64,000 nt of DNA from an uncultured Paracoccaceae bacterium (GTDB taxonomy: Bacteria; Pseudomonadota; Alphaproteobacteria; Rhodobacterales; Rhodobacteraceae). How positions within the stretch are numbered: position 1 is the first letter of the stretch; every line of letters begins with the position of its first letter. The notes under the pieces are model-generated. The model searched no databases, was not told the origin of the DNA, and was given only the letters and a program-made list of their open reading frames with translations. This document shows positions 1 through 64,000 of the stretch, one piece after another. The translations under genes were made by a program, and so were the position numbers. Location of the stretch: NCBI GenBank assembly GCA_947492825.1, contig CANLNT010000001.1:1798001-1862000 (forward strand), given 5' to 3'.

Positions 1-456
1 GAGCTGAACGCGCTTGCAGCCAAGGCCAATGAACTTGACCTTGAAGGGCTGGTCGCGGCGACGGCTGCGACGCTGGACAGCATCAATACATTGGTCGGCG
101 CAGATGCGACGCAGGATTTGCCGGGCGCGTTGACCGTGGCGCTTGATCAGATGTCGATGTTCCTGGCAGAGGTCCGCACCGGCGGGGCCATCACGAATGT
201 CAATGCGGCCCTTGCTTCAGCGGCGGATGCCGCCCGCGCGATTGAAACGGCGGCAGAATCCCTGCCAGCGTTGTCGGCTCGCGCGACGGCATTGGTCAAT
301 CAGACCGACGCGGTGCTGCAATCCTACGGCGAACGGTCGCGGTTCAACGCCGAGACACTTTCTACACTTCGGGATATCCAGGAAGCCGCAGATGCCGTAT
401 CGTCGCTGGCACGCGCAATCCAGCGCAATCCCAATTCACTGCTGACGGGGCGCTGA
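1..456 (+). CDS. MlaD/MCE-family protein, C-terminal part (5' truncated)
   Basis: The frame is open from base 1, so this is the 3' part of a longer gene cut by the window edge. The visible 151 residues are Ala-rich and helical, with heptad-like spacing, and end in LARAIQRNPNSLLTGR. That is the typical tail of MCE/PqiB-type proteins, whose helical C-terminus forms the periplasmic needle or tunnel for phospholipids between the membranes. The next gene starts one base after the stop and encodes a PqiC/YmbA-like lipoprotein, the usual partner. The MCE domains themselves lie outside the window, so the assignment rests on the tail and the neighbour. Confidence 0.75.
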   Translation, partial: ELNALAAKANELDLEGLVAATAATLDSINTLVGADATQDLPGALTVALDQMSMFLAEVRTGGAITNVNAALASAADAARAIETAAESLPALSARATALVNQTDAVLQSYGERSRFNAETLSTLRDIQEAADAVSSLARAIQRNPNSLLTGR

Positions 457-457
457 A

Positions 458-1018
458 ATGTTGCGAACAACTTTAACGATGATGGCGCTGGTCGCGCTGG
501 CGGCCTGTTCCGGCACGCTGACACGCGTGGCCTATCCCACGGCACAATCCACGCTGGACTTGCGCGCCTTTGTGGGCTCTGCGCTGGTGCAAACCGTGTC
601 GCTCCCTGCTTATGCCGCGGCGGAGGAACTGGCGATTGAAACAGCCCCCGGTGTGATCACCTCAACCGGAGAGCTGTTGTGGGCCGATGATCCCGCCCGC
701 GCCGTGACGCTTGAGATCGCGCGGCATCTGGACGACATCCTGACAGCCACCGTTGGGCCCGACCCTTGGCCATTTCCGGGCCTGCCAGACGTTGGCATTG
801 ATATCCGGGTGTCAGACATGATCGCGCGCGCGGATGGCAATTTCCATCTGGTAGGCACCTATTTTGTCGGCGGCGATGGCATTGATTTTCGCAACACATC
901 GTCATCCTTCAACATCACGATCCCGCTTGCCTCGGCCGAACCAGCAGCGGTGGCGGCGGCACAATCGCAAGCGATCCTGCAGCTGAGCGAAGATATCGCG
1001 CGCAAGCTGGGCCGATAG
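458..1018 (+). CDS. PqiC/YmbA-like ABC-type transport auxiliary lipoprotein
   Basis: 186 residues with a short hydrophobic signal ending in a lipobox (LAAC, Cys about residue 17), so it is probably an outer-membrane lipoprotein. The body carries the pattern of the ABC-transport auxiliary component family (PqiC/YmbA): an early LDLRAFVGSALVQTVSLPAY segment that reads as a strand followed by binding of the partner, WADDPARAVTLEIARHL, and a C-terminal Ala-rich helix. It starts one base after the MCE gene stop, so the two are translationally coupled. Expected role is anchoring the periplasmic MCE tunnel to the outer membrane for lipid transport and envelope integrity. Confidence 0.75.
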   Translation: MLRTTLTMMALVALAACSGTLTRVAYPTAQSTLDLRAFVGSALVQTVSLPAYAAAEELAIETAPGVITSTGELLWADDPARAVTLEIARHLDDILTATVGPDPWPFPGLPDVGIDIRVSDMIARADGNFHLVGTYFVGGDGIDFRNTSSSFNITIPLASAEPAAVAAAQSQAILQLSEDIARKLGR

Positions 1019-1024
1019 CCCGGT

Positions 1025-1051
1025 GTTCTGCGCCACTTTGGCGCGCAGAAC
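1025..1051. terminator. hairpin between convergent genes
   Basis: GTTCTGCGC (1025-1033) and GCGCAGAAC (1043-1051) form a perfect 9-bp stem with a 9-base loop, directly after the lipoprotein stop and between convergent genes. No T-run follows on either strand, so it is a weak or bidirectional terminator candidate. Confidence 0.4.
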
Positions 1052-1077
1052 GCAGCGAACTGCCGTCGGAACCGAGA

Positions 1078-1494
1078 TTAAGCCTTCTTCAACAGCCGCT
1101 TGATCGTGTCCAGCAACTCTGGCTGGGCAAAGGGCTTTTGCAGGCCTGCATTGGCGCCGATACCGGCCGCGTTGGCCAGCCCGAATTCCTTGCCCAAAAG
1201 CCCGCCTCGCCCGGTGATGGCGATGATCGGCACATCGCGGTTCTGGGCGGCCTTGCTATATCGCGAGGCAGCCCTGATCCCACCGATGAGAGTTACGCCG
1301 CCGTCAGGGATCAGCTGCCCCTCGGCTTCGACAAATACATCTGTAATGACCAAATCAATCCTGGCCTTTTCAAGAAAGGCCAATGCCTTGGAGGCGCGAT
1401 CAAAAAGCGTCACCTCGTAACCCTGGTCTTCCAAACCTTCGGCCATCAGCGTGCCAAAGTCAGTGTCGTCTTCGAGAATTAGAATATGCGTCAT
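1078..1494 (-). CDS. stand-alone response regulator receiver protein
   Basis: 138 residues consisting of one CheY-like receiver domain: acidic pair at the start (LEDD), phospho-acceptor Asp in DLVITDVFVEAEG, switch Thr in AITGRGG, and conserved Lys in LQKPF. There is no output domain, so it probably acts as a phosphoryl shuttle or by protein contact. The segment between the acceptor Asp and the next strand is longer than usual (QLIPDGGVTLIGG). It lies just downstream of, and on the same strand as, a hybrid histidine kinase (gap about 14 bases), so the two likely form one phosphorelay. Confidence 0.85.
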   Translation of the reverse strand: MTHILILEDDTDFGTLMAEGLEDQGYEVTLFDRASKALAFLEKARIDLVITDVFVEAEGQLIPDGGVTLIGGIRAASRYSKAAQNRDVPIIAITGRGGLLGKEFGLANAAGIGANAGLQKPFAQPELLDTIKRLLKKA

Positions 1495-1508
1495 GTCGTT
1501 GTCTGGTA

Positions 1509-3548
1509 TTAGGTCTTTGTCTTGGTAGAGGACTTAGGTGTGTTCAGGGCGTCGTAGAGCGTGTGCCCCAATTCGTCGGGGGGACAGGGTTTCTGGATCA
1601 GCGGGGCGACAACTTCGCCCATCTCAGCCTCAGAGAAGCCGGTGTAGCCAGACATATAGAGCACAGGCTTTTCAGGGTCGATCCTGCGCACCGCGCGGGC
1701 CAGATCAAAGCCACCCAACTTGCCCGGCATCACCACATCCGTCAGCAACAGATCATAGTCCAGACCGTCTTCAACAATTGCCAGGGCCTGCGCGCCGGAC
1801 GTCGCGGTTGTGACCTTGTAGTCCAGACTGATCAGCAGTTCGGTCATAATGTCCAGCAGCCGCTCTTCGTTCTCAACCAGCAGTACATGTTGGCCGTTAC
1901 CGCTGACGGCGCGCTTGCGGGCAACAGGCCCCTCGCGCCCGCCCTCGTAGGTGCCACGCGGCAGCAAGATGCGCACAGTTGTGCCGTGCTCCAGCTCTGA
2001 ATAGATGCGCAGCTGTCCCTGCGATTGAGTCGCAAAACCATAGACCATCGACAGACCAAGCCCGGTGCCTGCGCTACTTTCCTTGGTGGTAAAGAAGGGG
2101 TCAGTGGCGCGTTTCTTGACCTCTTCATCCATGCCGGGGCCATTGTCACTGACGGCCAGTTCGACAAAGCGCGAAGACCGGTCATCGTCGGGTTCCGCGT
2201 TGTCAGAAGTTGCGGCCTGTCCATCGCCATCAATGGTCTGGCCCAATTGATTGGTCACATTGCGCGCGCTAATGCGGATGGTGTCCCCGTGTCCGGATCG
2301 CACAATCGCATCACGGCTGTTCAGCACCAGATTGAGCATTGCATTTTCAAGCTGGCTGCGGTCGCAAAAGATGTACATGCCCGGGTCTTCGATGCTGAAC
2401 ACCAGGGTGATCCGCTCTTCGATGGTCGGTTTCACGAGAGCTGAGAAGTGATTGAAGACATCCTCAATCAGCCATGACTTTGCGAGCCCCGGCTGGCTCT
2501 TGGCAAAGGCCAGCAGGCGTTGCGTCAAATCCGCGCCACGACGGACAGCCCCTAGTGCGGTTTGTAAAAAATCGTTGGCGCGCGCGGGGTCGTCCTGATC
2601 CTGAGACAGCTGCACGGCATATTCGATTGTGGCCAGCATGTTGTTGAAATCATGTGCGATTCCACCCGTAAGCTGCCCAAGTGCGTCCAATCGGCTGGAC
2701 CGTTCAATCTGTTGCCGGTTGCGTTCCTGTTCCGAGATATCGTCAAGGATCAGAACAGATGTCACATCGGTTTCAAAGCCGCCGTTCACCTGTGCATTTG
2801 ACATCCGCAAATAGCGCAGGTCGGCCCCGTTGCGGCGGCGGATCACATAAAGTTCTCCGTTCAGGGCCTCGCCGCGCAAGGATCGCTGGACCGGAGAGTC
2901 TTCTTCCTTGATCGGCAACAGATCATTGGGACTAAGAAACAGGTATTCGGGCGGCCAAGGCAAGGGCGGTTCTTGTTGCAGCGCCCCCAACATGTGCCGC
3001 GCCGCGGGGTTGATAAAGCTGATCTGCCCCTGCCCGTCCAACCCGATGATGCCACTGTGGGCGGCGTCAAGGATTGCGTTCAAGCGCGCATTGGTCCGTT
3101 GAAAAGCGTCCTCGCGCACCTGAGCTGCGACGATCAATTCTGTCAGGTCGGTATGCGCGCCCAAAAGCCGCACGGCCTTGCCGGTTTCATCCCGAAGGGC
3201 CAATCCCCTACACCGGACCCAGGCCGTGCTGCCGTCGGCCTTGGTGTATCGCACAACCTGATCATACGGATGGTCAGGGTCTTCGATATGCCGACCCACG
3301 TTGACCTGGGCGATCTTCAGATCCTCTGGGTTTATGATATCCTGCCAAGCGTCCGCCAGATGCGGCATCTTGTCAGGATCATAACCAAAGGTTTGCCAGA
3401 ACTCAGGGCTCATCCATTCGTGCGCCGGGTCTTCAAGATCCCAGAACCAGACACCATCCAGCGTCGATTGCCTGATAAATTCCCATATCTCGGGGTCCCG
3501 TGACAGACGCTCTTCTAGCTCTGCCTCAAGATAGTGTTTGTCTGTCAT
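1509..3548 (-). CDS. PAS-containing hybrid histidine kinase with C-terminal receiver
   Basis: About 679 residues from the ATG at 3548; a GTG one codon upstream is the alternative. Order: PAS domain about 20-145 with DGSTAWVRCRG; second PAS about 155-270; His-kinase dimerisation with phospho-His in GGIAHDFNNML about 300; ATPase with N-box NLVLNSRDAI, G1 DNGPGMD and G2 GTGLGLSM; then a receiver about 555-670 with acceptor Asp in LLLTDVVMPG and Lys in QKPCPP. No transmembrane segment is evident, so it is a cytosolic sensor. It is followed by a receiver-only regulator, suggesting His-Asp relay within and beyond the hybrid. The signal is unknown. Confidence 0.9.
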   Translation of the reverse strand: MTDKHYLEAELEERLSRDPEIWEFIRQSTLDGVWFWDLEDPAHEWMSPEFWQTFGYDPDKMPHLADAWQDIINPEDLKIAQVNVGRHIEDPDHPYDQVVRYTKADGSTAWVRCRGLALRDETGKAVRLLGAHTDLTELIVAAQVREDAFQRTNARLNAILDAAHSGIIGLDGQGQISFINPAARHMLGALQQEPPLPWPPEYLFLSPNDLLPIKEEDSPVQRSLRGEALNGELYVIRRRNGADLRYLRMSNAQVNGGFETDVTSVLILDDISEQERNRQQIERSSRLDALGQLTGGIAHDFNNMLATIEYAVQLSQDQDDPARANDFLQTALGAVRRGADLTQRLLAFAKSQPGLAKSWLIEDVFNHFSALVKPTIEERITLVFSIEDPGMYIFCDRSQLENAMLNLVLNSRDAIVRSGHGDTIRISARNVTNQLGQTIDGDGQAATSDNAEPDDDRSSRFVELAVSDNGPGMDEEVKKRATDPFFTTKESSAGTGLGLSMVYGFATQSQGQLRIYSELEHGTTVRILLPRGTYEGGREGPVARKRAVSGNGQHVLLVENEERLLDIMTELLISLDYKVTTATSGAQALAIVEDGLDYDLLLTDVVMPGKLGGFDLARAVRRIDPEKPVLYMSGYTGFSEAEMGEVVAPLIQKPCPPDELGHTLYDALNTPKSSTKTKT

Positions 3549-3666
3549 CACCGCCCCGCGGACAAGGATTGGGACGCCAAAGCATCAACATAAACTGGTC
3601 AACATCAAACTGGGAAAGCCGCATGCACGGGCGCTCGCCTTGCGCGACCCTAGTGCATCGCGGTTA

Positions 3667-4278
3667 TCATTCAAAGCCCGCAAGTGTCAGAATGGAACTG
3701 ATAACCGGTGACATATCGTCTTGCCGCTGACTGACCATGACAAAGGGCTTGTCACCCCGCATCCGCGCCGCGTCCCGGCGCATCACGTCCAGATCAGCGC
3801 CGACATAGGGTGCCAGGTCGGTCTTGTTGATCACCAACAGATCGGATTTGGTGATCGCGGGTCCACCTTTGCGCGGAATCTCCTCGCCAGCGGCCACGTC
3901 GATCACATAGATAGTGATATCGGCCAGCTCGGGGCTGAATGTCGCCGACAGATTGTCACCACCGCTTTCGATCAGCACCATGTCAACCTCGGGGTGCCGG
4001 TCCCGCATCTGCGCCACTGCTGCCAGATTGATCGAGGCATCTTCGCGGATCGCCGTGTGCGGGCAGCCGCCCGTTTCGACCCCGATGATCCGGTCGCTGG
4101 GCAGCACCTGCATGCGCACCAGCGCTTCTGCGTCTTCCTGCGTGTAAATGTCGTTCGTAATCACGCCAATCGACATCTTCGGGTGCAGCGCACGCGCAAG
4201 ATTGGCCGTCAACGTGGTTTTGCCCGCGCCAACAGGACCTCCAATGCCAACGCGCACGGGTCCGTGGGTGCTTTTCAT
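3667..4278 (-). CDS. ureG: urease accessory GTPase UreG
   Basis: 203 residues, the usual length. It has P-loop GPVGAGKT, the metal-binding Cys-Pro-His in [19 protein letters not shown], and the GTP-specificity motif NKTDLAP. UreG hydrolyses GTP to drive nickel delivery from UreE to apo-urease in complex with UreF and UreD. It is the last gene of the minus-strand ure operon and its start overlaps the ureF stop by 4 bases. No strong terminator is seen in the roughly 115 bases between its end region and the histidine kinase gene. Confidence 0.97.
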
Positions 4279-4904
4279 GTCCTGAATATCCTCGTCGTCA
4301 TGGTTTCGTGCCGCATCGCGGCAATATCGGACATCCAGGCGCTGCTATGTAGATCGTCCAGCCCGGCACCGTCGGTCGCCGCCGTGACCTGCGCCACCAC
4401 AGGGCGCAAAGCGTTCAGCACCCCTTGCGCGTCGGTTTGGCCCAACGGCATCAGCCGCTGTGCTGCGGACACAAGGTTAGCGACAAAGGCCTGCAAATAC
4501 ATCGCCACCGTTGCATTCATCGGCAGCCCCTTTTGCGCTGCCGCCTGCCCCACAGCCACCGGATAGGCCAGCGCGTCCAGCACCATCCCTTCGGTTGCGG
4601 CCAGCGTCTGGCAAAAGGCGCGGCCTTGCAGGTCCATTTCCTGCAGACGTTCAGCGCTGGCGGCAAAGGCGCGGGCATGGGCGTCAGCCTCTGCCGCATC
4701 GCCAAAGCCCGCGCGCAACAGGATCGCGTCACAGCGGCCACTGCCATGTTCCAGCACATCCGTGAGCCACGCGGTCAGGCTATCTGCATCCCTGACCTGC
4801 CCATCCGCGATTGTAGCCTCTAATCCGTGCGCATAGGCAAATGCACCGACCGGGAACCCCGGCGACAGCCATTGGGCCAGCACCAACGTGGGATCAATGC
4901 TCAT
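4275..4904 (-). CDS. ureF: urease accessory protein UreF
   Basis: 209 residues from the ATG at 4904. A longer reading to 4982 exists, but its extra residues overlap the ureE His tail and are unlike UreF. The N-terminal [21 protein letters not shown] is diagnostic for UreF. UreF bridges UreD and UreG in the urease activation complex and gates GTP hydrolysis by UreG. The start lies inside ureE (11-base overlap) and the stop overlaps ureG, so the three are translationally coupled. Confidence 0.93.
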
Positions 4905-5364
4905 GCGCGCTGTGTCCGTGTTCATGCGGCAGGGTCCGGCCGTGCCCATAGGCCCCGCCTTCGGGGCGGAACCGCGCGTCAACCTCGGTCACCTGCGCCT
5001 CAAGATGTTCCAGCATATGGGCAATCACCAGATCACGCTGGATCAGCAGGTGGTCCGCTTCCATCTGGCACGGCGTATGCCGATTGCCGATATGCCAGGC
5101 CAGACGCGGCAGATTGCCCCTGACCATCAAGAGCGGTTCAACCGCGGCATGGACCATCACAGTGCGCCCGTCATCCAGCTCAAAAAAGCTGCCTTCATCC
5201 ATGGATGTGGTCTGGGCCAGATCAACCACAAAGGGCCAGCCAGCGTCCGTCATCAGCCGTTTGCGCCGCACAAATCGGCCATCATAGTCCAGCGTGCAGC
5301 CCGCATCATGCGCGCCGCCCAGCGCCACGGGATGGGCCTTGATCGCGCGTGGCAGGCTGGTCAT
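4894..5364 (-). CDS. ureE: urease nickel metallochaperone UreE
   Basis: 156 residues. The core contains HIGNRHTPCQ, the conserved metal-site region with the key His, and the protein ends in a His-rich tail ([10 protein letters not shown]) that binds extra Ni(II). UreE brings nickel to the UreG-UreF-UreD complex. It sits between the extra exported-protein gene upstream (4-base overlap) and ureF downstream (overlap). The short His tail resembles that of UreE from other proteobacteria. Confidence 0.93.
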   Translation of the reverse strand: MTSLPRAIKAHPVALGGAHDAGCTLDYDGRFVRRKRLMTDAGWPFVVDLAQTTSMDEGSFFELDDGRTVMVHAAVEPLLMVRGNLPRLAWHIGNRHTPCQMEADHLLIQRDLVIAHMLEHLEAQVTEVDARFRPEGGAYGHGRTLPHEHGHSAHEH

Positions 5365-5993
5365 TGCACGGCCTCGATGCGGATCAAGTCATAGGTTTCG
5401 GTCGGTTCGTCGTCATAGGTATAGGCCATCAGAAGCCCCAACCCCAGCGCAGGCAGATAGTGCACTGTTTCCACAATAGCGCCCTCATCACTGTCATAGC
5501 GCACATCACCAACGATCCCCTCATAGGTACACTCACCAATCCGAATTTCGGTTGCTTCGCCCCAGTTATGCGACTGCAATTCTTTGTAGCTGCCAGAGGT
5601 GTCGGTGATCGTTGTGCGTAGCTTGTCCTGCATGCCCGGTGTTGGCGGCACCATCGCAGCCGGGTTACGATCATATGTCGTCTGCATCACACTATCGAGG
5701 TCGAGCACACCGCCGTCCTCGACCGCCAGCCGCAGCACATAAACGCCCCGCGCAAGCACGTTCTTGGCAACAGAACCATCGCCAAAGTCGATCTCTTGCG
5801 CGACCGTGCCGTCACCCAGATCGCGATAGACATCGACGGTGCCGTCCGCAGCCGTCACTCGGATTCCAGTCGCCAAATCTTCGGCCACCGGACAGGCCCA
5901 TGCGGTCTGCGCCATCAACGCAAGTGGCAGGGCGACCCACCTCAAAACAGGAAATACCTTTGCGCCATTGGCAGCACCTCTGCGGGTTGGCAT
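5361..5993 (-). CDS. exported protein of unknown function inside the urease operon
   Basis: Up to 210 residues, not recognised. A hydrophobic signal peptide ([17 protein letters not shown], then CP) predicts export. The mature part is beta-rich and acidic, with a repeated DG-TV pattern and Tyr-Asp pairs near the end. The given ATG at 5993 lies inside ureC with GGAG upstream. A TTG at 5945 would instead make a 4-base overlap with the ureC stop and still keep the signal peptide, so the start is uncertain. Its stop overlaps ureE. Position in the operon suggests co-expression with urease, but no urease family name fits it. Confidence 0.7.
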
Positions 5994-7702
5994 GTCAGCA
6001 ATTCTCCATCTGCGCGGACCTCGTAGGTTTCCGGGTTCACTTCGATCTGCGGCAACGCGTCGTTCAGGATCAGATCCTTCTTACCAATTCCGCGCGTGCC
6101 TTGCACGGCAACTGTATCCTTTGCCAGCCCCAGCTTATCACCAATCCCATCCGCCTGCGCCGCTTCGGACACAAAAATCACGGCAGAGCGTTCGACCGAC
6201 CGGCCATAGGCCCCGAACATCGGGCGGCTATAGACCGGCTGCGGCGTCGGGATAGAGGCATTGGGATCCCCCATCTGCGCGCAGACAATCGTGCCTGCCA
6301 TCAGCACCATTTCAGGCTTCACACCGAAAAACGCCGGATTCCACAGAACCAGATCAGCCCGCTTACCTTCGGTGATCGAGCCGATTTCGTGGCTGATACC
6401 ATGCGCAATGGCCGGGTTGATCGTATACTTCGCGATATAGCGCCGCACCCGCATGTTGTCATTGTCGCCAGTTTCCTCGGCCAGCGCGCCACGCTGCTTT
6501 TTCATCTTGTCGGCGGTCTGCCATGTGCGGATCAGCACCTCGCCCACACGGCCCATGGCCTGACTGTCTGAGGCAATGATGCTGAAGGCGCCCATATCGT
6601 GCAGAATATCCTCTGCCGCGATGGTTTCACGCCTGATCCGGCTTTCAGCAAAGGCCACATCCTCAGGGATCGATTTGTCCAGGTGGTGACAGACCATCAG
6701 CATATCAAGGTGCTCTTCGATGGTGTTTACCGTGAACGGTCGTGTTGGATTGGTTGAGGATGGCAAGACATTGGCATCGCCACATATTTTGATGATGTCG
6801 GGGGCATGTCCGCCACCCGCACCTTCGGTGTGAAAGGCGTGAATCGTGCGGCCTTTCATGGCGGCCACCGTATGTTCCACAAAACCGCTTTCGTTCAAAG
6901 TATCGGTGTGGATCATCACCTGCACATCCATCTGGTCAGCCACATCCAGACAGCAGTCAATGGCCGCGGGCGTTGTGCCCCAATCTTCGTGCAACTTCAG
7001 CGCGCAAGCCCCTGATTTGACTTGTTCTTCCAGTGCTGCTGAAAGTGATGCATTACCCTTGCCCGCGAACGCGAGGTTCATCGCAAAGGCATCCGCTGAC
7101 TGCAGCATGCGCCCGATGTGCCAAGGCCCCGGTGTGCAAGTCGTTGCGAGTGTCCCATGCGCCGGCCCCGTGCCGCCGCCCAGCATCGTGGTCACGCCCG
7201 AATGCAGTGCGTCGTCGATCTGCTGCGGGCAGATGTAATGGATATGGCTGTCAAAGCCACCAGCGGTCAGGATCCGCCCTTCGCCCGCGATGGCCTCGGT
7301 TCCCGGTCCGACGATGATATCCACACCCGGCTGCGTATCGGGATTGCCCGCCTTGCCGATTTTGTGGATGCGCCCGTCTTTGAGGCCCACGTCAGCCTTG
7401 TAGATGCCGCTATGATCAACAATCAGCGCATTGGTAATGACGGTATCCACCGCGCCTGCAGCGCGTGTGACCTGCGACTGTCCCATACCATCGCGAATGA
7501 CCTTACCGCCGCCGAACTTGACCTCTTCTCCGTAAACCGCAGCATTGGGACCCTGCCCACCGGTTCCAGCGGCCCCGACAGCCTCTGCCGTCAAATCGCG
7601 TTCAACTTCGATGATCAGATCCGTGTCGGCCAACCGCACCTTATCGCCGGTCGTCGGCCCAAACATCGCGGCATAGCTGGCGCGGGAAATCGTTGCGGGC
7701 AT
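5942..7702 (-). CDS. ureC: urease alpha subunit (catalytic)
   Basis: 586 residues, slightly longer than the typical 570. Active-site features are present: Ni-ligand His pair in [12 protein letters not shown], the carbamylated Lys in [34 protein letters not shown], the flap with [22 protein letters not shown], and the Asp-containing substrate loop. It hydrolyses urea to ammonia and carbamate in the cytosol. It follows ureB directly (stop and start adjacent at 7702/7703). The subunit organisation (separate alpha, beta, gamma) is the proteobacterial one. Confidence 0.98.
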
Positions 7703-8008
7703 TCAGAGCCCCCCCATGACTTTTTGATTGAAACCATAAACCACGCGGCTGCCCCCAAACGGGATCAAGTCCACCTCGCGCCTTTGGCCCGGCTCGAACC
7801 GCACGGCAGTGCCTGCGGCGATGTCCAGGCGGTGACCGTGGGCTGCATCGCGGTCAAAGTCGAGCGCGGGGTTGGCTTCGGCAAAGTGGTAGTGACTGCC
7901 GACCTGCACCGGGCGATCGCCAGTGTTTGCAACCATTATCCTAACCGCCTTTGCATTGGCGTTCAGCGTGATTTCACCTTTTACGGCAATGACTTCTCCG
8001 GGGATCAT
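7703..8008 (-). CDS. ureB: urease beta subunit
   Basis: 101 residues, full length. Signature start MIPGEVI and the conserved [22 protein letters not shown] block, ending [17 protein letters not shown]. It packs on UreC in the UreABC trimer. It lies 12 bases after ureA and directly before ureC. Confidence 0.97.
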
Positions 8009-8020
8009 GATGTGCCTCCT

Positions 8021-8323
8021 TTAGCGGATCGGGTCATGGACAGTGACCAGTTTGGTGCCGTCAGGAAACGTCGCCTCGACCTGCACCTCGTGGATCATCT
8101 CGGCAATGCCATCCATCACCTGATCACGGGTCAGCACATGCCCCCCCGCTTGCATCATGTCGGCCACGGACCGGCCGTCGCGCGCGCCTTCGACCACGGT
8201 GTCAGTGATCAGCGCAATCGCTTCGGGGTGGTTCAGCTTGACGCCGCGCGCCAGCCGCTTGCGCGCCACTTCGGCGGCCATGGCCACCAGCAGCTTGTCT
8301 TTCTCGCGGGGAGTCAGTTGCAT
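8021..8323 (-). CDS. ureA: urease gamma subunit
   Basis: 100 residues from the ATG at 8323, the family length, beginning [20 protein letters not shown] and ending with the conserved VHDPIR. A longer in-frame reading to 8443 overlaps ureD and adds non-urease sequence, so it was not used. It sits 4 bases after the ureD stop, as part of the ureDABC block. Confidence 0.96.
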
Positions 8324-8327
8324 CTGG

Positions 8328-9170
8328 TCACAGTCTCCATGATGTCGGCAGTTGGTTGTCAGTGAGATGATCAAGGATCGGTAAAAGGTCTTGCCGCAAG
8401 GCAAAGCTGTCAGCGGCCAACATGCGCACCACCAGCAGGTCATCGCCGATCAGGCTCGCCCCGGCGGTGGCGGGCAGTTGACTGCGCACCACCGGCAAAG
8501 ATGCGGCGGCCATTGGTCCGACCATGACCACCTGTGCCGCTGCCCGAGCCCCCCCGACCTGCGCACCGCGCTGCAGCTGGGCACCGGTGGTCAGACGCGT
8601 GCCATCAAGGTAAAGCGGCAGGCCCGCCCGCCGGACAATGATACGGTCGTCCAGCAAAAAACGAGACAGGTCTTCGCCCATCGCCTGACGGCCAAAAACA
8701 AGCGGTTCGACCAACAAAAACTGGGCATCTTGGGCCATATCAACCGCAAAGCGACGGCGCAGGGCACCCCCTTCGAACAGGATCGTTTCCTGCGGCAGCC
8801 AGTGCAGTTTTGCGCCCTGCCCGACGGTGATCTGCGTGCTGATCTGACCGCTGCCGCTTTGGGCACGGTAGACCCGCTCTGCCGCTTGTGTCGTCAGCCG
8901 CAGATGCGCGCCCGCGCCTACATTTGCGGTCAGAAAAAAACGATCACCGCCCGTGATCCCGCCAGCGGAGTTGACCGCGACAGCCTCGACATCGTCAACA
9001 CCGTGACGGCGCGGGAATACCAGCTTGAGCGCGCCAGACTGGCGCAAATCCTGCAGCCTTGTCCGCCCTGCCTTTCGAGCCACAGCAACATGGGCAGACC
9101 CCTGCGCGCGCGGCGGCGAGGATCCCTCTGCAGCAGACGCAGATTGGACATTTTGTGTGATCACTCCCAT
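8328..9170 (-). CDS. ureD: urease accessory protein UreD
   Basis: 280 residues from the ATG at 9170. The frame stays open to 9323, but the added sequence is not UreD-like. Recognised by [20 protein letters not shown] and [13 protein letters not shown]. UreD is the scaffold that binds apo-urease and recruits UreF-UreG for nickel insertion. It is the first gene of the minus-strand operon ureD-A-B-C-orf-E-F-G, so the operon promoter should lie in 9171-9356. Confidence 0.93.
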
Positions 9171-9356
9171 ACCCGACAAAAAGGCCGCAGCGGGCGACAG
9201 GGTCAATGGGCGCTCGGTTGGATTTAGGTGGTTCGCCGCGGAAATCGCCTCTTTTCTAGCCACGCGCCCAATTATTGAGCAGACCGCAAAACGAACAGGA
9301 CAAGCAACAAGGCAAATTTGCATGTCAAACTAACTGGCAATTAACACTGCAACTCT
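9171..9356. other. divergent intergenic region between ureD and the GGDEF-EAL gene
   Basis: 186 bases between divergent genes. It must hold the urease operon promoter and the start region of the diguanylate cyclase/phosphodiesterase gene. I could not pick a convincing -35/-10 pair or an NtrC-type site by eye. Confidence 0.5.
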
Positions 9357-12257
9357 ATGGAGAATGAAACAGGAATGACTCGGCCCGCGATGCAGCATCA
9401 CCTAATCAACCTCGGACCGTCGATTGCGCCGCTGATCCAGGCGATGCAGATGCCTGCAATGGCGTTGTCGATTGATGGCAAGGTTACTGTGCTGAATGCT
9501 GCAGCGGCGGATACGCTGGGCCTGTCTTCTGAATCGATTGGTCCCGGCCTGCGGTTTGCGGACCTTCTCAGCCCCCCGGATCAGGTCGAATTTGCCAGCG
9601 TGCAAGCCAGGGCCGCGGACGGGAAACCGATTGATCCGCCAACATTTGCGCTGCACTGGCGCGGCAAAGCGGCAAGTTTCGTGGTCAGTGATTTGCGGGA
9701 TGATGCCGGCGCGCAAATTGGGTTTCTGGTGCAGCAGCCACTCGACATCCAAACGGCGGAACTTTTGACATGGCAAGATGCCCTGCTGAGCGGCGATTAC
9801 GGGCTTTGGGAAATTGACGTCTGCAGTCAGGTCTGCAGCTACAACGATGATTGGTATCGGATGCGCGGCCGCAGCCGCAGTGACATCAATCTAACGCGGC
9901 CAGACAGCATCTTTGAACGCGTTCATCCCGAAGACGCTGCCCGTCTGCGCGAAAGTCTTGCCCATGTCATGACGCATGGTGGCGACAAATTCTCGATCGA
10001 ATTTCGAGAGCGTCACAATGACGGGCATTACCTGTGGGTTCTCAGTCGCGGCCGGGTCGTGGCACGTGACACAGACGGTAATCCGCAACGGTTTGTTGGC
10101 ACGGACACGGACATAACCCAACCCAAGACCAGTCAGACCCTCATTGATGACCTGACAGAACGTGAATTGCGCTGGAAGGTTGCCATCCAAAGCGCCGATC
10201 AGGGGGTCTGGGATCATGACAAGGGCTCTGGTCAGCGGTTCGTGTCCGATACCTGGCGCAAAATGCGTGGCATGCCGTCTGAAGAAGACGTGCACCAATC
10301 GGTGGACGCTTGGCTGGCCGATGTGCATCCAGATGACATCGACATGGTGAAGGGCGAGATTAAGCGCCATGAGTCGGGCGAAACCGATGTGATCAATTAC
10401 CAATACCGGCAGCGGCATCGCGACGGTCACTGGGTCTGGATCCTCAGCCGTGGCCGCGTGGTCGAACGGTTCGACGATGGGCGATCTGCCCGTATCATCG
10501 GCACAGACACCGACATCACAGAGATCAAGAAGGTCGAGGAAGAGCACGAACAGATGTCCGACCGCTTGCGCGTAGCGATGCGCGCGGCTGAAATGGGGCG
10601 GTGGGAATTTAACGTGCGCGATAGCGTTGCCTATTGGGATGACCGCCTGCTTGAAATGTTCGGGGTGCCGGAACTGGACAATTTCCAGCCCGCCGACTTT
10701 TGGTCGACCTTGATCCATCCTGACGATCTGGAACGCGCCACTGCGATTTCAGAGGATTCTGTCAAACGCGGCATTGATCTTGCACTCGATTATCGCATCC
10801 TCCGGCCTGACGGTAGCATCGTGCATGTGCGCAGCCGTGCGATCTTTGTGGCGGACGCCAAGCGCGGCGACCGGTTTGTAGGTGTGAATATCGACATCAC
10901 CAACGACATCCTCCGTCAGGAAGAACTGGAGGCCGCCCGCGCCCTGCTGGAACATGAATCGCGCCACGATGCGATGACAGGCCTCACCAACCGCCGCGGT
11001 CTGGATGAATTACAGGGCGGCTTTCTGCGCGATTTTCCCGATCAGCGGCAGGCGGTGCTGCACCTTGACCTTGATAACTTCAAACAGATCAATGACACGC
11101 TTGGCCACGGCGCGGGTGATGCGGTGCTGATCCACGCCGCTGACATCCTGCGCCAATCCGCCCGCGACGATTGGGTCGCGGCCCGGGTGGGTGGCGATGA
11201 ATTTGTGATGCTGATGGCCGATGCGCCCTCTGACGCAGAGCTGGCCGAGGTTGCCGGGCAGATCATCAGCAAGATGAATGCGCCTTTTGCCTTCAAAGGG
11301 CAGCCCTGCAATTTTGGCGTCAGCATCGGTATCGCGGTCTCGGACCGGCAGCAGGCACCCGATGCCTCGTTGTTTGTTTCAGCCGATCTTGCGCTTTACG
11401 CAGCCAAGGCAGACGGACGGGGCCGATTTAGGTTCTTTGACGAAGCAATGCGCAAGGCCGCCGCAGACCGCAAAGATGCCTTTGACGCGCTCCGATCTGG
11501 CTTCAATCAGGGAGAGATCATTTGCCACTATCAACCGCAGTTTGATGCCCACACGCTGCAACTTACCGGGCTTGAGGCCTTGGTACGCTGGCAAAGTCCG
11601 ACCCGCGGCCTGATCATGCCCGATGCATTCCTTGGCACCGCGGAAGAAATGGGGATGATTGCACAGTTTGACGCGTTGGTCCTTCAGCGTGCGCAGCACG
11701 ATTTGCAGCAATGGCAAGAGGCGGGGCATGATGTGCCGCGTGTTTCTGTGAATGTATCAGCCATGCGCCTGTCAGACCCCGATTTGATCCGCACGCTGGA
11801 AGGCATGAATTTGGCACCGGGCAAGTTTGCCTTTGAGCTGCTGGAATCGGCGTTTCTGGATTCCTATGGCGACGAACTGGCCGATAACCTCAGCGCGCTG
11901 CGCAAAATGGGCATTGATGTCGAGATTGACGACTTCGGCACCGGCCATGCTTCGATTGTCAGCCTTTTGCAGGTGTCCCCTGATCGGCTCAAAATTGATC
12001 GCCAATTGATCAGCCCCATCACCCATTCCAAACGCCAGCGGAACCTGATTGCAACGATCATCAACATTGGGCGGATGCAGGGTGTGGCAGTTGTGGCCGA
12101 AGGCGTGGAAACCGCCGAACACGCGCGCATTCTGCGCGATCTGGGGTGTGATTATTTGCAAGGCTATGCCCTTGGCCGCCCCCTGCCCTTTGATCAGGTC
12201 ATGGCGCTGCTCGGCCAGCTTGACGCAAACGCCGGGCGCCTGATCCTCGCGGCGTAG
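9357..12257 (+). CDS. multi-PAS GGDEF-EAL protein (cyclic-di-GMP turnover)
   Basis: 966 residues; an ATG six codons in is an alternative start. Four PAS-type sensor modules occupy about 30-530. The second to fourth carry the PAC signatures GHYLWVLSRGRVV, GHWVWILSRGRVV and GSIVHVRSRAIFV. A GGDEF domain (about 545-700) keeps the intact active-site motif in RVGGDEFVML. An EAL domain (about 715-955) keeps EALVRW, the DDFGTGHASI metal loop and EGVET. Both halves look catalytically competent, so it may make or degrade c-di-GMP. No transmembrane helix or signal peptide is seen, so sensing is cytosolic. It is divergent from urease, with no evident functional tie. Confidence 0.93.
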   Translation: MENETGMTRPAMQHHLINLGPSIAPLIQAMQMPAMALSIDGKVTVLNAAAADTLGLSSESIGPGLRFADLLSPPDQVEFASVQARAADGKPIDPPTFALHWRGKAASFVVSDLRDDAGAQIGFLVQQPLDIQTAELLTWQDALLSGDYGLWEIDVCSQVCSYNDDWYRMRGRSRSDINLTRPDSIFERVHPEDAARLRESLAHVMTHGGDKFSIEFRERHNDGHYLWVLSRGRVVARDTDGNPQRFVGTDTDITQPKTSQTLIDDLTERELRWKVAIQSADQGVWDHDKGSGQRFVSDTWRKMRGMPSEEDVHQSVDAWLADVHPDDIDMVKGEIKRHESGETDVINYQYRQRHRDGHWVWILSRGRVVERFDDGRSARIIGTDTDITEIKKVEEEHEQMSDRLRVAMRAAEMGRWEFNVRDSVAYWDDRLLEMFGVPELDNFQPADFWSTLIHPDDLERATAISEDSVKRGIDLALDYRILRPDGSIVHVRSRAIFVADAKRGDRFVGVNIDITNDILRQEELEAARALLEHESRHDAMTGLTNRRGLDELQGGFLRDFPDQRQAVLHLDLDNFKQINDTLGHGAGDAVLIHAADILRQSARDDWVAARVGGDEFVMLMADAPSDAELAEVAGQIISKMNAPFAFKGQPCNFGVSIGIAVSDRQQAPDASLFVSADLALYAAKADGRGRFRFFDEAMRKAAADRKDAFDALRSGFNQGEIICHYQPQFDAHTLQLTGLEALVRWQSPTRGLIMPDAFLGTAEEMGMIAQFDALVLQRAQHDLQQWQEAGHDVPRVSVNVSAMRLSDPDLIRTLEGMNLAPGKFAFELLESAFLDSYGDELADNLSALRKMGIDVEIDDFGTGHASIVSLLQVSPDRLKIDRQLISPITHSKRQRNLIATIINIGRMQGVAVVAEGVETAEHARILRDLGCDYLQGYALGRPLPFDQVMALLGQLDANAGRLILAA

Positions 12258-12366
12258 TCCGGTCATCCTGCCGTCAGGACCACAAAAAGATCACAACCAG
12301 CCGTCGGATCAGGCCTGTCTATGTTTTTCTGGCCACTGAACTCAGGCGCCAGATGGCCCGCTTAGG
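12258..12366. other. short convergent intergenic region
   Basis: About 110 bases between the convergent GGDEF-EAL and rhaK genes. It contains only a weak 5-bp inverted repeat (TCCTG/CAGGA near 12266-12279) and no clear T-run terminator. Confidence 0.3.
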
Positions 12367-13746
12367 CTACGCGGCGCCGGTCAATTCTGACCACAAACCA
12401 GCATAGGCCCTTAGCGCATCCAAAGGCAGAGTTGGTTCTTCTTGGTCAAGTTTTGGCGGAAACTCATCATCGCCAAGCAACATCGCCGCGCCGATGCTCG
12501 TTCCCGTCACCGCCGCATTCGTGAGCACTGGGCGCTCCGTCACAGCTTGAAGCATCGCAAGGTATTCGGGGTTTCTGGCAAACGGGCCCTCCACGATTGT
12601 CGGGCCATCGCCTTTGACAAGGTTCAGGCAGGTGCCCGTCATCAAAGCCAGATAGAACGAAAGCGCCGCCGACCTTTGGCCCGTTCCGACCTCTGGTTCA
12701 CCGTTATGCCAATGCATCTGCCGCCCTTGAAAAGGTCCCGAACCGGTTTCGACCGATGGCAGCAACATGCAGGGCCGTTCCAGAACCGCCGTCACCTCTT
12801 GTTCGGTCGGTGCGACCTGCTGGCCTTGCTGGACCATTTCAAATTCTCGCCCGCCCATAAAGCGCGCACTGGCAACCGCTTGTTCACGCGCATTGACGTT
12901 GACAAGCGTGTCCCGAGACGGGTCGAGCGCGGCAGCACCCTCCGCTTTCATCGACATGACAATCACCCAGGTCCCGGTGGACACAACAGAGACAGGGCCG
13001 TCCTGCGAAATGACATGCGGATAAAGCGAGGCATTCGAGTCATGGATACCGACGCAAACCGGTGTTTCAGGTGCAAGCCCGGTGGCTTTTGCAATCTCTG
13101 GCAAGATCGGCCCCAAGATGTCGCTCGGGCGGCGCACGGGTGCAATTTTATCGCGAATACCAAGCTTTACCGGCAGGTCAGAAAACGCCCCCTCATAGGG
13201 GTTCCAGAGGTCCGTATGGCAGCCGATGGATGTGACATCGGTTGCAGTCACGCCGGTCAGACGGTGCCCCCAATACTGCGGGTAAGTGACGATCTGGGCG
13301 GTGCGATCATTCAGTGTCGGATCACGGGCCAAAAGCCAGTGCAGTTGCGCGCCGATGTTCAGGCCACCTGCAAGCCTCGGCGATCCAGTTTGCGCAAAGT
13401 CAGGTTTGATCGCGTCGTAGTCATCGACGATCTTGGCGGGATAGGTGTGTTCATAATCCAGAATGGGTGCCGCCAATCCGCCTGTGGAATCGAGCAACGC
13501 AGCACAAGCCCCGTGGGTCGTCACTGAAATTGCGTCGATACGGTGATCTCGGTGGAACTGTGCCAAGGCATCCAAAAGGAACGCCCAATGCCCATCGACA
13601 TCATAGTGCGGATAAGGAGGCGCCGGCTGCACGATATTTGGCCGCGTGACGACCGCCATTTCGGTGAGGGTCGACAGATCAACCAACGCCAGTTTTGCAT
13701 TGGTTTTGCCAATATCAATGACGGCGATGTGGCGGGGTTTGGTCAT
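12367..13746 (-). CDS. rhaK: FGGY-family sugar kinase, rhamnose pathway kinase RhaK
   Basis: 459 residues from the ATG at 13746. FGGY kinase fold: N-terminal phosphate-binding [23 protein letters not shown], and catalytic-base region [12 protein letters not shown]. It is placed last in a cluster whose order matches the Rhizobium rhaRSTPQUK operon, where RhaK phosphorylates the sugar (and is also required for uptake). This identification comes from gene order plus family. It overlaps rhaU by 4 bases (ATGA). Confidence 0.85.
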
Positions 13747-14060
13747 GGCATATGAAACAGGGGCGTTAGCGCCACGGCAACGGGCGAGCTGTCCTCGTTC
13801 GTCTCCATGATATCGCCCATATACGCCCACCATTTCTGCATCACCGGATGATCTGGCAATGCGTCCATGCTGTGATCATCCGTGCGGGTCAGGACGCCAA
13901 TCAGGTGGCCGGTTTCCGTGTCCAGATGGATCGAATAGTCACTGAGGCCTGCGTCGCCCAGCAGTTCAACAAGCTCGGGCCAGATCGCATCATGGCGGCG
14001 CTTGTATTCTTCAGCCATTCCATCGTTCAGCCGCATGCGAAAGACAAATCGTTCGCTCAT
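13743..14060 (-). CDS. rhaU: L-rhamnose mutarotase
   Basis: 105 residues from the ATG at 14060, the length of RhaM/RhaU mutarotases. Typical sequence: [31 protein letters not shown], and the C-terminal [17 protein letters not shown] block. It interconverts alpha and beta anomers of rhamnose so the isomerase and kinase receive the right form. It overlaps the neighbours on both sides by 4 bases. It is also called rhaM in enteric bacteria. Confidence 0.92.
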
Positions 14061-15058
14061 GATGCGCGCCGTGCTGCAGCCATCGCCCAAAGACGCGGCA
14101 GCGCAATCACCCCAATCAACAGCAGGCCGATGAAGATCGACATGACGATGCCGGGCACATTCAATAGGCCAAGCCCAAAGGTGACAAGCCCCATGACGAA
14201 GGCCGCGATGACGACACCGGGGATCGTTCCAGACCCACCAAGGATGTTGACGCCCCCCAGAACCACCATTGTGACGACTTCAAGCTCCATCCCCGTGGCA
14301 ATACTTGGCCGTGTCGACCCAAGGCGCGACGTCAGGCAGACGGCTGCAATACCCGACATCAGGCCAGTCAAAAGGAACAGGATGAATTTCACGCGGGCCA
14401 CGCGGATCCCGCTAAAGGATGCGCCGGTCGGGTTGTTGCCGATTGCATAGACGGCGCGACCAAAGTTGGTCTTGTGCAACAGCACCCCATAGATGATGGC
14501 GATGATCACGAAAAACAGCATCTCGACTGTGAAGACCCAATAGATGTAACCCTGCCCGAACCAGGAAAAGCTGGCGGGATACCCGCGGAAAGCGTCATCG
14601 CCAAGAATGATGAAGCTGATACCGCGGAACAGGCTCATGGTACCAATTGTCACAACAATTGACGGCAGGCCAAGGACGGTGACAAAGAAGCCGTTGAACG
14701 CCCCGCAAAGAACACCAACCGTCAGGCCGATCACGACCAACTCTGGTGTCCCTGCCCCGTATTGCAGTGCCAGCCCCATCGCCGTGCTGGCCAGCGCAAT
14801 GATTGATGCGACTGACAGGTCAATTTCGCCCGAGATGATAAGAAGCGCCATCGCAAAGGCGATCATGGCTTTTTCGGTGAAGTTGAACGTCGCGTCGCTG
14901 AGGTTCCAAGCGCTCAGGAAATAGGGCGATGCAAAGCTATTGACCACGAAGATTGCGATTGCCACGGCCAGCAACAAGGCTTCCCAGCTTTTGAACACGC
15001 GCGCGGCGCGGCTGTTCAGCCGATCGGGGACATGTCGGGTTTGGGTTTCGTCCGTCAT
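14057..15058 (-). CDS. rhaQ: rhamnose ABC transporter permease (RhaQ-like)
   Basis: 333 residues with about 8-10 hydrophobic segments and the sugar ABC permease (BPD_transp_2) hallmarks [15 protein letters not shown] and [15 protein letters not shown]. One of two paralogous inner-membrane permeases in tandem with rhaP. The assignment to rhamnose comes from the surrounding operon. Start and stop overlap rhaP and rhaU by 4 bases. Confidence 0.88.
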
Positions 15059-16035
15059 TGGGTTGTCTCCGCCGATTTAAGGATGATGCGGCCTTTGGTG
15101 CGGCCTGCACGGGCGTTGAACGCCACGGCGATCAGGATCGCACTGCCCGAAATGGCAAGCTGCCAGAACGGCGAGATGTTCACGACCGGAAGGGCATTTT
15201 TCACGACGCCTAGGAAAATCGCGCCCAGCACAGCGCCCCCGACAGAGCCGACCCCACCAGCAATTGAAATGCCGCCGATGACGCAGGCCGCCACGACCTC
15301 AAGCTCGAACCCGCCTGCGATGTCGACGTAGGCCACAGCAAAGCGCGACACCCAAAGGTATCCGGTCAAACCAGCCAGAGCGCCGGACACAACAAAAGCC
15401 CAGAACTGCGTCTTGCCAACATCAATCCCGGTGTAGACGGCTGCATGCGGGTTGCCGCCCACCGCGAAAATCGAACGGCCGAATTGCGTGCGCGCCATCA
15501 TCACACCGAACAGGACGATTGTGATGATCGCAGCCCATGACAACACTGGCAGGCCCAAAAGCACCATGCGGGGGAAGTCGGTGAATGCGGGCGACATTTC
15601 ATGGGAATTCACCCATTTGCCGTCAGAGATCAAAAAGATGATCCCGCGAAAGATGGTCATTGTGCCAAGCGTCACAACAATTGGTGGGATGGCGAGCTTC
15701 CAGACCAGCAATCCATTGATCGCCCCCATGACCGCGCCCAGCAGGATTGCGATCGTGATAATGACTGGGATCGGCAGACCGGGCATTGCCACATTGATCA
15801 TCGCCACGACCATGCCAGTCAGTGCGAGGTTCGCGGCCACCGACAAGTCAATACAGCGGGTCAGGATCACAACCATCTGCCCGAGCGCGAGAATGATTAA
15901 TGGGGCAGTATCGTTAAAGACGTTCGCCAGATTGGACGGGGCGACAAAGCCTGAAAAGCGGGAAGAAATCAAAAGCAGAAGAACCAGAATGGCACCGGCC
16001 AAAATCGCTTCGCGTACGGGTATGAAACGGGTCAT
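15055..16035 (-). CDS. rhaP: rhamnose ABC transporter permease (RhaP-like)
   Basis: 326 residues, strongly hydrophobic, with RCIDLSVAANLALTGMVVA and GTMTIFRGIIFLI, the same permease family as its neighbour rhaQ. It forms the membrane channel with RhaQ and is powered by RhaT. The frame overlaps rhaT and rhaQ by 4 bases on each side, so expression is coupled. Confidence 0.88.
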   Translation of the reverse strand: MTRFIPVREAILAGAILVLLLLISSRFSGFVAPSNLANVFNDTAPLIILALGQMVVILTRCIDLSVAANLALTGMVVAMINVAMPGLPIPVIITIAILLGAVMGAINGLLVWKLAIPPIVVTLGTMTIFRGIIFLISDGKWVNSHEMSPAFTDFPRMVLLGLPVLSWAAIITIVLFGVMMARTQFGRSIFAVGGNPHAAVYTGIDVGKTQFWAFVVSGALAGLTGYLWVSRFAVAYVDIAGGFELEVVAACVIGGISIAGGVGSVGGAVLGAIFLGVVKNALPVVNISPFWQLAISGSAILIAVAFNARAGRTKGRIILKSAETTQ

Positions 16036-17573
16036 GCTGCCACTCCGTCAGATGTGATGCCCGCTGCGTGGCGCACAAGGGTTTCGGGGGTCAATTCGTC
16101 TTGTGTCAGCTCCGCCGCGATGCGGCCGTCCCGCATGACGATCACGCGGTCTGACATGCCGATGATTTCCGGTATTTCCGAGCTGACCATGATGACGGAC
16201 AGGCCCTGTGCTGCCAATTCGGCCATAAACTCATGCACCGCAGCCTTCGATCCAATGTCGATGCCCTTGGTCGGTTCGTCCAGAATGATGACTTGGGGCT
16301 GGGTCGCCAGCCATTTGGCGATGACGACCTTTTGCTGATTGCCGCCCGACAGATTGCCAACGTCCTGATCAAGCGACGCCGCGCGAAGATCCAGTCGCTG
16401 CGAATACTCACGCGCCAGCTTGAATTCTTCGGCGAGCTTCAGGAATCCGTTTTTAGAGGTGCTCCCCAAAGACGGTAACGTAATGTTCTGGAAGATCGGC
16501 AAACCAATGATCGCGCCCTGTTTGCCGCGATCCTCGGGCACATAAACAATCCCGTTGGACACCGCATCAGCAGGCGAGCGGATGTCTTTGACGTCACCAT
16601 TGATCCGGCAGACCCCGTTCGAGGGTTTGGTGATCCCGAACAAGGCTTGCATAAACTCGGACCTGCCTGCGCCGACCAGCCCGTAAAAGCCAAGAATTTC
16701 GCCTTTGTTAAGGCTGAAATTGATGTCCGCGAATTCCGTCGGGTGTTCATACCCTTCGACCTTCAGGACTTCATCGCCGATGTCATGGTCGGTTTGCGGG
16801 AAGATCTGGTCAACGGATCGTCCGACCATCATCGTCACCAACTCCCCTTCCGTGATGTCAGCGATCCGGCCATCGCCGACGAATGCACCGTCGCGAAAGA
16901 CCGTGTAACGATCCGCAATGCGAAAAATCTCATCGAACTTGTGGCTGATGAACAAGATCGCCTTGCCTTGGGATTTCAGTGTTTCGACCAGCTCGTACAG
17001 CTCTTCGATTTCCTTGTGGGACAAGGCCGCGGTCGGCTCGTCCATAATGACCACACGTGCATCGACAGACAGCGCGCGAGCAATGGCGACCAGGTGTTTG
17101 TTGGCAATTCCCAAGTCGCGCAACTGAGTGTGGGAACTGAAAGGCGCGCCGATGTCGGTCAGCAGCTTGGCGGCGGCGCGATGCATTTGTGCCGTATCAA
17201 TCAGGCCGAACCGCGTCCGGGGTGCATGACCGATGTATATATTCTCTGCCACGGAAAGCTCATCGAACAGAACCGTCTCTTGGTGGATGGCCGTGATACC
17301 GGCTTTCGACGCGTCGTTCGGCGTGGCAAAGGAAATAGGATCGCCGTTGATGCGGATTGTGCCGCCGTTGGGCTGATAGATTCCGGTCAGAATTTTGACG
17401 GTGGTGGATTTACCGGCACCGTTCTCGCCGACAAGGGCGGTCACTTGACCGGGGTATAGGTCCAGTTTCACCTCATCCAGGGCTTTTACCCCGGGAAATG
17501 TCTTGGTGATCATGTCCATTGAGACCATGGGGGACACGTCAGGCGATATGGCGGGCGCGGGGCGAGTCGACAT
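16032..17573 (-). CDS. rhaT: rhamnose ABC transporter ATP-binding protein (RhaT-like, two ABC domains)
   Basis: 513 residues with two fused nucleotide-binding domains. Domain 1 has Walker A GENGAGKST and Walker B VVIMDEPTAAL, with a degenerate signature. Domain 2 has a degenerate Walker A (GLVGAGRSE), a full LSGGNQQK signature and VIILDEPTKGID. That asymmetry is normal for the sugar ABC class (MglA/RbsA/RhaT). It energises import through RhaP/RhaQ. Confidence 0.9.
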   Translation of the reverse strand: MSTRPAPAISPDVSPMVSMDMITKTFPGVKALDEVKLDLYPGQVTALVGENGAGKSTTVKILTGIYQPNGGTIRINGDPISFATPNDASKAGITAIHQETVLFDELSVAENIYIGHAPRTRFGLIDTAQMHRAAAKLLTDIGAPFSSHTQLRDLGIANKHLVAIARALSVDARVVIMDEPTAALSHKEIEELYELVETLKSQGKAILFISHKFDEIFRIADRYTVFRDGAFVGDGRIADITEGELVTMMVGRSVDQIFPQTDHDIGDEVLKVEGYEHPTEFADINFSLNKGEILGFYGLVGAGRSEFMQALFGITKPSNGVCRINGDVKDIRSPADAVSNGIVYVPEDRGKQGAIIGLPIFQNITLPSLGSTSKNGFLKLAEEFKLAREYSQRLDLRAASLDQDVGNLSGGNQQKVVIAKWLATQPQVIILDEPTKGIDIGSKAAVHEFMAELAAQGLSVIMVSSEIPEIIGMSDRVIVMRDGRIAAELTQDELTPETLVRHAAGITSDGVAA

Positions 17574-17611
17574 CCGAATACTCTCTCAGGAATGGGGGTT
17601 GGGGTAATCCG

Positions 17612-17632
17612 GCCCAGCGCACGTGTTGCGCC
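17612..17632 (-). promoter_or_regulatory. intercistronic hairpin between rhaS and rhaT
   Basis: CCAGCGCA (17612-17619) pairs with TGCGCCGG (17625-17632) with one G-U pair, in the gap after the binding-protein gene. Such hairpins commonly protect the upstream mRNA so that binding protein is made in excess of the membrane subunits. No T-run follows, so it is not a full terminator. Confidence 0.45.
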
Positions 17633-17653
17633 GGACCGAACCAGGGAGACGTC

Positions 17654-18649
17654 TTAGAAGATCGACTTGAACTGGTCGATGTTGCTGGCGTCGTAGACGA
17701 ACGGATCAGCCATTGCACCTTCGTTGTTCTCATCCAGCGTCAGGCTGCCCATGCGGCCCATTGGCACTTCGGCACCTGGGGCGGCTTCGACACCATTTTG
17801 GCTCAGCTCATAGGCAAGCATCGTCGCGGAGTAGCCCAGATCAATCGGGTTCCAGATCGCAAACGACTGCGATGCACCGGATTCAATGGCACCAGCCATT
17901 TCGGACGGCAGGCCAAGGCCAGTGACGTTCACTTCGCCAACTTTGCCAGCATCCACGACAGCCTGCGCTGCGGCCACGATACCAACGGAAGTTGGTGCAA
18001 TGATCGCGTCCAGATCAGGATAGGACTGCATCAGGCCAGTTGCTTCGCGGTAGGATTTGTCAGCAAGGTCGTCGCCGTAAACTGTCGCCACGACTTCGAT
18101 GCCGGGGTAGTCGCCCATCACCTTATTCATCTCTTCGATCCAGATGTTCTGGTTCGTCGATGTGGTTGTCGCGGAAAGCAGCGCCACTTCACCGCCATCT
18201 GGCAGGTGATCGGCAGCCAGCTTGATGATCATGTTACCGATCAGCGGGTTGGACGATGGGTTCAGGTGCAACTGACGGCCTTCGGGGGCAACGCCAGAAT
18301 CCCAGCTGATAACCGTAATGCCGCGCTGCATGGCACGCTGAAGTGCGGGCACCAATGCATCAGTATCGTTTGCGGAAATCGCAATCGCGTCAACGTTCTG
18401 GGCGATCAGTGCGTTGATCACTTCGATCTGGCCTTCAGCAGTCGTATCTGTCGGTCCGGTATAGATGATCTCGACATTGCCAAGTTCTGCGGCGGCTTCT
18501 TCCGCACCTTCTGCGGCGGCTTCGAAAAAGCCAATGCCCAAGGCTTTTACGACCAGCGCGATGCGCACGTCGTCTTGGGCAAATGCTGGCGTCGCGATCA
18601 TCGCTGCGGCCATTGCAGCGGATGCTGCCAGTTTCTTCAGTACACTCAT
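17654..18649 (-). CDS. rhaS: rhamnose ABC transporter substrate-binding protein (RhaS-like)
   Basis: 331 residues with a clear Sec signal peptide (KKLAASAAMAAAMIATPAFA, cleavage after AFA). The mature protein is a periplasmic binding protein of the ribose/LacI-like class (ISANDTDALVPALQRAMQRGITVISWDSG). It is the first transport gene after the regulator rhaR, with a good purine-rich leader. Specificity for rhamnose is inferred from the operon. Confidence 0.88.
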   Translation of the reverse strand: MSVLKKLAASAAMAAAMIATPAFAQDDVRIALVVKALGIGFFEAAAEGAEEAAAELGNVEIIYTGPTDTTAEGQIEVINALIAQNVDAIAISANDTDALVPALQRAMQRGITVISWDSGVAPEGRQLHLNPSSNPLIGNMIIKLAADHLPDGGEVALLSATTTSTNQNIWIEEMNKVMGDYPGIEVVATVYGDDLADKSYREATGLMQSYPDLDAIIAPTSVGIVAAAQAVVDAGKVGEVNVTGLGLPSEMAGAIESGASQSFAIWNPIDLGYSATMLAYELSQNGVEAAPGAEVPMGRMGSLTLDENNEGAMADPFVYDASNIDQFKSIF

Positions 18650-18674
18650 GGTTTCCTCCCTGGAGTGGTTTTAA

Positions 18675-19487
18675 TCAGGCTGGCAAAGACGCCATCCCCT
18701 CTTTCTGCGTGGCACCGGACGGCACCACGATCAGTCTTACATCCGCCGATTCCAGCATGGCCGCGGTGCGGTCATCTATCATGTCGTCGGTGATGATTGT
18801 GTCAATCCGCTCAAGCGGGCACAGCACAAGGCTGGAGCGTTGTTCAAACTTGGTGCTGTCCACCAGAACGATCAGTTCTTCGGCTTGGCCGATCAGTTTT
18901 TGTTCGGCCTGGATCAGCAACGGGTCGCCTTCCATCAGGCCCAGCGGACCAATGCCTTGCGCGCCCATGAACATGCGTTTGGCGTAGAAATTCCGTGTCA
19001 CATCGTTCTCGAACGGCGACAGGATGATGTTCTGTTCACGGTACAGGATACCGCCCGACACCATGACGGTGTTGCTGGTATTCTTGATCAAGTGCTCGGC
19101 GATCGGGAATGAGTTGGTGAAAACCTGCATGCGACGCGACGCCAGCGGGTGGACCATTTGAAACGTCGTTGTGCCGCCATTGATGATGATCGGCTCGCCA
19201 TCGTCACATAGCTCTACTGCGGCGGCAGCAATCGCCTGTTTTTCAGCACTATTCAGTGTTTCGTTGACCGAGAACGGCCGCCCGGCAAGGCCGACAAATG
19301 GTGTAGAGGTCAGCGCCTCTGCACCACCGCGCACCCGGCGCAGCTGCTTTTGGTCATCCAATGTATTGATATCGCGACGCACCGTTGCCTCAGACGCGCC
19401 CGTCAACGTGCACAGATCAACGACCGTCACAAGTGACCGGTCCTGAACGGCAGATAGAATGACTCTGTGGCGATCTTTTTCGTGCAT
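18675..19487 (-). CDS. rhaR: DeoR-family transcriptional regulator of rhamnose genes
   Basis: 270 residues. N-terminal DeoR helix-turn-helix with LCTLTGASEATVRRDINTLDDQ followed by RRVRGGAEA. The C-terminal sugar-phosphate sensor domain carries NGGTTTFQMVHPL and VDSTKFEQRSSLVLC. It is the first gene of the rhaRSTPQUK run and is divergent from rhaDI. In Rhizobium the DeoR-type RhaR represses both units. The array of half-sites just upstream (19536-19604) is the likely target. Confidence 0.9.
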   Translation of the reverse strand: MHEKDRHRVILSAVQDRSLVTVVDLCTLTGASEATVRRDINTLDDQKQLRRVRGGAEALTSTPFVGLAGRPFSVNETLNSAEKQAIAAAAVELCDDGEPIIINGGTTTFQMVHPLASRRMQVFTNSFPIAEHLIKNTSNTVMVSGGILYREQNIILSPFENDVTRNFYAKRMFMGAQGIGPLGLMEGDPLLIQAEQKLIGQAEELIVLVDSTKFEQRSSLVLCPLERIDTIITDDMIDDRTAAMLESADVRLIVVPSGATQKEGMASLPA

Positions 19488-19535
19488 GGGGTGTCCCTTT
19501 GATGATCCGAACGTGGAGCGAATCGCGACAACTTG

Positions 19536-19604
19536 TCAATCATTAATTGTCATATTCAATCATTCTGCACTGCAGCATGATTGTTTGTGATCGAAAATGA
19601 TTGA
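19536..19604. promoter_or_regulatory. four phased operator half-sites between rhaR and rhaD
   Basis: TCAATCATT occurs at 19536-19544 and 19556-19564. Its inverse occurs at 19576-19584 (CATGATTGT, two mismatches) and 19596-19604 (AATGATTGA, exact). All four start exactly 20 bases apart, so they lie on one face of the helix. A TTGACA-like -35 for rhaR (complement of 19534-19539) overlaps the first site. This fits a DeoR-family repressor that controls both divergent units. Confidence 0.7.
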
Positions 19605-19673
19605 CTTGTCCGCGCCACACCGCCACGTTGATTTCTGAAACTTAGTCTTAACCCGCCGTCCACGGAGACACAC

Positions 19674-21776
19674 ATGACCTCTTCCACAAACAGACAACGC
19701 CTTGAAAACAAATGGGATGATGCCCGCGCCAGCAAGATGAGCGAGTCTGAGAAGCTGCTATATCGGTCAAATCTTTTGGGGTCTGATAAGAGAATCACCA
19801 ACTACGGCGGCGGCAATACCTCTGCAAAAGTCATGGAAGATGATCCGTTGACCGGCGATAAAACGGAAGTGTTGTGGGTAAAAGGATCGGGTGGCGACGT
19901 TGGCTCGATCAAGATGGACGGGTTTTCGACGCTTTATATGGACAAGCTGAACGCGCTGCGGGGCCTTTATCGCGGGGTAGAGTTTGAGGACGAAATGGTC
20001 GCCTACCTCCCCCATTGCACGTTCAACCTGAACCCGCGTGCAGCATCTATCGACACGCCACTGCATGCTTATGTGCCTGCAAAACATGTCGATCATATGC
20101 ACCCCGATGCAATCATTGCAATCGCGGCCGCCAAGGACAGCAAGGCGCTGACGCAGCAGATCTTCGGGGACAGCATCGGCTGGTTGCCCTGGAAGAAACC
20201 GGGTTACGAATTGGGCCTTTGGCTGTCTGACTTTTGTGAAAAGAACCCGGATGCAAAGGGCGTTGTCCTTGAAAGCCACGGCCTGTTCACCTGGGCCGAT
20301 GATGCAAAGGACTGCTATGAACTGACGCTGCATGTGATTCAGACGGCGATGGATTGGTTCGCCAAGGAAACGGCTGACAAGGCTGCGTTCGGCGGCGCCG
20401 TTCACCAAAGCCTTGATGCCCAAGCACGTCGCGCCACCGCAGCTCGCCTGATGCCGGCCATCCGCGGGTATGTATCCGGCCAGCAGCATATGGTCGGCCA
20501 TTTTACCGACAGCGACGCCGTGCTGGAATTCGTCAACGCCAAAGATATGGAACGGCTTGCCGCACTTGGCACCTCCTGCCCGGATCACTTTCTGCGCACG
20601 AAAATCTGTCCGCTCGTCGTCGATTTCGATCCTGCAAACCCGGACGTCGATGCCACCATTGCGGGCCTCGACGCGGCCATCGCTGACTACCGTGTCGGCT
20701 ATCAGGCCTATTATGATCGCTGCAAACATGACGACAGCCCTGCCATTCGTGACCCGAATGCTGTTGTCTATCTGATCCCCGGTGTCGGCATGATCACCTT
20801 TGCCAAGGACAAGGCGACGGCCCGCATTTCCGGTGAATTCTACGTCAACGCCATCAACGTGATGCGCGGTGCCGATGCCGTGTCCGAATACCAGGGCCTG
20901 CCAGAGCAGGAAGCCTTTGACATCGAATACTGGCTTCTGGAAGAGGCCAAGTTGCAGCGCATGCCTGCGCCAAAGTCCTTGGCCGGTCGCGTGGCCTTGG
21001 TCACCGGCGGTGCTGGTGGCATCGGGGCCGCCACCGCAGAACGGTACCTGCGCGAAGGGGCCTGTGTGATGCTGGCTGACATTGACGATGCCGCCCTTGC
21101 CGAGACGCTCGAAGGTCTGAGCGCGAAATACTCTGCGGATGTGGTGCGCACGGTCAACATGAACGTCACCAACGAAGACGCCGTCGCTGCGGCCTATCAT
21201 GATGTCGCGGCAGAGTTTGGTGGTGTCGATATCCTTGTGTCCAATGCCGGCATCGCAAGTTCCGCCCCGATCGAAGACACCTCTCTTGATCTGTGGAACA
21301 AGAACATGTCGATCCTTTCGACCGGCTATTTCCTTGTCAGCCGTGAAGCGTTCAAACTGTTCAAGGTTCAGAACATGGGCGGCGCTGTTGTCTTCGTGGC
21401 CTCCAAGAATGGTCTTGCCGCATCTCCAAATGCATCGGCCTATTGCACAGCCAAAGCGTCAGAGCTCCACCTTGCACGGTGCCTTGCCCTCGAAGGCGCA
21501 CCGATGGGTGTCCGGGTGAACGTTGTGAACCCGGATGCAGTGCTGAAAGGGTCCAAGATCTGGCAAGGTGAATGGCTGGACCAACGGGCTGGCACCTACG
21601 GGACTGACAAAGACGGACTTGAAGAAATGTACCGGGACCGCTCTATGCTGAAACGCTCTGTGCTGCCCGAAGACATCGCAGAGGCCGCGTATTTCCTTGC
21701 ATCCGATCTTTCGGCCAAATCGACAGGCAACATCATCAACGTTGACGCCGGCAACAAAGAAGCGTTCACGCGATAA
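19674..21776 (+). CDS. rhaD: bifunctional rhamnulose-1-phosphate aldolase / short-chain dehydrogenase
   Basis: 700 residues, two domains. Residues about 30-400 are a class II aldolase/adducin domain with a probable zinc site in KHVDHMHPDAI. Residues about 435-700 are an SDR domain with TGGAGGIG, NAGIAS and the catalytic YCTAK. It cleaves rhamnulose-1-phosphate to DHAP and L-lactaldehyde, and the SDR half probably oxidises or reduces the lactaldehyde. The length and fusion are typical of Rhizobium-type RhaD. It is the first gene of the divergent catabolic unit and is followed by rhaI. Confidence 0.92.
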   Translation: MTSSTNRQRLENKWDDARASKMSESEKLLYRSNLLGSDKRITNYGGGNTSAKVMEDDPLTGDKTEVLWVKGSGGDVGSIKMDGFSTLYMDKLNALRGLYRGVEFEDEMVAYLPHCTFNLNPRAASIDTPLHAYVPAKHVDHMHPDAIIAIAAAKDSKALTQQIFGDSIGWLPWKKPGYELGLWLSDFCEKNPDAKGVVLESHGLFTWADDAKDCYELTLHVIQTAMDWFAKETADKAAFGGAVHQSLDAQARRATAARLMPAIRGYVSGQQHMVGHFTDSDAVLEFVNAKDMERLAALGTSCPDHFLRTKICPLVVDFDPANPDVDATIAGLDAAIADYRVGYQAYYDRCKHDDSPAIRDPNAVVYLIPGVGMITFAKDKATARISGEFYVNAINVMRGADAVSEYQGLPEQEAFDIEYWLLEEAKLQRMPAPKSLAGRVALVTGGAGGIGAATAERYLREGACVMLADIDDAALAETLEGLSAKYSADVVRTVNMNVTNEDAVAAAYHDVAAEFGGVDILVSNAGIASSAPIEDTSLDLWNKNMSILSTGYFLVSREAFKLFKVQNMGGAVVFVASKNGLAASPNASAYCTAKASELHLARCLALEGAPMGVRVNVVNPDAVLKGSKIWQGEWLDQRAGTYGTDKDGLEEMYRDRSMLKRSVLPEDIAEAAYFLASDLSAKSTGNIINVDAGNKEAFTR

Positions 21777-21796
21777 GTGTTCGAGGGAGGAACGAC

Positions 21797-23035
21797 ATGA
21801 GCTATGAGAGCGCAAAAAACGTCTTTGCAGACTGGGGCGTAGATACAGAGGCCGCCCTGAACCGGTTGACCGACATCCCGATCTCCATGCACTGCTGGCA
21901 AGGCGATGACGTTGTTGGATTTGAAGCCAAAACCGGCAGTTCAGGCGGCGGCATTCAGGCCACGGGCAACCACCCTGGCCGCGCCCGCACGCCGGATGAG
22001 CTGCGCGCAGACCTGGAGTTTTCCTACGGACAAATCCCCGGAAATCACCGGCTCAACCTGCACGCCTGCTATCTTGATACCGACCAGAACCCTGACCGGG
22101 ACGAGATAGAGTACAGCCATTTTGCCCCTTGGGTTGATTGGGCAAAAGACCAGGGCCTTGGCCTTGATTTCAACCCGACGTTCTTTGCCCACGCCAAGGC
22201 CGACGACAATCTGACACTCAGCCACCCCGATCAGGGGATTCGCGATTTCTGGATCGAGCATGGCAAACGCTCACGCGACATCGCGGCACAGATGGGTGCG
22301 GCGCTCGGCTCGCCGGTTGTGAACAACATCTGGGTGCCTGACGGCTACAAGGACACGCCCGTTGACCGTATGGCCCCCCGCAAACGTTTGGAAAACTCGC
22401 TCGACGCGATGATGGCCAGCCAACACGACAAAGCCCAGATGCTGGATGCGGTCGAAAGCAAGCTTTTCGGGATCGGTGTTGAGGCCTGCACAATTGGCAG
22501 CCACGAATTCTATATGGGCTACGCGATCCGCAAGGGTACCTTGTTATGTCTCGACATGGGGCATTTCCACCCGACCGAAAACGTCGCAGACAAACTCAGC
22601 TCGGTTTCCCTGTCGGTCGATGAAATCCTGCTTCACGTCAGCCGCCCCATGCGTTGGGATAGTGACCACGTGATCCTGCTGGACGACGCAATCATGCAGA
22701 TGGCACAGGAGCTTGTCAGCGCCGATCTGTTGGGCCGCACCCACATTGGCCTCGACTTCTTCGATGCCACGATCAGCCGGACAGCCGCTTGGGTGATCGG
22801 AACACGAAATATGCAAAAAGCGTTGCTCCGTGCGCTTCTGGCCCCCTGGTCAAGCTTGAAGTCGGCAGAAAACAACCTTGACTACACATCCCGTCTGGTT
22901 GTCACCGAAGAAATCAAGGATCTGCCGTACGCAGCCGTCTGGGCCGAATTCTGCAACCGGATGGACGTCGCAAGTGGCCAAGCTCTTGTTTCAGATCTCA
23001 ATCGGTATCAGGAAAGTGTCGCAGGTCGCGGCTGA
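21797..23035 (+). CDS. rhaI: L-rhamnose isomerase (Rhizobium type)
   Basis: 412 residues. It carries the RhaI conserved blocks HCWQGDDVVGFE, NLHACYLDT, GIGVEACTIGSHEFYMGY and LCLDMGHFHPTENVADK, whose His, Glu and Asp residues bind the metals. It interconverts L-rhamnose and L-rhamnulose. It starts 20 bases after rhaD with a strong GAGGGAGGAACG ribosome site. Downstream it faces the convergent desaturase gene; no clear terminator was seen in the 60-base gap. Confidence 0.94.
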   Translation: MSYESAKNVFADWGVDTEAALNRLTDIPISMHCWQGDDVVGFEAKTGSSGGGIQATGNHPGRARTPDELRADLEFSYGQIPGNHRLNLHACYLDTDQNPDRDEIEYSHFAPWVDWAKDQGLGLDFNPTFFAHAKADDNLTLSHPDQGIRDFWIEHGKRSRDIAAQMGAALGSPVVNNIWVPDGYKDTPVDRMAPRKRLENSLDAMMASQHDKAQMLDAVESKLFGIGVEACTIGSHEFYMGYAIRKGTLLCLDMGHFHPTENVADKLSSVSLSVDEILLHVSRPMRWDSDHVILLDDAIMQMAQELVSADLLGRTHIGLDFFDATISRTAAWVIGTRNMQKALLRALLAPWSSLKSAENNLDYTSRLVVTEEIKDLPYAAVWAEFCNRMDVASGQALVSDLNRYQESVAGRG

Positions 23036-23094
23036 ACTCGCTCTGGTGACCGCCTCCGGGCGCGGGCAAATCCACCACGGTCAAAGATGGCCCA

Positions 23095-24072
23095 TCAGCC
23101 CATGATCCGTTTGCGCCGTTCTTGCATTTTCGCGTTTGCGGTGACCGTTCCATCATGGAAAGAGCCGAACCACTTGTCCCACGGAATTTCCAGACTGCCG
23201 TAGTTACACTCGAAATAGCGGTGATGCATCTGGTGATGAAACGTGCCCAGGGCCAGTCGGTTCTTGTCGCCAACAAGCAACCCCTGAAAACCCGTATGCG
23301 TGGTGATGGCCGTCAGGAAATAATACTGCAGATGGAATAGAATATGCACCGGGTGCGCCCCGATGATAAGATGCACAAAGACAGAGCCAAGGAAGATGAA
23401 CTGCTCTGCCGGGTGCATCGACATGCCCGACCACGGCCCGACATTGATGTTGCGATGATGAAGCGCGTGCACATGCTTGTACAAAAACGGGATGTGAAGT
23501 GCGCGGTGGATCACGTAGAAATAGAAGCTTTCCCAAATGGGGATCAGAAAGAAGATCGCCACAAACCAGATCGGATCAGCCTGAAACGTGATCAGGCGGA
23601 TGTGTCCATTGGCCAGTGCCCAAAACAGCAAAACCTCAAAAGCGGTCCAGATCAGAACACCGCTACCGAGGGTCCAGAACATGTTGTCCCGCACCTGGCC
23701 GCCTAGCGTGAATTGCCGCCCCTTGACCATCAGCGGGCGCGGATCAAACTTTAGCTTCTGGCCCTGTGCAGAGTAGGTGTAGAACCACAAATGCAGCGAA
23801 CCTGCGACAAGCAGTGTCAGCACGATATTGCGGGCGTACATCTGCGCCATCCAGCTGAATTCGAAATTCTGCGCGGCCTCCAAAGGCGGCTGGAACCAAA
23901 TGTAGCAGGCAAAGGCGATGCCAACGATGATCAGCTTTTCGGTGATAAGAAACCATGAATTCCAGACCCATTTCACCATCTCGCGCGGATTAAGCGGCCA
24001 GATGAAAAAGGGTGACGTCTTGATAGGAACATCCGGCAGATGGTTCCATCCTTTGAGTTGTTCTTCTGACAT
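23095..24072 (-). CDS. sterol desaturase / fatty acid hydroxylase-family membrane protein
   Basis: About 325 residues (ATG at 24072; an ATG at 24090 is possible). It has four or more hydrophobic segments and the three His clusters of the membrane di-iron oxygenase family: HRALH, HVHALHHRN and HHQMHHRYF. It would hydroxylate or desaturate a lipid-type substrate at the inner membrane. In Rhodobacteraceae, relatives of this kind are often single genes. It is not obviously tied to rhamnose or corrinoid genes. The substrate is unknown. Confidence 0.82.
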   Translation of the reverse strand: MSEEQLKGWNHLPDVPIKTSPFFIWPLNPREMVKWVWNSWFLITEKLIIVGIAFACYIWFQPPLEAAQNFEFSWMAQMYARNIVLTLLVAGSLHLWFYTYSAQGQKLKFDPRPLMVKGRQFTLGGQVRDNMFWTLGSGVLIWTAFEVLLFWALANGHIRLITFQADPIWFVAIFFLIPIWESFYFYVIHRALHIPFLYKHVHALHHRNINVGPWSGMSMHPAEQFIFLGSVFVHLIIGAHPVHILFHLQYYFLTAITTHTGFQGLLVGDKNRLALGTFHHQMHHRYFECNYGSLEIPWDKWFGSFHDGTVTANAKMQERRKRIMG

Positions 24073-24200
24073 CCCGCCACTCTCTCTCATTGTCGCGGGG
24101 CCAGACTGACATCAGCCACGTCCCGCAACAAACAGAATTCACCAATGATCCAAATCGGAAATGCAGCCTGGGCCGGGATCGTGAATGCCAACAGGATGCT

Positions 24201-25259
24201 TCACACCACAGATCTTCGTCGCCCCAGTAGCCAGACAAAGAACACCCCGCCCACGAGTCCTGTGACGATGCCGATTGGCATATCTTCCGGTGCCATGACC
24301 TTGCGGGCCGTGATGTCCGCCCACAGCAGAAAGACCGCCCCGATAAGGGCTGAGCCGGGCAAGACACGCGCGTAATCACCGCCAACCAGCATGCGCACGA
24401 CATGGGGCACCATCAGGCCAACAAAACCAATGATGCCAGAGAACGCGACCATGACCCCGGTGATCAAAGCCCCCACGACAAAGACGGATAACCGAAATCG
24501 CGCAACCGGAATACCAAGGGTTGATGCCGTCTCGTCCCCCACTGTCATTGCATTCAGGTCTTGGGCTTTCCACATCAGCCATCCGGCGCAGATGACCAGA
24601 ATGACCAGCGGATAGATCAACTGGCTCCACTGCGCGAGGCCAAGCCCCCCCAACATCCAGAAAACCACGATATGGGTGGCCTTGGGATCAGCCAGAAAGA
24701 TCAGTACATTGGCGCAGGCCATGATGATGAACGACACGGCCACGCCCGCCAACACAAGCCGGTCAGCACTTGTGGCATCCGCAAGTCGTGACACACCCAG
24801 CACGATGAGTGTCGCGCCAAGTGCCCCCGCGAAAGCCAGCAGCGGCACGGTCAACAAGCCAATGAACAAGCCGGTATGCAGCAGCGCGAGGATTGCGCCA
24901 AACGCGCCACCCGACGAAATCCCCAAAAGGTGCGGATCAGCCAATGGGTTGCGGGTAACGGCCTGCAGGCTTGCGCCAACCATCGCCAGCCCGGCCCCGA
25001 CCATCATCGCAAGAAGGGCGCGTGGAAACCGGATTTCCCAGACAATGGCCTCCCGGCTTTGTGACCATGTTTGCTCGATCAGGCCCGGCGCAACCTTGTT
25101 GCCAATGACGCCCCAGACCGTCGTCAGCGGGACCGGGACAGCACCAACTGAGATCGCAAGTGAAAGCGAGATCACCAGCAGAACCACCCCACCCAAAAGG
25201 AATGCGGTCATCCCGCTTGGATGTCGGACGGTGGCTTGCGTCTCTGTGACCTCGCTCAT
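24201..25259 (-). CDS. FecCD/BtuC-type ABC transporter permease
   Basis: 352 residues with about ten hydrophobic segments. Family motifs include RFPRALLAMMVGAGLAMVGA, NPLADPHLLGISSGGAFGA and the ATPase-coupling loop near GFVGLMVPHVVRMLVG. It imports an iron-siderophore or corrinoid substrate. It is the last gene of the unit that begins at the cobalamin riboswitch, so a corrinoid is the likely cargo. It lies 4 bases after the binding-protein gene. Confidence 0.9.
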   Translation of the reverse strand: MSEVTETQATVRHPSGMTAFLLGGVVLLVISLSLAISVGAVPVPLTTVWGVIGNKVAPGLIEQTWSQSREAIVWEIRFPRALLAMMVGAGLAMVGASLQAVTRNPLADPHLLGISSGGAFGAILALLHTGLFIGLLTVPLLAFAGALGATLIVLGVSRLADATSADRLVLAGVAVSFIIMACANVLIFLADPKATHIVVFWMLGGLGLAQWSQLIYPLVILVICAGWLMWKAQDLNAMTVGDETASTLGIPVARFRLSVFVVGALITGVMVAFSGIIGFVGLMVPHVVRMLVGGDYARVLPGSALIGAVFLLWADITARKVMAPEDMPIGIVTGLVGGVFFVWLLGRRRSVV

Positions 25260-25263
25260 CTGC

Positions 25264-26199
25264 TCAATTCGCCCAGAAGGCTTCTGCCAAGGTCTTGATC
25301 GCTTGAATGTTGCGCGGACCGGGTGTCGCCTCTACGTATTCCAAGGTCACGAAGCGGTCGTTCTTGACCGCGTCCAGATCGGCGAACGCCGGATTTGACA
25401 TCATGAATGCGCGCTTTTGTACGGCGGTCACTTCGCCATAGTTCACAATCATGATGACTTCGGGATTGCGTTCAACGACCTCTTCCCACGTCACTGTTGC
25501 CCAGCTTTTCTCAAAATCATCCATGATGTTGACGCCGCCTGCAGCCTCAATCAGTGCGGTGGGCATGGCGTAGCGACCAGCGGTGAATGGCGTGTCTTCC
25601 CCGCTGTCATAGACGAACACACGCAAAGGCTCACCGGTTTCCAACTCATCCGTAAGGGCAGCAAGTTCTGCCCGATAGCCGTCCACCAGTTCGGCGGCCC
25701 TGTCTTCGATATCAAAGATCGCACCAAGGTTCATCAGGTCAGCGTACATCATGTCGATGCTGGCCTTTTCGGTTTCCATGATGTGGGCGCAGGACTCAGT
25801 CAGTTCGTAAACCTGAATGCCAAACGGCTCCAATGTTTCTGGCGTGACCTCGCCGCCCACCTTCATGCCGTAGTTCCACCCCGCGAAGAAAAAGTCAGCG
25901 TCCGCACCTACGATGACCTCTTTCGACGGATATTTCGCGGACAACTCGGGCAATTGCGCGACACCGGCGCGCATCTCTTCGTCCAACGTCTTCCAGCCGG
26001 AAATGCCCGTATAACCGACCATCCGGTCTGCCAGACCCAGCACCAGCATCATTTCTGTCAGGTTGACGTCGTTTGAAACCGCGCGCTCTGGTGGTGCGTC
26101 GAAATTCACGGTGCGGTCGCAGCTTTGGACGGCCGTTTCCGCAGCGGCAGTGCTTGCTGTGACCATCAAGATTGCTGAGCTCACGAGGAGTGCCTTCAC
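25264..26199 (-). CDS. ABC transporter substrate-binding protein (corrinoid or iron-complex class)
   Basis: 311 residues with a Sec signal peptide (LLVSSAILMVTASTAAAE). The mature part follows the periplasmic binding protein type III pattern: RAVSNDVNLTEMMLVLGLADRMVGYTG, then a helical linker, then GGVNIMDDFEKSWATVTWEEVVERNPEVIMI. Its start overlaps the ATPase gene stop by 4 bases. Riboswitch control upstream suggests a corrinoid ligand (BtuF-like), but an iron chelate cannot be excluded from sequence alone. Confidence 0.87.
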   Translation of the reverse strand: MKALLVSSAILMVTASTAAAETAVQSCDRTVNFDAPPERAVSNDVNLTEMMLVLGLADRMVGYTGISGWKTLDEEMRAGVAQLPELSAKYPSKEVIVGADADFFFAGWNYGMKVGGEVTPETLEPFGIQVYELTESCAHIMETEKASIDMMYADLMNLGAIFDIEDRAAELVDGYRAELAALTDELETGEPLRVFVYDSGEDTPFTAGRYAMPTALIEAAGGVNIMDDFEKSWATVTWEEVVERNPEVIMIVNYGEVTAVQKRAFMMSNPAFADLDAVKNDRFVTLEYVEATPGPRNIQAIKTLAEAFWAN

Positions 26200-26996
26200 G
26201 TGGATGTTCCTTTGTTATGAAGGTGAAATGTAAGGTGGCCGGTGTCGCTTTTGGAAAGCTGTTCACGTTGGGCGATGACTTGGAATGCGTCAGAGACAGC
26301 CGCTTCTGACAGCACCCGATCCGGGGGGCCAAACCCGATGGTGTGACCGGATTGAAGGAGCAGAACATCGTCGCAAACCCCTGCTGCGAGGTTCAGATCA
26401 TGCAGAGATGTGACAATGGTCAGCGGCAGGGTGCGGATAAGGTCAAGCACCTCCAACTGGTGTCGGATATCCAGATGGTTGGTCGGTTCATCCAGGATCA
26501 AAATGCGCGGTTCCTGTGCCAATGCGCGGGCAACCATCACCCTCTGGCGTTCTCCGCCTGACAAGGTGCCCAGATGGCGATGGGCCAAACCGTGCAGGTC
26601 CAAGCGGCCCAATGCACCATCAACAATGGCCTTATCTCTGGATCCTGCGTTTCCGCCGAACCCGCGCCGGTACGGCGTGCGGCCCAAGGCTACGATCTCT
26701 CCTACTGTCAAAGCAAAGTCGCTGGGCTGCTCTTGCAAGACGGCCGCAACGCGCTGTGCTACTGCACGTGCCGACAGGGTCCAGATGTCATCTCCATCAA
26801 CATGCACAGTTCCGGTCATCGGTCGGTGAAACCGGTAAAGCAGACGTAGCAGCGTTGTTTTTCCGGCTCCGTTCGGACCAACGATCCCCAGAACCCGTCC
26901 GGCCTCTACCATGAAACTGGTGGGCTGCAGCAGCGTTCCAGCACCACGTCCTGGCGACCAAGACAGGTCCTGCACTCTGAGGGTCGCAGCACTCAC
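26196..26996 (-). CDS. ABC transporter ATP-binding protein (BtuD/FecE-like)
   Basis: 266 residues. Walker A GPNGAGKTTLLRLL, signature LSGGERQRVMVARALAQEP, Walker B ILILDEPTNHLDI and H-loop TSLHDLNLA are all intact. It partners with the FecCD-type permease and the binding protein downstream. It overlaps the DUF1636 gene and the binding-protein gene by 4 bases each, so the four genes form one translationally coupled unit. Confidence 0.92.
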   Translation of the reverse strand: MSAATLRVQDLSWSPGRGAGTLLQPTSFMVEAGRVLGIVGPNGAGKTTLLRLLYRFHRPMTGTVHVDGDDIWTLSARAVAQRVAAVLQEQPSDFALTVGEIVALGRTPYRRGFGGNAGSRDKAIVDGALGRLDLHGLAHRHLGTLSGGERQRVMVARALAQEPRILILDEPTNHLDIRHQLEVLDLIRTLPLTIVTSLHDLNLAAGVCDDVLLLQSGHTIGFGPPDRVLSEAAVSDAFQVIAQREQLSKSDTGHLTFHLHNKGTST

Positions 26997-27388
26997 GATG
27001 CACGCGCCTCATTTTCCTCGATGACCATGATCGCGGCAGGCACACGGGCCAATGTCGACTTGCGCAGCTTTCCGGGGCGATCCACCGACGAACACCAGCC
27101 ATCGTGCAGATAGGCATATTGCTTGGCAAAGGTCACAAGGTCTTCGACATCGGTTGCAGGATCGATATCGCCAAAAAGATACGTCGCCTTTTTTGTGCCG
27201 TGATAGGCCACAGTGCAGGGGCGGTCACACCCCGCCATACAGGCCACGCCCGAAATCTCGAATGCCTCGGGAACTGCGTCCCCTGCATTGGCAATGGCCA
27301 GCCGCAGCTTTTCGATCAGCTCAAAGCCGGGGCGACATTCAGTGCCTTTGTGCCGACAGGATGTGCAAACTGTTATGCGATGATTCAT
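26993..27388 (-). CDS. DUF1636 family Cys-rich protein
   Basis: 131 residues. Four or more Cys in two clusters (CTSCRHKGTEC near the start, CMAGCDRPC in the middle) suggest a thioredoxin-like [2Fe-2S] or metal-binding fold. DUF1636 proteins are often linked to B12 or cobalt genes in alphaproteobacteria; that association is recalled knowledge, not tested here. It is the first gene after the cobalamin riboswitch and overlaps the ATPase gene. A role in corrinoid or cobalt handling is inferred. Confidence 0.8.
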   Translation of the reverse strand: MNHRITVCTSCRHKGTECRPGFELIEKLRLAIANAGDAVPEAFEISGVACMAGCDRPCTVAYHGTKKATYLFGDIDPATDVEDLVTFAKQYAYLHDGWCSSVDRPGKLRKSTLARVPAAIMVIEENEARAS

Positions 27389-27499
27389 CGGGCCCTCCGC
27401 CTCTCAGAAGGGCGAAGGAAGAACCACGTTGATGCCGGCAAAACCGATTGGCCATCATATGCTCCTGACCAGGCACCCCGCCTGCATCGTGTTGAAATG

Positions 27500-27520
27500 C
27501 CGGCATGCGATACATGCCGG
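27500..27520 (-). promoter_or_regulatory. hairpin just downstream of the riboswitch (expression platform candidate)
   Basis: CCGGCATG (27500-27507) and CATGCCGG (27513-27520) form a perfect 8-bp stem with a 5-base loop, right after the B12 box on the minus strand. No long T-run follows. It could be the switching element or a weak terminator controlling the DUF1636-ABC genes. Confidence 0.5.
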
Positions 27521-27700
27521 TGATGGCAGGTCTCCTGACTCGCGGGTCGCAGCTTCCCCGAACCTTCCCGGACATCTTGTCCAGTGGTCCATATCGGGGT
27601 CGCTCACCGCTCACAGTTGCGGGGGCAGTCACGGATTTGGTGCCTACTGGCTACGCCTCACCGTGTTCCCTTTTCATCTCATTTGCCTTTGGCAGTTGAG
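27521..27700 (-). ncRNA. cobalamin riboswitch
   Basis: Reading the minus strand gives the conserved elements in order: GGGAACACGGTGAGGCGTAGCC (around 27650-27675), the core GACTGCCCCCGCAACTGT (around 27610-27630), and the B12 box GTCAGGAGACCTGCC (27526-27540). This layout is diagnostic of the AdoCbl-binding leader. It should shut off the downstream DUF1636-ABC importer unit when cobalamin is plentiful. The 5' edge is approximate. Confidence 0.93.
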
Positions 27701-27948
27701 AACCATCGCCCAAAGCAAATCGCAAAGTCCAACCGCAGTCAATGACCGAACCATTCCAGTCGCAAATTTGGCCTGTCGGCTAACTTATGATTGTTCTGCA
27801 TTGCAAACTGAGAACGCGCGTTCGGCCGTGCTGGCCGCATATGCCAGCATAAGGTGATGCGCCCGACGCCTCGCATTTCTTGATTGGAATTCGACATCGG
27901 GGCGCCCCTGCCCTTGCGAAGCGGCGCCATGCAGAACCACTAGGCCGG
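27701..27948. other. spacer between riboswitch and iclR-type gene
   Basis: About 250 bases without a supported gene. It must hold the promoter of the riboswitch transcript; a TTGACT hexamer on the minus strand (complement of 27738-27743) with no good -10 is the only candidate I see. An open frame at 27739-27930 has no family features and was not called. Confidence 0.4.
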
Positions 27949-28704
27949 TTAGGCAGCACGCATGACCTTTTGCACCGACCGGGCAATCTTCCGAACCGCC
28001 ACCTCAATCATCGGTTTTTGTCTGATGAACCGCGACGTCGGGACCGGGACCGAAATAGCGTGCAGTTCATCGGAAAGATCGCGGAATGCAAATCCAACGG
28101 CAGAAATTCCGTCCGAATGCTCGTCATTGTCGTATGCAAGTCCGGTCTCGGTGACTTGATCCAGAATCTTCGCAAACGCGTCAACGTCGAAGCCACCGTC
28201 AGTCTGGGCTGCCTCTGTCTGCGCATGCTTCAGAGCTAGGTCGCGCGGTAACTCTGCAAGACAGGCGCGCCCATTCGCTGTCGTTGTCACAGGAAACACC
28301 TCCCCCACCGAGGACACGGTGCGCAGGCGATGTGTTCCGGGAACCTGGTCGATGAAGATCATTTTGTTGCCCCGCAAGACGGACAGATCAGAGGTTTCGC
28401 CTGTCGCCTGCGTCAATTCAGTCAAAAGCGGCCGACACAATTCAGCTGTGTTAAATCGGGCCGCTTCAGCCAATGCGCCCAACTCTGGGCCCAAGCGCAC
28501 GCCACCACCCGATGTGTTCGAGATCAACAGGCGTTCAACTTGCAGGGCCCCGACAATCCGCTGAACGGTCGAGCGCGGCAAACCGACCTCTGACGCGATC
28601 TGCCCAAGGCTCAATCCTTCAGGATGCTCTTTCAGGCTGCGCAATACTGTTGCTGCGCGTGAAATCACCTGAATTCCGCTTCTTGCGTTTTGACTTTCTT
28701 GCAT
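27949..28704 (-). CDS. IclR-family transcriptional regulator
   Basis: 251 residues. Winged helix-turn-helix with LSLGQIASEVGLPRSTVQRIVGALQ, then the IclR effector-binding domain with IDQVPGTHRLRTVSSVGEVFPVTTTANGRACLA. It is divergent from the catabolic run that starts at 28924 and probably regulates it. The two near-identical 20-bp elements in the shared region (28771-28790 and 28814-28833) are its likely operators. Confidence 0.93.
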   Translation of the reverse strand: MQESQNARSGIQVISRAATVLRSLKEHPEGLSLGQIASEVGLPRSTVQRIVGALQVERLLISNTSGGGVRLGPELGALAEAARFNTAELCRPLLTELTQATGETSDLSVLRGNKMIFIDQVPGTHRLRTVSSVGEVFPVTTTANGRACLAELPRDLALKHAQTEAAQTDGGFDVDAFAKILDQVTETGLAYDNDEHSDGISAVGFAFRDLSDELHAISVPVPTSRFIRQKPMIEVAVRKIARSVQKVMRAA

Positions 28705-28736
28705 TGCTCAAGGGCCTCCGCTGGTGCTGCTAGCAT

Positions 28737-28764
28737 CTCATACCGCTACAGCCGCGCCCGTCAA
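28737..28764 (-). promoter_or_regulatory. predicted sigma-70 promoter of the iclR-type gene
   Basis: On the minus strand: TTGACG (-35, complement of 28759-28764), a 16-base spacer, then TATGAG (-10, complement of 28737-28742), about 30 bases before the start codon. The first operator copy lies just upstream of the -35, compatible with autoregulation. Confidence 0.45.
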
Positions 28765-28770
28765 TACCAA

Positions 28771-28833
28771 ACCGCATTGCGGTACAAGTGATCTGCAATG
28801 CGATTTATTATTGACCGCAATGTGGTGCAAGTG
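28771..28833. promoter_or_regulatory. paired operator-like elements upstream of the catabolic run
   Basis: ACCGCATTGCGGTACAAGTG (28771-28790) and ACCGCAATGTGGTGCAAGTG (28814-28833) are two copies of one element, 43 bases apart. Each contains a palindrome, CCGCA-N-TGCGG, perfect in copy 1 and with one change in copy 2. Copy 2 sits between a TTGACC (28811-28816) and a poor -10 TACCAA (28834), where a bound IclR-type protein would block transcription. Confidence 0.6.
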
Positions 28834-28923
28834 TACCAAAAAGGAAGAATCGGGCTGGGTGGCCTAAGCAACAATTCAAACGCAACGCGCACCGCTTCGG
28901 CGGTGAACAGAGGACCTGTATCC

Positions 28924-29760
28924 ATGGTGGAAATTCGCGGAATAGAATTCCAATCAAACACAGAAAATGACATGGGGCTCGAGTTTGTGAACCTCAGCCA
29001 CCGGTTTGGCTATCAGTGTCCGAACTGGCCTTACTTCAAAGACGTCGCCATTGAGCGGAAGCACTACATGGCGAAGTCAGGTGTGCTGAGTCAGACGATC
29101 ACCACCACCATGCATGTCACCACGCATATCGACGCGCCCGCCCACGTGGTTCAGGGAACACCATTCATTGATGAGGTGCCACTGCCGCACTTCTTTGGGT
29201 CCGGCCTTGTCGTCTCGATCCCAAAGAAAAAGTGGGAATCCATCACTGGCGATGATCTTGAAAAGGCCTGCGGCCACGCCATCCGCAAAGGCGACGTACT
29301 CATCATCAACACAGGCTGGCACAAGCAATACGAAGACGGTGATTACTTCGCCTACTGCCCCGGGCTTGTGCAATCGGCCGCCGATTGGATGGTTGAAAAG
29401 GGCGTCAAAGTGGTGGGGCACGACACACAAGCCAATGACCATCCGCTTGCAACGGCAATTGGCCCGCAGCGCAATGGCCCGATCCTGCCTCATCTCGAAG
29501 AGGAATACAAAGAATGGTCCGGCGGAAGGGATTGGAAAGACGACTTCCCCGAATGGGAGCCGGTCCACAACACATTGTTTTCAAACGGCATTCTTGGCAT
29601 TGAAAATGTCGGTGGCGATTTGGACTCTGTCACTGGCAAACGCGTGACGTTTGCGTTCTTCCCCTGGAATTGGGACCGGGGGGATGGCTGCATCATTCGC
29701 CTTGTCGCAATGACAGACAAACAACAGGCCTACCGCATCGAAGCTGGCGAGACGTTCTGA
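28924..29760 (+). CDS. cyclase family protein (kynurenine-formamidase-like metal hydrolase)
   Basis: 278 residues from the ATG at 28924, which has an AGAGGA ribosome site. The longer frame from 28798 would run through the operator region and is rejected. The metal-binding motif HVTTHIDAPAH matches the HxGTHxDxPxH signature of the cyclase/kynurenine formamidase family, with Thr at the first Gly position. These enzymes hydrolyse amide, lactam or ring bonds. It is the first gene of the IclR-linked run. The substrate is unknown. Confidence 0.85.
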   Translation: MVEIRGIEFQSNTENDMGLEFVNLSHRFGYQCPNWPYFKDVAIERKHYMAKSGVLSQTITTTMHVTTHIDAPAHVVQGTPFIDEVPLPHFFGSGLVVSIPKKKWESITGDDLEKACGHAIRKGDVLIINTGWHKQYEDGDYFAYCPGLVQSAADWMVEKGVKVVGHDTQANDHPLATAIGPQRNGPILPHLEEEYKEWSGGRDWKDDFPEWEPVHNTLFSNGILGIENVGGDLDSVTGKRVTFAFFPWNWDRGDGCIIRLVAMTDKQQAYRIEAGETF

Positions 29761-30113
29761 TGCACGTCAAACGGTTTGCCGATGCCACGACCTATGACGC
29801 ACCTAATCACTGGGGCGTCACGGGCCTTCGGCTTCAGGGGTTCGAAGACGGTGGACCCGAAAACCAATGGATTGGATTTTCCCAGTTTCTGCCCGGTGGC
29901 GGTGCGGGGCCAGACAGCACGCCGTTTGAAAAGGTCTACGTCGTTCTCGACGGGGAAATGACGGTCGAGGTTGATGGCCGGGAAACCATTCTCGCGGCGA
30001 TGGACAGTTGCACCATCCCGCCAGGTGAAGTCCGGCGCATCGAAAACAAGACGAACCATATTTGCAAAATGCTTGTCGTGATCCCGTATCCCAACGGCAA
30101 GAGACCGGAGTAA
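29760..30113 (+). CDS. small cupin-domain protein
   Basis: 117 residues starting at the ATG that overlaps the previous stop (TGATG). A single cupin barrel: FEKVYVVLDGEMTVEVDGRE and CTIPPGEVRRIENKTNH. The usual cupin His ligands are largely absent from the first motif (EKVYVV), so metal binding is uncertain. Small cupins of this kind act as isomerases, dioxygenases or binding proteins in catabolic clusters. Confidence 0.78.
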   Translation: MHVKRFADATTYDAPNHWGVTGLRLQGFEDGGPENQWIGFSQFLPGGGAGPDSTPFEKVYVVLDGEMTVEVDGRETILAAMDSCTIPPGEVRRIENKTNHICKMLVVIPYPNGKRPE

Positions 30114-30117
30114 CCAC

Positions 30118-30903
30118 ATGTCCCTCGATAATCCGCTCTCGATGTTTGATGTCCGCGGCAAGGTGGCCTTGATAACCGGGGCCTCTGGTGCCTTTGGCGC
30201 GGTAGCCACACGCTGCCTGTCTGGCGCTGGATGCAAAGTCGTCCTCGCCGCTGGTAACGCCAAAGCTATGGCAGAGGTTGCGAACACCTGCGCGGGCGAG
30301 GTCCACCAGATCAACGCCCGCCCCGACAGTGAAGCTGCGTGCAACCAGTTGGTGGCAGATACGGTCGCTGCATTTGGCAGTGTCGACATTCTGGTTGTAG
30401 CCTCCGGCATGAATAAGGTCGCCAAGATCACAGAAATGGAGCCGGATACCTTCGATGGGGTGATGGACGCCAATGTGACGCAATCGTGGCTCATCGCTCG
30501 GTCTGTATCTGCGCAGATGACGGCGCAGGGGACTGGCGGAAAGATCGTGTTCGTGTCGTCTGCACGCGGCCTGCTTGGTCACCCAGCAGGATACACCGCG
30601 TATTGCGCCTCAAAGGCTGCGGTGGACGGCCTTACAAAGGCCCTCGGCTGCGAATTAGGACCGACGGGGATCACTGTGAACGCAATTGCCCCGACAGTGT
30701 TCCGCTCTCCGCTTACCGCATGGATGTTCGAAGACACACCAGAAGCGACCAAAGTCCGCGATGGATTTCTGGCCAGAGTACCCAAAGGACGGTTGGGAGA
30801 GCCCGAAGATTTGGCTGGCCCTCTGCTCTTTTTATCCTCTGCCGCGTCTGATTTCTACACAGGCCACATCTTGTATGCCGATGGCGGCTATACGGCGGGC
30901 TGA
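30118..30903 (+). CDS. short-chain dehydrogenase/reductase
   Basis: 261 residues. Classical SDR: cofactor loop TGASGAFG near the N-terminus, catalytic Ser in VSSARG, YCASK as the YxxxK site, and the C-terminal YADGGYTAG. It is probably an NAD(P)-dependent alcohol dehydrogenase in the pathway encoded by the run. It lies 4 bases after the cupin gene and 3 bases before the next dehydrogenase. Confidence 0.88.
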   Translation: MSLDNPLSMFDVRGKVALITGASGAFGAVATRCLSGAGCKVVLAAGNAKAMAEVANTCAGEVHQINARPDSEAACNQLVADTVAAFGSVDILVVASGMNKVAKITEMEPDTFDGVMDANVTQSWLIARSVSAQMTAQGTGGKIVFVSSARGLLGHPAGYTAYCASKAAVDGLTKALGCELGPTGITVNAIAPTVFRSPLTAWMFEDTPEATKVRDGFLARVPKGRLGEPEDLAGPLLFLSSAASDFYTGHILYADGGYTAG

Positions 30904-30906
30904 GCG

Positions 30907-31833
30907 ATGCGCAAGAACATCCAAACCGCCGTAATTGGTGCGGGCCTGATGGGACACGGCATCGCGCTGACGCTGGCGCGTGCAGGCCAATATGTCCGCA
31001 TCACCGATCCTGTTGATGCCGCCCGCGAAACTGTGGCGCAAAGGATTTCAGATAGTCTCAGAAGCCTCGGCGAAGCTGACGACCAAATCCCCAAGATTCT
31101 GAAGAAAATTGAAATCTGCGGCACGGTGTCAGGTGCCGTGCACGACGCGGAGATTGTTTTTGAAGCTGCGCCTGAAAAGCTCGACCTGAAGCAAAGTATC
31201 TTTGCAGAGGTAGAAGCACATGCGCCTGACACCTGCATTTTGGCATCGAATACGTCCGTCATGCCGATCACCAAGATAATGGGGAACCTCAAGTTCAAGA
31301 ACCGCGCACTGGGGACACATTGGTGGAACCCACCCCATATGATTCCACTAGTCGAAGTGGTCCGCACGGAATGGACCGATGCCAAAGTTGCCGATCATGT
31401 CTTTGCGTTGCTGGCCGATGCCGGGAAGACCCCGGTCAAGGTCAAAAAGGATGTGCCCGGCTTCATTGGCAACAGGTTGCAACATGCGCTTTGGCGCGAA
31501 GCCATTAGTCTCGTTGAAAATGACATCTGCGATGCAGAAGCAGTCGACACCGTGGTCAAATCCAGTTTTGGCCGCAGGCTTGCGGTCTTGGGTCCGCTTG
31601 AAAACGTCGACCTTGTCGGAACGGATCTGACGCTGGATATCCACGAAAACGTTCTGTTTGATCTTGAGCGCCGTGCCGCCCCATCGCCGTATCTGGAGGC
31701 CCTCGTCGATCAGGGCCGCTTTGGCATGAAGTCGGGCGAAGGCTTTCACAGCTGGACAGAGGAGGAAGCCGCCCAAGTGCGCGCGCGCGTAGCCCAGCAT
31801 CTCCAAAGATTGGACGAAATACTTTTAGACTGA
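30907..31833 (+). CDS. 3-hydroxyacyl-CoA dehydrogenase family protein
   Basis: 308 residues. N-terminal NAD site IGAGLMGHGIALTLARAG; ASNTSVMPIT; the catalytic His region GTHWWNPPHMIPLVEVV; and GFIGNRLQHALWREA. This family includes true acyl-CoA dehydrogenases, L-carnitine dehydrogenase and other beta-hydroxy-acid dehydrogenases. A BKACE enzyme, which cleaves beta-keto acids, is encoded in the same run, so oxidation of a free beta-hydroxy acid to a beta-keto acid is the likely role. Confidence 0.85.
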   Translation: MRKNIQTAVIGAGLMGHGIALTLARAGQYVRITDPVDAARETVAQRISDSLRSLGEADDQIPKILKKIEICGTVSGAVHDAEIVFEAAPEKLDLKQSIFAEVEAHAPDTCILASNTSVMPITKIMGNLKFKNRALGTHWWNPPHMIPLVEVVRTEWTDAKVADHVFALLADAGKTPVKVKKDVPGFIGNRLQHALWREAISLVENDICDAEAVDTVVKSSFGRRLAVLGPLENVDLVGTDLTLDIHENVLFDLERRAAPSPYLEALVDQGRFGMKSGEGFHSWTEEEAAQVRARVAQHLQRLDEILLD

Positions 31834-31843
31834 AGCAACGAAA

Positions 31844-31860
31844 CCGGTTCAAGAAACCGG
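31844..31860 (+). promoter_or_regulatory. intercistronic hairpin before the binding-protein gene
   Basis: CCGGTT (31844-31849) pairs with AACCGG (31855-31860) around a 5-base loop, directly ahead of the GGGAGG ribosome site of the substrate-binding protein gene. It is possibly an mRNA-stability or processing element. Confidence 0.35.
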
Positions 31861-31875
31861 ACAAGGGAGGAAAAC

Positions 31876-33156
31876 ATGACATCGAAAACATCAACTTGGT
31901 CGCGCCGCCGTTTCTTGGCGGGCAGCGCCACAGCGTTGGCAGCCCCCGCCATTCTGACCGGCGGGCGCGCCTATGCAGACAATCCAGTGATCAAGGTCGG
32001 CCATGTCAGCCCGCGAACTGGGCCATTGGCCGGTTTTGCCGAGGCCGACGATTTTGTACTGGAGGCGGTTCAGGCGGCACTGTCGGCGGGTCTGGAAAAC
32101 AACGGCAAAGCCTACACGGTTGAGATTATCTCAAAAGACAGCCAATCAAACCCGAACCGCGCCGCAGAGGTTGCTGCCGATCTTATTCTTGGGGATGAGG
32201 TCGATATCATCGTCGCCGCCTCCACACCTGACACCGTGAACCCGGTTGCCGATCAGGCCGAGATTAACGAGGTCCCCTGCATCACCACCGATTGCCCATG
32301 GCAGCCTTATTTCTTTGGCCGCAACGGCATCCCCGGCGAAGGATTCCTGAGCACCTACCATTTCTTCTGGGGGCTTGAGGATGTGATCGGTGCCTTCCTG
32401 GACATGTGGGACACAAGCGGCGTCGCAAAACAGGTGGGCGGCCTCTTTCCGAACGACGCAGATGGCAATGCATGGGGCGATGCCGAACTCGGCCTGCCCA
32501 AACCCTTGGCAGCGGCTGGCTATGCCCTGACCGATCCGGGCCGCTATCAGCCGCTCTCGGATGACTTCAGCAATCAGATTGCTGCCTTCAAATCTGCCGG
32601 CTGCGAGATCATCACCGGCAATATGATCCCCCCCGATTTCGCAACTTTCTGGGCGCAGTCAGCCCAGCAAGGCTTCAACCCCAAGGTCGTAACCATCGGC
32701 AAGGCGCTGCTTTTCCCGTCGGTGATTGAGTCGCTGGGAGAGCGCGGTGACGGCCTTTCGTCAGAGGTCTGGTGGTCCCCGAACCATCCGTTCACCTCGT
32801 CCCTGACCGGTGCCAGCGCCAAAGAGCTTGCCGAGGGGTACACGGCGTCTTCCGGGCGCCCTTGGACTCAGCCGATCGGTTTTAAGCACGCGCTTTTCGA
32901 GGTTGTGGCTGACGTGATCAAACGGGCCGAAGATCTGGAAGATCCTGCGGCCATCGTATCTGCGATCGCGGCGACGAACCTCGATACGATTACGGGCAAC
33001 GTGAATTGGTCCAACGGCCCCATCAACAACGTCACCAAGACGCCGTTGGTTGCAGGCCAATGGCAACGTGATGGCGATGCGCTTGACCTCAAGATCGTCG
33101 CAAACGCCGCTGCACCGGATATTCCTTTGACCGGCGAACTGAAACTTTTGTCGTAA
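31876..33156 (+). CDS. branched-chain-type ABC transporter substrate-binding protein (Tat-exported)
   Basis: 426 residues. The N-terminus has a twin-arginine signal (SRRRFLAGSATALAAPAIL), so it is probably folded before export. The mature part is a LivK-like binding protein (IKVGHVSPRTGPLAGFAEAD, and SDDFSNQIAAFKSAGCEIITGN). It delivers an unknown ligand to the LivHM-GF complex encoded next. A 10-bp hairpin follows the gene. Confidence 0.88.
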   Translation: MTSKTSTWSRRRFLAGSATALAAPAILTGGRAYADNPVIKVGHVSPRTGPLAGFAEADDFVLEAVQAALSAGLENNGKAYTVEIISKDSQSNPNRAAEVAADLILGDEVDIIVAASTPDTVNPVADQAEINEVPCITTDCPWQPYFFGRNGIPGEGFLSTYHFFWGLEDVIGAFLDMWDTSGVAKQVGGLFPNDADGNAWGDAELGLPKPLAAAGYALTDPGRYQPLSDDFSNQIAAFKSAGCEIITGNMIPPDFATFWAQSAQQGFNPKVVTIGKALLFPSVIESLGERGDGLSSEVWWSPNHPFTSSLTGASAKELAEGYTASSGRPWTQPIGFKHALFEVVADVIKRAEDLEDPAAIVSAIAATNLDTITGNVNWSNGPINNVTKTPLVAGQWQRDGDALDLKIVANAAAPDIPLTGELKLLS

Positions 33157-33167
33157 ACGCAGTCCCA

Positions 33168-33195
33168 CGGCAGCATGGCACAGGTCATGCTGCCG
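33168..33195 (+). promoter_or_regulatory. strong intercistronic hairpin after the binding-protein gene
   Basis: CGGCAGCATG (33168-33177) and CATGCTGCCG (33186-33195) form a perfect 10-bp stem with an 8-base loop. It is placed to protect the binding-protein mRNA or to attenuate the downstream ABC genes. No T-run follows. Confidence 0.6.
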
Positions 33196-33216
33196 CCCCT
33201 ACCCCCAAGAGGTGTC

Positions 33217-33945
33217 ATGTCCACGTTCCTCCAACTGGATCAGGTCTCAAAGTCATTTGGCGCGGTCACCGTCGCCGATGGGCTGAGTTTTGAGGTCGAT
33301 GCCGGGCAGGCCCTCGGCGTGATCGGGCCAAATGGTGCTGGCAAGACCTCCATGTTCAACTTGATTACAGGGACCTTGTCGCCCAACTCCGGGCAAATCA
33401 TGTTTGATGGTCAGGATGTGACGCGCAGCAGCGCCGCCAAACGATGCCGGGCGGGGATGGCGCGCAGTTTCCAGGTCCCGCAACCGTTTTCGGGCATGAC
33501 AGTCTTTGAAAATGCAATGATTGCAGCGACCCAGGCTGGTGGGATGATTGGCAAAGAGGCCGAAAATTTCTGTCTCGAGGTCTTGGACCAGACAGAGCTA
33601 ATGGATCGTGCCAATACGCTTGCCGGCGGGTTGCCCCTGCTGGGTCGCAAGCGGCTGGAATTGACCCGCGCACTTTGCGCAAAGCCCAAGCTTCTGATGC
33701 TCGACGAAATCGCGGGCGGCTTGACCGAAGCGGAATGCACGTCACTCGTGCAAACGATTCAGGACATCCACAAACGCGGGGTCACGATCATCTGGATCGA
33801 ACATGTGGTGCATGCCCTTTTGGCAGTTGTGGACAAGCTCATGGTCATCGACTTCGGTCGCAAGATTGCCGAAGGCGACCCCCGCACAATCATGGAAAGC
33901 CCCGAGGTTCAGGAAATCTATCTGGGAATTGATGGCGATGGCTGA
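33217..33945 (+). CDS. LivG-like ABC transporter ATP-binding protein
   Basis: 242 residues from the ATG at 33217 (AAGAGGTGTC ribosome site; the frame is open to 33175). Walker A GPNGAGKTSMFNLI, Walker B LLMLDEIAGGL and H-loop IEHVVHALL are clear. The signature loop is altered to AGGLPLLGRKRLELTRAL in place of LSGGQQ. In its partner livF-like protein the signature is normal. It works with the next three genes to import an unknown organic substrate. Confidence 0.88.
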   Translation: MSTFLQLDQVSKSFGAVTVADGLSFEVDAGQALGVIGPNGAGKTSMFNLITGTLSPNSGQIMFDGQDVTRSSAAKRCRAGMARSFQVPQPFSGMTVFENAMIAATQAGGMIGKEAENFCLEVLDQTELMDRANTLAGGLPLLGRKRLELTRALCAKPKLLMLDEIAGGLTEAECTSLVQTIQDIHKRGVTIIWIEHVVHALLAVVDKLMVIDFGRKIAEGDPRTIMESPEVQEIYLGIDGDG

Positions 33946-34645
33946 ACACATGCTGAAACTGAGCGGCCTAGATGCTTTCTACGGCGATTTCCAAGCACTC
34001 TACGGCGTCGATCTAGAGGTCTCGCAAGGCGAAATCTTGGCCATTATCGGTGCGAACGGCGCGGGCAAAACGACGCTGATGCGGGCGATCTCGGGATTGA
34101 CGCAAAGCGGTGCGCCGATGGTGCGCTATCGCGGCGAAGACATTGGCGCACTCCGCGCCGACGAGGTCGCCAGCAAAGGCATCGCCCTGGTGCCCGAGGG
34201 CCGTCAGCTTTTTCCGTCTTTGTCGGTCGAGGAAAACCTCATCATCGGCGGGCAAATCGGGCGCAAGGGGCCATGGTCCTTGCAAGCCGTCTACAAGCTC
34301 TTCCCGATCTTGCAGGAACGCAAGCGCCAGCAATCGACCTCGCTATCGGGTGGTCAGCAGCAGATGGTCGCGATTGGGCGCGCGCTGATGGCCAACCCAG
34401 ACCTGATCCTGTTCGACGAGATCAGCCTCGGACTGGCCCCGATCATCATCAAAGACATCTATGCGGCTTTGCCCGGCATCATCGGCGAAGGAATGAGCGC
34501 GTTGATTGTGGAACAAGACATCACCAAGGCGCTGTCGGTGTCGCAACGTTTCTATTGCTTGCAAGAAGGACGCGTCTCGCTCGAAGGGACGTCCGCGACC
34601 GCCGCGCGAGAGGATATTTCCCGCGCCTACTTTGGGGTGGCATAA
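33938..34645 (+). CDS. LivF-like ABC transporter ATP-binding protein
   Basis: 235 residues from the ATG at 33938, which overlaps the livG-like stop; another ATG lies two codons earlier. Walker A GANGAGKTTLM, signature LSGGQQQMVAIGRALM, Walker B LILFDEISLGLAP and VEQD are all typical of LivF. The long frame from 33803 belongs to the previous gene's shadow. Confidence 0.9.
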   Translation: MAEHMLKLSGLDAFYGDFQALYGVDLEVSQGEILAIIGANGAGKTTLMRAISGLTQSGAPMVRYRGEDIGALRADEVASKGIALVPEGRQLFPSLSVEENLIIGGQIGRKGPWSLQAVYKLFPILQERKRQQSTSLSGGQQQMVAIGRALMANPDLILFDEISLGLAPIIIKDIYAALPGIIGEGMSALIVEQDITKALSVSQRFYCLQEGRVSLEGTSATAAREDISRAYFGVA

Positions 34646-34646
34646 G

Positions 34647-35510
34647 ATGGATTGGGTCAACGCAATTGTTCAGGGCACGCTATTGGGCGGGCTATATGCG
34701 CTGTTCGCGGCAGGGCTCTCGCTGATTTTCGGGGTGATGCGTCTGGTGAATATCGCCCATGGCGACCTGATCGTTCTGGGTGCCTATCTGGGTCTTTCCG
34801 TCACCACGATTTTGGGGCTGCACCCCCTGTTGGCGCTGGTTCTGGTCGTCCCTGCAATGGCTTTGATCGGCTATGTCCTTCAACGCGGCATTCTCAACCA
34901 GACCTTAGGCAAAGACATCTTGCCCCCGTTGCTGGTGACCTTTGGTTTGTCCGTCATCATCCAGAACGCGTTGCTGGAAACATACTCCGCCGATCCGCAG
35001 AAAATGAATGCGGGCACGCTGGAAACGGCCAGCATTTCGACCGGTGGCCTGTCGCTTGGCGTCTTGCCAGTCACGACATTCGTGATCGCCGTGGTCGTCA
35101 TCGCAAGCCTGCAATGGGTGTTTTATCGCACGGCCCTGGGGCGCGCCTTTCGCGCCACCTCAGACAACCAAGAAATCGCGCAACTGATGGGGCTGAACCG
35201 GCGTCACATCTTTGGTCTTGCAATGGCGCTCGCGCTGGCTGTGACGGCGATTGCGGGCATCATGTTGGGCATCCGCACAAGCTTCGACCCCTCTATCGGG
35301 GGCGGGCGTCTGATCTTTGGGTTCGAGGCCGTCATCATCGGCGGTCTTGGCAACCTCTGGGGGACTTTGGTCGGCGGGGTGATCCTTGGTGTGGCCCAGA
35401 CGATTGGGGCCAAGATCGACCCCGGTTGGCAGCTATTGGCGGGGCACCTCACCTTTCTCGTCATCCTTGCCATAAAACCCAACGGCCTATTCCCAAGGAT
35501 CAACGAATGA
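34647..35510 (+). CDS. LivH-like ABC transporter permease
   Basis: 287 residues from the ATG at 34647, one base after the livF-like stop. Hydrophobic throughout, with GTLLGGLYALFAAGLSLIFGVMRLVNIAHGD, the LivH signature. It forms the membrane pore with the LivM-like protein, whose gene overlaps its stop (ATGA). Confidence 0.92.
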   Translation: MDWVNAIVQGTLLGGLYALFAAGLSLIFGVMRLVNIAHGDLIVLGAYLGLSVTTILGLHPLLALVLVVPAMALIGYVLQRGILNQTLGKDILPPLLVTFGLSVIIQNALLETYSADPQKMNAGTLETASISTGGLSLGVLPVTTFVIAVVVIASLQWVFYRTALGRAFRATSDNQEIAQLMGLNRRHIFGLAMALALAVTAIAGIMLGIRTSFDPSIGGGRLIFGFEAVIIGGLGNLWGTLVGGVILGVAQTIGAKIDPGWQLLAGHLTFLVILAIKPNGLFPRINE

Positions 35511-36535
35511 CCCAGCACAGCACATACGTCACGCGATCCTCCCCTGCGACCAGGACGATTGCTGTTGTTTGCGCACTTGTCTTGGTCGTCCTGATCGCCG
35601 CGCCCTATTGGGCTGGCCGCGCTGATCTGAGGTTGATGGGCGAGATCTTCCTATACCTCGCACTCGCGAGCCTTTGGAACCTCATGGCAGGCTATGCCGG
35701 GCTGGTCTCTGTTGGGCAACAAGCCTTTGTGGGCCTTGGCGGCTACATGCTGTTTGCATTCACCATCTTCGGCGGGGTGCATCCGCTCACCGCGCTCGCC
35801 CTTGCCGGCGTGGTTGGTGCAATCGTCGCCGTGCCCGTGGCCTTGCTGATCTTCCGCTTGCGTGGGGCTTACTTTGCCATTGGCACCTGGGTCATTGCAG
35901 AGGTATTCCGCCTGTCGTTTGCTCAAATCTCTGCCTTGGGTGGTGGATCCGGGTCATCATTGCCGGTTGGCATTGTGCGATCTTTGGCATCATCGCGCGC
36001 GGGGCGCGAACACCTGAGCTATTGGTTGGCATTGGGGTCGGCCATCCTTGTGATCAGCGCGGTCTATCTGTTGCTGCGCTCGCGCAATGGTCTGGCGCTG
36101 ACGGCGATCCGTGACAACGAACTTGCCGCCGGGTCGCTTGGCATCGACATCTGGCGAACCAAATTTGTCGTCTACCTGGTAACGGCGGCCCTGACCTCGG
36201 TCATTGGCGCATTGATCTTCCTGCAAAAGTTGCGGATTTCGCCCGACGCCGCCTTTTCGGTGAACGATTGGACAGCCTTCGTCATCTTCATCGTTGTGAT
36301 TGGCGGCATAGGCACCATCGAAGGCCCGATCATCGGCACCCTGATCTTCTTTCTGCTGCGCGAAACGCTTTCCGATCTGGGAACGTTTTATCTGATGATC
36401 CTCGGGGTCGTAGCGATTGTCATCATGCTCAAAGCGCCACAGGGCCTTTGGGGGCTGATCCGCGGTCGCTTCGACTTTGAACTCTTCCCGCTCAGCTATC
36501 GCGTGAAGAAAACCATTTCCTCTAAGAAAGACTGA
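35507..36535 (+). CDS. LivM-like ABC transporter permease
   Basis: 342 residues from the ATG at 35507. The family motif is present: LYLALASLWNLMAGYAGLVSVGQQAFVGLGGY, then IRDNELAAGSLGIDIWRTK. The same frame is open leftward to 34652 through the livH-like gene, but that stretch is a shadow and not a fusion. The gene ends 3 bases before the BKACE gene. Confidence 0.92.
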   Translation: MTQHSTYVTRSSPATRTIAVVCALVLVVLIAAPYWAGRADLRLMGEIFLYLALASLWNLMAGYAGLVSVGQQAFVGLGGYMLFAFTIFGGVHPLTALALAGVVGAIVAVPVALLIFRLRGAYFAIGTWVIAEVFRLSFAQISALGGGSGSSLPVGIVRSLASSRAGREHLSYWLALGSAILVISAVYLLLRSRNGLALTAIRDNELAAGSLGIDIWRTKFVVYLVTAALTSVIGALIFLQKLRISPDAAFSVNDWTAFVIFIVVIGGIGTIEGPIIGTLIFFLLRETLSDLGTFYLMILGVVAIVIMLKAPQGLWGLIRGRFDFELFPLSYRVKKTISSKKD

Positions 36536-36538
36536 CCC

Positions 36539-37480
36539 ATGGCCAAGAAGAAGCAAAAAACCATCATCACTTGCGCGGTGACGGGGGCCATCCACACGCC
36601 CACTATGTCTGACGCCCTGCCCTATAGCTATGACGACATCACGCAACAGGCCGTCGACGCCGCAGCGGCAGGCGCGTCAATCCTTCACCTGCACGCCCGC
36701 GACACACAAACCGGTGCGCCCTCGGTCGCGATTGATGATTTCGCGCCCTTCCTGCCAAGGATCAAACAGGCCACCGACGCCGTCGTGAACATCTCGACGG
36801 GCGGATCGCTGACATTGTCAATTCAGGATCGGATAAACCCGGCCAAGACATTCTCGCCCGAGATGTGTTCGATGAACATGGGATCAATGAATTTTTCATT
36901 CCACCCGCTCGCCGGGCGTTACAAGGACGACGACTGGAAGTTCGATTGGGAAAAAGACTACGTCAAGAATTCTGACGGCAACATCTTTCGCAACACCTTT
37001 CGTGACATTCAGGAAGCCGCCGAAACACTCGCGCCGCACAACGTCAAGTTTGAGCATGAATGCTATGACGTCGGACACCTCTATAACCTGAAATTCTGCA
37101 TGGATATCGGGTTGTTCAAGGCGCCGGTATTTATCCAGTTCATCTTTGGCATTCTGGGCGGCATCGGGCCAGAAGTGGACAATCTTGTTTTCATGAAACG
37201 CACCGCAGATCGGCTTTTTGGCGACGACTATCGGTGGTCAGTGCTGGGGGCCGGTGGCGCCCAAATGACCCTTGGCACAACGGCAAGCCAGATGGGCGGC
37301 CACGTCCGCGTCGGACTAGAGGACAGCTTGTTTATTTCACGCGGCGCTCTTGCGGAAAGCAACGCGCAGCAGGTCACCAAGATTCGCCGCATCGTCGAGG
37401 ATTTGGGTTGTGAAGTGGCCACACCAGATGAAGCGCGCGAAATACTTGATCTGAAGGGCGGCGACCGCGTGTCCTTTTGA
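36539..37480 (+). CDS. beta-keto acid cleavage enzyme (BKACE, DUF849)
   Basis: 313 residues. BKACE hallmarks: metal-binding HLHARD near the N-terminus, NISTGGSLTLS, FEHECYDVGHL with the catalytic Glu, and GGHVRVGLEDSLF. The family cleaves a beta-keto acid with acetyl-CoA to acetoacetate plus a shortened CoA ester. The CoA-transferase pair encoded just downstream would activate the acetoacetate. The substrate specificity within the family cannot be read from the sequence. Confidence 0.9.
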   Translation: MAKKKQKTIITCAVTGAIHTPTMSDALPYSYDDITQQAVDAAAAGASILHLHARDTQTGAPSVAIDDFAPFLPRIKQATDAVVNISTGGSLTLSIQDRINPAKTFSPEMCSMNMGSMNFSFHPLAGRYKDDDWKFDWEKDYVKNSDGNIFRNTFRDIQEAAETLAPHNVKFEHECYDVGHLYNLKFCMDIGLFKAPVFIQFIFGILGGIGPEVDNLVFMKRTADRLFGDDYRWSVLGAGGAQMTLGTTASQMGGHVRVGLEDSLFISRGALAESNAQQVTKIRRIVEDLGCEVATPDEAREILDLKGGDRVSF

Positions 37481-37528
37481 GATCACGATGATCGGCCTGA
37501 ACCAGAACACAGACAAACAAAGAGATTG

Positions 37529-38227
37529 ATGATGAAAAAAGTCTATCCAAACGCCACCAGTGCGCTGGAAGGCATCTTACAAGATGGCATGCTGATCGCC
37601 GCCGGTGGCTTTGGCCTATGTGGCATTCCAGAGCTTTTGATCAACGCGATCAAAGAGGCTGGGACCAAAAACCTGACCTTCGCCTCCAACAACGCCGGTG
37701 TTGACGATTTTGGGATCGGGGTGCTTTTGCAAACCCGACAGGTCAAGAAAATGATCTCGTCTTACGTTGGTGAAAACGCTGAATTCATGCGGCAGTACCT
37801 ATCCGGCGAGCTAGAGCTCGAGTTTAATCCTCAGGGAACGCTTGCCGAACGCATGCGGGCGGGCGGATGCGGCATTCCGGGCTTTTACACCAAAACCGGT
37901 GTCGGGACCGTGATTGCAGACGGCAAAGAGCACAAGGAATTCAACGGCGAAACCTACATCATGGAAGAAGGCCTGTTCGCCGACCTTTCTATCGTAAAGG
38001 CGTGGAAAGCGGACGAAACGGGCAATTTGGTGTTCCGCAAAACGGCGCGCAACTTCAACCCACCTGCCGCAATGTGTGGCAAAATCTGCATCGTCGAGGT
38101 CGAGGAAATCGTGCCCACAGGATCAATCGATCCCGATCACATTCACCTGCCGGGTATTTATGTGCATCGGCTGATTCAGGGCGAACACGAAAAACGTATT
38201 GAACAACGCACGACGAGGGCTGCCTAA
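37529..38227 (+). CDS. 3-oxoacid CoA-transferase subunit A
   Basis: About 232 residues. There are tandem ATG codons at 37529 and 37532 and a TTG upstream; AGAG precedes them. Typical alpha-subunit sequence: DGMLIAAGGFGLCGIPELLI, SNNAGVDDFGIGVLL, GTLAERMRAGGCGIPGFYT. With subunit B it moves CoA from succinyl-CoA to acetoacetate, linking the BKACE product to central metabolism. Its stop overlaps subunit B. Confidence 0.92.
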   Translation: MMKKVYPNATSALEGILQDGMLIAAGGFGLCGIPELLINAIKEAGTKNLTFASNNAGVDDFGIGVLLQTRQVKKMISSYVGENAEFMRQYLSGELELEFNPQGTLAERMRAGGCGIPGFYTKTGVGTVIADGKEHKEFNGETYIMEEGLFADLSIVKAWKADETGNLVFRKTARNFNPPAAMCGKICIVEVEEIVPTGSIDPDHIHLPGIYVHRLIQGEHEKRIEQRTTRAA

Positions 38228-38853
38228 TGTGGGATCGCAATCAAATGGCCGCCCGAGCGGCACAGGAACTGCAAGATGGTTGGTATGTAAACCTCGGGAT
38301 CGGCATCCCCACACGGGTCTCGAACTTCATCCCTGATGGAATTGAGGTCACTCTCCAATCAGAGAACGGCATGCTTGGCATGGGGCCCTACCCGTCCGAC
38401 GACATGGTTGACCCGGATCTGATCAACGCCGGCAAACAAACGATCACAGAGCTCCCGCAAACCGCGTATTTCGACAGCGCACAAAGCTTTGGCATGATCC
38501 GGGGCGGAAAAATCGCCATGGCGATACTCGGCGCAATGGAAGTCGCGCAAAACGGTGACATTGCGAACTGGATGATCCCGGGAAAACTGATCAAGGGCAT
38601 GGGCGGCGCGATGGATTTGGTGGCAGGCGTCGGCCGCGTGGTGGTTGTGATGGATCACACCAACAAACACGGGGCCTCAAAAATCCTGAAAGAATGCACC
38701 TTGCCGCTGACGGGTAAAGGCGTGGTTGACCGGATCGTCACGAACCTTGGCGTTCTGGACGTTGTCCTAGGTGGCTTGCAGATCGTCGAAGTCGCCGACG
38801 GCGTCACCGAAGAGGACCTGCGCGCAGCAACAGAAGCAACGATCGTTTCATAA
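38227..38853 (+). CDS. 3-oxoacid CoA-transferase subunit B
   Basis: 208 residues. The active-site Glu lies in the SENGMLGMGP motif. GIGIPTRVSNFIPDG and KGMGGAMDLVAGVGRVVVVMDH are also typical. It is the catalytic partner of the upstream subunit. The start ATG overlaps the subunit A stop. Confidence 0.93.
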   Translation: MWDRNQMAARAAQELQDGWYVNLGIGIPTRVSNFIPDGIEVTLQSENGMLGMGPYPSDDMVDPDLINAGKQTITELPQTAYFDSAQSFGMIRGGKIAMAILGAMEVAQNGDIANWMIPGKLIKGMGGAMDLVAGVGRVVVVMDHTNKHGASKILKECTLPLTGKGVVDRIVTNLGVLDVVLGGLQIVEVADGVTEEDLRAATEATIVS

Positions 38854-41064
<2,211 letters not shown>

Positions 41065-41075
41065 CATTGCCCAGA

Positions 41076-41108
41076 TTGCTGGCGTGGTTGAATAGACCAC
41101 GCTGGCAA
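41076..41108 (+). terminator. hairpin after katG
   Basis: TTGC-TG-GCGTGGT (41076-41088) pairs with ACCACGC-TG-GCAA (41096-41108), with a 2-by-2 internal mismatch. It starts 12 bases after the katG stop. The following sequence is AAATTTG rather than a clean T-run. Confidence 0.5.
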
Positions 41109-41783
41109 AAATTTGAACGATATCGGCGCTATCGGCCATGATGGATGGTGACACAGACAGCGCGCCCTAAGCCCAATTCGGGCGTAACGGCGCGCCAAAG
41201 ATCTGGCCTGTTGCTTTGTCAGCGAACCAAATCGCGACATCACAAATACCTCGTTCCCGGCCAGCCATGTTGCGACAAAGGTGTAAGTGACAAAGCTTCA
41301 AGGCGAAAAATGCATCACCTTACAGGCTCCTCAACATCGAAATCGACCGTAATCAACGCGCCACATTCGGACAGACCATAACAGCATGATGGCGGAGGAT
41401 CAGTCTGTCGAACTATTCCGCGAAACACTTGAAATAAGTAGTATATTTGACTGACAAGAAATTATTGCCACACCTTACACCACACTCGCACCTCAAAAAC
41501 GATACGTTCGGCCTATTGCGGACCTGCGAGCACCCTTCAAAATGCTGCGTTTGCAGCCCGTATTGCTGCCGTTTGTTGATGCACCTGTTTCGCCGTGGGC
41601 TGAGCTTTCTTGGTAAATGCGCGTTTGGAAGCAAGCGTGTTGAGCGGATGTGATCCTCGAAATTTTGGCCAAGGACCAAGGTCGTTTCAAAGAAGTTCCG
41701 ATGCGAAAAGATTTTGCGAAAGAAAGACGACAGCGGCCGTGCTTGCACCTGTCTCCTGAAGACAAGAAATGTCCTGCGTAAAA
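41109..41783. other. non-coding stretch with a degenerate repeat copy
   Basis: About 675 bases between katG and the convergent sulfatase-like gene. No frame here has family features. Around 41534-41580 the sequence AAATGCTGCGTTTGCAGCCCG resembles the dispersed repeat seen at 49255, 49754 and 52425. The rest looks like decayed or spacer DNA. Confidence 0.45.
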
Positions 41784-43430
41784 TCAGGTCCTTCCGACAG
41801 GCTTCAGCTCTGCAAACGCCAGGCCGGTGGCTTCCTCATATTCTGTTTCGTCCCAAAATCCGATTAGGATACCATCTTTTGCGGCCCGTTTTTGGCGGGC
41901 GAGGACGGCTGGTGTTGCGGTGATCCGTGTGTGGTGACGCGTCGCCCAGTGAAGGAGCGCGGCCTCCATCCGTTTTCGAATGCCGATATATTCAGGATTG
42001 TCAGATTGGCCAAGGTCCGTGAGTTCGCCCGGGTCGCTCTCAACGTCGAACAGGATCGGTTCGAACCCCTCGCATCTAATATATTTCCAGCGGCCATCGA
42101 AGATCATCGTCGTGTGCGCATCTTCTTGGCTTACGTCCAGCGCACGCGCCATTTCGGACCAGTGGTAATCATGCTCGCTGATGACATACTTACGTGAAAA
42201 TCCATCGGTTCCGTGCAGGATTGGCGTCAGGTCACGGCCTTCTATGACGTGCGGCTTGGCCTCGCAGCCCAAGGCATTCATGAAGGTTGGCGCAAGGTCG
42301 ATCATTTCGACCAAGGCATCTGACACGGTGCCTCGGGTGGCGTCCGCCTGCGATCTCGGGTCGCTGATGATAAGAGGAACCTTGACCGCCATCTCATGAT
42401 AGAAGTCTTTGTCGCCCATCCAGTGATCGCCCATGTAGTCCCCGTGATCCGAGGTGAAGGCGATGATGGTATTCTCGCCAAACCCATTTTCATCCATCCA
42501 GGCGAATAGCCTGCCAAGGTTGTCATCAAGCTGCTTGATCAGCCCCATATAGGCCGGAACAACATGGGCGCGCACGTGATCGCGCGAAAAGCTGCGGCAT
42601 ACACGTGCCTCCAGATACGCGCGCATCAAAGGGTGCCGGGTCTCGCGTTCGGCGTCCGCGCGGACCGGATCGATGATATGCGTTTCATCGTACATGTCGT
42701 GATACGGTGCAGGAACGATGTACGGCCAATGTGGCTTGATAAAACTCAGGTGACACATCCATGGTCGTCCATCGGCCTCGGCCTCCTGCATGAAATCCAT
42801 GGCGCGGTCGGTCATATAGGCCGTCTCGGAATGCTCTTCGGGCACATTGGCGGGCAGGCGCGAGTTCTTCAGAAGCCAGGCCGAAAGCAATTCGCCATCG
42901 TCATCGAGGCCGGAATTGGCGAAGTCTTCCCAGGGATTGTCGCTCTCGTATCCATGGGCGACCAGGTAATCATCATAGGCCGACCATTGCTGGCGCGCGC
43001 TATCGGGGTGAAGGCCATCGTCACGTTCGAACGGTTCGAATCCGCATTCAGACCGCCGCACACCGATCTCGCTTTTCGGATCGATGCCAAGCCACGCCAT
43101 GCCTTCGCGGTCTGCGATCATATGTGTCTTGCCCACCAGCACTGCGCGCGCGCCGGCCTCGCGCAGGTGATCGCCCAAGGTCGGCTCACCGACGCGCAGC
43201 GGCATGCCATTCCAGGTCGAGCCATGGCTGCGCACATATCGCCCGGTATAGGCAGACATCCGCGAAGGGCCGCACACCGGCGATTGTACATAGGCACGGT
43301 CGAAACGCACGCCGCGCGCGGCCAGCGCATCGATATGCGGCGTGTGCAGGTGTGGGTGGCCATAGCAGCTGAGGTAATCGAACCTGAGTTGGTCGGCCAT
43401 AATCCAAAGCACATTCGGGCGGTCGGTCAT
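41784..43430 (-). CDS. sulfatase-like hydrolase (alkaline phosphatase superfamily)
   Basis: 548 residues. N-terminal metal site NVLWIMADQLRFDYLSCYG, the formylglycine site CGPSR (C-x-P-x-R) followed by MSAYTGR, and the second metal site TSDHGDYMGDH. The Cys would need conversion to formylglycine by an activating enzyme. Arylsulfatases, choline sulfatases and phosphonate monoester hydrolases share this pattern, so substrate is open. There is no signal peptide, so it is cytosolic. Its start overlaps the MarR gene stop by 4 bases, and the TAXI-TRAP importer is divergent, suggesting uptake and hydrolysis of one compound. Confidence 0.87.
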   Translation of the reverse strand: MTDRPNVLWIMADQLRFDYLSCYGHPHLHTPHIDALAARGVRFDRAYVQSPVCGPSRMSAYTGRYVRSHGSTWNGMPLRVGEPTLGDHLREAGARAVLVGKTHMIADREGMAWLGIDPKSEIGVRRSECGFEPFERDDGLHPDSARQQWSAYDDYLVAHGYESDNPWEDFANSGLDDDGELLSAWLLKNSRLPANVPEEHSETAYMTDRAMDFMQEAEADGRPWMCHLSFIKPHWPYIVPAPYHDMYDETHIIDPVRADAERETRHPLMRAYLEARVCRSFSRDHVRAHVVPAYMGLIKQLDDNLGRLFAWMDENGFGENTIIAFTSDHGDYMGDHWMGDKDFYHEMAVKVPLIISDPRSQADATRGTVSDALVEMIDLAPTFMNALGCEAKPHVIEGRDLTPILHGTDGFSRKYVISEHDYHWSEMARALDVSQEDAHTTMIFDGRWKYIRCEGFEPILFDVESDPGELTDLGQSDNPEYIGIRKRMEAALLHWATRHHTRITATPAVLARQKRAAKDGILIGFWDETEYEEATGLAFAELKPVGRT

Positions 43431-43936
43431 GGCGCAACCTCGGCACCAAGGCTTTCGGGCAAAGGCGCCTCCACACAGGCTTCGAAACGGTCGATGAGCC
43501 CGATGAAGGTGTCCAGCTCTTCTTCGGAAAAGGTCCGGGACAGCGCCGCGCGGCGGGCCGACATGACGACCGAAGTCTGCTTGAAGACCTCGCGCCCATG
43601 GCCTGTCAGCTCAACTAGGGACTGCCTGCGGTCGGTCTGACTGATGCTGGTTGTCACGTATCCTTTGCTGACCATCACGGGGATCGCGCGGCTGATCAGG
43701 GCATGATCGGTCCGCTGAATTGCGGCCATTTCGGTCACGGTGAGCGGACCGGCCTCTGCCAGATCCCACAGGACCCGCCATTCGGTGATGGACAGCTCTC
43801 CGGCAGATTTCAGCATGCGTTGCGCCTGAACGCGGGAGGCCTGGGACGCCGCTGCCAAGCGACCGAACAGATTGCGGTTCTGTTCAAGCTGGCGGTCTTT
43901 GACCTTGTCTGGCCTGGTTTTGATCCGGTTTGTCAT
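43427..43936 (-). CDS. MarR-family transcriptional regulator
   Basis: 169 residues from the ATG at 43936, which has a GAGGGAG ribosome site; the frame is open to 43984. Winged-helix MarR core: ITEWRVLWDLAEAGPLTVTEMAAI, then DHALISRAIPVMVSKGYV and the wing TDRRQSLVELT. It is divergent from the TAXI-TRAP genes and is cotranscribed with the sulfatase-like gene, so it probably controls both. The 135-base region 43937-44071 should hold the operator. Confidence 0.88.
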   Translation of the reverse strand: MTNRIKTRPDKVKDRQLEQNRNLFGRLAAASQASRVQAQRMLKSAGELSITEWRVLWDLAEAGPLTVTEMAAIQRTDHALISRAIPVMVSKGYVTTSISQTDRRQSLVELTGHGREVFKQTSVVMSARRAALSRTFSEEELDTFIGLIDRFEACVEAPLPESLGAEVAP

Positions 43937-44071
43937 GTGATCTCCCTCACCAGCGATAAGACCAGCAAAACTTTTACGTGACAAGTCACATAATTTTTGT
44001 AACGGTGAATCAGGAAACCCGCAAAAGGCGGGTCATTTGCCTGCGCCACGGCGCTGCATTGGGAGGAAGCC

Positions 44072-45127
44072 ATGATCAGAAATACCATCGCCGGGGCGAT
44101 TTTTGCCTCGTTGCCAGCCGCCGGTTTTGCACAAGTGACACTTACGGCAGAGACCACTTCACCCGGGTCAACCCCACACTACATTGATACGACCTTGGCG
44201 GCAGTTCTGGATGCGGCGGGCGTCGCCACGATGCAGATCACCGAAGGTGCCACGCTCACCAATTCGGTGCAGGCCGTGGCCGAAGGCCAACTGGATATGG
44301 CGCCGGCACCCTTGATCCTACCATTTCTGCTGTCCCGTGGTGTAGGCCCCTACTCCGGCCTGGGGGAAGAGCGCGGCGCCGAGCTGGCCGGGAATTTGCG
44401 GGCGCTGTTCTTTTCCGCACCCTCGGCTCAACTCTTTGGTCACTACAACAGCGGCGCAATTCAAAGCCCTGCCGATATCGAAGGCAAGCGCATCTACAAC
44501 GGTCCGCCGCGTGGCGCGGCGTTGACGACGGGTCGCGCAGCGATCCAGTTGCTCAGTGGCCTAAAGGATGGCGAAGGCTATGAAGGCGTCCAAACACCTT
44601 GGCCAGATACGGTTTCAACAATCACGGGCGGTGCGGTTGACGGCTGGACCCTTCCCGAAGGCTTGCCCTCCGGTCGGCAGATCGCCATCGCCGCAGCAGG
44701 TGGCACGACGCTCTACGATATTCCTGCGGATGTTCTGAACAGCGAGCTTGGGCAGCAGATCGTGAACGCGCCCGGAAACGTCGCATATTCCATCCCGGTC
44801 GAGGAATATCGCGCGGCCTATGAAGGCAATGACATCACGATCGTCACCGATGATGATACGTTTGATACCTTTGCGCTGGCTTTTGCGCAGATCGTTCCGG
44901 CCTCCATGGACGAGGAACTGGCCTACAAAATCACCAGCGCTTATCTGGCAGAGCAGGAACGGTTCTTGACCGGGTCGCCGCGCGGTCCCTACCTGTTCCT
45001 GAGTTTCGGCGACATTGACGGGGCGCCCCAGGGTATTTGCGGTGCCGTCAAGCTGACCATGCATCCTGGCGCGATCCGCGCGTATGAGGAGGCTGGACAT
45101 ACCGTAGCCGATTGCGCCCGGCCTTAG
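44072..45127 (+). CDS. TAXI-type TRAP transporter substrate-binding protein
   Basis: 351 residues with a Sec signal (IAGAIFASLPAAGFAQ). The mature part follows the TAXI family: GSTPHYIDTTLAAVL, the SVQAVAEGQLDMAPAP segment, IYNGPPRGAA and a late DIPADVL. It captures a solute in the periplasm for the fused permease encoded next. The ribosome site is GGGAGGAAG. A 26-base gap separates it from the permease start. Confidence 0.87.
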   Translation: MIRNTIAGAIFASLPAAGFAQVTLTAETTSPGSTPHYIDTTLAAVLDAAGVATMQITEGATLTNSVQAVAEGQLDMAPAPLILPFLLSRGVGPYSGLGEERGAELAGNLRALFFSAPSAQLFGHYNSGAIQSPADIEGKRIYNGPPRGAALTTGRAAIQLLSGLKDGEGYEGVQTPWPDTVSTITGGAVDGWTLPEGLPSGRQIAIAAAGGTTLYDIPADVLNSELGQQIVNAPGNVAYSIPVEEYRAAYEGNDITIVTDDDTFDTFALAFAQIVPASMDEELAYKITSAYLAEQERFLTGSPRGPYLFLSFGDIDGAPQGICGAVKLTMHPGAIRAYEEAGHTVADCARP

Positions 45128-45153
45128 GGGGCAGCAGCGCAGCCGGTGGGAAA

Positions 45154-47439
45154 ATGACCGACGCACATACCATGAAGCCAAAGGGGCAGCGCATTGCGCT
45201 GTTCCTAGCGTTTGTTCTCGTGTGTGTCGGAATGCTCAACACCTTGCCCGAAATCCCGGGACTTCAGGATTGGGCGCGCGAGATCACAGGCATCCGGTTC
45301 TTTCGCATTTCCGGCTTTCCCACTGAATTCTTCTTTCCGCCGATCTTTGTTCTGATGATGGTGATCGTCGCACTCGACGCGAGCCTTTACCGCAATTGGC
45401 GCACGACACGTCCCGCGCGCGCCTGGCTGGGTCTTGCCCTGGATGTGGGACTGATTTTGGCAGCATTGGCTGGCGCGGTGGGTTTCTGGATCGAGATCGA
45501 CTCGGTCTGCCTGATAGACCAGATCACCGGCGAACGAGCGCGCTTGATCGAAGAAGCGATGGGGCGATCCGCCAATCTGATCCCCGGCATGACCCTCGAA
45601 GCCGAGGTGCCGGCCTGTCAGGCCCGCCTGGGCATCTGGGCTCTGCCGCTGCTGTTCACCATCATCCTTCTGTTCTTTCTCTACAACCTGCGAGTCTGGG
45701 GGTTGCCGCTGGTTGTCGTCGCCAGCATCGTCGTGCTCTACACGATCGCGACAGCCCTGATCTGGGTCTTTGGCCTGAGCGAGCACAACTTCTTTCTGAC
45801 CAAACTGGGGGCGGATGGAGGCGATGCGCTGGCCGCGGCGATCCAGAAGGCCACAAATGTCTTCATCACGCCCGATGGGTTCATGGGCCGTTTCATGGAC
45901 ATCATCATAAACCAGGTGTTCCCATACGTCGTGTTGGGGGCACTTTTCGGGTCGTCCGCGGGTGGCACGTCGCTGATCAAACTCGCCGTGCGCCTGACGC
46001 GGAACCTGCGCGGCGGCCCCGCACACGCCGCGATTGTCTCATCGGCCATGTTCGGCACGATCACCGGTGGCCCGGTCACCAATGTGCTCTCGACCGGTCG
46101 GCTCACCATCCCGATGATGCGTCGCAATGGCTTTTCGTCACAGTTCGCAGGCGGGGTCGAGGCGGCGGCCTCGTCCGGTGGGCAGATCATGCCACCGGTC
46201 ATGGGCATTGCAGCCTTCGTTCTGGTCGCACTGACGTCGGTGCCCTACACCAAGGTCATCACGGCGGCTTTCATCCCGGCCATCGCGTTCTTCTTCTCGA
46301 TCTTCCTGGCGGTCATGTTCCAGGCACGACGCGAAAAGGTCGAGCCGATGCGCACTATCCCTGAAGATTTGATCATGGAGCGGCAGGATTGGCGGAACCT
46401 ATGGATCATCTTTTTACCCATTCTTGTGATCCTGTTTTTGCTTCTGGGAAACAAGGATGCCATCGGCGAAAGCTGGATCGCCTTTGTGCTTCCGGAGGTT
46501 GTCATCCAAACAATCGTCAACGCCACCGGTGACGCCGTGTCGGCCGGTTGGTGGGCCGTGGCGATCCTGCTGCCCCTGTTGCTTCTGGACCCAGCAACTC
46601 GCGCGCACCCTCGCAAGATCGCAATGGCGCTTGGCGAGGGTGGCATCCTCATTTCGCGCTTGTTTCTGCTGCTTTTCGCGGTTTCGATTATCGCGGCTTT
46701 CCTGAACGAAAGTGGCCTGACGGGTGAGCTGACCCGTGCTGTTACGACTTGGCTGGAGCAGGTCACGTCGATCCGCGTTCTGGGGTATGAGATCCAGATA
46801 GCCGGTGGCGTTTACCTGATGCTTGCCCTGGTGTGCGCCATGTTCTGCGCAATCCTTCTGGGCATGGGGATGCCAACCGTTCCGGCTTATGTGAACGTCG
46901 CCCTGCTGCTTGGCCCGCTTCTGGCGGAGCTCGGTGTCAGCTTCTTCACCGCCAACATGTTCGTCTTCTACTTCGCTGTGGCCTCGGCCATTACGCCGCC
47001 AGTTGCGGTCGCGGCCTTTGCCGCGTCGTCGATCACAGGGTCAGAACCCATGCGCACGGCCTTTTCGGCGGTGCGGGTGGGCATCGTCATGTTTACGATC
47101 CCCTTTGTCTTTGCCTGGTACCCCGAATTACTGCTGATCCCCGAGGCCGTCACGATAACCGATGAGACCGGACGGCGCGTGTTCATGGAAGGATATTCAG
47201 GCGAAACTGAATTCGGGGCACTCGCGCTGCTCCTTTTCCGGCTTTCTGTGGCGCTGTACTTGTTGGCCTCCGCTCTGGCCCGTTACGATCATACGGCACT
47301 TTCCGGGTGGGAAATGTCACTGCGGATTCTCGCGGCGGTACTCATTCTCTGGAAGGCGCCGTTGGTGATGTTCGTCGGGGGTGTGTTGGCGAGCGTCCTG
47401 GTGGCGGTTCACTATTTTCGAAGAAGAACGCTGCACTAG
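45154..47439 (+). CDS. TRAP transporter permease, 4TM/12TM fusion
   Basis: 761 residues from the ATG at 45154 (ribosome site GGTGGGA; frame open to 45112). The small DctQ-like part is N-terminal. The large DctM-like part carries GSSAGGTSLIKLAVRLTRNLRGGPAHAA, the NVLSTGRLTIPMM segment and ASSGGQIMPPVMG, typical of fused TAXI-TRAP permeases. It drives sodium-dependent import with the upstream binding protein. The cargo is unknown; a sulfate or phosphonate ester is suggested by the divergent hydrolase gene. Confidence 0.92.
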   Translation: MTDAHTMKPKGQRIALFLAFVLVCVGMLNTLPEIPGLQDWAREITGIRFFRISGFPTEFFFPPIFVLMMVIVALDASLYRNWRTTRPARAWLGLALDVGLILAALAGAVGFWIEIDSVCLIDQITGERARLIEEAMGRSANLIPGMTLEAEVPACQARLGIWALPLLFTIILLFFLYNLRVWGLPLVVVASIVVLYTIATALIWVFGLSEHNFFLTKLGADGGDALAAAIQKATNVFITPDGFMGRFMDIIINQVFPYVVLGALFGSSAGGTSLIKLAVRLTRNLRGGPAHAAIVSSAMFGTITGGPVTNVLSTGRLTIPMMRRNGFSSQFAGGVEAAASSGGQIMPPVMGIAAFVLVALTSVPYTKVITAAFIPAIAFFFSIFLAVMFQARREKVEPMRTIPEDLIMERQDWRNLWIIFLPILVILFLLLGNKDAIGESWIAFVLPEVVIQTIVNATGDAVSAGWWAVAILLPLLLLDPATRAHPRKIAMALGEGGILISRLFLLLFAVSIIAAFLNESGLTGELTRAVTTWLEQVTSIRVLGYEIQIAGGVYLMLALVCAMFCAILLGMGMPTVPAYVNVALLLGPLLAELGVSFFTANMFVFYFAVASAITPPVAVAAFAASSITGSEPMRTAFSAVRVGIVMFTIPFVFAWYPELLLIPEAVTITDETGRRVFMEGYSGETEFGALALLLFRLSVALYLLASALARYDHTALSGWEMSLRILAAVLILWKAPLVMFVGGVLASVLVAVHYFRRRTLH

Positions 47440-47632
47440 GAATGGTGGCCGATCGGCAAATTTGGATTAAACCATTTAGGGTTTGCTGACAAAAAGGGTT
47501 TTGAACGGCCCTTAGCTGCCATTGCAAGACTTGAAACTAGTCCAATTTCTACGCCCCAGAGCAAAGCGACCAGACAATACTCCCGACTCAAAGGTCGCTT
47601 GAGCAAACAGCGCCAGCCATCCTCTGCAATCT

Positions 47633-47665
47633 AAGAGGCACCCTGTGATGCCTCTTTTCTTATTT
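47633..47665 (+). terminator. strong rho-independent terminator
   Basis: AAGAGGCA (47633-47640) and TGCCTCTT (47649-47656) form a perfect 8-bp stem with an 8-base loop, followed by TTCTTATTT. It lies about 190 bases after the TRAP permease stop, so it either ends that transcript late or ends a small untranslated RNA in 47440-47630. Confidence 0.85.
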
Positions 47666-47679
47666 GCCTCGCTTTGAAC

Positions 47680-48207
47680 CTAAGTGGCCCTCGCCAAATA
47701 CGCTTGCTCTTCCTCCATGTTCTTGACCTTGCGTGGATGCCATTCGCCTGTTTCTACATAGTGCTTCAATTCTTCAACACCGCGTAGAAAGCCGGGGTTC
47801 AGCATTCCCTTTGTACCGGGGATAAGCTTTGCAAGCAGCTTCAGGCGCGGTTCACCATCCCAGACAATCCGGCAGGTCGTTGTTGTGATTGGCTCAATCC
47901 ACACTTTCACGCTGTATCCAATCAACGGGTTCACAAACGGTGTGTTCATCAGTGTGACTTCGACGGCCAAATACTTCTTGGCATCGTCGTAATCCACAAG
48001 CACTTCATGCTGATAGATCCCATTTTGCTTTGACAACAGGTAAGAGTTGCGACCAATTGCCGGTGCTCCGCTCACTTGTGTTCCCTTGCTGATCGGTTCA
48101 GCACGCACAATCGCTGCCATCCAATTTTGTACATTCACAAAATCACGGCCAAAAATTTCCCATGTATCCTCGGCAGATGCGTCAATTTCCAAAATGGTCT
48201 TTGTCAT
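47680..48207 (-). CDS. SRPBCC-family (START-like) protein
   Basis: 175 residues from the ATG at 48207 (GGAG eight bases upstream; frame open to 48399). Start MTKTILEIDASAEDTWEIFGRDF and TTTTCRIVWDGEP match polyketide cyclase/SRPBCC proteins, which bind hydrophobic small molecules. It is divergent from a LysR regulator that may control it. No ligand is predictable. Confidence 0.75.
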   Translation of the reverse strand: MTKTILEIDASAEDTWEIFGRDFVNVQNWMAAIVRAEPISKGTQVSGAPAIGRNSYLLSKQNGIYQHEVLVDYDDAKKYLAVEVTLMNTPFVNPLIGYSVKVWIEPITTTTCRIVWDGEPRLKLLAKLIPGTKGMLNPGFLRGVEELKHYVETGEWHPRKVKNMEEEQAYLARAT

Positions 48208-48340
48208 TTTCAGTCTCCAGTTTCGGTAGGCCCGTTGAAGAGCCCATTCAGTCATTTGATGAGTTAGAAGTACGCTCTTGTGGGGAAACCTAAATGTGCC
48301 AAAGTTGATCATTGCGTTACGCTGAAGTAACAATAGGAGT

Positions 48341-49237
48341 ATGAAACCGTCTGACTGGGAATACTTGCCATTCTTCTTGGCCGTCGCCCGCGCGGGCAAT
48401 CTACGTGCGGGAGCGGCTTTGCTGAATGCGAATTACGGCACCGTGAACCGCAACATCCAAGCGCTTGAGGCAAGCTACGGCGTGCGCCTGTTCAATCGCT
48501 CGCGCAAAGGGTTTGCGCTCACCGATGCCGGCGAAAGCCTTGTCCCGATCGCGGAAGAGACGGAACGCACCGTTATCTCTGCACGCCGCCAAATTGAAGG
48601 GCACGACAAAACTGAGACTGGAACAATCCGGTTTTCTGTAACGCCCACTCTCGCCTATGATATCGTCGCGCCGATCATCGGGACGTTTCACGCAAAATAC
48701 CCAGATATCCAAGTTGAAATGCGCATTACGTCCGAGATTGAATCGATCAACCGCGCTGAGACTGACATTTCTCTTCGTGCCGCGATGGAAGTCACAGATG
48801 ACGTTGTGGCCCGCAAACTTTACGCGATGGCTAACGGTGTTTTTGCCAGCAAACGCTATGTCGCGAACGTCGTCCCGCAGGCCGGTCCACTCGGTGACGG
48901 GTTGGACTGGATCGGCTTTCCGGGCGCCGTCGACCCTGCCGCCTGGCTCGCCAAAACACAGTTCCCGCATGCGCGCATCCGCCATTCAATTGGTGACGGC
49001 CCCATGCGTATCGCGATGCTGCGTCAGCACTGCGGGATGTCTGACCTCCCTGTGATCTTTGGGAAAATCCATCCCGATCTGGTTCAAGTCCCGGGAACCA
49101 AGACTAAGCTTGGCCCATCGCTTTGGGTACTTCTCCATACGGACCTACGCCGAACGGTGCGGGTGCGACGTTTTGTTGATCATCTGTCCGAGGGTTTGCT
49201 CGCGCTCAAATCGGACATGCAGGCAGGCGCGACCTAG
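48341..49237 (+). CDS. LysR-family transcriptional regulator
   Basis: 298 residues. N-terminal winged HTH (LPFFLAVARAGNLRAGAALL, NYGTVNRNIQALEASYGVRLFNR) and a LysR-substrate domain. It is divergent from the SRPBCC gene with 133 bases between them, the common LysR-target arrangement. Confidence 0.9.
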   Translation: MKPSDWEYLPFFLAVARAGNLRAGAALLNANYGTVNRNIQALEASYGVRLFNRSRKGFALTDAGESLVPIAEETERTVISARRQIEGHDKTETGTIRFSVTPTLAYDIVAPIIGTFHAKYPDIQVEMRITSEIESINRAETDISLRAAMEVTDDVVARKLYAMANGVFASKRYVANVVPQAGPLGDGLDWIGFPGAVDPAAWLAKTQFPHARIRHSIGDGPMRIAMLRQHCGMSDLPVIFGKIHPDLVQVPGTKTKLGPSLWVLLHTDLRRTVRVRRFVDHLSEGLLALKSDMQAGAT

Positions 49238-49254
49238 CAAACAGGTTCAGACGA

Positions 49255-49391
49255 TCACGGCCCATACCCGCCGTTCGATCTCAATCCTAAATTCTGCGAT
49301 TGCAGCCCGCTTTGCGGACATTCGCCGCAAGCGCGATCTCCGGGCATCGTCTGACTCACGCATTGCGGACAGTGTTGCCGTTGCTCAAGCG
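49255..49391. repeat. dispersed repeat, copy A1 (degenerate)
   Basis: Shares ACGGCCCATACCCGCC, GATTGCAGCCCGCTTTGCGG ACATTCGC and TTGCGGACAGTG-TTGCCGTT with the copies at 49754 and 52425. It lies just after the LysR gene and reaches the end of the small DUF6500-like gene. Confidence 0.55.
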
Positions 49392-49603
49392 CCAGAATCG
49401 ATCATGTCTCTAATTTTTACTGCCTTCTCAAAATGATCAAGCTCGTGAGTTTTAATCCACCATTCAGCCGCTTCCATAAGCAGCTCCGGATCTTCATTCT
49501 TGTTGGCAAAAAATGCATAAAACGAAAGGCCTACTGTCACTCCCTTTTTCGCAATCTTTTTGTTGCAAACAGCGATTGCTTTTGTTCTTAGCGTTTGCCG
49601 CAT
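49385..49603 (-). CDS. small DUF6500-like protein
   Basis: 72 residues. The pattern VGLSFYAFFANKNEDPELLMEAAEWW followed by HELDHFEKAVKIRDMI is one I associate with the small DUF6500 family of marine bacteria; no function is known. Predicted fold is helical, with no membrane segment. The ribosome site is weak. It stands alone among repeat copies. Confidence 0.6.
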   Translation of the reverse strand: MRQTLRTKAIAVCNKKIAKKGVTVGLSFYAFFANKNEDPELLMEAAEWWIKTHELDHFEKAVKIRDMIDSGA

Positions 49604-49981
49604 TGTAATTTTGCCTACTCACCTCTGTCCCAGCAACCGGAACATAAAGCGAACATACGATTTCTGCAACACTCTGGCACTGTAGCTTTGGACTCGTTGC
49701 CGCCAACTGAGCTAGTGCAGCCTAGAGACGCCAAAACTGATCTTCGGATCTGAGGACGGCCCATATCCGACCTTGGTCAACCTCTTTGAATGCTGCGGTC
49801 GCAGCCAGCTTGCCCGCCATTCACGGCATGAACGAGAGCGCGAGGCAACCGGACTCATCAAACGGCTGCGCCAATGTCCCGTTTAAGGTAACACAAGACG
49901 TAAAACCACCTTCTGAAATTCGATTTTCGGTCCTATGAGATACAAACCCAGAGTGTCATGTCCATAGCGTCAGTATGGCAA
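49604..49981. other. non-coding stretch containing repeat copy A2
   Basis: About 380 bases with no supported gene. The middle holds the degenerate repeat copy A2 (49754-49835). A frame at 49494-49706 overlaps the DUF6500-like gene and looks like a shadow. Confidence 0.45.
49754..49835. repeat. dispersed repeat, copy A2 (degenerate)
   Basis: GGACGGCCCATATCCGACCTTG, then AATGCTGCGGTCGCAGCC and CCCGCCATTCACGGC align with copy A3 at 52425-52560. The right arm of the palindrome is decayed here. Confidence 0.55.
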
Positions 49982-50272
49982 TCAAGCGAGCACGTAAACA
50001 TCGTACCGACTGAACGCCAAATCCTTAACCTGTTTCAGCGATTGATAGTCAGGATGGTCAAAGACCTTTAGGATGGCTTGGTCATTGGGATATTCAATCA
50101 AAGAGACGTAATGTGGGGGTGCTGAACCGGACAAGCTCTCCGAAACTTCATGTCTGCTAATCAGCTTTGCGCCTGCGGCCTCCATAAGAGGCGTCACGAC
50201 GGACACATATTTTTCAAGCGCATCGCTGCCATCCGCTTTCGTGGACGTCATTGCTAAAACTGTCTTTGTCAT
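49982..50272 (-). CDS. DUF1330 family protein
   Basis: 96 residues from the ATG at 50272 (GAGGAT ribosome site). Ferredoxin-like fold typical of DUF1330: YVSVVTPLMEAAGAKLISRHEV, then HYVSLIEYPNDQAILKVFDHPDYQSL. No known activity. It is monocistronic. Confidence 0.7.
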   Translation of the reverse strand: MTKTVLAMTSTKADGSDALEKYVSVVTPLMEAAGAKLISRHEVSESLSGSAPPHYVSLIEYPNDQAILKVFDHPDYQSLKQVKDLAFSRYDVYVLA

Positions 50273-50378
50273 GTCGGTTATCCTCATCTTGCCTTCATGC
50301 AGACAATCACATTTTCAGCAAACTCATCCATCAAGAAAGCTGGTCGCGAACACTGACAGACGGCCTTTCGTTGGTCGC

Positions 50379-50465
50379 GCAGCATCGGCCAGTTTCGGCT
50401 CTCTCCTGCCATCCGAGGCAGTGCAGCATCCTGTGATACACTGTGTTGGCCAACGTCAGGTCGCC
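50379..50465. repeat. dispersed repeat, copy B1 (degenerate)
   Basis: GCAGCATCGGCC-GTTTCGGCTCTCTCCTGCCAT, then GTGCAGCATCCTGTGATACA parallels 54316-54405 in the same order. The stretch 50273-50544 holds no supported gene. Confidence 0.45.
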
Positions 50466-50544
50466 GTTTTGTGCTGTTCATGACGACGGATCAGTTTATC
50501 CTGACGCATTTGATAAATCACTAGTCTTTTGCGAGGTGTTGAAT

Positions 50545-51390
50545 CTAGAAATTGATTGCTTGTTCGAGGATGCTCTCAGTAGCAGTCAACAACCGTTCTT
50601 TGTAGTCATCTTCAAAATTCAAAGGGATCGGTTTTTCGCCGACAAACATCTGACCGGTTGTTCCAGTTAGCTCCGTCTCCGTAGCGACATAGATACCGCT
50701 TTGGCATTCGATTGCCATGAACATCCGAGCAAATCCAAATATGGTGTTTAAAGGGAAACGCAGACTGCGGAATAGGTCCGATTTGACAGCGCCTGGATGA
50801 AATACATTGACGTCAATGTTGTCTGACGCGAACCGTTCTGCAAGAATTTCGCTCATCACAGTTTTTGCGTGCACGGCCACTGTGGAAGCACTCATTATGC
50901 CGTAGTTCTTCTCCGATTGAATATCTTGGAAATTCAAAATTGGCTTCATTAGCCGGGCTGGTGGTCCGCTGACGTTTACAATTCTACCGTGATTTGCTGC
51001 GGCCAAAGCGGGGCGAAGTTCATTCGAGAGGATAAAGGCGCTCAAGTGACCAATGGCAAAGGTCTTTTCGACACCCTCCGGCGTGAGCAGCCGGTCCGGT
51101 GACATAATCCCCGCAATGTTTGCAAGCACATCTAGTTTCGGGACTTGGGAGACAAATTTTTGGGCGAAGGCGCGCACATCTCTGAGATTGCTAAGATCCA
51201 GACTGATAAATTCTGCATCGCCAGGGCCAAGAGCTATTAACTCCCGCTCAACCCGATTGCCTCGATTTTGGTCTGTGCCGACAACATAGACCATTGCGCC
51301 GATGCGTACCAAAGCCTTGGCTATGGACAGACCGACGCCGGACGTTCCGCCGGTGATTAACGCAGTCTTTTTCGAGTTTTCCCTTTTCAT
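50545..51390 (-). CDS. short-chain dehydrogenase-like protein lacking a clear YxxxK site
   Basis: 281 residues from the ATG at 51390; the frame is open to 51516. The N-terminal cofactor loop TGGTSGVGLSIAKAL and ANIAGIM are normal for an NADP-type SDR of the retinol-dehydrogenase group. Where YxxxK is expected the sequence reads YGIMSASTVAVHAKT, with no obvious Tyr-x-x-x-Lys pair, so the protein may be non-catalytic or use an altered site. It is divergent from a LysR gene with 73 bases between. Confidence 0.8.
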   Translation of the reverse strand: MKRENSKKTALITGGTSGVGLSIAKALVRIGAMVYVVGTDQNRGNRVERELIALGPGDAEFISLDLSNLRDVRAFAQKFVSQVPKLDVLANIAGIMSPDRLLTPEGVEKTFAIGHLSAFILSNELRPALAAANHGRIVNVSGPPARLMKPILNFQDIQSEKNYGIMSASTVAVHAKTVMSEILAERFASDNIDVNVFHPGAVKSDLFRSLRFPLNTIFGFARMFMAIECQSGIYVATETELTGTTGQMFVGEKPIPLNFEDDYKERLLTATESILEQAINF

Positions 51391-51463
51391 GTGGAAGAAA
51401 ATAATAGTGAAAAATTGCACGTCAATCAGTGACTTTTCATGGTTGCTATGCAAAATTGCAGGT

Positions 51464-52357
51464 ATGCAATGGGATGACCTTAGACTTCTGCTTGAGCTCT
51501 CGCGCTCGAATACCATGACCGAGGCCGCGGTGCGTCTTGGTGTTGATCAAACAACCATTTCACGCCGTCTGCGCGGATTGGAAGATGCGACAGGCGTTTT
51601 GTTGGCCACGCGAAATCGAAGCGGGATCGAACTAACAAATGCAGGTCTAAAGGCTGCCCATTCTGCAGAGATTATGGAAACGGTTAGCAACGACCTTGAA
51701 CTGACCCTTGCAGGAACAGATTCTCGTCTAGCAGGTAGGTTAAAAGTTACGACATTGGACTTCGTAACGCATTTTCATCCTGACCTTTTCACAAGCTTTG
51801 CTGCGCACTACCCAAACGTTGACATCGAGGTGGAAACCCACACTGACCTACGCTCACTAGCTCGGAGGGAAGCGGATGTTGCTATCCGTTGGACATCTGA
51901 TCCGGGCGATGGGGTTGTTGCGCAAAAACTTGCACGCGCTGAATTCGCGCTTTATGCGTCCAGAGACTTGGTCAAAATGATTGGTAGGCAGTCAGGTTTG
52001 TCAAATTATCCATGGCTTGCATTCACTGCTGGCAACAAATCAATCTTAGTAGATGATTTCATACGCAAACACGCACCTGATGCCAGGACCCTATGTCGTT
52101 ACGACAATGCGATGTCGATGCATGCAGGCATAAAAGCTGGCAAAGGAATTGGGTTCATGCCGTGTGCCTTTGGCGACCCTGACCCTGAATTAGAACGACT
52201 ACACCCTATCCAACCAAATTTTGGCAATGACATTTGGTGTTTGGCACATGCAGAGCTAATTCGAACAGCACGCGTGCGAACTTTCCTCACGCATGTAAAT
52301 GCATTCTTTGCGGCCCGCGAACAACAGTATGCTGGCAATTGTCCGGACGTTGGTTAA
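51464..52357 (+). CDS. LysR-family transcriptional regulator
   Basis: 297 residues from the ATG at 51464; the longer frame from 51302 overlaps the divergent SDR gene. HTH: LLLELSRSNTMTEAAVRLGVDQTTISRRLRGLE. The effector domain ends near FGNDIWCLAHAEL. Likely regulator of the divergent SDR gene. Confidence 0.9.
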   Translation: MQWDDLRLLLELSRSNTMTEAAVRLGVDQTTISRRLRGLEDATGVLLATRNRSGIELTNAGLKAAHSAEIMETVSNDLELTLAGTDSRLAGRLKVTTLDFVTHFHPDLFTSFAAHYPNVDIEVETHTDLRSLARREADVAIRWTSDPGDGVVAQKLARAEFALYASRDLVKMIGRQSGLSNYPWLAFTAGNKSILVDDFIRKHAPDARTLCRYDNAMSMHAGIKAGKGIGFMPCAFGDPDPELERLHPIQPNFGNDIWCLAHAELIRTARVRTFLTHVNAFFAAREQQYAGNCPDVG

Positions 52358-52424
52358 GGTGCGCTCACTACCGACTTTGGACGCGGTGCGGCATCGGCGC
52401 AATCCGGGGCGATCGACCGAGCAA

Positions 52425-52560
52425 GGACGGCCCTTTGCTGCCATTCATCCACCAATCAAGATGCTGCGGTCGCAGCCCGCTTTGCGGTCATTCGCTGCGA
52501 CCGCAAAATCTCGAAGCTTATGAATGGGAAAGTTGCGGACAATACCGCCGTTCAATGCGC
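52425..52560. repeat. dispersed palindromic repeat, copy A3 (best preserved)
   Basis: The core has perfect 11-bp arms: TGCGGTCGCAG (52465-52475) and CTGCGACCGCA (52495-52505), with a smaller CCGC-TTT-GCGG hairpin in the loop. Flanks (GGACGGCCCTTTGCTGCCATTC before, TTGCGGACAATACCGCCGTT after) also recur in A1. It looks like a non-autonomous intergenic repeat. The region 52358-52818 contains no supported gene. Confidence 0.65.
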
Positions 52561-52818
52561 GTACATGAATGACTGCATAGTGTGGAGCCGGTTGAAGTAA
52601 GACAAAATTAGCCGCGCTCACACGTCGACTTATTTCCTGCCATAGTCCCAACAAGCAACGTAATAGGCCTCGCGACTTTTCAACAGGTTGGGCTAAACCG
52701 ACGGGCATACAAATAATGACGATGCGGCTCGAAGGGCGCAAAAATCTGTGAGGCCGAAAGAAAATAGCTACCCAAACATACACAAGACACCGTACGTTAC
52801 GTAAACCAGAGACACTGT

Positions 52819-54105
52819 GTGATATTTATGAAATTTTTCAGAAATATATTGATATTCTTCGCGCCTTTTGTCGTCGGCCTCGTCGCGGGCGCTTTGGGTC
52901 TCTTGATAGCCGGAAAAGTTGTAGAGGACCCGCTAGCGCTTACTTACATATTGGCTTCACTTGCCGGCGGATTAATGGTCATACTCTTAGTTTGTTGGGC
53001 AGCCTACCGAATTTTCATACGCACGAATTCGGATCGTTATAGAATTTGGGAACAAAGCGAAATCCAAGAATTAATCCGCTCACCCAATCTTGTCTTGGAC
53101 AATCATTATCGCGAACAAAAATTGGTTCCGGTCTTGCGCCGGTTTGGCAGCTTGGTTGGCGCGTGGTTCGGTTTTGCTGCAGCATGCGGCGTCATCACCG
53201 TGTTTTTGACAAACGTTTTGTTGCTCTCGACTCTTGTTGTCCAAATGGCTTCAGTTGAGCGGTTGGATGGGCAAAACTCGCTACTTTACAACCAAAACAA
53301 GCTTGTCAACCTGCAGGCCAGGATAGAAGCGATTTCGAACCTCGACAATATTGAAAGGCGATATTTTGAGATCTTTGGCCACACCTCGTTCATACACTCG
53401 TTTTATTTATCAGGATATGGCGAAATGAGAAATGACGGACGACGTTTGTTCTTGCAAGTTGGACGAATGAGTTTCGATTGTTCCGAGGGCCTAACTAACC
53501 CTTGTGGTTTTGATATAGAGGAAGCTCTCGCCGCGACGCTTCAAGGGGACAAAAATGACGAAAATCTGCCCAACAACTTTTGGAAATTTGTTCATCTTCT
53601 TGGCAAGCAGCACAAAGCGCGCCAGACTGACGTCCGTGAAAATAGTACCATTGCAGACATAGGGGAACAACAGAGCTCGGAGGCCATGGCAGGCCTTTAT
53701 CGACGCGCGGCTACAGAGTGTCTAGCTCCTCATAGCCACGTTACTTCTGTCACCCACCAACTTTATCTGCAGTTGCGACTGGAAGAAGCGGCTGCCGAGT
53801 TAATCGATAGAAGGGTATCGTCGCAGGACGGCGAATACGCTGAAAGCCAAATTGCTGCGGTAAGTGACTTTAGAGACGCCTACATTGCTTTCCGAGACCA
53901 TTGGGCCGAAGCGCGCGGAACTTTATTGAATCGACTGGATTTTCTTGAAAGAAATTTCCAAGAGCCCCTCCGTACTCTACAGCAACAAATTGAAATCACA
54001 CGGAAGTTTTGTAGCGATAAGTCTGAAGAGCGTAACCGGCAAATCCAGGAGCTACATGACTTTTTGAACGGAGCAGATTTACTCATGCCTGCTTTCTTAC
54101 CATAA
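52819..54105 (+). CDS. membrane protein of unknown function beside the defence operon
   Basis: About 428 residues; GTG at 52819 or ATG at 52828. Not recognised. Three hydrophobic segments: about 8-32, 40-65 and 110-140. A long soluble, helical C-terminal region follows, with a Cys pair (FDCSEGLTNPCGF) in its middle. The gene is AT-rich like the TIR genes and converges on the minus-strand operon (ends 54105 versus 54586). It could be a membrane-disrupting effector or an unrelated envelope protein; nothing in the sequence decides. Confidence 0.7.
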   Translation: MIFMKFFRNILIFFAPFVVGLVAGALGLLIAGKVVEDPLALTYILASLAGGLMVILLVCWAAYRIFIRTNSDRYRIWEQSEIQELIRSPNLVLDNHYREQKLVPVLRRFGSLVGAWFGFAAACGVITVFLTNVLLLSTLVVQMASVERLDGQNSLLYNQNKLVNLQARIEAISNLDNIERRYFEIFGHTSFIHSFYLSGYGEMRNDGRRLFLQVGRMSFDCSEGLTNPCGFDIEEALAATLQGDKNDENLPNNFWKFVHLLGKQHKARQTDVRENSTIADIGEQQSSEAMAGLYRRAATECLAPHSHVTSVTHQLYLQLRLEEAAAELIDRRVSSQDGEYAESQIAAVSDFRDAYIAFRDHWAEARGTLLNRLDFLERNFQEPLRTLQQQIEITRKFCSDKSEERNRQIQELHDFLNGADLLMPAFLP

Positions 54106-54585
54106 GAATTTGTGTTGGTTGCTGTTCGGCTCCGTCAAAGCGCTTGTCGTTGCGTGCTCATCCCAAGACGCACAATCTTGTTGGGAAGCAAATCAAACGT
54201 CATTTTCGGGCAGACCCTTCGCTTCGGTCAAGAAGAGTGCAGCTGTGCTTCGAATGCTAACCACCTGCACAGGCTGTTTGTGCTGTGTTTTCTAAAAAGC
54301 ATACCTTTGAACAGATCGCAGCATCGGTCGCTCTTGGGCTCACTACCGCCATTAGAGCACATGCAGCATACCGTGTACCAGCCGTTGCGCAACCTTCGTA
54401 GGCGGCCCGAAGCTGACGTTGGGTTTAGCCCGAATATTCTGCCGAAGCAGCCATTCGCTGCATCTGCAAATCCTAGAGAACTAGTTAGGTAGGCAGCCTG
54501 AGCGAAATCTGTCAGTCCCCTAGGACTAACTTCTTTTCATGGATCACATCTGAATTACTACAAATTGGAGTTATGGTTTTAACCT
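54106..54585. other. convergent intergenic region with repeat copy B2
   Basis: 480 bases between the membrane protein gene and the last TIR gene. It contains repeat copy B2 (54316-54405) and no supported gene. No clear T-run terminator is visible for either transcript. Confidence 0.45.
54316..54405. repeat. dispersed repeat, copy B2 (degenerate)
   Basis: CGCAGCATCGGTCGCTCTTGGGCTCACTACCGCCAT, then ATGCAGCATACCGTGTACCAG matches copy B1 at 50379 in order and spacing, with many substitutions. Confidence 0.45.
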
Positions 54586-55506
54586 TCACTCCTCGGTAGT
54601 TTCAGATGAAATTCCTACATACGGGCGGTCTCTAACATAGGGCTCAGATATCCGTAACGCTTTGATCCTGCGACCCGGGGTCAAGATAAACCGGGCAGGA
54701 ACTTCATTTTGAATTTCTGAAATGGCGAGAACTTGATTTGTGACTACATCCTTCAACAACCAATCAAGTAAATATGTGTAGGGCTCCACTTCAGCGTAGA
54801 GAAACCCCCACATCGTGTCCAAAAATTCGCCAAAGGTCGTTTCATATTCAACAAAAAACTCCAGAGCGTCATCTGAGATTCTATTTTCAATCTCTATCAA
54901 GTATCCCGAATATGCCGATGGGCTGTCTCTAACAGCTGCTTCAATCGACATGAATTTCTTTTCAAAGTAGTCCCGATCTAAATCTCTTTCTTTATGATAG
55001 ATCGTTTCGGTGGTTTTTACCTTTGCCTGGTCTAGAAGGGAGCGGAACTCTTCAAAACATGCCTTGGCTATCAGTTCCTCAAAGTGGACATTAAACAGTG
55101 GAAGTAACTTTCTTAAGAATTCGAGACATCTCTGCTCCGTATCAATCCTATACATCTGCCATTGTGAGAAAGGTGCAGGTACTTTCGCAATATCTTCAAT
55201 CCCGATAAGCAGCGGAATTATCTCAAGTTCGCTAGACGCCGCCCCAAAACCTGCTTCGAACTTTACCCAATCTGATTCAATACCTGCCTCGGTACATAGC
55301 ACGACTACAGCTTGAGACTTCCGAAGCCTCTCCGAAAGCGCAGGGAACCATCGATCACTCGGATGCATGCCGGACTCGGCCCGACCGTCACTAGAGTGCC
55401 AAATTCTTATTTGCCTAAGAGAACACTTCTCAATTAATTCTCCGAGTCCGTTGCAAATGACTTGATCAAGAGATGAATGACTTATGAAGACTTGTTTTTC
55501 AGGCAA
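54586..55506 (-). CDS. TIR-domain protein
   Basis: 306 residues from a TTG at 55506, preferred because GAGGA lies seven bases upstream and the TIR domain begins at once (PEKQVFISHSSLDQ). A TTG at 55566 would add 20 residues without a good ribosome site. TIR domain about 1-140, with the catalytic-type Glu in WVKFEAGFGAA. The C-terminal 160 residues are unrecognised, acidic and helical. TIR domains in bacteria usually cleave NAD+ or make cyclic ADP-ribose signals. It is the last gene of the minus-strand run, 78 bases after the protease gene with this start. Confidence 0.82.
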   Translation of the reverse strand: MPEKQVFISHSSLDQVICNGLGELIEKCSLRQIRIWHSSDGRAESGMHPSDRWFPALSERLRKSQAVVVLCTEAGIESDWVKFEAGFGAASSELEIIPLLIGIEDIAKVPAPFSQWQMYRIDTEQRCLEFLRKLLPLFNVHFEELIAKACFEEFRSLLDQAKVKTTETIYHKERDLDRDYFEKKFMSIEAAVRDSPSAYSGYLIEIENRISDDALEFFVEYETTFGEFLDTMWGFLYAEVEPYTYLLDWLLKDVVTNQVLAISEIQNEVPARFILTPGRRIKALRISEPYVRDRPYVGISSETTEE

Positions 55507-55584
55507 TCTAGTTTCCTCGAAGTAGGTGTTCAGTGCGACTAAAGCTACAGAAACCCTTTTCCGCAAGCACTACAGGACGTGGCT

Positions 55585-57276
55585 TTAATTCACTTTCCAT
55601 CGGGTAACACCAGCTGCAAGATCTCTTTTGATTGCGTTTATTATTGGCTGCATCCAAATGGCTTCGTTCACAGCATAACTGCCAGGTTGTCCATTTAATC
55701 TGTTGATTTCTGTGCCTCCTGCATGATGGAGGCCAATCATTTCAAGACTGGCGTTTAGCGCTATTCCGCCAGAGCTTCCGGGTATGGATGGAGTGGTATA
55801 GTGGATCAAGCCAGGTATGAGGCCGTCTTTTCCCGTGGAAATCGCATCATGATCAATCAGGTCTGTATTCTGGAACGAATAGGATACGCCATCCCTCTCG
55901 GGGTGGCTGATCAAGAAAACTTCGGCTGGCTTCTCAGCGTCGACTTTTGGAACATAAGAGACTAGCGGAATATTTGACTCTTCTATAGGTGGCTTTCCCT
56001 CGATTTCGAATAAACAAGCATCGTGGGCCCCATACGGCGACGACCAGATTACTCTTCGGATCGTGAACTTTTCATCGGGACGCTGTGAGCCGGTAAACCT
56101 CACAGCGGCTTCTTCCGGTCTTAATGGCCTGCGCTGAGCGGAGTACTCATCTGGATATTCGCTTACTACGTGGTCGTTGGTAAGTAACACGAGTTGTCCA
56201 GCCAGTTCTTCCGAGAACCATTCCCCACCCAATACCGAGCATGTACCCAGTGGTTCATCCGTGCTAATATCAACCACGGACGCAACACAACTACCACGAG
56301 CAATGTATTTCCTCATCCAGCCATCAGATCTCATTCTATGGTGACTATGGAGTGCCTGAAGTTGCTCTTCCGTCACAGATCTTTGTCTGTGGATATCTTC
56401 AGAGTCGAGTGTGATCTCTCCGTTGGGCTGGCCTAACATGTTGCGCTCGAGCCACGTGACCATTACGGCCGCATCTTCGCCTCTGTCTTGCAGGAACCAA
56501 ACTTCCTTGAACTGACGAAGTGTTCCGTTCAGCATGAAAGGCTGTGCCTTTCCCGTTTCTAACGCACTTACTATTGCGAGGGTTGCTTCCTGCCAGTTTT
56601 CTTTCCAAACTTGCGCTTCGGCCAAGCTGGCCCAATCCCAATAGGACCTATTCGGCTCTTCGATGCGACCGATTGATTCAATTACGGAGTCCGCTACGTC
56701 GTCTGGAGAAAGCATATTCGGCACGCTGTAGTCGTTCGCCGAAGCACTAGAAGCAAGAGCAAGCAGATTTACTCCGTGCCAAACTCGCACTTCTGGTGCT
56801 CGATGCCACGGCTCCCAATATGCACGAAATGCTCTTTCTAAGTGCCGAGATGCTTCGCTTGAGTCTTTTGGAAGTTGTGCGAGGTATAAGTCTTTGTGGA
56901 CTCGGCCGATCAATCCACTTGCCTCAGAAAAATCTTCAGGATCGTTCCTCGCATCGCTGTCTCGCAACATCAAAGTTAGGATTGGTAGCGCCGATTGAGC
57001 GTGCCCCGTATCTATTTGCGCTTGAGCATAGTGCTTGTCAGTATCGAACGTATTGCGGCCTTCGGAGCTCAGCATTTCACCATATGCGATCATATAGTCA
57101 TGTTGTTGATGGTCTCTCAGCAGTTGATTTACTGTTTGGACGTCTTGAAGACCAAAGGTGTTATCGCCCTCAGCTACGCAGCGCAAAATTCTTGAGACGG
57201 CTTCGTCGGTTCTCCTTTCGTCACCATCTTGAAGCGCGCTGTTCAAGTCCTCTGTCAACGAATGGAGCTCGGTCAT
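55585..57276 (-). CDS. TPR-containing trypsin-like serine protease
   Basis: 563 residues. Residues about 1-315 are helical repeats (TPR-like, similar in character to the TRAF-binding MAP3K region), including YAQAQIDTGHAQSALPIL and ASLAEAQVWKENWQEATLAI. Residues about 325-555 are a trypsin-like domain with His369 (TNDHVV), Asp419 (AHDACLFEI) and Ser502 in GSSGG, so the triad looks intact. No signal peptide, so it acts in the cytosol. Such TPR-protease proteins occur in bacterial conflict systems. Its ATG overlaps the hydrolase stop by 4 bases. Confidence 0.85.
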   Translation of the reverse strand: MTELHSLTEDLNSALQDGDERRTDEAVSRILRCVAEGDNTFGLQDVQTVNQLLRDHQQHDYMIAYGEMLSSEGRNTFDTDKHYAQAQIDTGHAQSALPILTLMLRDSDARNDPEDFSEASGLIGRVHKDLYLAQLPKDSSEASRHLERAFRAYWEPWHRAPEVRVWHGVNLLALASSASANDYSVPNMLSPDDVADSVIESIGRIEEPNRSYWDWASLAEAQVWKENWQEATLAIVSALETGKAQPFMLNGTLRQFKEVWFLQDRGEDAAVMVTWLERNMLGQPNGEITLDSEDIHRQRSVTEEQLQALHSHHRMRSDGWMRKYIARGSCVASVVDISTDEPLGTCSVLGGEWFSEELAGQLVLLTNDHVVSEYPDEYSAQRRPLRPEEAAVRFTGSQRPDEKFTIRRVIWSSPYGAHDACLFEIEGKPPIEESNIPLVSYVPKVDAEKPAEVFLISHPERDGVSYSFQNTDLIDHDAISTGKDGLIPGLIHYTTPSIPGSSGGIALNASLEMIGLHHAGGTEINRLNGQPGSYAVNEAIWMQPIINAIKRDLAAGVTRWKVN

Positions 57277-58226
57277 AACCTCTTCAACTCCGAACGTATG
57301 ACCTCTCTCAAACCAGCTTGCTTTGCATATTTAAGCATTCCATGGGTCCAAACCCCGCCGTTGCTTTGACGAATATCAACGATGCGTTTGGTGCCATGCT
57401 CAAGGAAATCGTTGCTCAGTTTTGGATCCGCTCGGCTCACCACGTCCACCGGATCGTAGACATTGTGCCAAGATGAAACGACTTTTTCGTGTGTGTAGCC
57501 ATCAAACTGTGAATATCCCGGATCCAATTTGTCCTGCATCTCGGACATTCCCAGAGGGCTACCCACAGTTATCAAGCTTTCAATACTTGGACACTCAGGG
57601 ACATTCTTCAAACAATCGTATGCTATGACTGTTCCGAGGCTATGAGCGACAACAATGATAGGGCCGCCTTCCCTCGCGGCTTTGAGTGTTTCTATGAAAC
57701 GTTTCCGTATTTCATCTCGAACTCGATACTCGAATCCTTCGCGCGGTGAATGCGTGATATTGAATAGATAGTGGTGCGCATCTCGAACAAATGCTTTCAT
57801 CAAGGGCCTTTTGAGAAACCAAGGAAGAGGGATTGCCTCAGCGGCAGCAGCAGCCATTGTTTCGCTGTCTCCACCATTTTCTTCCACCATGGATGAAGAC
57901 CTTAGATCATTCGAATTTATATCTAGATTCTGAGACAAACGCTCTATCCAGTCATCAGAAACATGATCAAGTGATGGAGTGTCGCCAGTCATTGCGTTGG
58001 ATATCTCTATTGAAATGCTCGAACTTTCTGCACCTGAGCGCGACTTTGCATAGTCAGGATAAAGCACATCTGACCAGTACACTAATTTAGTAGAAGCACC
58101 GTAGGTGCCAACTTCGACCCCATCGCTTTCAGCAGTGTCCGTCGCTAACGAATTTTCCCAAAGCGAAAGCAAAGTAGAAGGTTTCGGCATGTTTGAAATG
58201 CCGTGAATAAATATGACCGTTGCCAA
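57273..58226 (-). CDS. alpha/beta hydrolase (lipase/PGAP1-like)
   Basis: 317 residues from a TTG at 58226 with GGAG six bases upstream. Oxyanion region VIFIHGI at the start, nucleophile Ser196 in VAHSLGT, acid Asp in NVYDPVDVV (258 or 261), and His295 in WTHGMLKY. A long insertion (about 60-185) separates the first strand from the nucleophile. No signal peptide. PGAP1-like hydrolases are known effectors in conflict systems, so a lipid or ester target is plausible. It sits 29 bases after the glycine-led TIR gene. Confidence 0.82.
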   Translation of the reverse strand: MATVIFIHGISNMPKPSTLLSLWENSLATDTAESDGVEVGTYGASTKLVYWSDVLYPDYAKSRSGAESSSISIEISNAMTGDTPSLDHVSDDWIERLSQNLDINSNDLRSSSMVEENGGDSETMAAAAAEAIPLPWFLKRPLMKAFVRDAHHYLFNITHSPREGFEYRVRDEIRKRFIETLKAAREGGPIIVVAHSLGTVIAYDCLKNVPECPSIESLITVGSPLGMSEMQDKLDPGYSQFDGYTHEKVVSSWHNVYDPVDVVSRADPKLSNDFLEHGTKRIVDIRQSNGGVWTHGMLKYAKQAGLREVIRSELKRL

Positions 58227-58255
58227 TTCGACTCCAATTCAATGATGTAGATTAA

Positions 58256-58726
58256 CTAAATAATATTCTTGAGATTACTCCAGCGCTCAACGGGAATTTG
58301 GGGATTGTTTCTGACAGCATCGGGCAGGCTATTGGGAGCTGTGTCACCCTTGTGGACTGCTATGACTCGCTTGCCAAGCTCTAGTGACTTCTGAACTTCC
58401 CAATTCACCCAACGGCTGTTTTGTGTCTGATCCGACACATAAACTACGGTTGTTGAAGACTGTCTTATACGTTCAGTAATTTGGCGCTTGATGTAGTCGG
58501 CGTTCTTGCTGTCAAAAGCATCTTTCACAGACCAGTCGTTAAACTCGATATCCGATCTTTCGCTTTTTGCCTGTCCTCTAAGAAGATTGACTTCATTGGC
58601 GTCTTCGTAGGCAAAGCTAATAAACAGGTTCTTTCTTCCTTCATTGTTCAAGCGATCTTTGGCCTCTTGAAGCAACTTATCGACGTCGCCTATGTTTCGA
58701 TAGCCGCCAGTTCCACCACCACCCAT
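58256..58726 (-). CDS. ThsB-like TIR protein with Gly4 N-terminus
   Basis: 156 residues from the ATG at 58726, which follows the QueC-like stop by one base. The last QueC-like codons (GGGGGTGAG) serve as its ribosome site. The longer frame to 58840 is rejected. It starts MGGGGTGGYR, so Met removal would expose Gly. Residues about 33-130 are a TIR-like domain of the Thoeris ThsB/DUF1863 type (NLFISFAYED, then SSTTVVYVSDQTQNSRWVNWEVQKSLELGKRVIAVHKGD split over two strands), with Glu110 in the usual catalytic place. No ThsA partner is encoded nearby. The N-terminus is a candidate target for the QueC-like enzyme. Confidence 0.85.
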   Translation of the reverse strand: MGGGGTGGYRNIGDVDKLLQEAKDRLNNEGRKNLFISFAYEDANEVNLLRGQAKSERSDIEFNDWSVKDAFDSKNADYIKRQITERIRQSSTTVVYVSDQTQNSRWVNWEVQKSLELGKRVIAVHKGDTAPNSLPDAVRNNPQIPVERWSNLKNII

Positions 58727-58727
58727 A

Positions 58728-59318
58728 TCACTCACCCCCAATTTCAAATTCTTTGCAAGCAATACATTCCCCGCATGGTATTGCGGAACCAACATGGCAG
58801 GAATAGGTCTGCCCAATGCCCTTTGCTTCAGACATGGCAATAACTTGCTGCTTTGAGAATGCCATCAAAGGCGCTTTGATTGAGACTGTCTGCCCCACAG
58901 CTGAGCACAAAAAGCTCTCGGCTCTCTCAAGATAATCCGTCGTTTGATCCGAAAACAGATGGTATTTCTCGTCTAAGAGGCCGATCATTATAGTATGCGC
59001 GCCAATAGTTGCCGCATAAGAGGCCGCGCTGAGTAAGAAGAGGCTATTTCTTCCGGGAGTGAAAGCTTCATCCACAACATGCAGATCGGCGTTCGTCAAA
59101 CCTGAGGGAATGAGCTGCCCGAAGCCTTTCAAATCCGCGACGATGGGGCTGCGAATTTTGTTTTTGGCCATTGCTTTAGTGCAATGACTGAGTTCTATTT
59201 TTGCGGCTAATTGGCCATAGTCGACGAACAACGGAAATACATCATACCCTTCTTCTGATGCTAAGAGTGCAAGCAGTGTGGAATCTAACCCACCTGACGC
59301 TAGAACTACTGCCCGCAT
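58728..59318 (-). CDS. QueC-like 7-deazaguanine enzyme (Cap9-like)
   Basis: 196 residues, shorter than housekeeping QueC (about 220-235). N-type PP-loop SGGLDST (8-14), then VDYGQ, PGRN (88-91) and the four-Cys zinc site Cys174, 182, 185, 188 (YSC, PCGEC, IAC). So ATP-dependent activation of 7-carboxy-7-deazaguanine should be possible. Ribosome site AGGAGGG nine bases upstream; start overlaps the glycosylase stop by 13 bases. Its neighbours (Ogg-like, TGT-like, TIR) point to a defence role, as for Cap9 of type IV CBASS, rather than queuosine synthesis. Confidence 0.9.
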   Translation of the reverse strand: MRAVVLASGGLDSTLLALLASEEGYDVFPLFVDYGQLAAKIELSHCTKAMAKNKIRSPIVADLKGFGQLIPSGLTNADLHVVDEAFTPGRNSLFLLSAASYAATIGAHTIMIGLLDEKYHLFSDQTTDYLERAESFLCSAVGQTVSIKAPLMAFSKQQVIAMSEAKGIGQTYSCHVGSAIPCGECIACKEFEIGGE

Positions 59319-59941
59319 TCAGCCACCCTCCTACCAGCTGCCCTCATAGTTATCCAAATTGCGACGTCTAGTGCATCAGCACGAATATTTCTCTCCGAAG
59401 AATAGGACAAAAACGTCGTTTCCAAGCGTTCGTATTTTTTCCAAGTAGCTGGCATGTTGGCCCCCTCTGTAAGTCCCACCAACTGGAGGTACTTTAGGAT
59501 GTGGCGATCCAAAACTGCGATCTCTTGACCATACCCGCTACAGCTAAACAGAAAACTGGCCTGTTTAGGGCCAAGTCCTGGCACTAATTCTGCCATCATT
59601 TTCCTGTTTCTAAACACACACTTCGGCTTGTCCAGCCAAACGACAGTTGCGTCCAGAACTGAAGCGTGATTGGCAAAGATTGCGCTCAGTCGCTTCTTGG
59701 TTTGGTTTGGAAACCTATGACGCGATGAAACAAGTTCAATCTGACGAGTAGTGGGGTTCTCAACAAGAGTCTTTGCCATCGAAGATGCAAGTTCATAACG
59801 AACACCACTGCCAATCACGGCAGCAACAACCATTTCGCGCAGACGATAAGGGCACTCGACGGGGGGATTGGGAACCTCACTAGAAAACCGCCGACCAAAA
59901 TCTAAGGCTATTTCCTCAATCTGAGTTGCTAGTCCCATCAT
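59306..59941 (-). CDS. HhH-GPD DNA glycosylase-like protein (Ogg-like, Cap11-like)
   Basis: 211 residues from the ATG at 59941 (GAGGAG ribosome site; ATGA overlap with the upstream gene). Helix-hairpin-helix with GLGPKQAS (122-129), where Lys126 matches the Schiff-base Lys of archaeal-type Ogg, and VLDRHILKYL with Asp145 as the catalytic Asp. It would excise a base, or read a modified base. Ogg-like proteins are a recurring partner of QueC-like and TGT-like proteins in type IV CBASS. Confidence 0.85.
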   Translation of the reverse strand: MMGLATQIEEIALDFGRRFSSEVPNPPVECPYRLREMVVAAVIGSGVRYELASSMAKTLVENPTTRQIELVSSRHRFPNQTKKRLSAIFANHASVLDATVVWLDKPKCVFRNRKMMAELVPGLGPKQASFLFSCSGYGQEIAVLDRHILKYLQLVGLTEGANMPATWKKYERLETTFLSYSSERNIRADALDVAIWITMRAAGRRVAECGQ

Positions 59942-61398
59942 TGGCACTCCTCGATCAATTTATTAGCTATCTGATACTCGTTCCCCAGCTCTTTGTAAGT
60001 AAAAAGCTGTTCATATTCATCATCGCGGTCATGAGTTCGTATAGTCTCACTTGCCTGCATGAAAAATGCCATATTATGTAGCGTAGCCTTTGTAATCCAA
60101 GGAACTGCTCCGCTTTGGTCCTTAACCAGTTGCGCTAGCTCTGGCCTTTCAATGAGACCATGTTGTGACGCAAAGATATCCCATTGTTGGAAATGATAAA
60201 GCCGCCAACGCTGACCATCGATAGCCGTTCGGCACCATTCTAGACCGTCGAAAAAATCCGCTCCGGCCATCGATAGAAACGCCATAGTAATAGGGTTTCC
60301 AGTTCCCAGAACATGTAAGAATGTTGTCGAGCCTTGGTCAGTGAGCGCTTTTCGTATCTTTGCGATGGTTCGAACCCGTTCCATCAGACCGTCGCCAAGC
60401 TCGCGTTCTGCTACGGCAATCATTGGCGGGTCTACGGCTCGGACAACTCCACAACAGATAGCTGGCAACAGGTCGTATCGATATCGCATGCCCGAAAGTC
60501 GTGGGGCGTGAATGATAGGTGCAACAGCACAACTAACCAAAGAGTGGTCCCTTTGATATTCGCTCGCAATCACATCAATCCGAGATTGTGCGTTGGCTTT
60601 TTCGAATGTCGTTTCTTTCGGGAAGCTATCGTGCGTGAACGCAAGATCGACCTCAATGCGCTCCTGAGCTTCTTGCAGACGCCGATTACTACGCTTCCAG
60701 TCCGGGTCCTTATATCTCATTGCCTCGTAGTTACCGGAATCCAAGAAGACTACAGAGCCTGAATCACGCAAGCTCTTGATCGAAGAGACACTACTGATCT
60801 TCGGCTTTGTCCGTGACGCTTTCGTCTTTCCCTTTGGTCTTAACAGGTCGTATGCGGACACTAGGACCGCAGTCGGGTTGACCTTGCTGAGTAAGTCCAA
60901 GGTAGCCTCAGGTTCGATCTGTGTTTCAAATGAGGACACTGATAAGACCATACTCGGAGCAAGCAGTTTCTTGTTGTTGAGAGTGAGCGCACGTTCGTGA
61001 CTTCCAGCAGCACCAAAAACAGTCCTAATCTTTTCAGTCAATTGCTCGTCCAAACCTCCACCTGCTCCAATTACAAGCTGATGCCTCGGACCATCGCGCA
61101 GCCCAAAAGGTGCCTCGTTTACATCACCCAGAAACAAGCCGAGAAGAGGTTTTGAACCTTTGACAATTTCACGTGCTTCATCTCTAACAACAGAGTTCTT
61201 GTTGGCGGCATTGGACCATACAACAACCGCGCCGACACACTCTTGTGAAGCAACCAGTTCCTCAACTTCGGAGTGCCAATCAGTTCGACTGTCATCGTCG
61301 GCGAGCCAAGACAAAAAACCGGTTGCGTTGATCGTTTGGGCCACCTTTCGCGCTATGGCGATATCAGACAAATCGTAGAAAACTATAATTTTTTTCAT
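59938..61398 (-). CDS. TIR domain fused to tRNA-guanine-transglycosylase-like domain (Cap10-like)
   Basis: 486 residues from the ATG at 61398; a TTG one codon upstream is possible. Residues 1-130 are a TIR-type domain (IIVFYDLSDIAIARKVAQTI, AVVVWSNAANKNSVVRDEA). Residues about 145-470 are TGT-like: FLDSGNYEAMRY with Asp220 in the base-recognition place, HVLGTGNP (362-369), and FDGLEWCR with Asp384 where TGT has its nucleophile. The bacterial TGT zinc Cys cluster is not evident, as in other defence TGT homologues. It is the first gene of the run, so the promoter should lie in 61399-61520. Confidence 0.85.
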   Translation of the reverse strand: MKKIIVFYDLSDIAIARKVAQTINATGFLSWLADDDSRTDWHSEVEELVASQECVGAVVVWSNAANKNSVVRDEAREIVKGSKPLLGLFLGDVNEAPFGLRDGPRHQLVIGAGGGLDEQLTEKIRTVFGAAGSHERALTLNNKKLLAPSMVLSVSSFETQIEPEATLDLLSKVNPTAVLVSAYDLLRPKGKTKASRTKPKISSVSSIKSLRDSGSVVFLDSGNYEAMRYKDPDWKRSNRRLQEAQERIEVDLAFTHDSFPKETTFEKANAQSRIDVIASEYQRDHSLVSCAVAPIIHAPRLSGMRYRYDLLPAICCGVVRAVDPPMIAVAERELGDGLMERVRTIAKIRKALTDQGSTTFLHVLGTGNPITMAFLSMAGADFFDGLEWCRTAIDGQRWRLYHFQQWDIFASQHGLIERPELAQLVKDQSGAVPWITKATLHNMAFFMQASETIRTHDRDDEYEQLFTYKELGNEYQIANKLIEECQ

Positions 61399-61745
61399 CA
61401 ATTGCTCAACTGAGGAAGCTCACGATACGCTTAAATGCACGACACAGTTGTAGTGGTAATGTACGCTCTCAGTCTTGTCTATACGCTGGCTTAGAGGCAG
61501 GTTCTGGCATTCGTTGCTTGAGCAATACTTCGAAATACCGTTCAAATTGCGCGTCGGGGAGCTTATTGCTCGGTTGTCAAAATCATTCCGTATAACCAAG
61601 TAAATCTTGAACTACCGGTATCATTGGATGTGGGGGTCTGCTTTGACAGCCGAGCCAATCCGATGCTGCGGTGCAGCGAAAGTCAGCTTTCCGCCCAATG
61701 CTGTTGAAGAACTCTGTGTTGCAGTGCGGCAAAGGATTGGAATGA
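61399..61745. other. upstream region of the defence operon
   Basis: About 350 bases with no supported gene. It is AT-rich near 61390 and should contain the operon promoter, but no convincing -35/-10 was picked. Near 61655-61705 GATGCTGCGGTGCAGC...CAGCTTTCCGCC resembles the dispersed repeat core. Confidence 0.4.
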
Positions 61746-62560
61746 AGACGAGCTCGGGCAGCAGGAAACCGCGCGGCCAGGGAATATCTCGAAACGCTGG
61801 ATGATGCGGCCTTCGGCGCTGCCTCTCCTGACCAGCCCAAGTTTGTCGCCAAGTGTGATCCAGCCGCCCAATGGACGCGCACCGAGGTGAGCAGACCATA
61901 CTTCGCCTACGCCACCAACTATCTGATCGACACCAAGAGCTCAGTCATCATGGATGTTGAAGCAACGCGGGCGATCCGTCAGGCCGAAGTAGGTGCTTCG
62001 CAAACAATGCTGGATCGCACCGAAAGCCGCTTCGGTATAAGGCCGGATTGGCTGGCCGCAGACACAGCATATGGCTCCAGCGATAACTGAGGATGGTCGG
62101 TCAAGAAGCGCGGGATCATCCCATTCAGTCCTGTAATTGGTCACGCGATCCGCAAAGACGGGGCATGGACGCGGTTTGAGTTTGAATAGGATGAAGACAA
62201 CGATCAATACATTTGTCCAGAAGGCTTCGTGCTCAAGCAGTTCCGACGAAACTACTCCGATCCCAATCGCGGCTAGAACATCCTTGGCACACGAAAGTAT
62301 CGAGCCTTAAAGTCCGACTGCCAAGGGTTTCCCTCCAAAGAAAAGTGCTGTCCCAACGCAATCTGCCGATCAATCAGCCGGGAAGAGCATGAAGACGCAC
62401 GAGACTTTGCGCGATCCTGTCGGAAGACGAAAGCGTGCAAAGTCAGCCGCGACAAACGCAAGAAGGTCGAGATGCTCTTTGCACATCAAAAGCGCCTCCT
62501 CAATCTGACCAGGTTGCGATGACGCGGCCCAAACGGGGCCAAGGGCGCGCGCTACCCTGA
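61746..62560 (+). pseudogene. IS1182-family transposase remnant with four in-frame stops
   Basis: One reading frame from about 61746 to 62560 reads as an IS1182-type transposase: LDDAAFGAASPDQPKFV, YFAYATNYLIDT, IMDVEATRAIRQAEVGA, then RCC-like CCPNAICRSISREEHEDARD and KKVEMLFAHQKRLLNL. In-frame stops lie at 62088-62090 (TGA), 62187-62189 (TAG), 62274-62276 (TAG) and 62520-62522 (TGA). The N-terminal DNA-binding part is missing. The element is dead. Confidence 0.85.
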
Positions 62561-62639
62561 AGTGCGACTCCTATTCGAAAACAATGAGTTACCTGATGGG
62601 AGCATTATCGTATGCTCGACCTCAAAAACCGAAACCTCA

Positions 62640-62794
62640 CCAAAATCTGCAATGAACGCAACAGTCCCGTGGCAGACGCGAAGAGAAGCGGAGTTGGCCA
62701 TCCTCCAGTACATCAACGGCTTTGCAATCCGCGACGGCGGCACTCAGCATTGGGCTGGAAAAGCCCTGTCGCTTTCGAGAGAAAAGTTGCCTAA
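62640..62794 (+). pseudogene. IS3-family transposase C-terminal remnant with a frameshift
   Basis: TVPWQTRREAELAILQYING (one frame) continues as NPRRRHSALGWKSPVAFERK in the next frame and ends at a TAA at 62792-62794. Together they match the OrfB tail of IS3-type elements, with the shift near 62720. The sequence CACTAATACGGGACAGGTCC (62814-62833) may be the element's right end. Confidence 0.75.
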
Positions 62795-62860
62795 ACGAGG
62801 GCATGGGTCGACACTAATACGGGACAGGTCCAGATCACTTCAGAGGGAAAGGCTATCTGC

Positions 62861-63880
62861 TTGGATGTCGATTCGAAAAAACCCGTCACGCTAAAAGATG
62901 TGTCCAAGGCTGCTGGCCTGTCGCTGATTACAGTTTCGCGGGCGCTGCGGCAGCCAGAAACTGTCCATGCCGAAACCCGAAAACGCATTCAAGAAACGAT
63001 CGCTGAGCTTGGATACGTTCCCAATCTCGCAGCACGGTCATTGACGTCGAAAAGGTCAGACATGATCGGCGTGGTTGTGCCAATTCTGGCCAGTTCGCTG
63101 TTTTCCGATTTCGTTCAGGGCGTAACAGAGACGCTCGACAGGCATGGAATTCGCGTATTGCTCTCTGTCAGCAACTGGTCGCAGGACGCCGAAGAAGCTG
63201 CTGTCAAAACATTCATTGCGCGTCAGGCTGACGCGATCATATTGACTGGGTTTTCCCACACGGATGCGACCCGAAAATTGTTGGAAAGGTTTCGCGGGCC
63301 GGTCGTGGAATCCTGGAACATTTCGGACAGTGTGATTGATAGCGCGGTTGGGTTTGACAACTACGCGGCTGCAGCGGATATGACCCGATTTCTGATTGAA
63401 AAGGGGTACGAAAATATCGTGGTCGCGGGTGGCTCTTCCGCGAACAACGACCAGGCTGCCGATCGAACACGCGGCTTTGTCGACACGATCCGGGCGTCGG
63501 GGCGGGCCCTGCCACCTGACACGGTCGTTGGTTTCGAACACCCCGCAACCATCGAGAGTGGGGGCGTGCTCATCCGTCAGTTGCTGGAAAGAGAAAACCC
63601 GCCCGATGCGGTTTTCTTTCTCGCCGAGTTGCCTGCACAAGGCGCAATGCTTTGGTGTCTGTCGAATGGTGTCAAGGTGCCCGAAGATGTGGCGATCGCC
63701 GGTTTCGGCGATCTTAGTCACTCGGCGCTCCTGCCAGTTCCAATGACAACAGTGCAGATCAGGGGGCGGGCAATTGGTGAGCGTGCAGCCGAGATTGTCT
63801 TTCGACGCCTTCAAGACAGCCAGACCAACATCGTAACCGATGACATCGGCTACAGTCTGAAAATCAGGGAAAGCACATGA
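62861..63880 (+). CDS. LacI-family transcriptional regulator
   Basis: 339 residues from a TTG at 62861; GAGGGAAAGG lies upstream and no in-frame ATG gives a complete HTH. The HTH is complete (TLKDVSKAAGLSLITVSRALRQ), followed by the hinge NLAARSLTSKRSDMIGVVVP and a periplasmic-binding-type sensor (GluconateR-like in style: AGFGDLSHSALLPVPMTTVQ). The target sugar is unknown, as the regulated genes lie beyond the window. The IS3 remnant ends about 30 bases upstream. Confidence 0.9.
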   Translation: MDVDSKKPVTLKDVSKAAGLSLITVSRALRQPETVHAETRKRIQETIAELGYVPNLAARSLTSKRSDMIGVVVPILASSLFSDFVQGVTETLDRHGIRVLLSVSNWSQDAEEAAVKTFIARQADAIILTGFSHTDATRKLLERFRGPVVESWNISDSVIDSAVGFDNYAAAADMTRFLIEKGYENIVVAGGSSANNDQAADRTRGFVDTIRASGRALPPDTVVGFEHPATIESGGVLIRQLLERENPPDAVFFLAELPAQGAMLWCLSNGVKVPEDVAIAGFGDLSHSALLPVPMTTVQIRGRAIGERAAEIVFRRLQDSQTNIVTDDIGYSLKIREST

Positions 63881-63981
63881 TTGGGTTGCCTGAAGCAACC
63901 CGGCCTCTTTTGAGCGCTTCGATCATTGGCGCCGGGCATCTTGCCTATCGGATGCATATTCCAAAAACCGATGAGTCTTAA
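63877..63981 (+). CDS. short possible ORF overlapping the LacI-type gene stop
   Basis: ATG at 63877 overlaps the regulator stop (ATGA) and gives 34 residues (LLSASIIGAGHLAYRMHIPK) before TAA at 63979. The overlap suggests coupling, but no family is recognised. It could be a truncated gene start. Confidence 0.25.
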   Translation: MIGLPEATRPLLSASIIGAGHLAYRMHIPKTDES

Positions 63982-64000
63982 GCCGAACGCGGCGCGGCGT

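What the first reader, a model, noticed from the sequence alone, without database searches (positions are those of the whole stretch)
58256..61398. CD-NTase-free cassette of TGT-like, Ogg-like, QueC-like and TIR genes
Four minus-strand genes overlap or abut (4-base, 13-base, 1-base junctions): TIR-TGT, HhH-GPD glycosylase, short QueC-like protein, ThsB-like TIR protein. QueC/TGT/Ogg homologues are the ancillary set of type IV CBASS (Cap9, Cap10, Cap11). Seen here: no nucleotidyltransferase (no GS-DxD CD-NTase core) in any frame nearby. The TIR protein occupies the place where CBASS has its CD-NTase. Inference: a distinct defence system in which 7-deazaguanine chemistry licenses a TIR signalling enzyme.
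Basis: partly seen in the sequence, partly recalled or inferred. Interest (0 to 1): 0.93.

Follow-up and report, generated by a model that had tools for sequence, protein, structure and literature searches.

The report
TIR immune module with QueC-type tagging
A widespread bacterial gene cassette, probably anti-viral, appears to chemically tag the front end of a TIR signalling protein with a modified guanine, a switch shown so far for a different signalling enzyme, so one tagging toolkit may arm unrelated immune enzymes.

Summary
Four overlapping minus-strand genes encode a TIR-TGT fusion, an Ogg-type HhH protein, a short QueC-like protein and a ThsB-like TIR protein; no CD-NTase was found. A hydrolase and a TPR-S-trypsin gene continue the operon.

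A scan with the TGT protein alone kept 80 genome loci from many phyla; 77 carry TGT, QueC and TIR in this order, 75 of them with HhH. No CD-NTase profile hit lies in the sequence held around them.

By a position-only rule 81 of 85 QueC-adjacent TIRs start MGG; three of the four exceptions keep MGG under another start codon or in a broken gene, one reads MAG. None of 36 other TIR ORFs nearby does.

Most likely this is a TIR-based sibling of type IV CBASS and Qat. Modification, NADase activity and anti-phage effect are inferred. Against a simple story, no QueC, QueD or QueE was found in the window's own genome, so its substrate source is unknown.

The parts
59938..61398 (-). TIR-TGT fusion protein (Cap10-like domain with N-terminal TIR domain)
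   Evidence: Pfam TIR_2 8.6e-6 and TGT 0.001, both under the curated cut-off; PADLOC TGT 3.5e-22; profile of six relatives to Cap10 9NTN 5.3e-15; TGT D221 and D385 89 of 89, TIR E75 50 of 51 fused
59306..59941 (-). HhH-GPD Ogg-type protein (place of CBASS Cap11)
   Evidence: Pfam Ogg-HhH 1.1e-14; K128 85 of 87 and D147 84 of 87, the rest gaps; that these are the catalytic pair of OGG enzymes is recalled
58728..59318 (-). QueC-like protein (Cap9-like, 196 aa)
   Evidence: Pfam QueC 1.1e-36; SGGxDS, R90 N91, D124, K156 and C174/C182/C185/C188 86 of 86; predicted fold TM 0.77/0.83 to Cap9-CdnD 9NTO, 0.79/0.78 to canonical QueC 3BL5
58256..58726 (-). ThsB-like TIR protein in the place of the CD-NTase
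   Evidence: Pfam ThsB_TIR 2e-25; E110 85 of 86; nearest solved fold 8FZ9 B. cereus TIR, then ThsB entries
58703..58726 (-). N-terminal glycine tail MGGGGTGG, proposed acceptor of 7-deazaguanine
   Evidence: 81 of 85 QueC-adjacent TIRs start MGG by the nearest-ATG rule; 0 of 36 other TIR ORFs; residues 1-10 mean pLDDT 47
57273..58226 (-). alpha/beta hydrolase, likely effector, 29 bases downstream of the TIR gene; TTG start uncertain
   Evidence: weak matches to LCAT, PGAP1 and Abhydrolase_6, all under cut-off; similar weak matches downstream of the module in L042, L071 and L043
55585..57276 (-). TPR-S and trypsin-like protease protein, 4-base overlap with the hydrolase
   Evidence: Pfam TPR-S 3.1e-11 and Trypsin_2 3.2e-10; relatives in L042 and L071 (in L071 TPR-S is under cut-off) and L043
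54586..55566 (-). second TIR protein, possibly part of the operon; start codon uncertain
   Evidence: Pfam TIR_2 8.2e-9; its listed ORF does not begin MGG

Best explanation
The cassette is an anti-phage system built like type IV CBASS but with a TIR enzyme in place of the CD-NTase. Proposed working order: (1) the initiator Met of the TIR is removed, exposing Gly2 (inferred); (2) the QueC-like enzyme activates 7-carboxy-7-deazaguanine (CDG) with ATP and joins it to the Gly2 amine (inferred from Cap9); (3) the Cap10-like domain of TIR-TGT binds the tagged N-terminus and, through its own TIR domain, brings two TIR domains together (inferred); (4) infection releases or completes the TIR assembly, which consumes NAD or makes an ADP-ribose signal (inferred from the conserved glutamate); (5) varying effectors nearby (SLATT two-TM proteins, lipase- or patatin-like hydrolases, TPR-S-protease) damage the cell (inferred). 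The HhH protein acts at a step I cannot name; it is absent in 2 of 77 loci. Shown here: gene order, no CD-NTase found, the MGG motif and active-site conservation.
For: TGT, QueC and TIR in one order without a CD-NTase hit in 77 of 80 loci found with TGT alone, 75 of them with HhH. TIR starts MGG in 81 of 85 by a rule that uses only distance to the QueC stop; L060 and L077 give MGG with TTG and GTG starts, frameshifted L050 keeps MGG in its first fragment, L087 reads MAG. At under 85% identity, 54 of 55 read MGG, TTG and GTG starts allowed and L050 left out. Controls: 0 of 36 other TIR ORFs, two of which had no start codon to test, and 10 of 1179 other ORFs. Gly2 and Gly3 use all four glycine codons, so the protein rather than the DNA is kept (82 loci). 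The two type IV CBASS CD-NTases read here start MGGSGGG. In print, Gly2 of the CD-NTase (MGGS) carries the modification and the QatB MGTS motif is needed for defence (PMC13279940, passages and discussion). QueC keeps YxQ(x)5E, RN and C(x)7CxxCxxC, as listed for Cap9 in PMC13329287. Cap10 is the TGT's top solved match and Cap9 among QueC's. The four proteins' distances co-vary (Spearman 0.51-0.69, 0 of 500 permutations).
Against: No modification, NADase or phage assay was available. The window's genome has no canonical QueC, QueD or QueE by these searches, only TGT and a Vut_1-family transporter: no known CDG source. Of 50 module-bearing genomes 8 lack both QueD and QueE, four of them MAGs or bins by title. 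The QueC substrate motif is FPDQ, not YPDC or Cap9's YxDC (F122 85 of 86, Q125 86 of 86), and the Cap9 residues after the first and last zinc cysteines differ; in E. coli QueC Y131F keeps only partial activity (PMC13329287). Module QueCs are no nearer to the two Cap9s (identity 0.27) than to two canonical QueCs (0.28-0.29), and the predicted fold matches canonical QueC as well as Cap9, so descent from Cap9 is not shown.
Confidence: 0.68

Rival explanations
1. A Thoeris variant: the TIR makes a cyclic ADP-ribose signal for the nearby effectors, and QueC, TGT and HhH are a passenger nucleobase or DNA-repair set that does not modify the TIR.
For: TIR is ThsB-like with the conserved glutamate; effector genes differ between loci.
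Against: Does not explain why QueC-adjacent TIRs nearly always start MGG while 36 other TIR ORFs do not, nor the order kept over many phyla. No ThsA-like match among the scanned window proteins.
Confidence: 0.12
2. A nucleic-acid modification or repair system: QueC makes a free 7-deazaguanine base, TGT inserts it into RNA or DNA, HhH removes it, and TIR is the alarm.
For: TGT keeps both aspartates in 89 of 89 and HhH the K/D pair; QueC resembles canonical QueC as much as Cap9.
Against: The TGT's top solved match is Cap10, a reader of a modified protein N-terminus (abstract PMC11996544); no QueD or QueE among the ten window proteins scanned; the MGG tail stays unexplained.
Confidence: 0.1
3. 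The N-terminal glycine tail is only a flexible arm for TIR assembly, and QueC acts as an ATP-binding scaffold with another or no substrate.
For: Tail predicted disordered; some hosts, including the window's, show no known CDG source.
Against: The QueC motif residues checked (SGGxDS, RN, D124, K156, four cysteines) are kept in 86 of 86, and MGG at the start, not glycine richness in general, is what hardly varies.
Confidence: 0.08

Closest known systems
Type IV CBASS
   Same: QueC-like and TGT-like genes beside a signalling enzyme with an MGG N-terminus; the CD-NTase of L008 is followed by a protein weakly like SLATT_4 (under cut-off)
   Different: No CD-NTase; the MGG protein is a ThsB-like TIR; TGT often carries its own TIR domain; QueC motif FPDQ instead of YxDC. 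My HhH profile found no HhH in the two type IV loci read here
Qat system (QatABCD)
   Same: QueC-family protein next to a partner whose N-terminal glycine motif (MGTS) is needed for defence (PMC13279940)
   Different: No QatA or QatD family among the window proteins scanned; the partner is a TIR; QueC is short (196 aa) with a Cap9-like active site rather than the remodelled QatC one
Thoeris (ThsB TIR plus ThsA)
   Same: TIR family ThsB_TIR (PF08937), conserved glutamate
   Different: No ThsA match in the window; the TIR has a glycine tail and follows TGT, HhH and QueC
Queuosine biosynthesis (QueC, TGT)
   Same: QueC fold with most catalytic motifs; TGT aspartates kept
   Different: QueC scores 117.2 bits against NCBIfam's cut-off of 150.3; the module also occurs in genomes where QueD and QueE were not found

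Membership tests
Type IV CBASS | CD-NTase in the operon | tested here: not met
   No hit of a two-sequence CD-NTase profile in 88 loci; no SMODS match in G000, and 39 of 50 host genomes, G000 included, have none. Two of the hits elsewhere, whose place left doubt, share no sampled 40-mer with the module loci; the other hits were judged from contig positions only
Type IV CBASS | Cap9 (short QueC-like protein with Cap9 motifs) | tested here: inconclusive
   196 aa, YxQ(x)5E, RN, C(x)7CxxCxxC as in Cap9 and 9NTO among the best solved matches, but substrate motif FPDQ instead of YxDC, and identity and fold equally near canonical QueC
Type IV CBASS | Cap10 (TGT-like) | tested here: met
   Cap10 9NTN is the top solved match of the TGT profile, 5.3e-15
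Type IV CBASS | Cap11 (Ogg-like) | tested here: inconclusive
   Ogg-HhH 1.1e-14, but no Cap11 sequence was at hand to compare
Type IV CBASS | N-terminal MGG acceptor on the signalling enzyme | tested here: met
   81 of 85 by the nearest-ATG rule, on the TIR instead of a CD-NTase
Type IV CBASS and Qat | Deazaguanylation of the N-terminal glycine (shown for CBASS, proposed for Qat) | not testable with these tools
   needs mass spectrometry
Thoeris | ThsB-like TIR | tested here: met
   PF08937 2e-25
Thoeris | ThsA effector | tested here: not met
   no such match among the ten window proteins given to Pfam or the eight given to PADLOC
Qat | QatA ATPase, QatB, QatD TatD nuclease | tested here: not met
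   no ATPase or TatD family of that kind among the window proteins scanned; QatB has no Pfam model (PMC13329287) and was not tested by itself
Canonical QueC | score over the family equivalog cut-off | tested here: not met
   TIGR00364 117.2 bits against 150.3

The most novel reading that the evidence does not exclude
In hosts that cannot make CDG, such as the window's own genome seems to be, the TIR stays untagged until a phage that builds 7-deazaguanine DNA bases brings the precursor into the cell; the cassette would then sense exactly those phages whose modified DNA hides them from restriction.
Probability: 0.1. Interest if true: 0.93.

Novelty: new variant of a known kind. Interest (0 to 1): 0.84.

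Why it matters
Protein deazaguanylation was reported in 2025 for the CD-NTase of type IV CBASS (PMC11996544, abstract) and proposed for QatB (PMC13279940). A third, unrelated immune enzyme (TIR) with the same kind of acceptor motif and the same writer and reader genes would show that nucleobase tagging is an interchangeable arming chassis for immune signalling. It would also give a class of TIR proteins a testable chemical switch at one residue.

Tried and rejected
Similarity between TIR and CD-NTase N-termini beyond the glycine tail: mean z 0.71 and 0.16 against shuffles, so no claim of a shared docking helix. A QueC tree gives the module as one clade (support 0.681), but only two Cap9 and two canonical QueC sequences were in it, so ancestry is left open. 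A type IV CBASS CD-NTase query found 0 of 398 genomes of the phylum (the tool warns that an empty answer without a positive control shows nothing), one plasmid and no viral contig. A viral-contig scan for the TGT gave one locus, L037, with nearly the same layout as L065. Over the four genes none of 40 relatives of the window's genome has a match; the flanks match repeated short stretches, and one class member has a 39-base match in the protease gene. Rfam (50000-64000) and tRNA scans found nothing.

Literature. PMC13279940: passages (including from the abstract) and the discussion seen. PMC13329287: passages and sections 6 and 7 seen. PMC11996544: held as abstract only, seen. PMC10952713: one passage. 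The Science 2025 deazaguanylation paper, the CBASS classification paper and two further papers by DOI are not held, so a mention of TIR partners there cannot be excluded. In searches I saw listed titles and abstract starts only, the lists of 6, 68 and 80 being capped; none listed was about a TIR-QueC module.

Corrected on checking: the kinase stands before 40 of 50 fused TGTs, not 39 as one search counted (its gene caller dropped L064); and the Cap9 membership row is now inconclusive.
Full report
What is there. The four genes exist as described: TIR-TGT (61398-59938), HhH (59941-59306), QueC-like (59318-58728) and TIR (58726-58256), with a 4-base overlap, a 13-base overlap and a 1-base gap. 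The operon runs on with an alpha/beta hydrolase (58226-57273), a TPR-S-trypsin protein (57276-55585) and perhaps a second TIR protein (55566-54586). The module is A+T-richer than window bases 1-50000 (G+C 0.48 against 0.576) and its four genes have no match in 40 relatives of its genome, so it looks acquired.

Is it conserved? Thirteen rhizobial plasmids carry the TIR-TGT at 30-34% identity. Four were opened and show the same four genes in order without an annotated CD-NTase. A fourteenth hit, Pseudanabaena, has QueC, TGT and an annotated CBASS cyclase, the type IV CBASS arrangement, with no HhH hit. Among 385 genomes of the class, the module-type TGT matched in four (G000, G162, G033, G119) and a type IV CBASS TGT in one (G123); the other matches covered the TIR part only. 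A pattern-based scan of the collection of 84,980 species with a TGT alignment found 88 relatives and kept 80. My own profiles find TGT, QueC and TIR in this order in 77 of 80, 75 of them with HhH; HhH is absent in L117 and L120, and the TIRs of L050 and L096 are broken. L063 is cut by the contig end, L078 and L104 are broken or truncated; they stay in the denominator. Record titles name alpha-, beta- and gammaproteobacteria, Nitrospira, Clostridiales, Desulfuromonadales, Acidobacteria, Planctomycetota, Gemmatimonadetes, Bacteroidia, Chlorobiaceae and others, many of them MAGs. The query was TGT alone, so QueC and TIR were not selected for.

No CD-NTase. The CD-NTase profile (built from two type IV sequences, so of limited reach) hits none of 88 loci, only the two type IV CBASS loci it was built from. 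The held flanks vary: the median locus is 19.8 kb and 10 of 88 are under 10 kb. With Pfam SMODS over whole genomes, 11 of 50 hosts have a match (10 over cut-off), G000 none. Two of those hits were fetched because their place left doubt and share no sampled 40-mer with the module loci; the others I judged from contig positions only.

The glycine tail. The window TIR starts MGGGGTGG. For each QueC-adjacent TIR I took the ATG nearest the QueC stop, whatever followed it: 81 of 85 start MGG (77 genome loci plus 8 others). The exceptions: L050 is frameshifted but its first fragment keeps MGG; L060 and L077 give MGG with TTG and GTG starts; L087 reads MAG. The 85 include near-duplicates; at under 85% identity 54 of 55 read MGG (which left out L050 and allowed TTG and GTG starts). 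Controls: of 39 other TIR-profile ORFs in the same loci, three are fragments of module TIRs (L050 twice, L096 once); of the remaining 36 none has an upstream start giving MGG, though two had no start codon to test. Several controls begin MGL, so it is the second glycine that separates the groups. Among 1179 other predicted ORFs, 10 have a first ATG followed by GG. Gly2 and Gly3 use all four glycine codons. The two type IV CBASS CD-NTases read here start MGGSGGG. In print, the type IV CD-NTase has MGGS and QatB MGTS at this place; Gly2 of the former carries the modification and the latter motif is needed for defence (PMC13279940). The tail is predicted disordered, mean pLDDT 47 over residues 1-10.

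Are the enzymes intact? Over 86-89 aligned members: QueC keeps SGGxDS, Q36, E42, RN, D124, K156 and the four cysteines in 86 of 86. Spacing C(x)7CxxCxxC and YxQ(x)5E match the Cap9 pattern given in PMC13329287, but YPDC is FPDQ here, and the residues after the first and last cysteine differ from the Cap9 listing. E. coli QueC Y131F keeps partial activity (same paper). TGT D221 and D385 are 89 of 89; the fused TIR keeps E75 in 50 of 51; TIR E110 is 85 of 86, the other being truncated L096; HhH K128 is 85 of 87 and D147 84 of 87, the rest gaps. That E75 and E110 sit at the NADase glutamate is recalled, not tested. Solved matches by sequence: TGT to Cap10, QueC to canonical QueC and Cap9, TIR to 8FZ9 and ThsB. 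By predicted fold: QueC to Cap9-CdnD (TM 0.77/0.83) and equally to canonical QueC (0.79/0.78), TIR to a B. cereus TIR and ThsB.

Two layouts. In 50 of 88 loci the TGT carries a TIR domain, and a PfkB-like kinase lies upstream in 40 of these. In 38 no TIR domain is seen on the TGT and no kinase hit occurs; of these L090 and L104 start at the contig edge and L078 is split, so they cannot be judged. A SLATT protein is near in 32 of the 38 and 25 of the 50, a TPR-S protein in 3 of 38 and 41 of 50. These neighbour profiles were built from a few members each, so the counts are rough. The window and its nearest relatives L042, L043, L044 have no kinase. The four proteins' pairwise identities co-vary (Spearman 0.51-0.69, 0 of 500 permutations reach it; 64 non-redundant members), as expected if they travel together.

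What speaks against it. In the window's genome (100% complete by the tool) I found no canonical QueC, no QueD and no QueE by two queries, but TGT and a Vut_1-family transporter, the family of YhhQ by recall; it probably salvages queuosine precursors. Of 50 module hosts, 42 have a QueD-family match, 39 QueE and 8 lack both; these 50 are G000 plus 49 of the 80 loci, picked by me in favour of named isolates. QueE was also not found in the hosts of L042, L043 and L044 with a Rhodobacteraceae QueE, a narrow query that found its three intended positive controls and nothing in the other 14 records. So CDG as donor fits most hosts but not this one; an imported or phage-made precursor, a different donor, or an idle module are open.

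Mechanism. Shown: order, no CD-NTase found, glycine motif, conserved catalytic residues. Inferred: Met removal, deazaguanylation of Gly2, reading by the Cap10-like domain, TIR pairing through the fused TIR, NAD chemistry, cell damage by effectors. The layout without a fused TIR suggests that the fusion is not essential everywhere.

Novelty. QueC-driven N-terminal modification is known for type IV CBASS and proposed for Qat. A word search for TIR finds 0 places in the main texts of PMC13279940 and PMC13329287, and the paper searches named in Tried and rejected list nothing on it, but the Science 2025 paper and the CBASS classification paper could not be read. I therefore call it a new variant of a known kind.

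Noticed in passing
L004:7756-8937, L006:7747-8898, L037:6728-7927 and others: A PfkB-like kinase lies directly upstream of TIR-TGT in 40 of 50 loci with a fused TIR and in none of 38 without one seen; no kinase gene stands there in the window. It may phosphorylate a nucleoside or sugar linked to the pathway.
   Followed up: partly
L050:12634-13162: Mesorhizobium sediminum carries the module with a frameshifted TIR, in a genome where neither QueD nor QueE was found.
   Followed up: no
window 61769-62840: Stretches upstream of the module recur in several places of related genomes, like remnants of mobile elements.
   Followed up: no
L082, L085, L088, L096 upstream of TGT: Where the TGT lacks a TIR domain, a separate TIR gene or fragment sometimes stands directly before it (ThsB_TIR 3.2e-19 in L085), as if the fusion were split.
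   Followed up: partly
L065:13212-15866, L066:13324-16022, and by layout L072, L076, L086: A convergent SLATT, TIR and TPR-S gene set lies just past the module in several Pseudomonas loci.
   Followed up: partly
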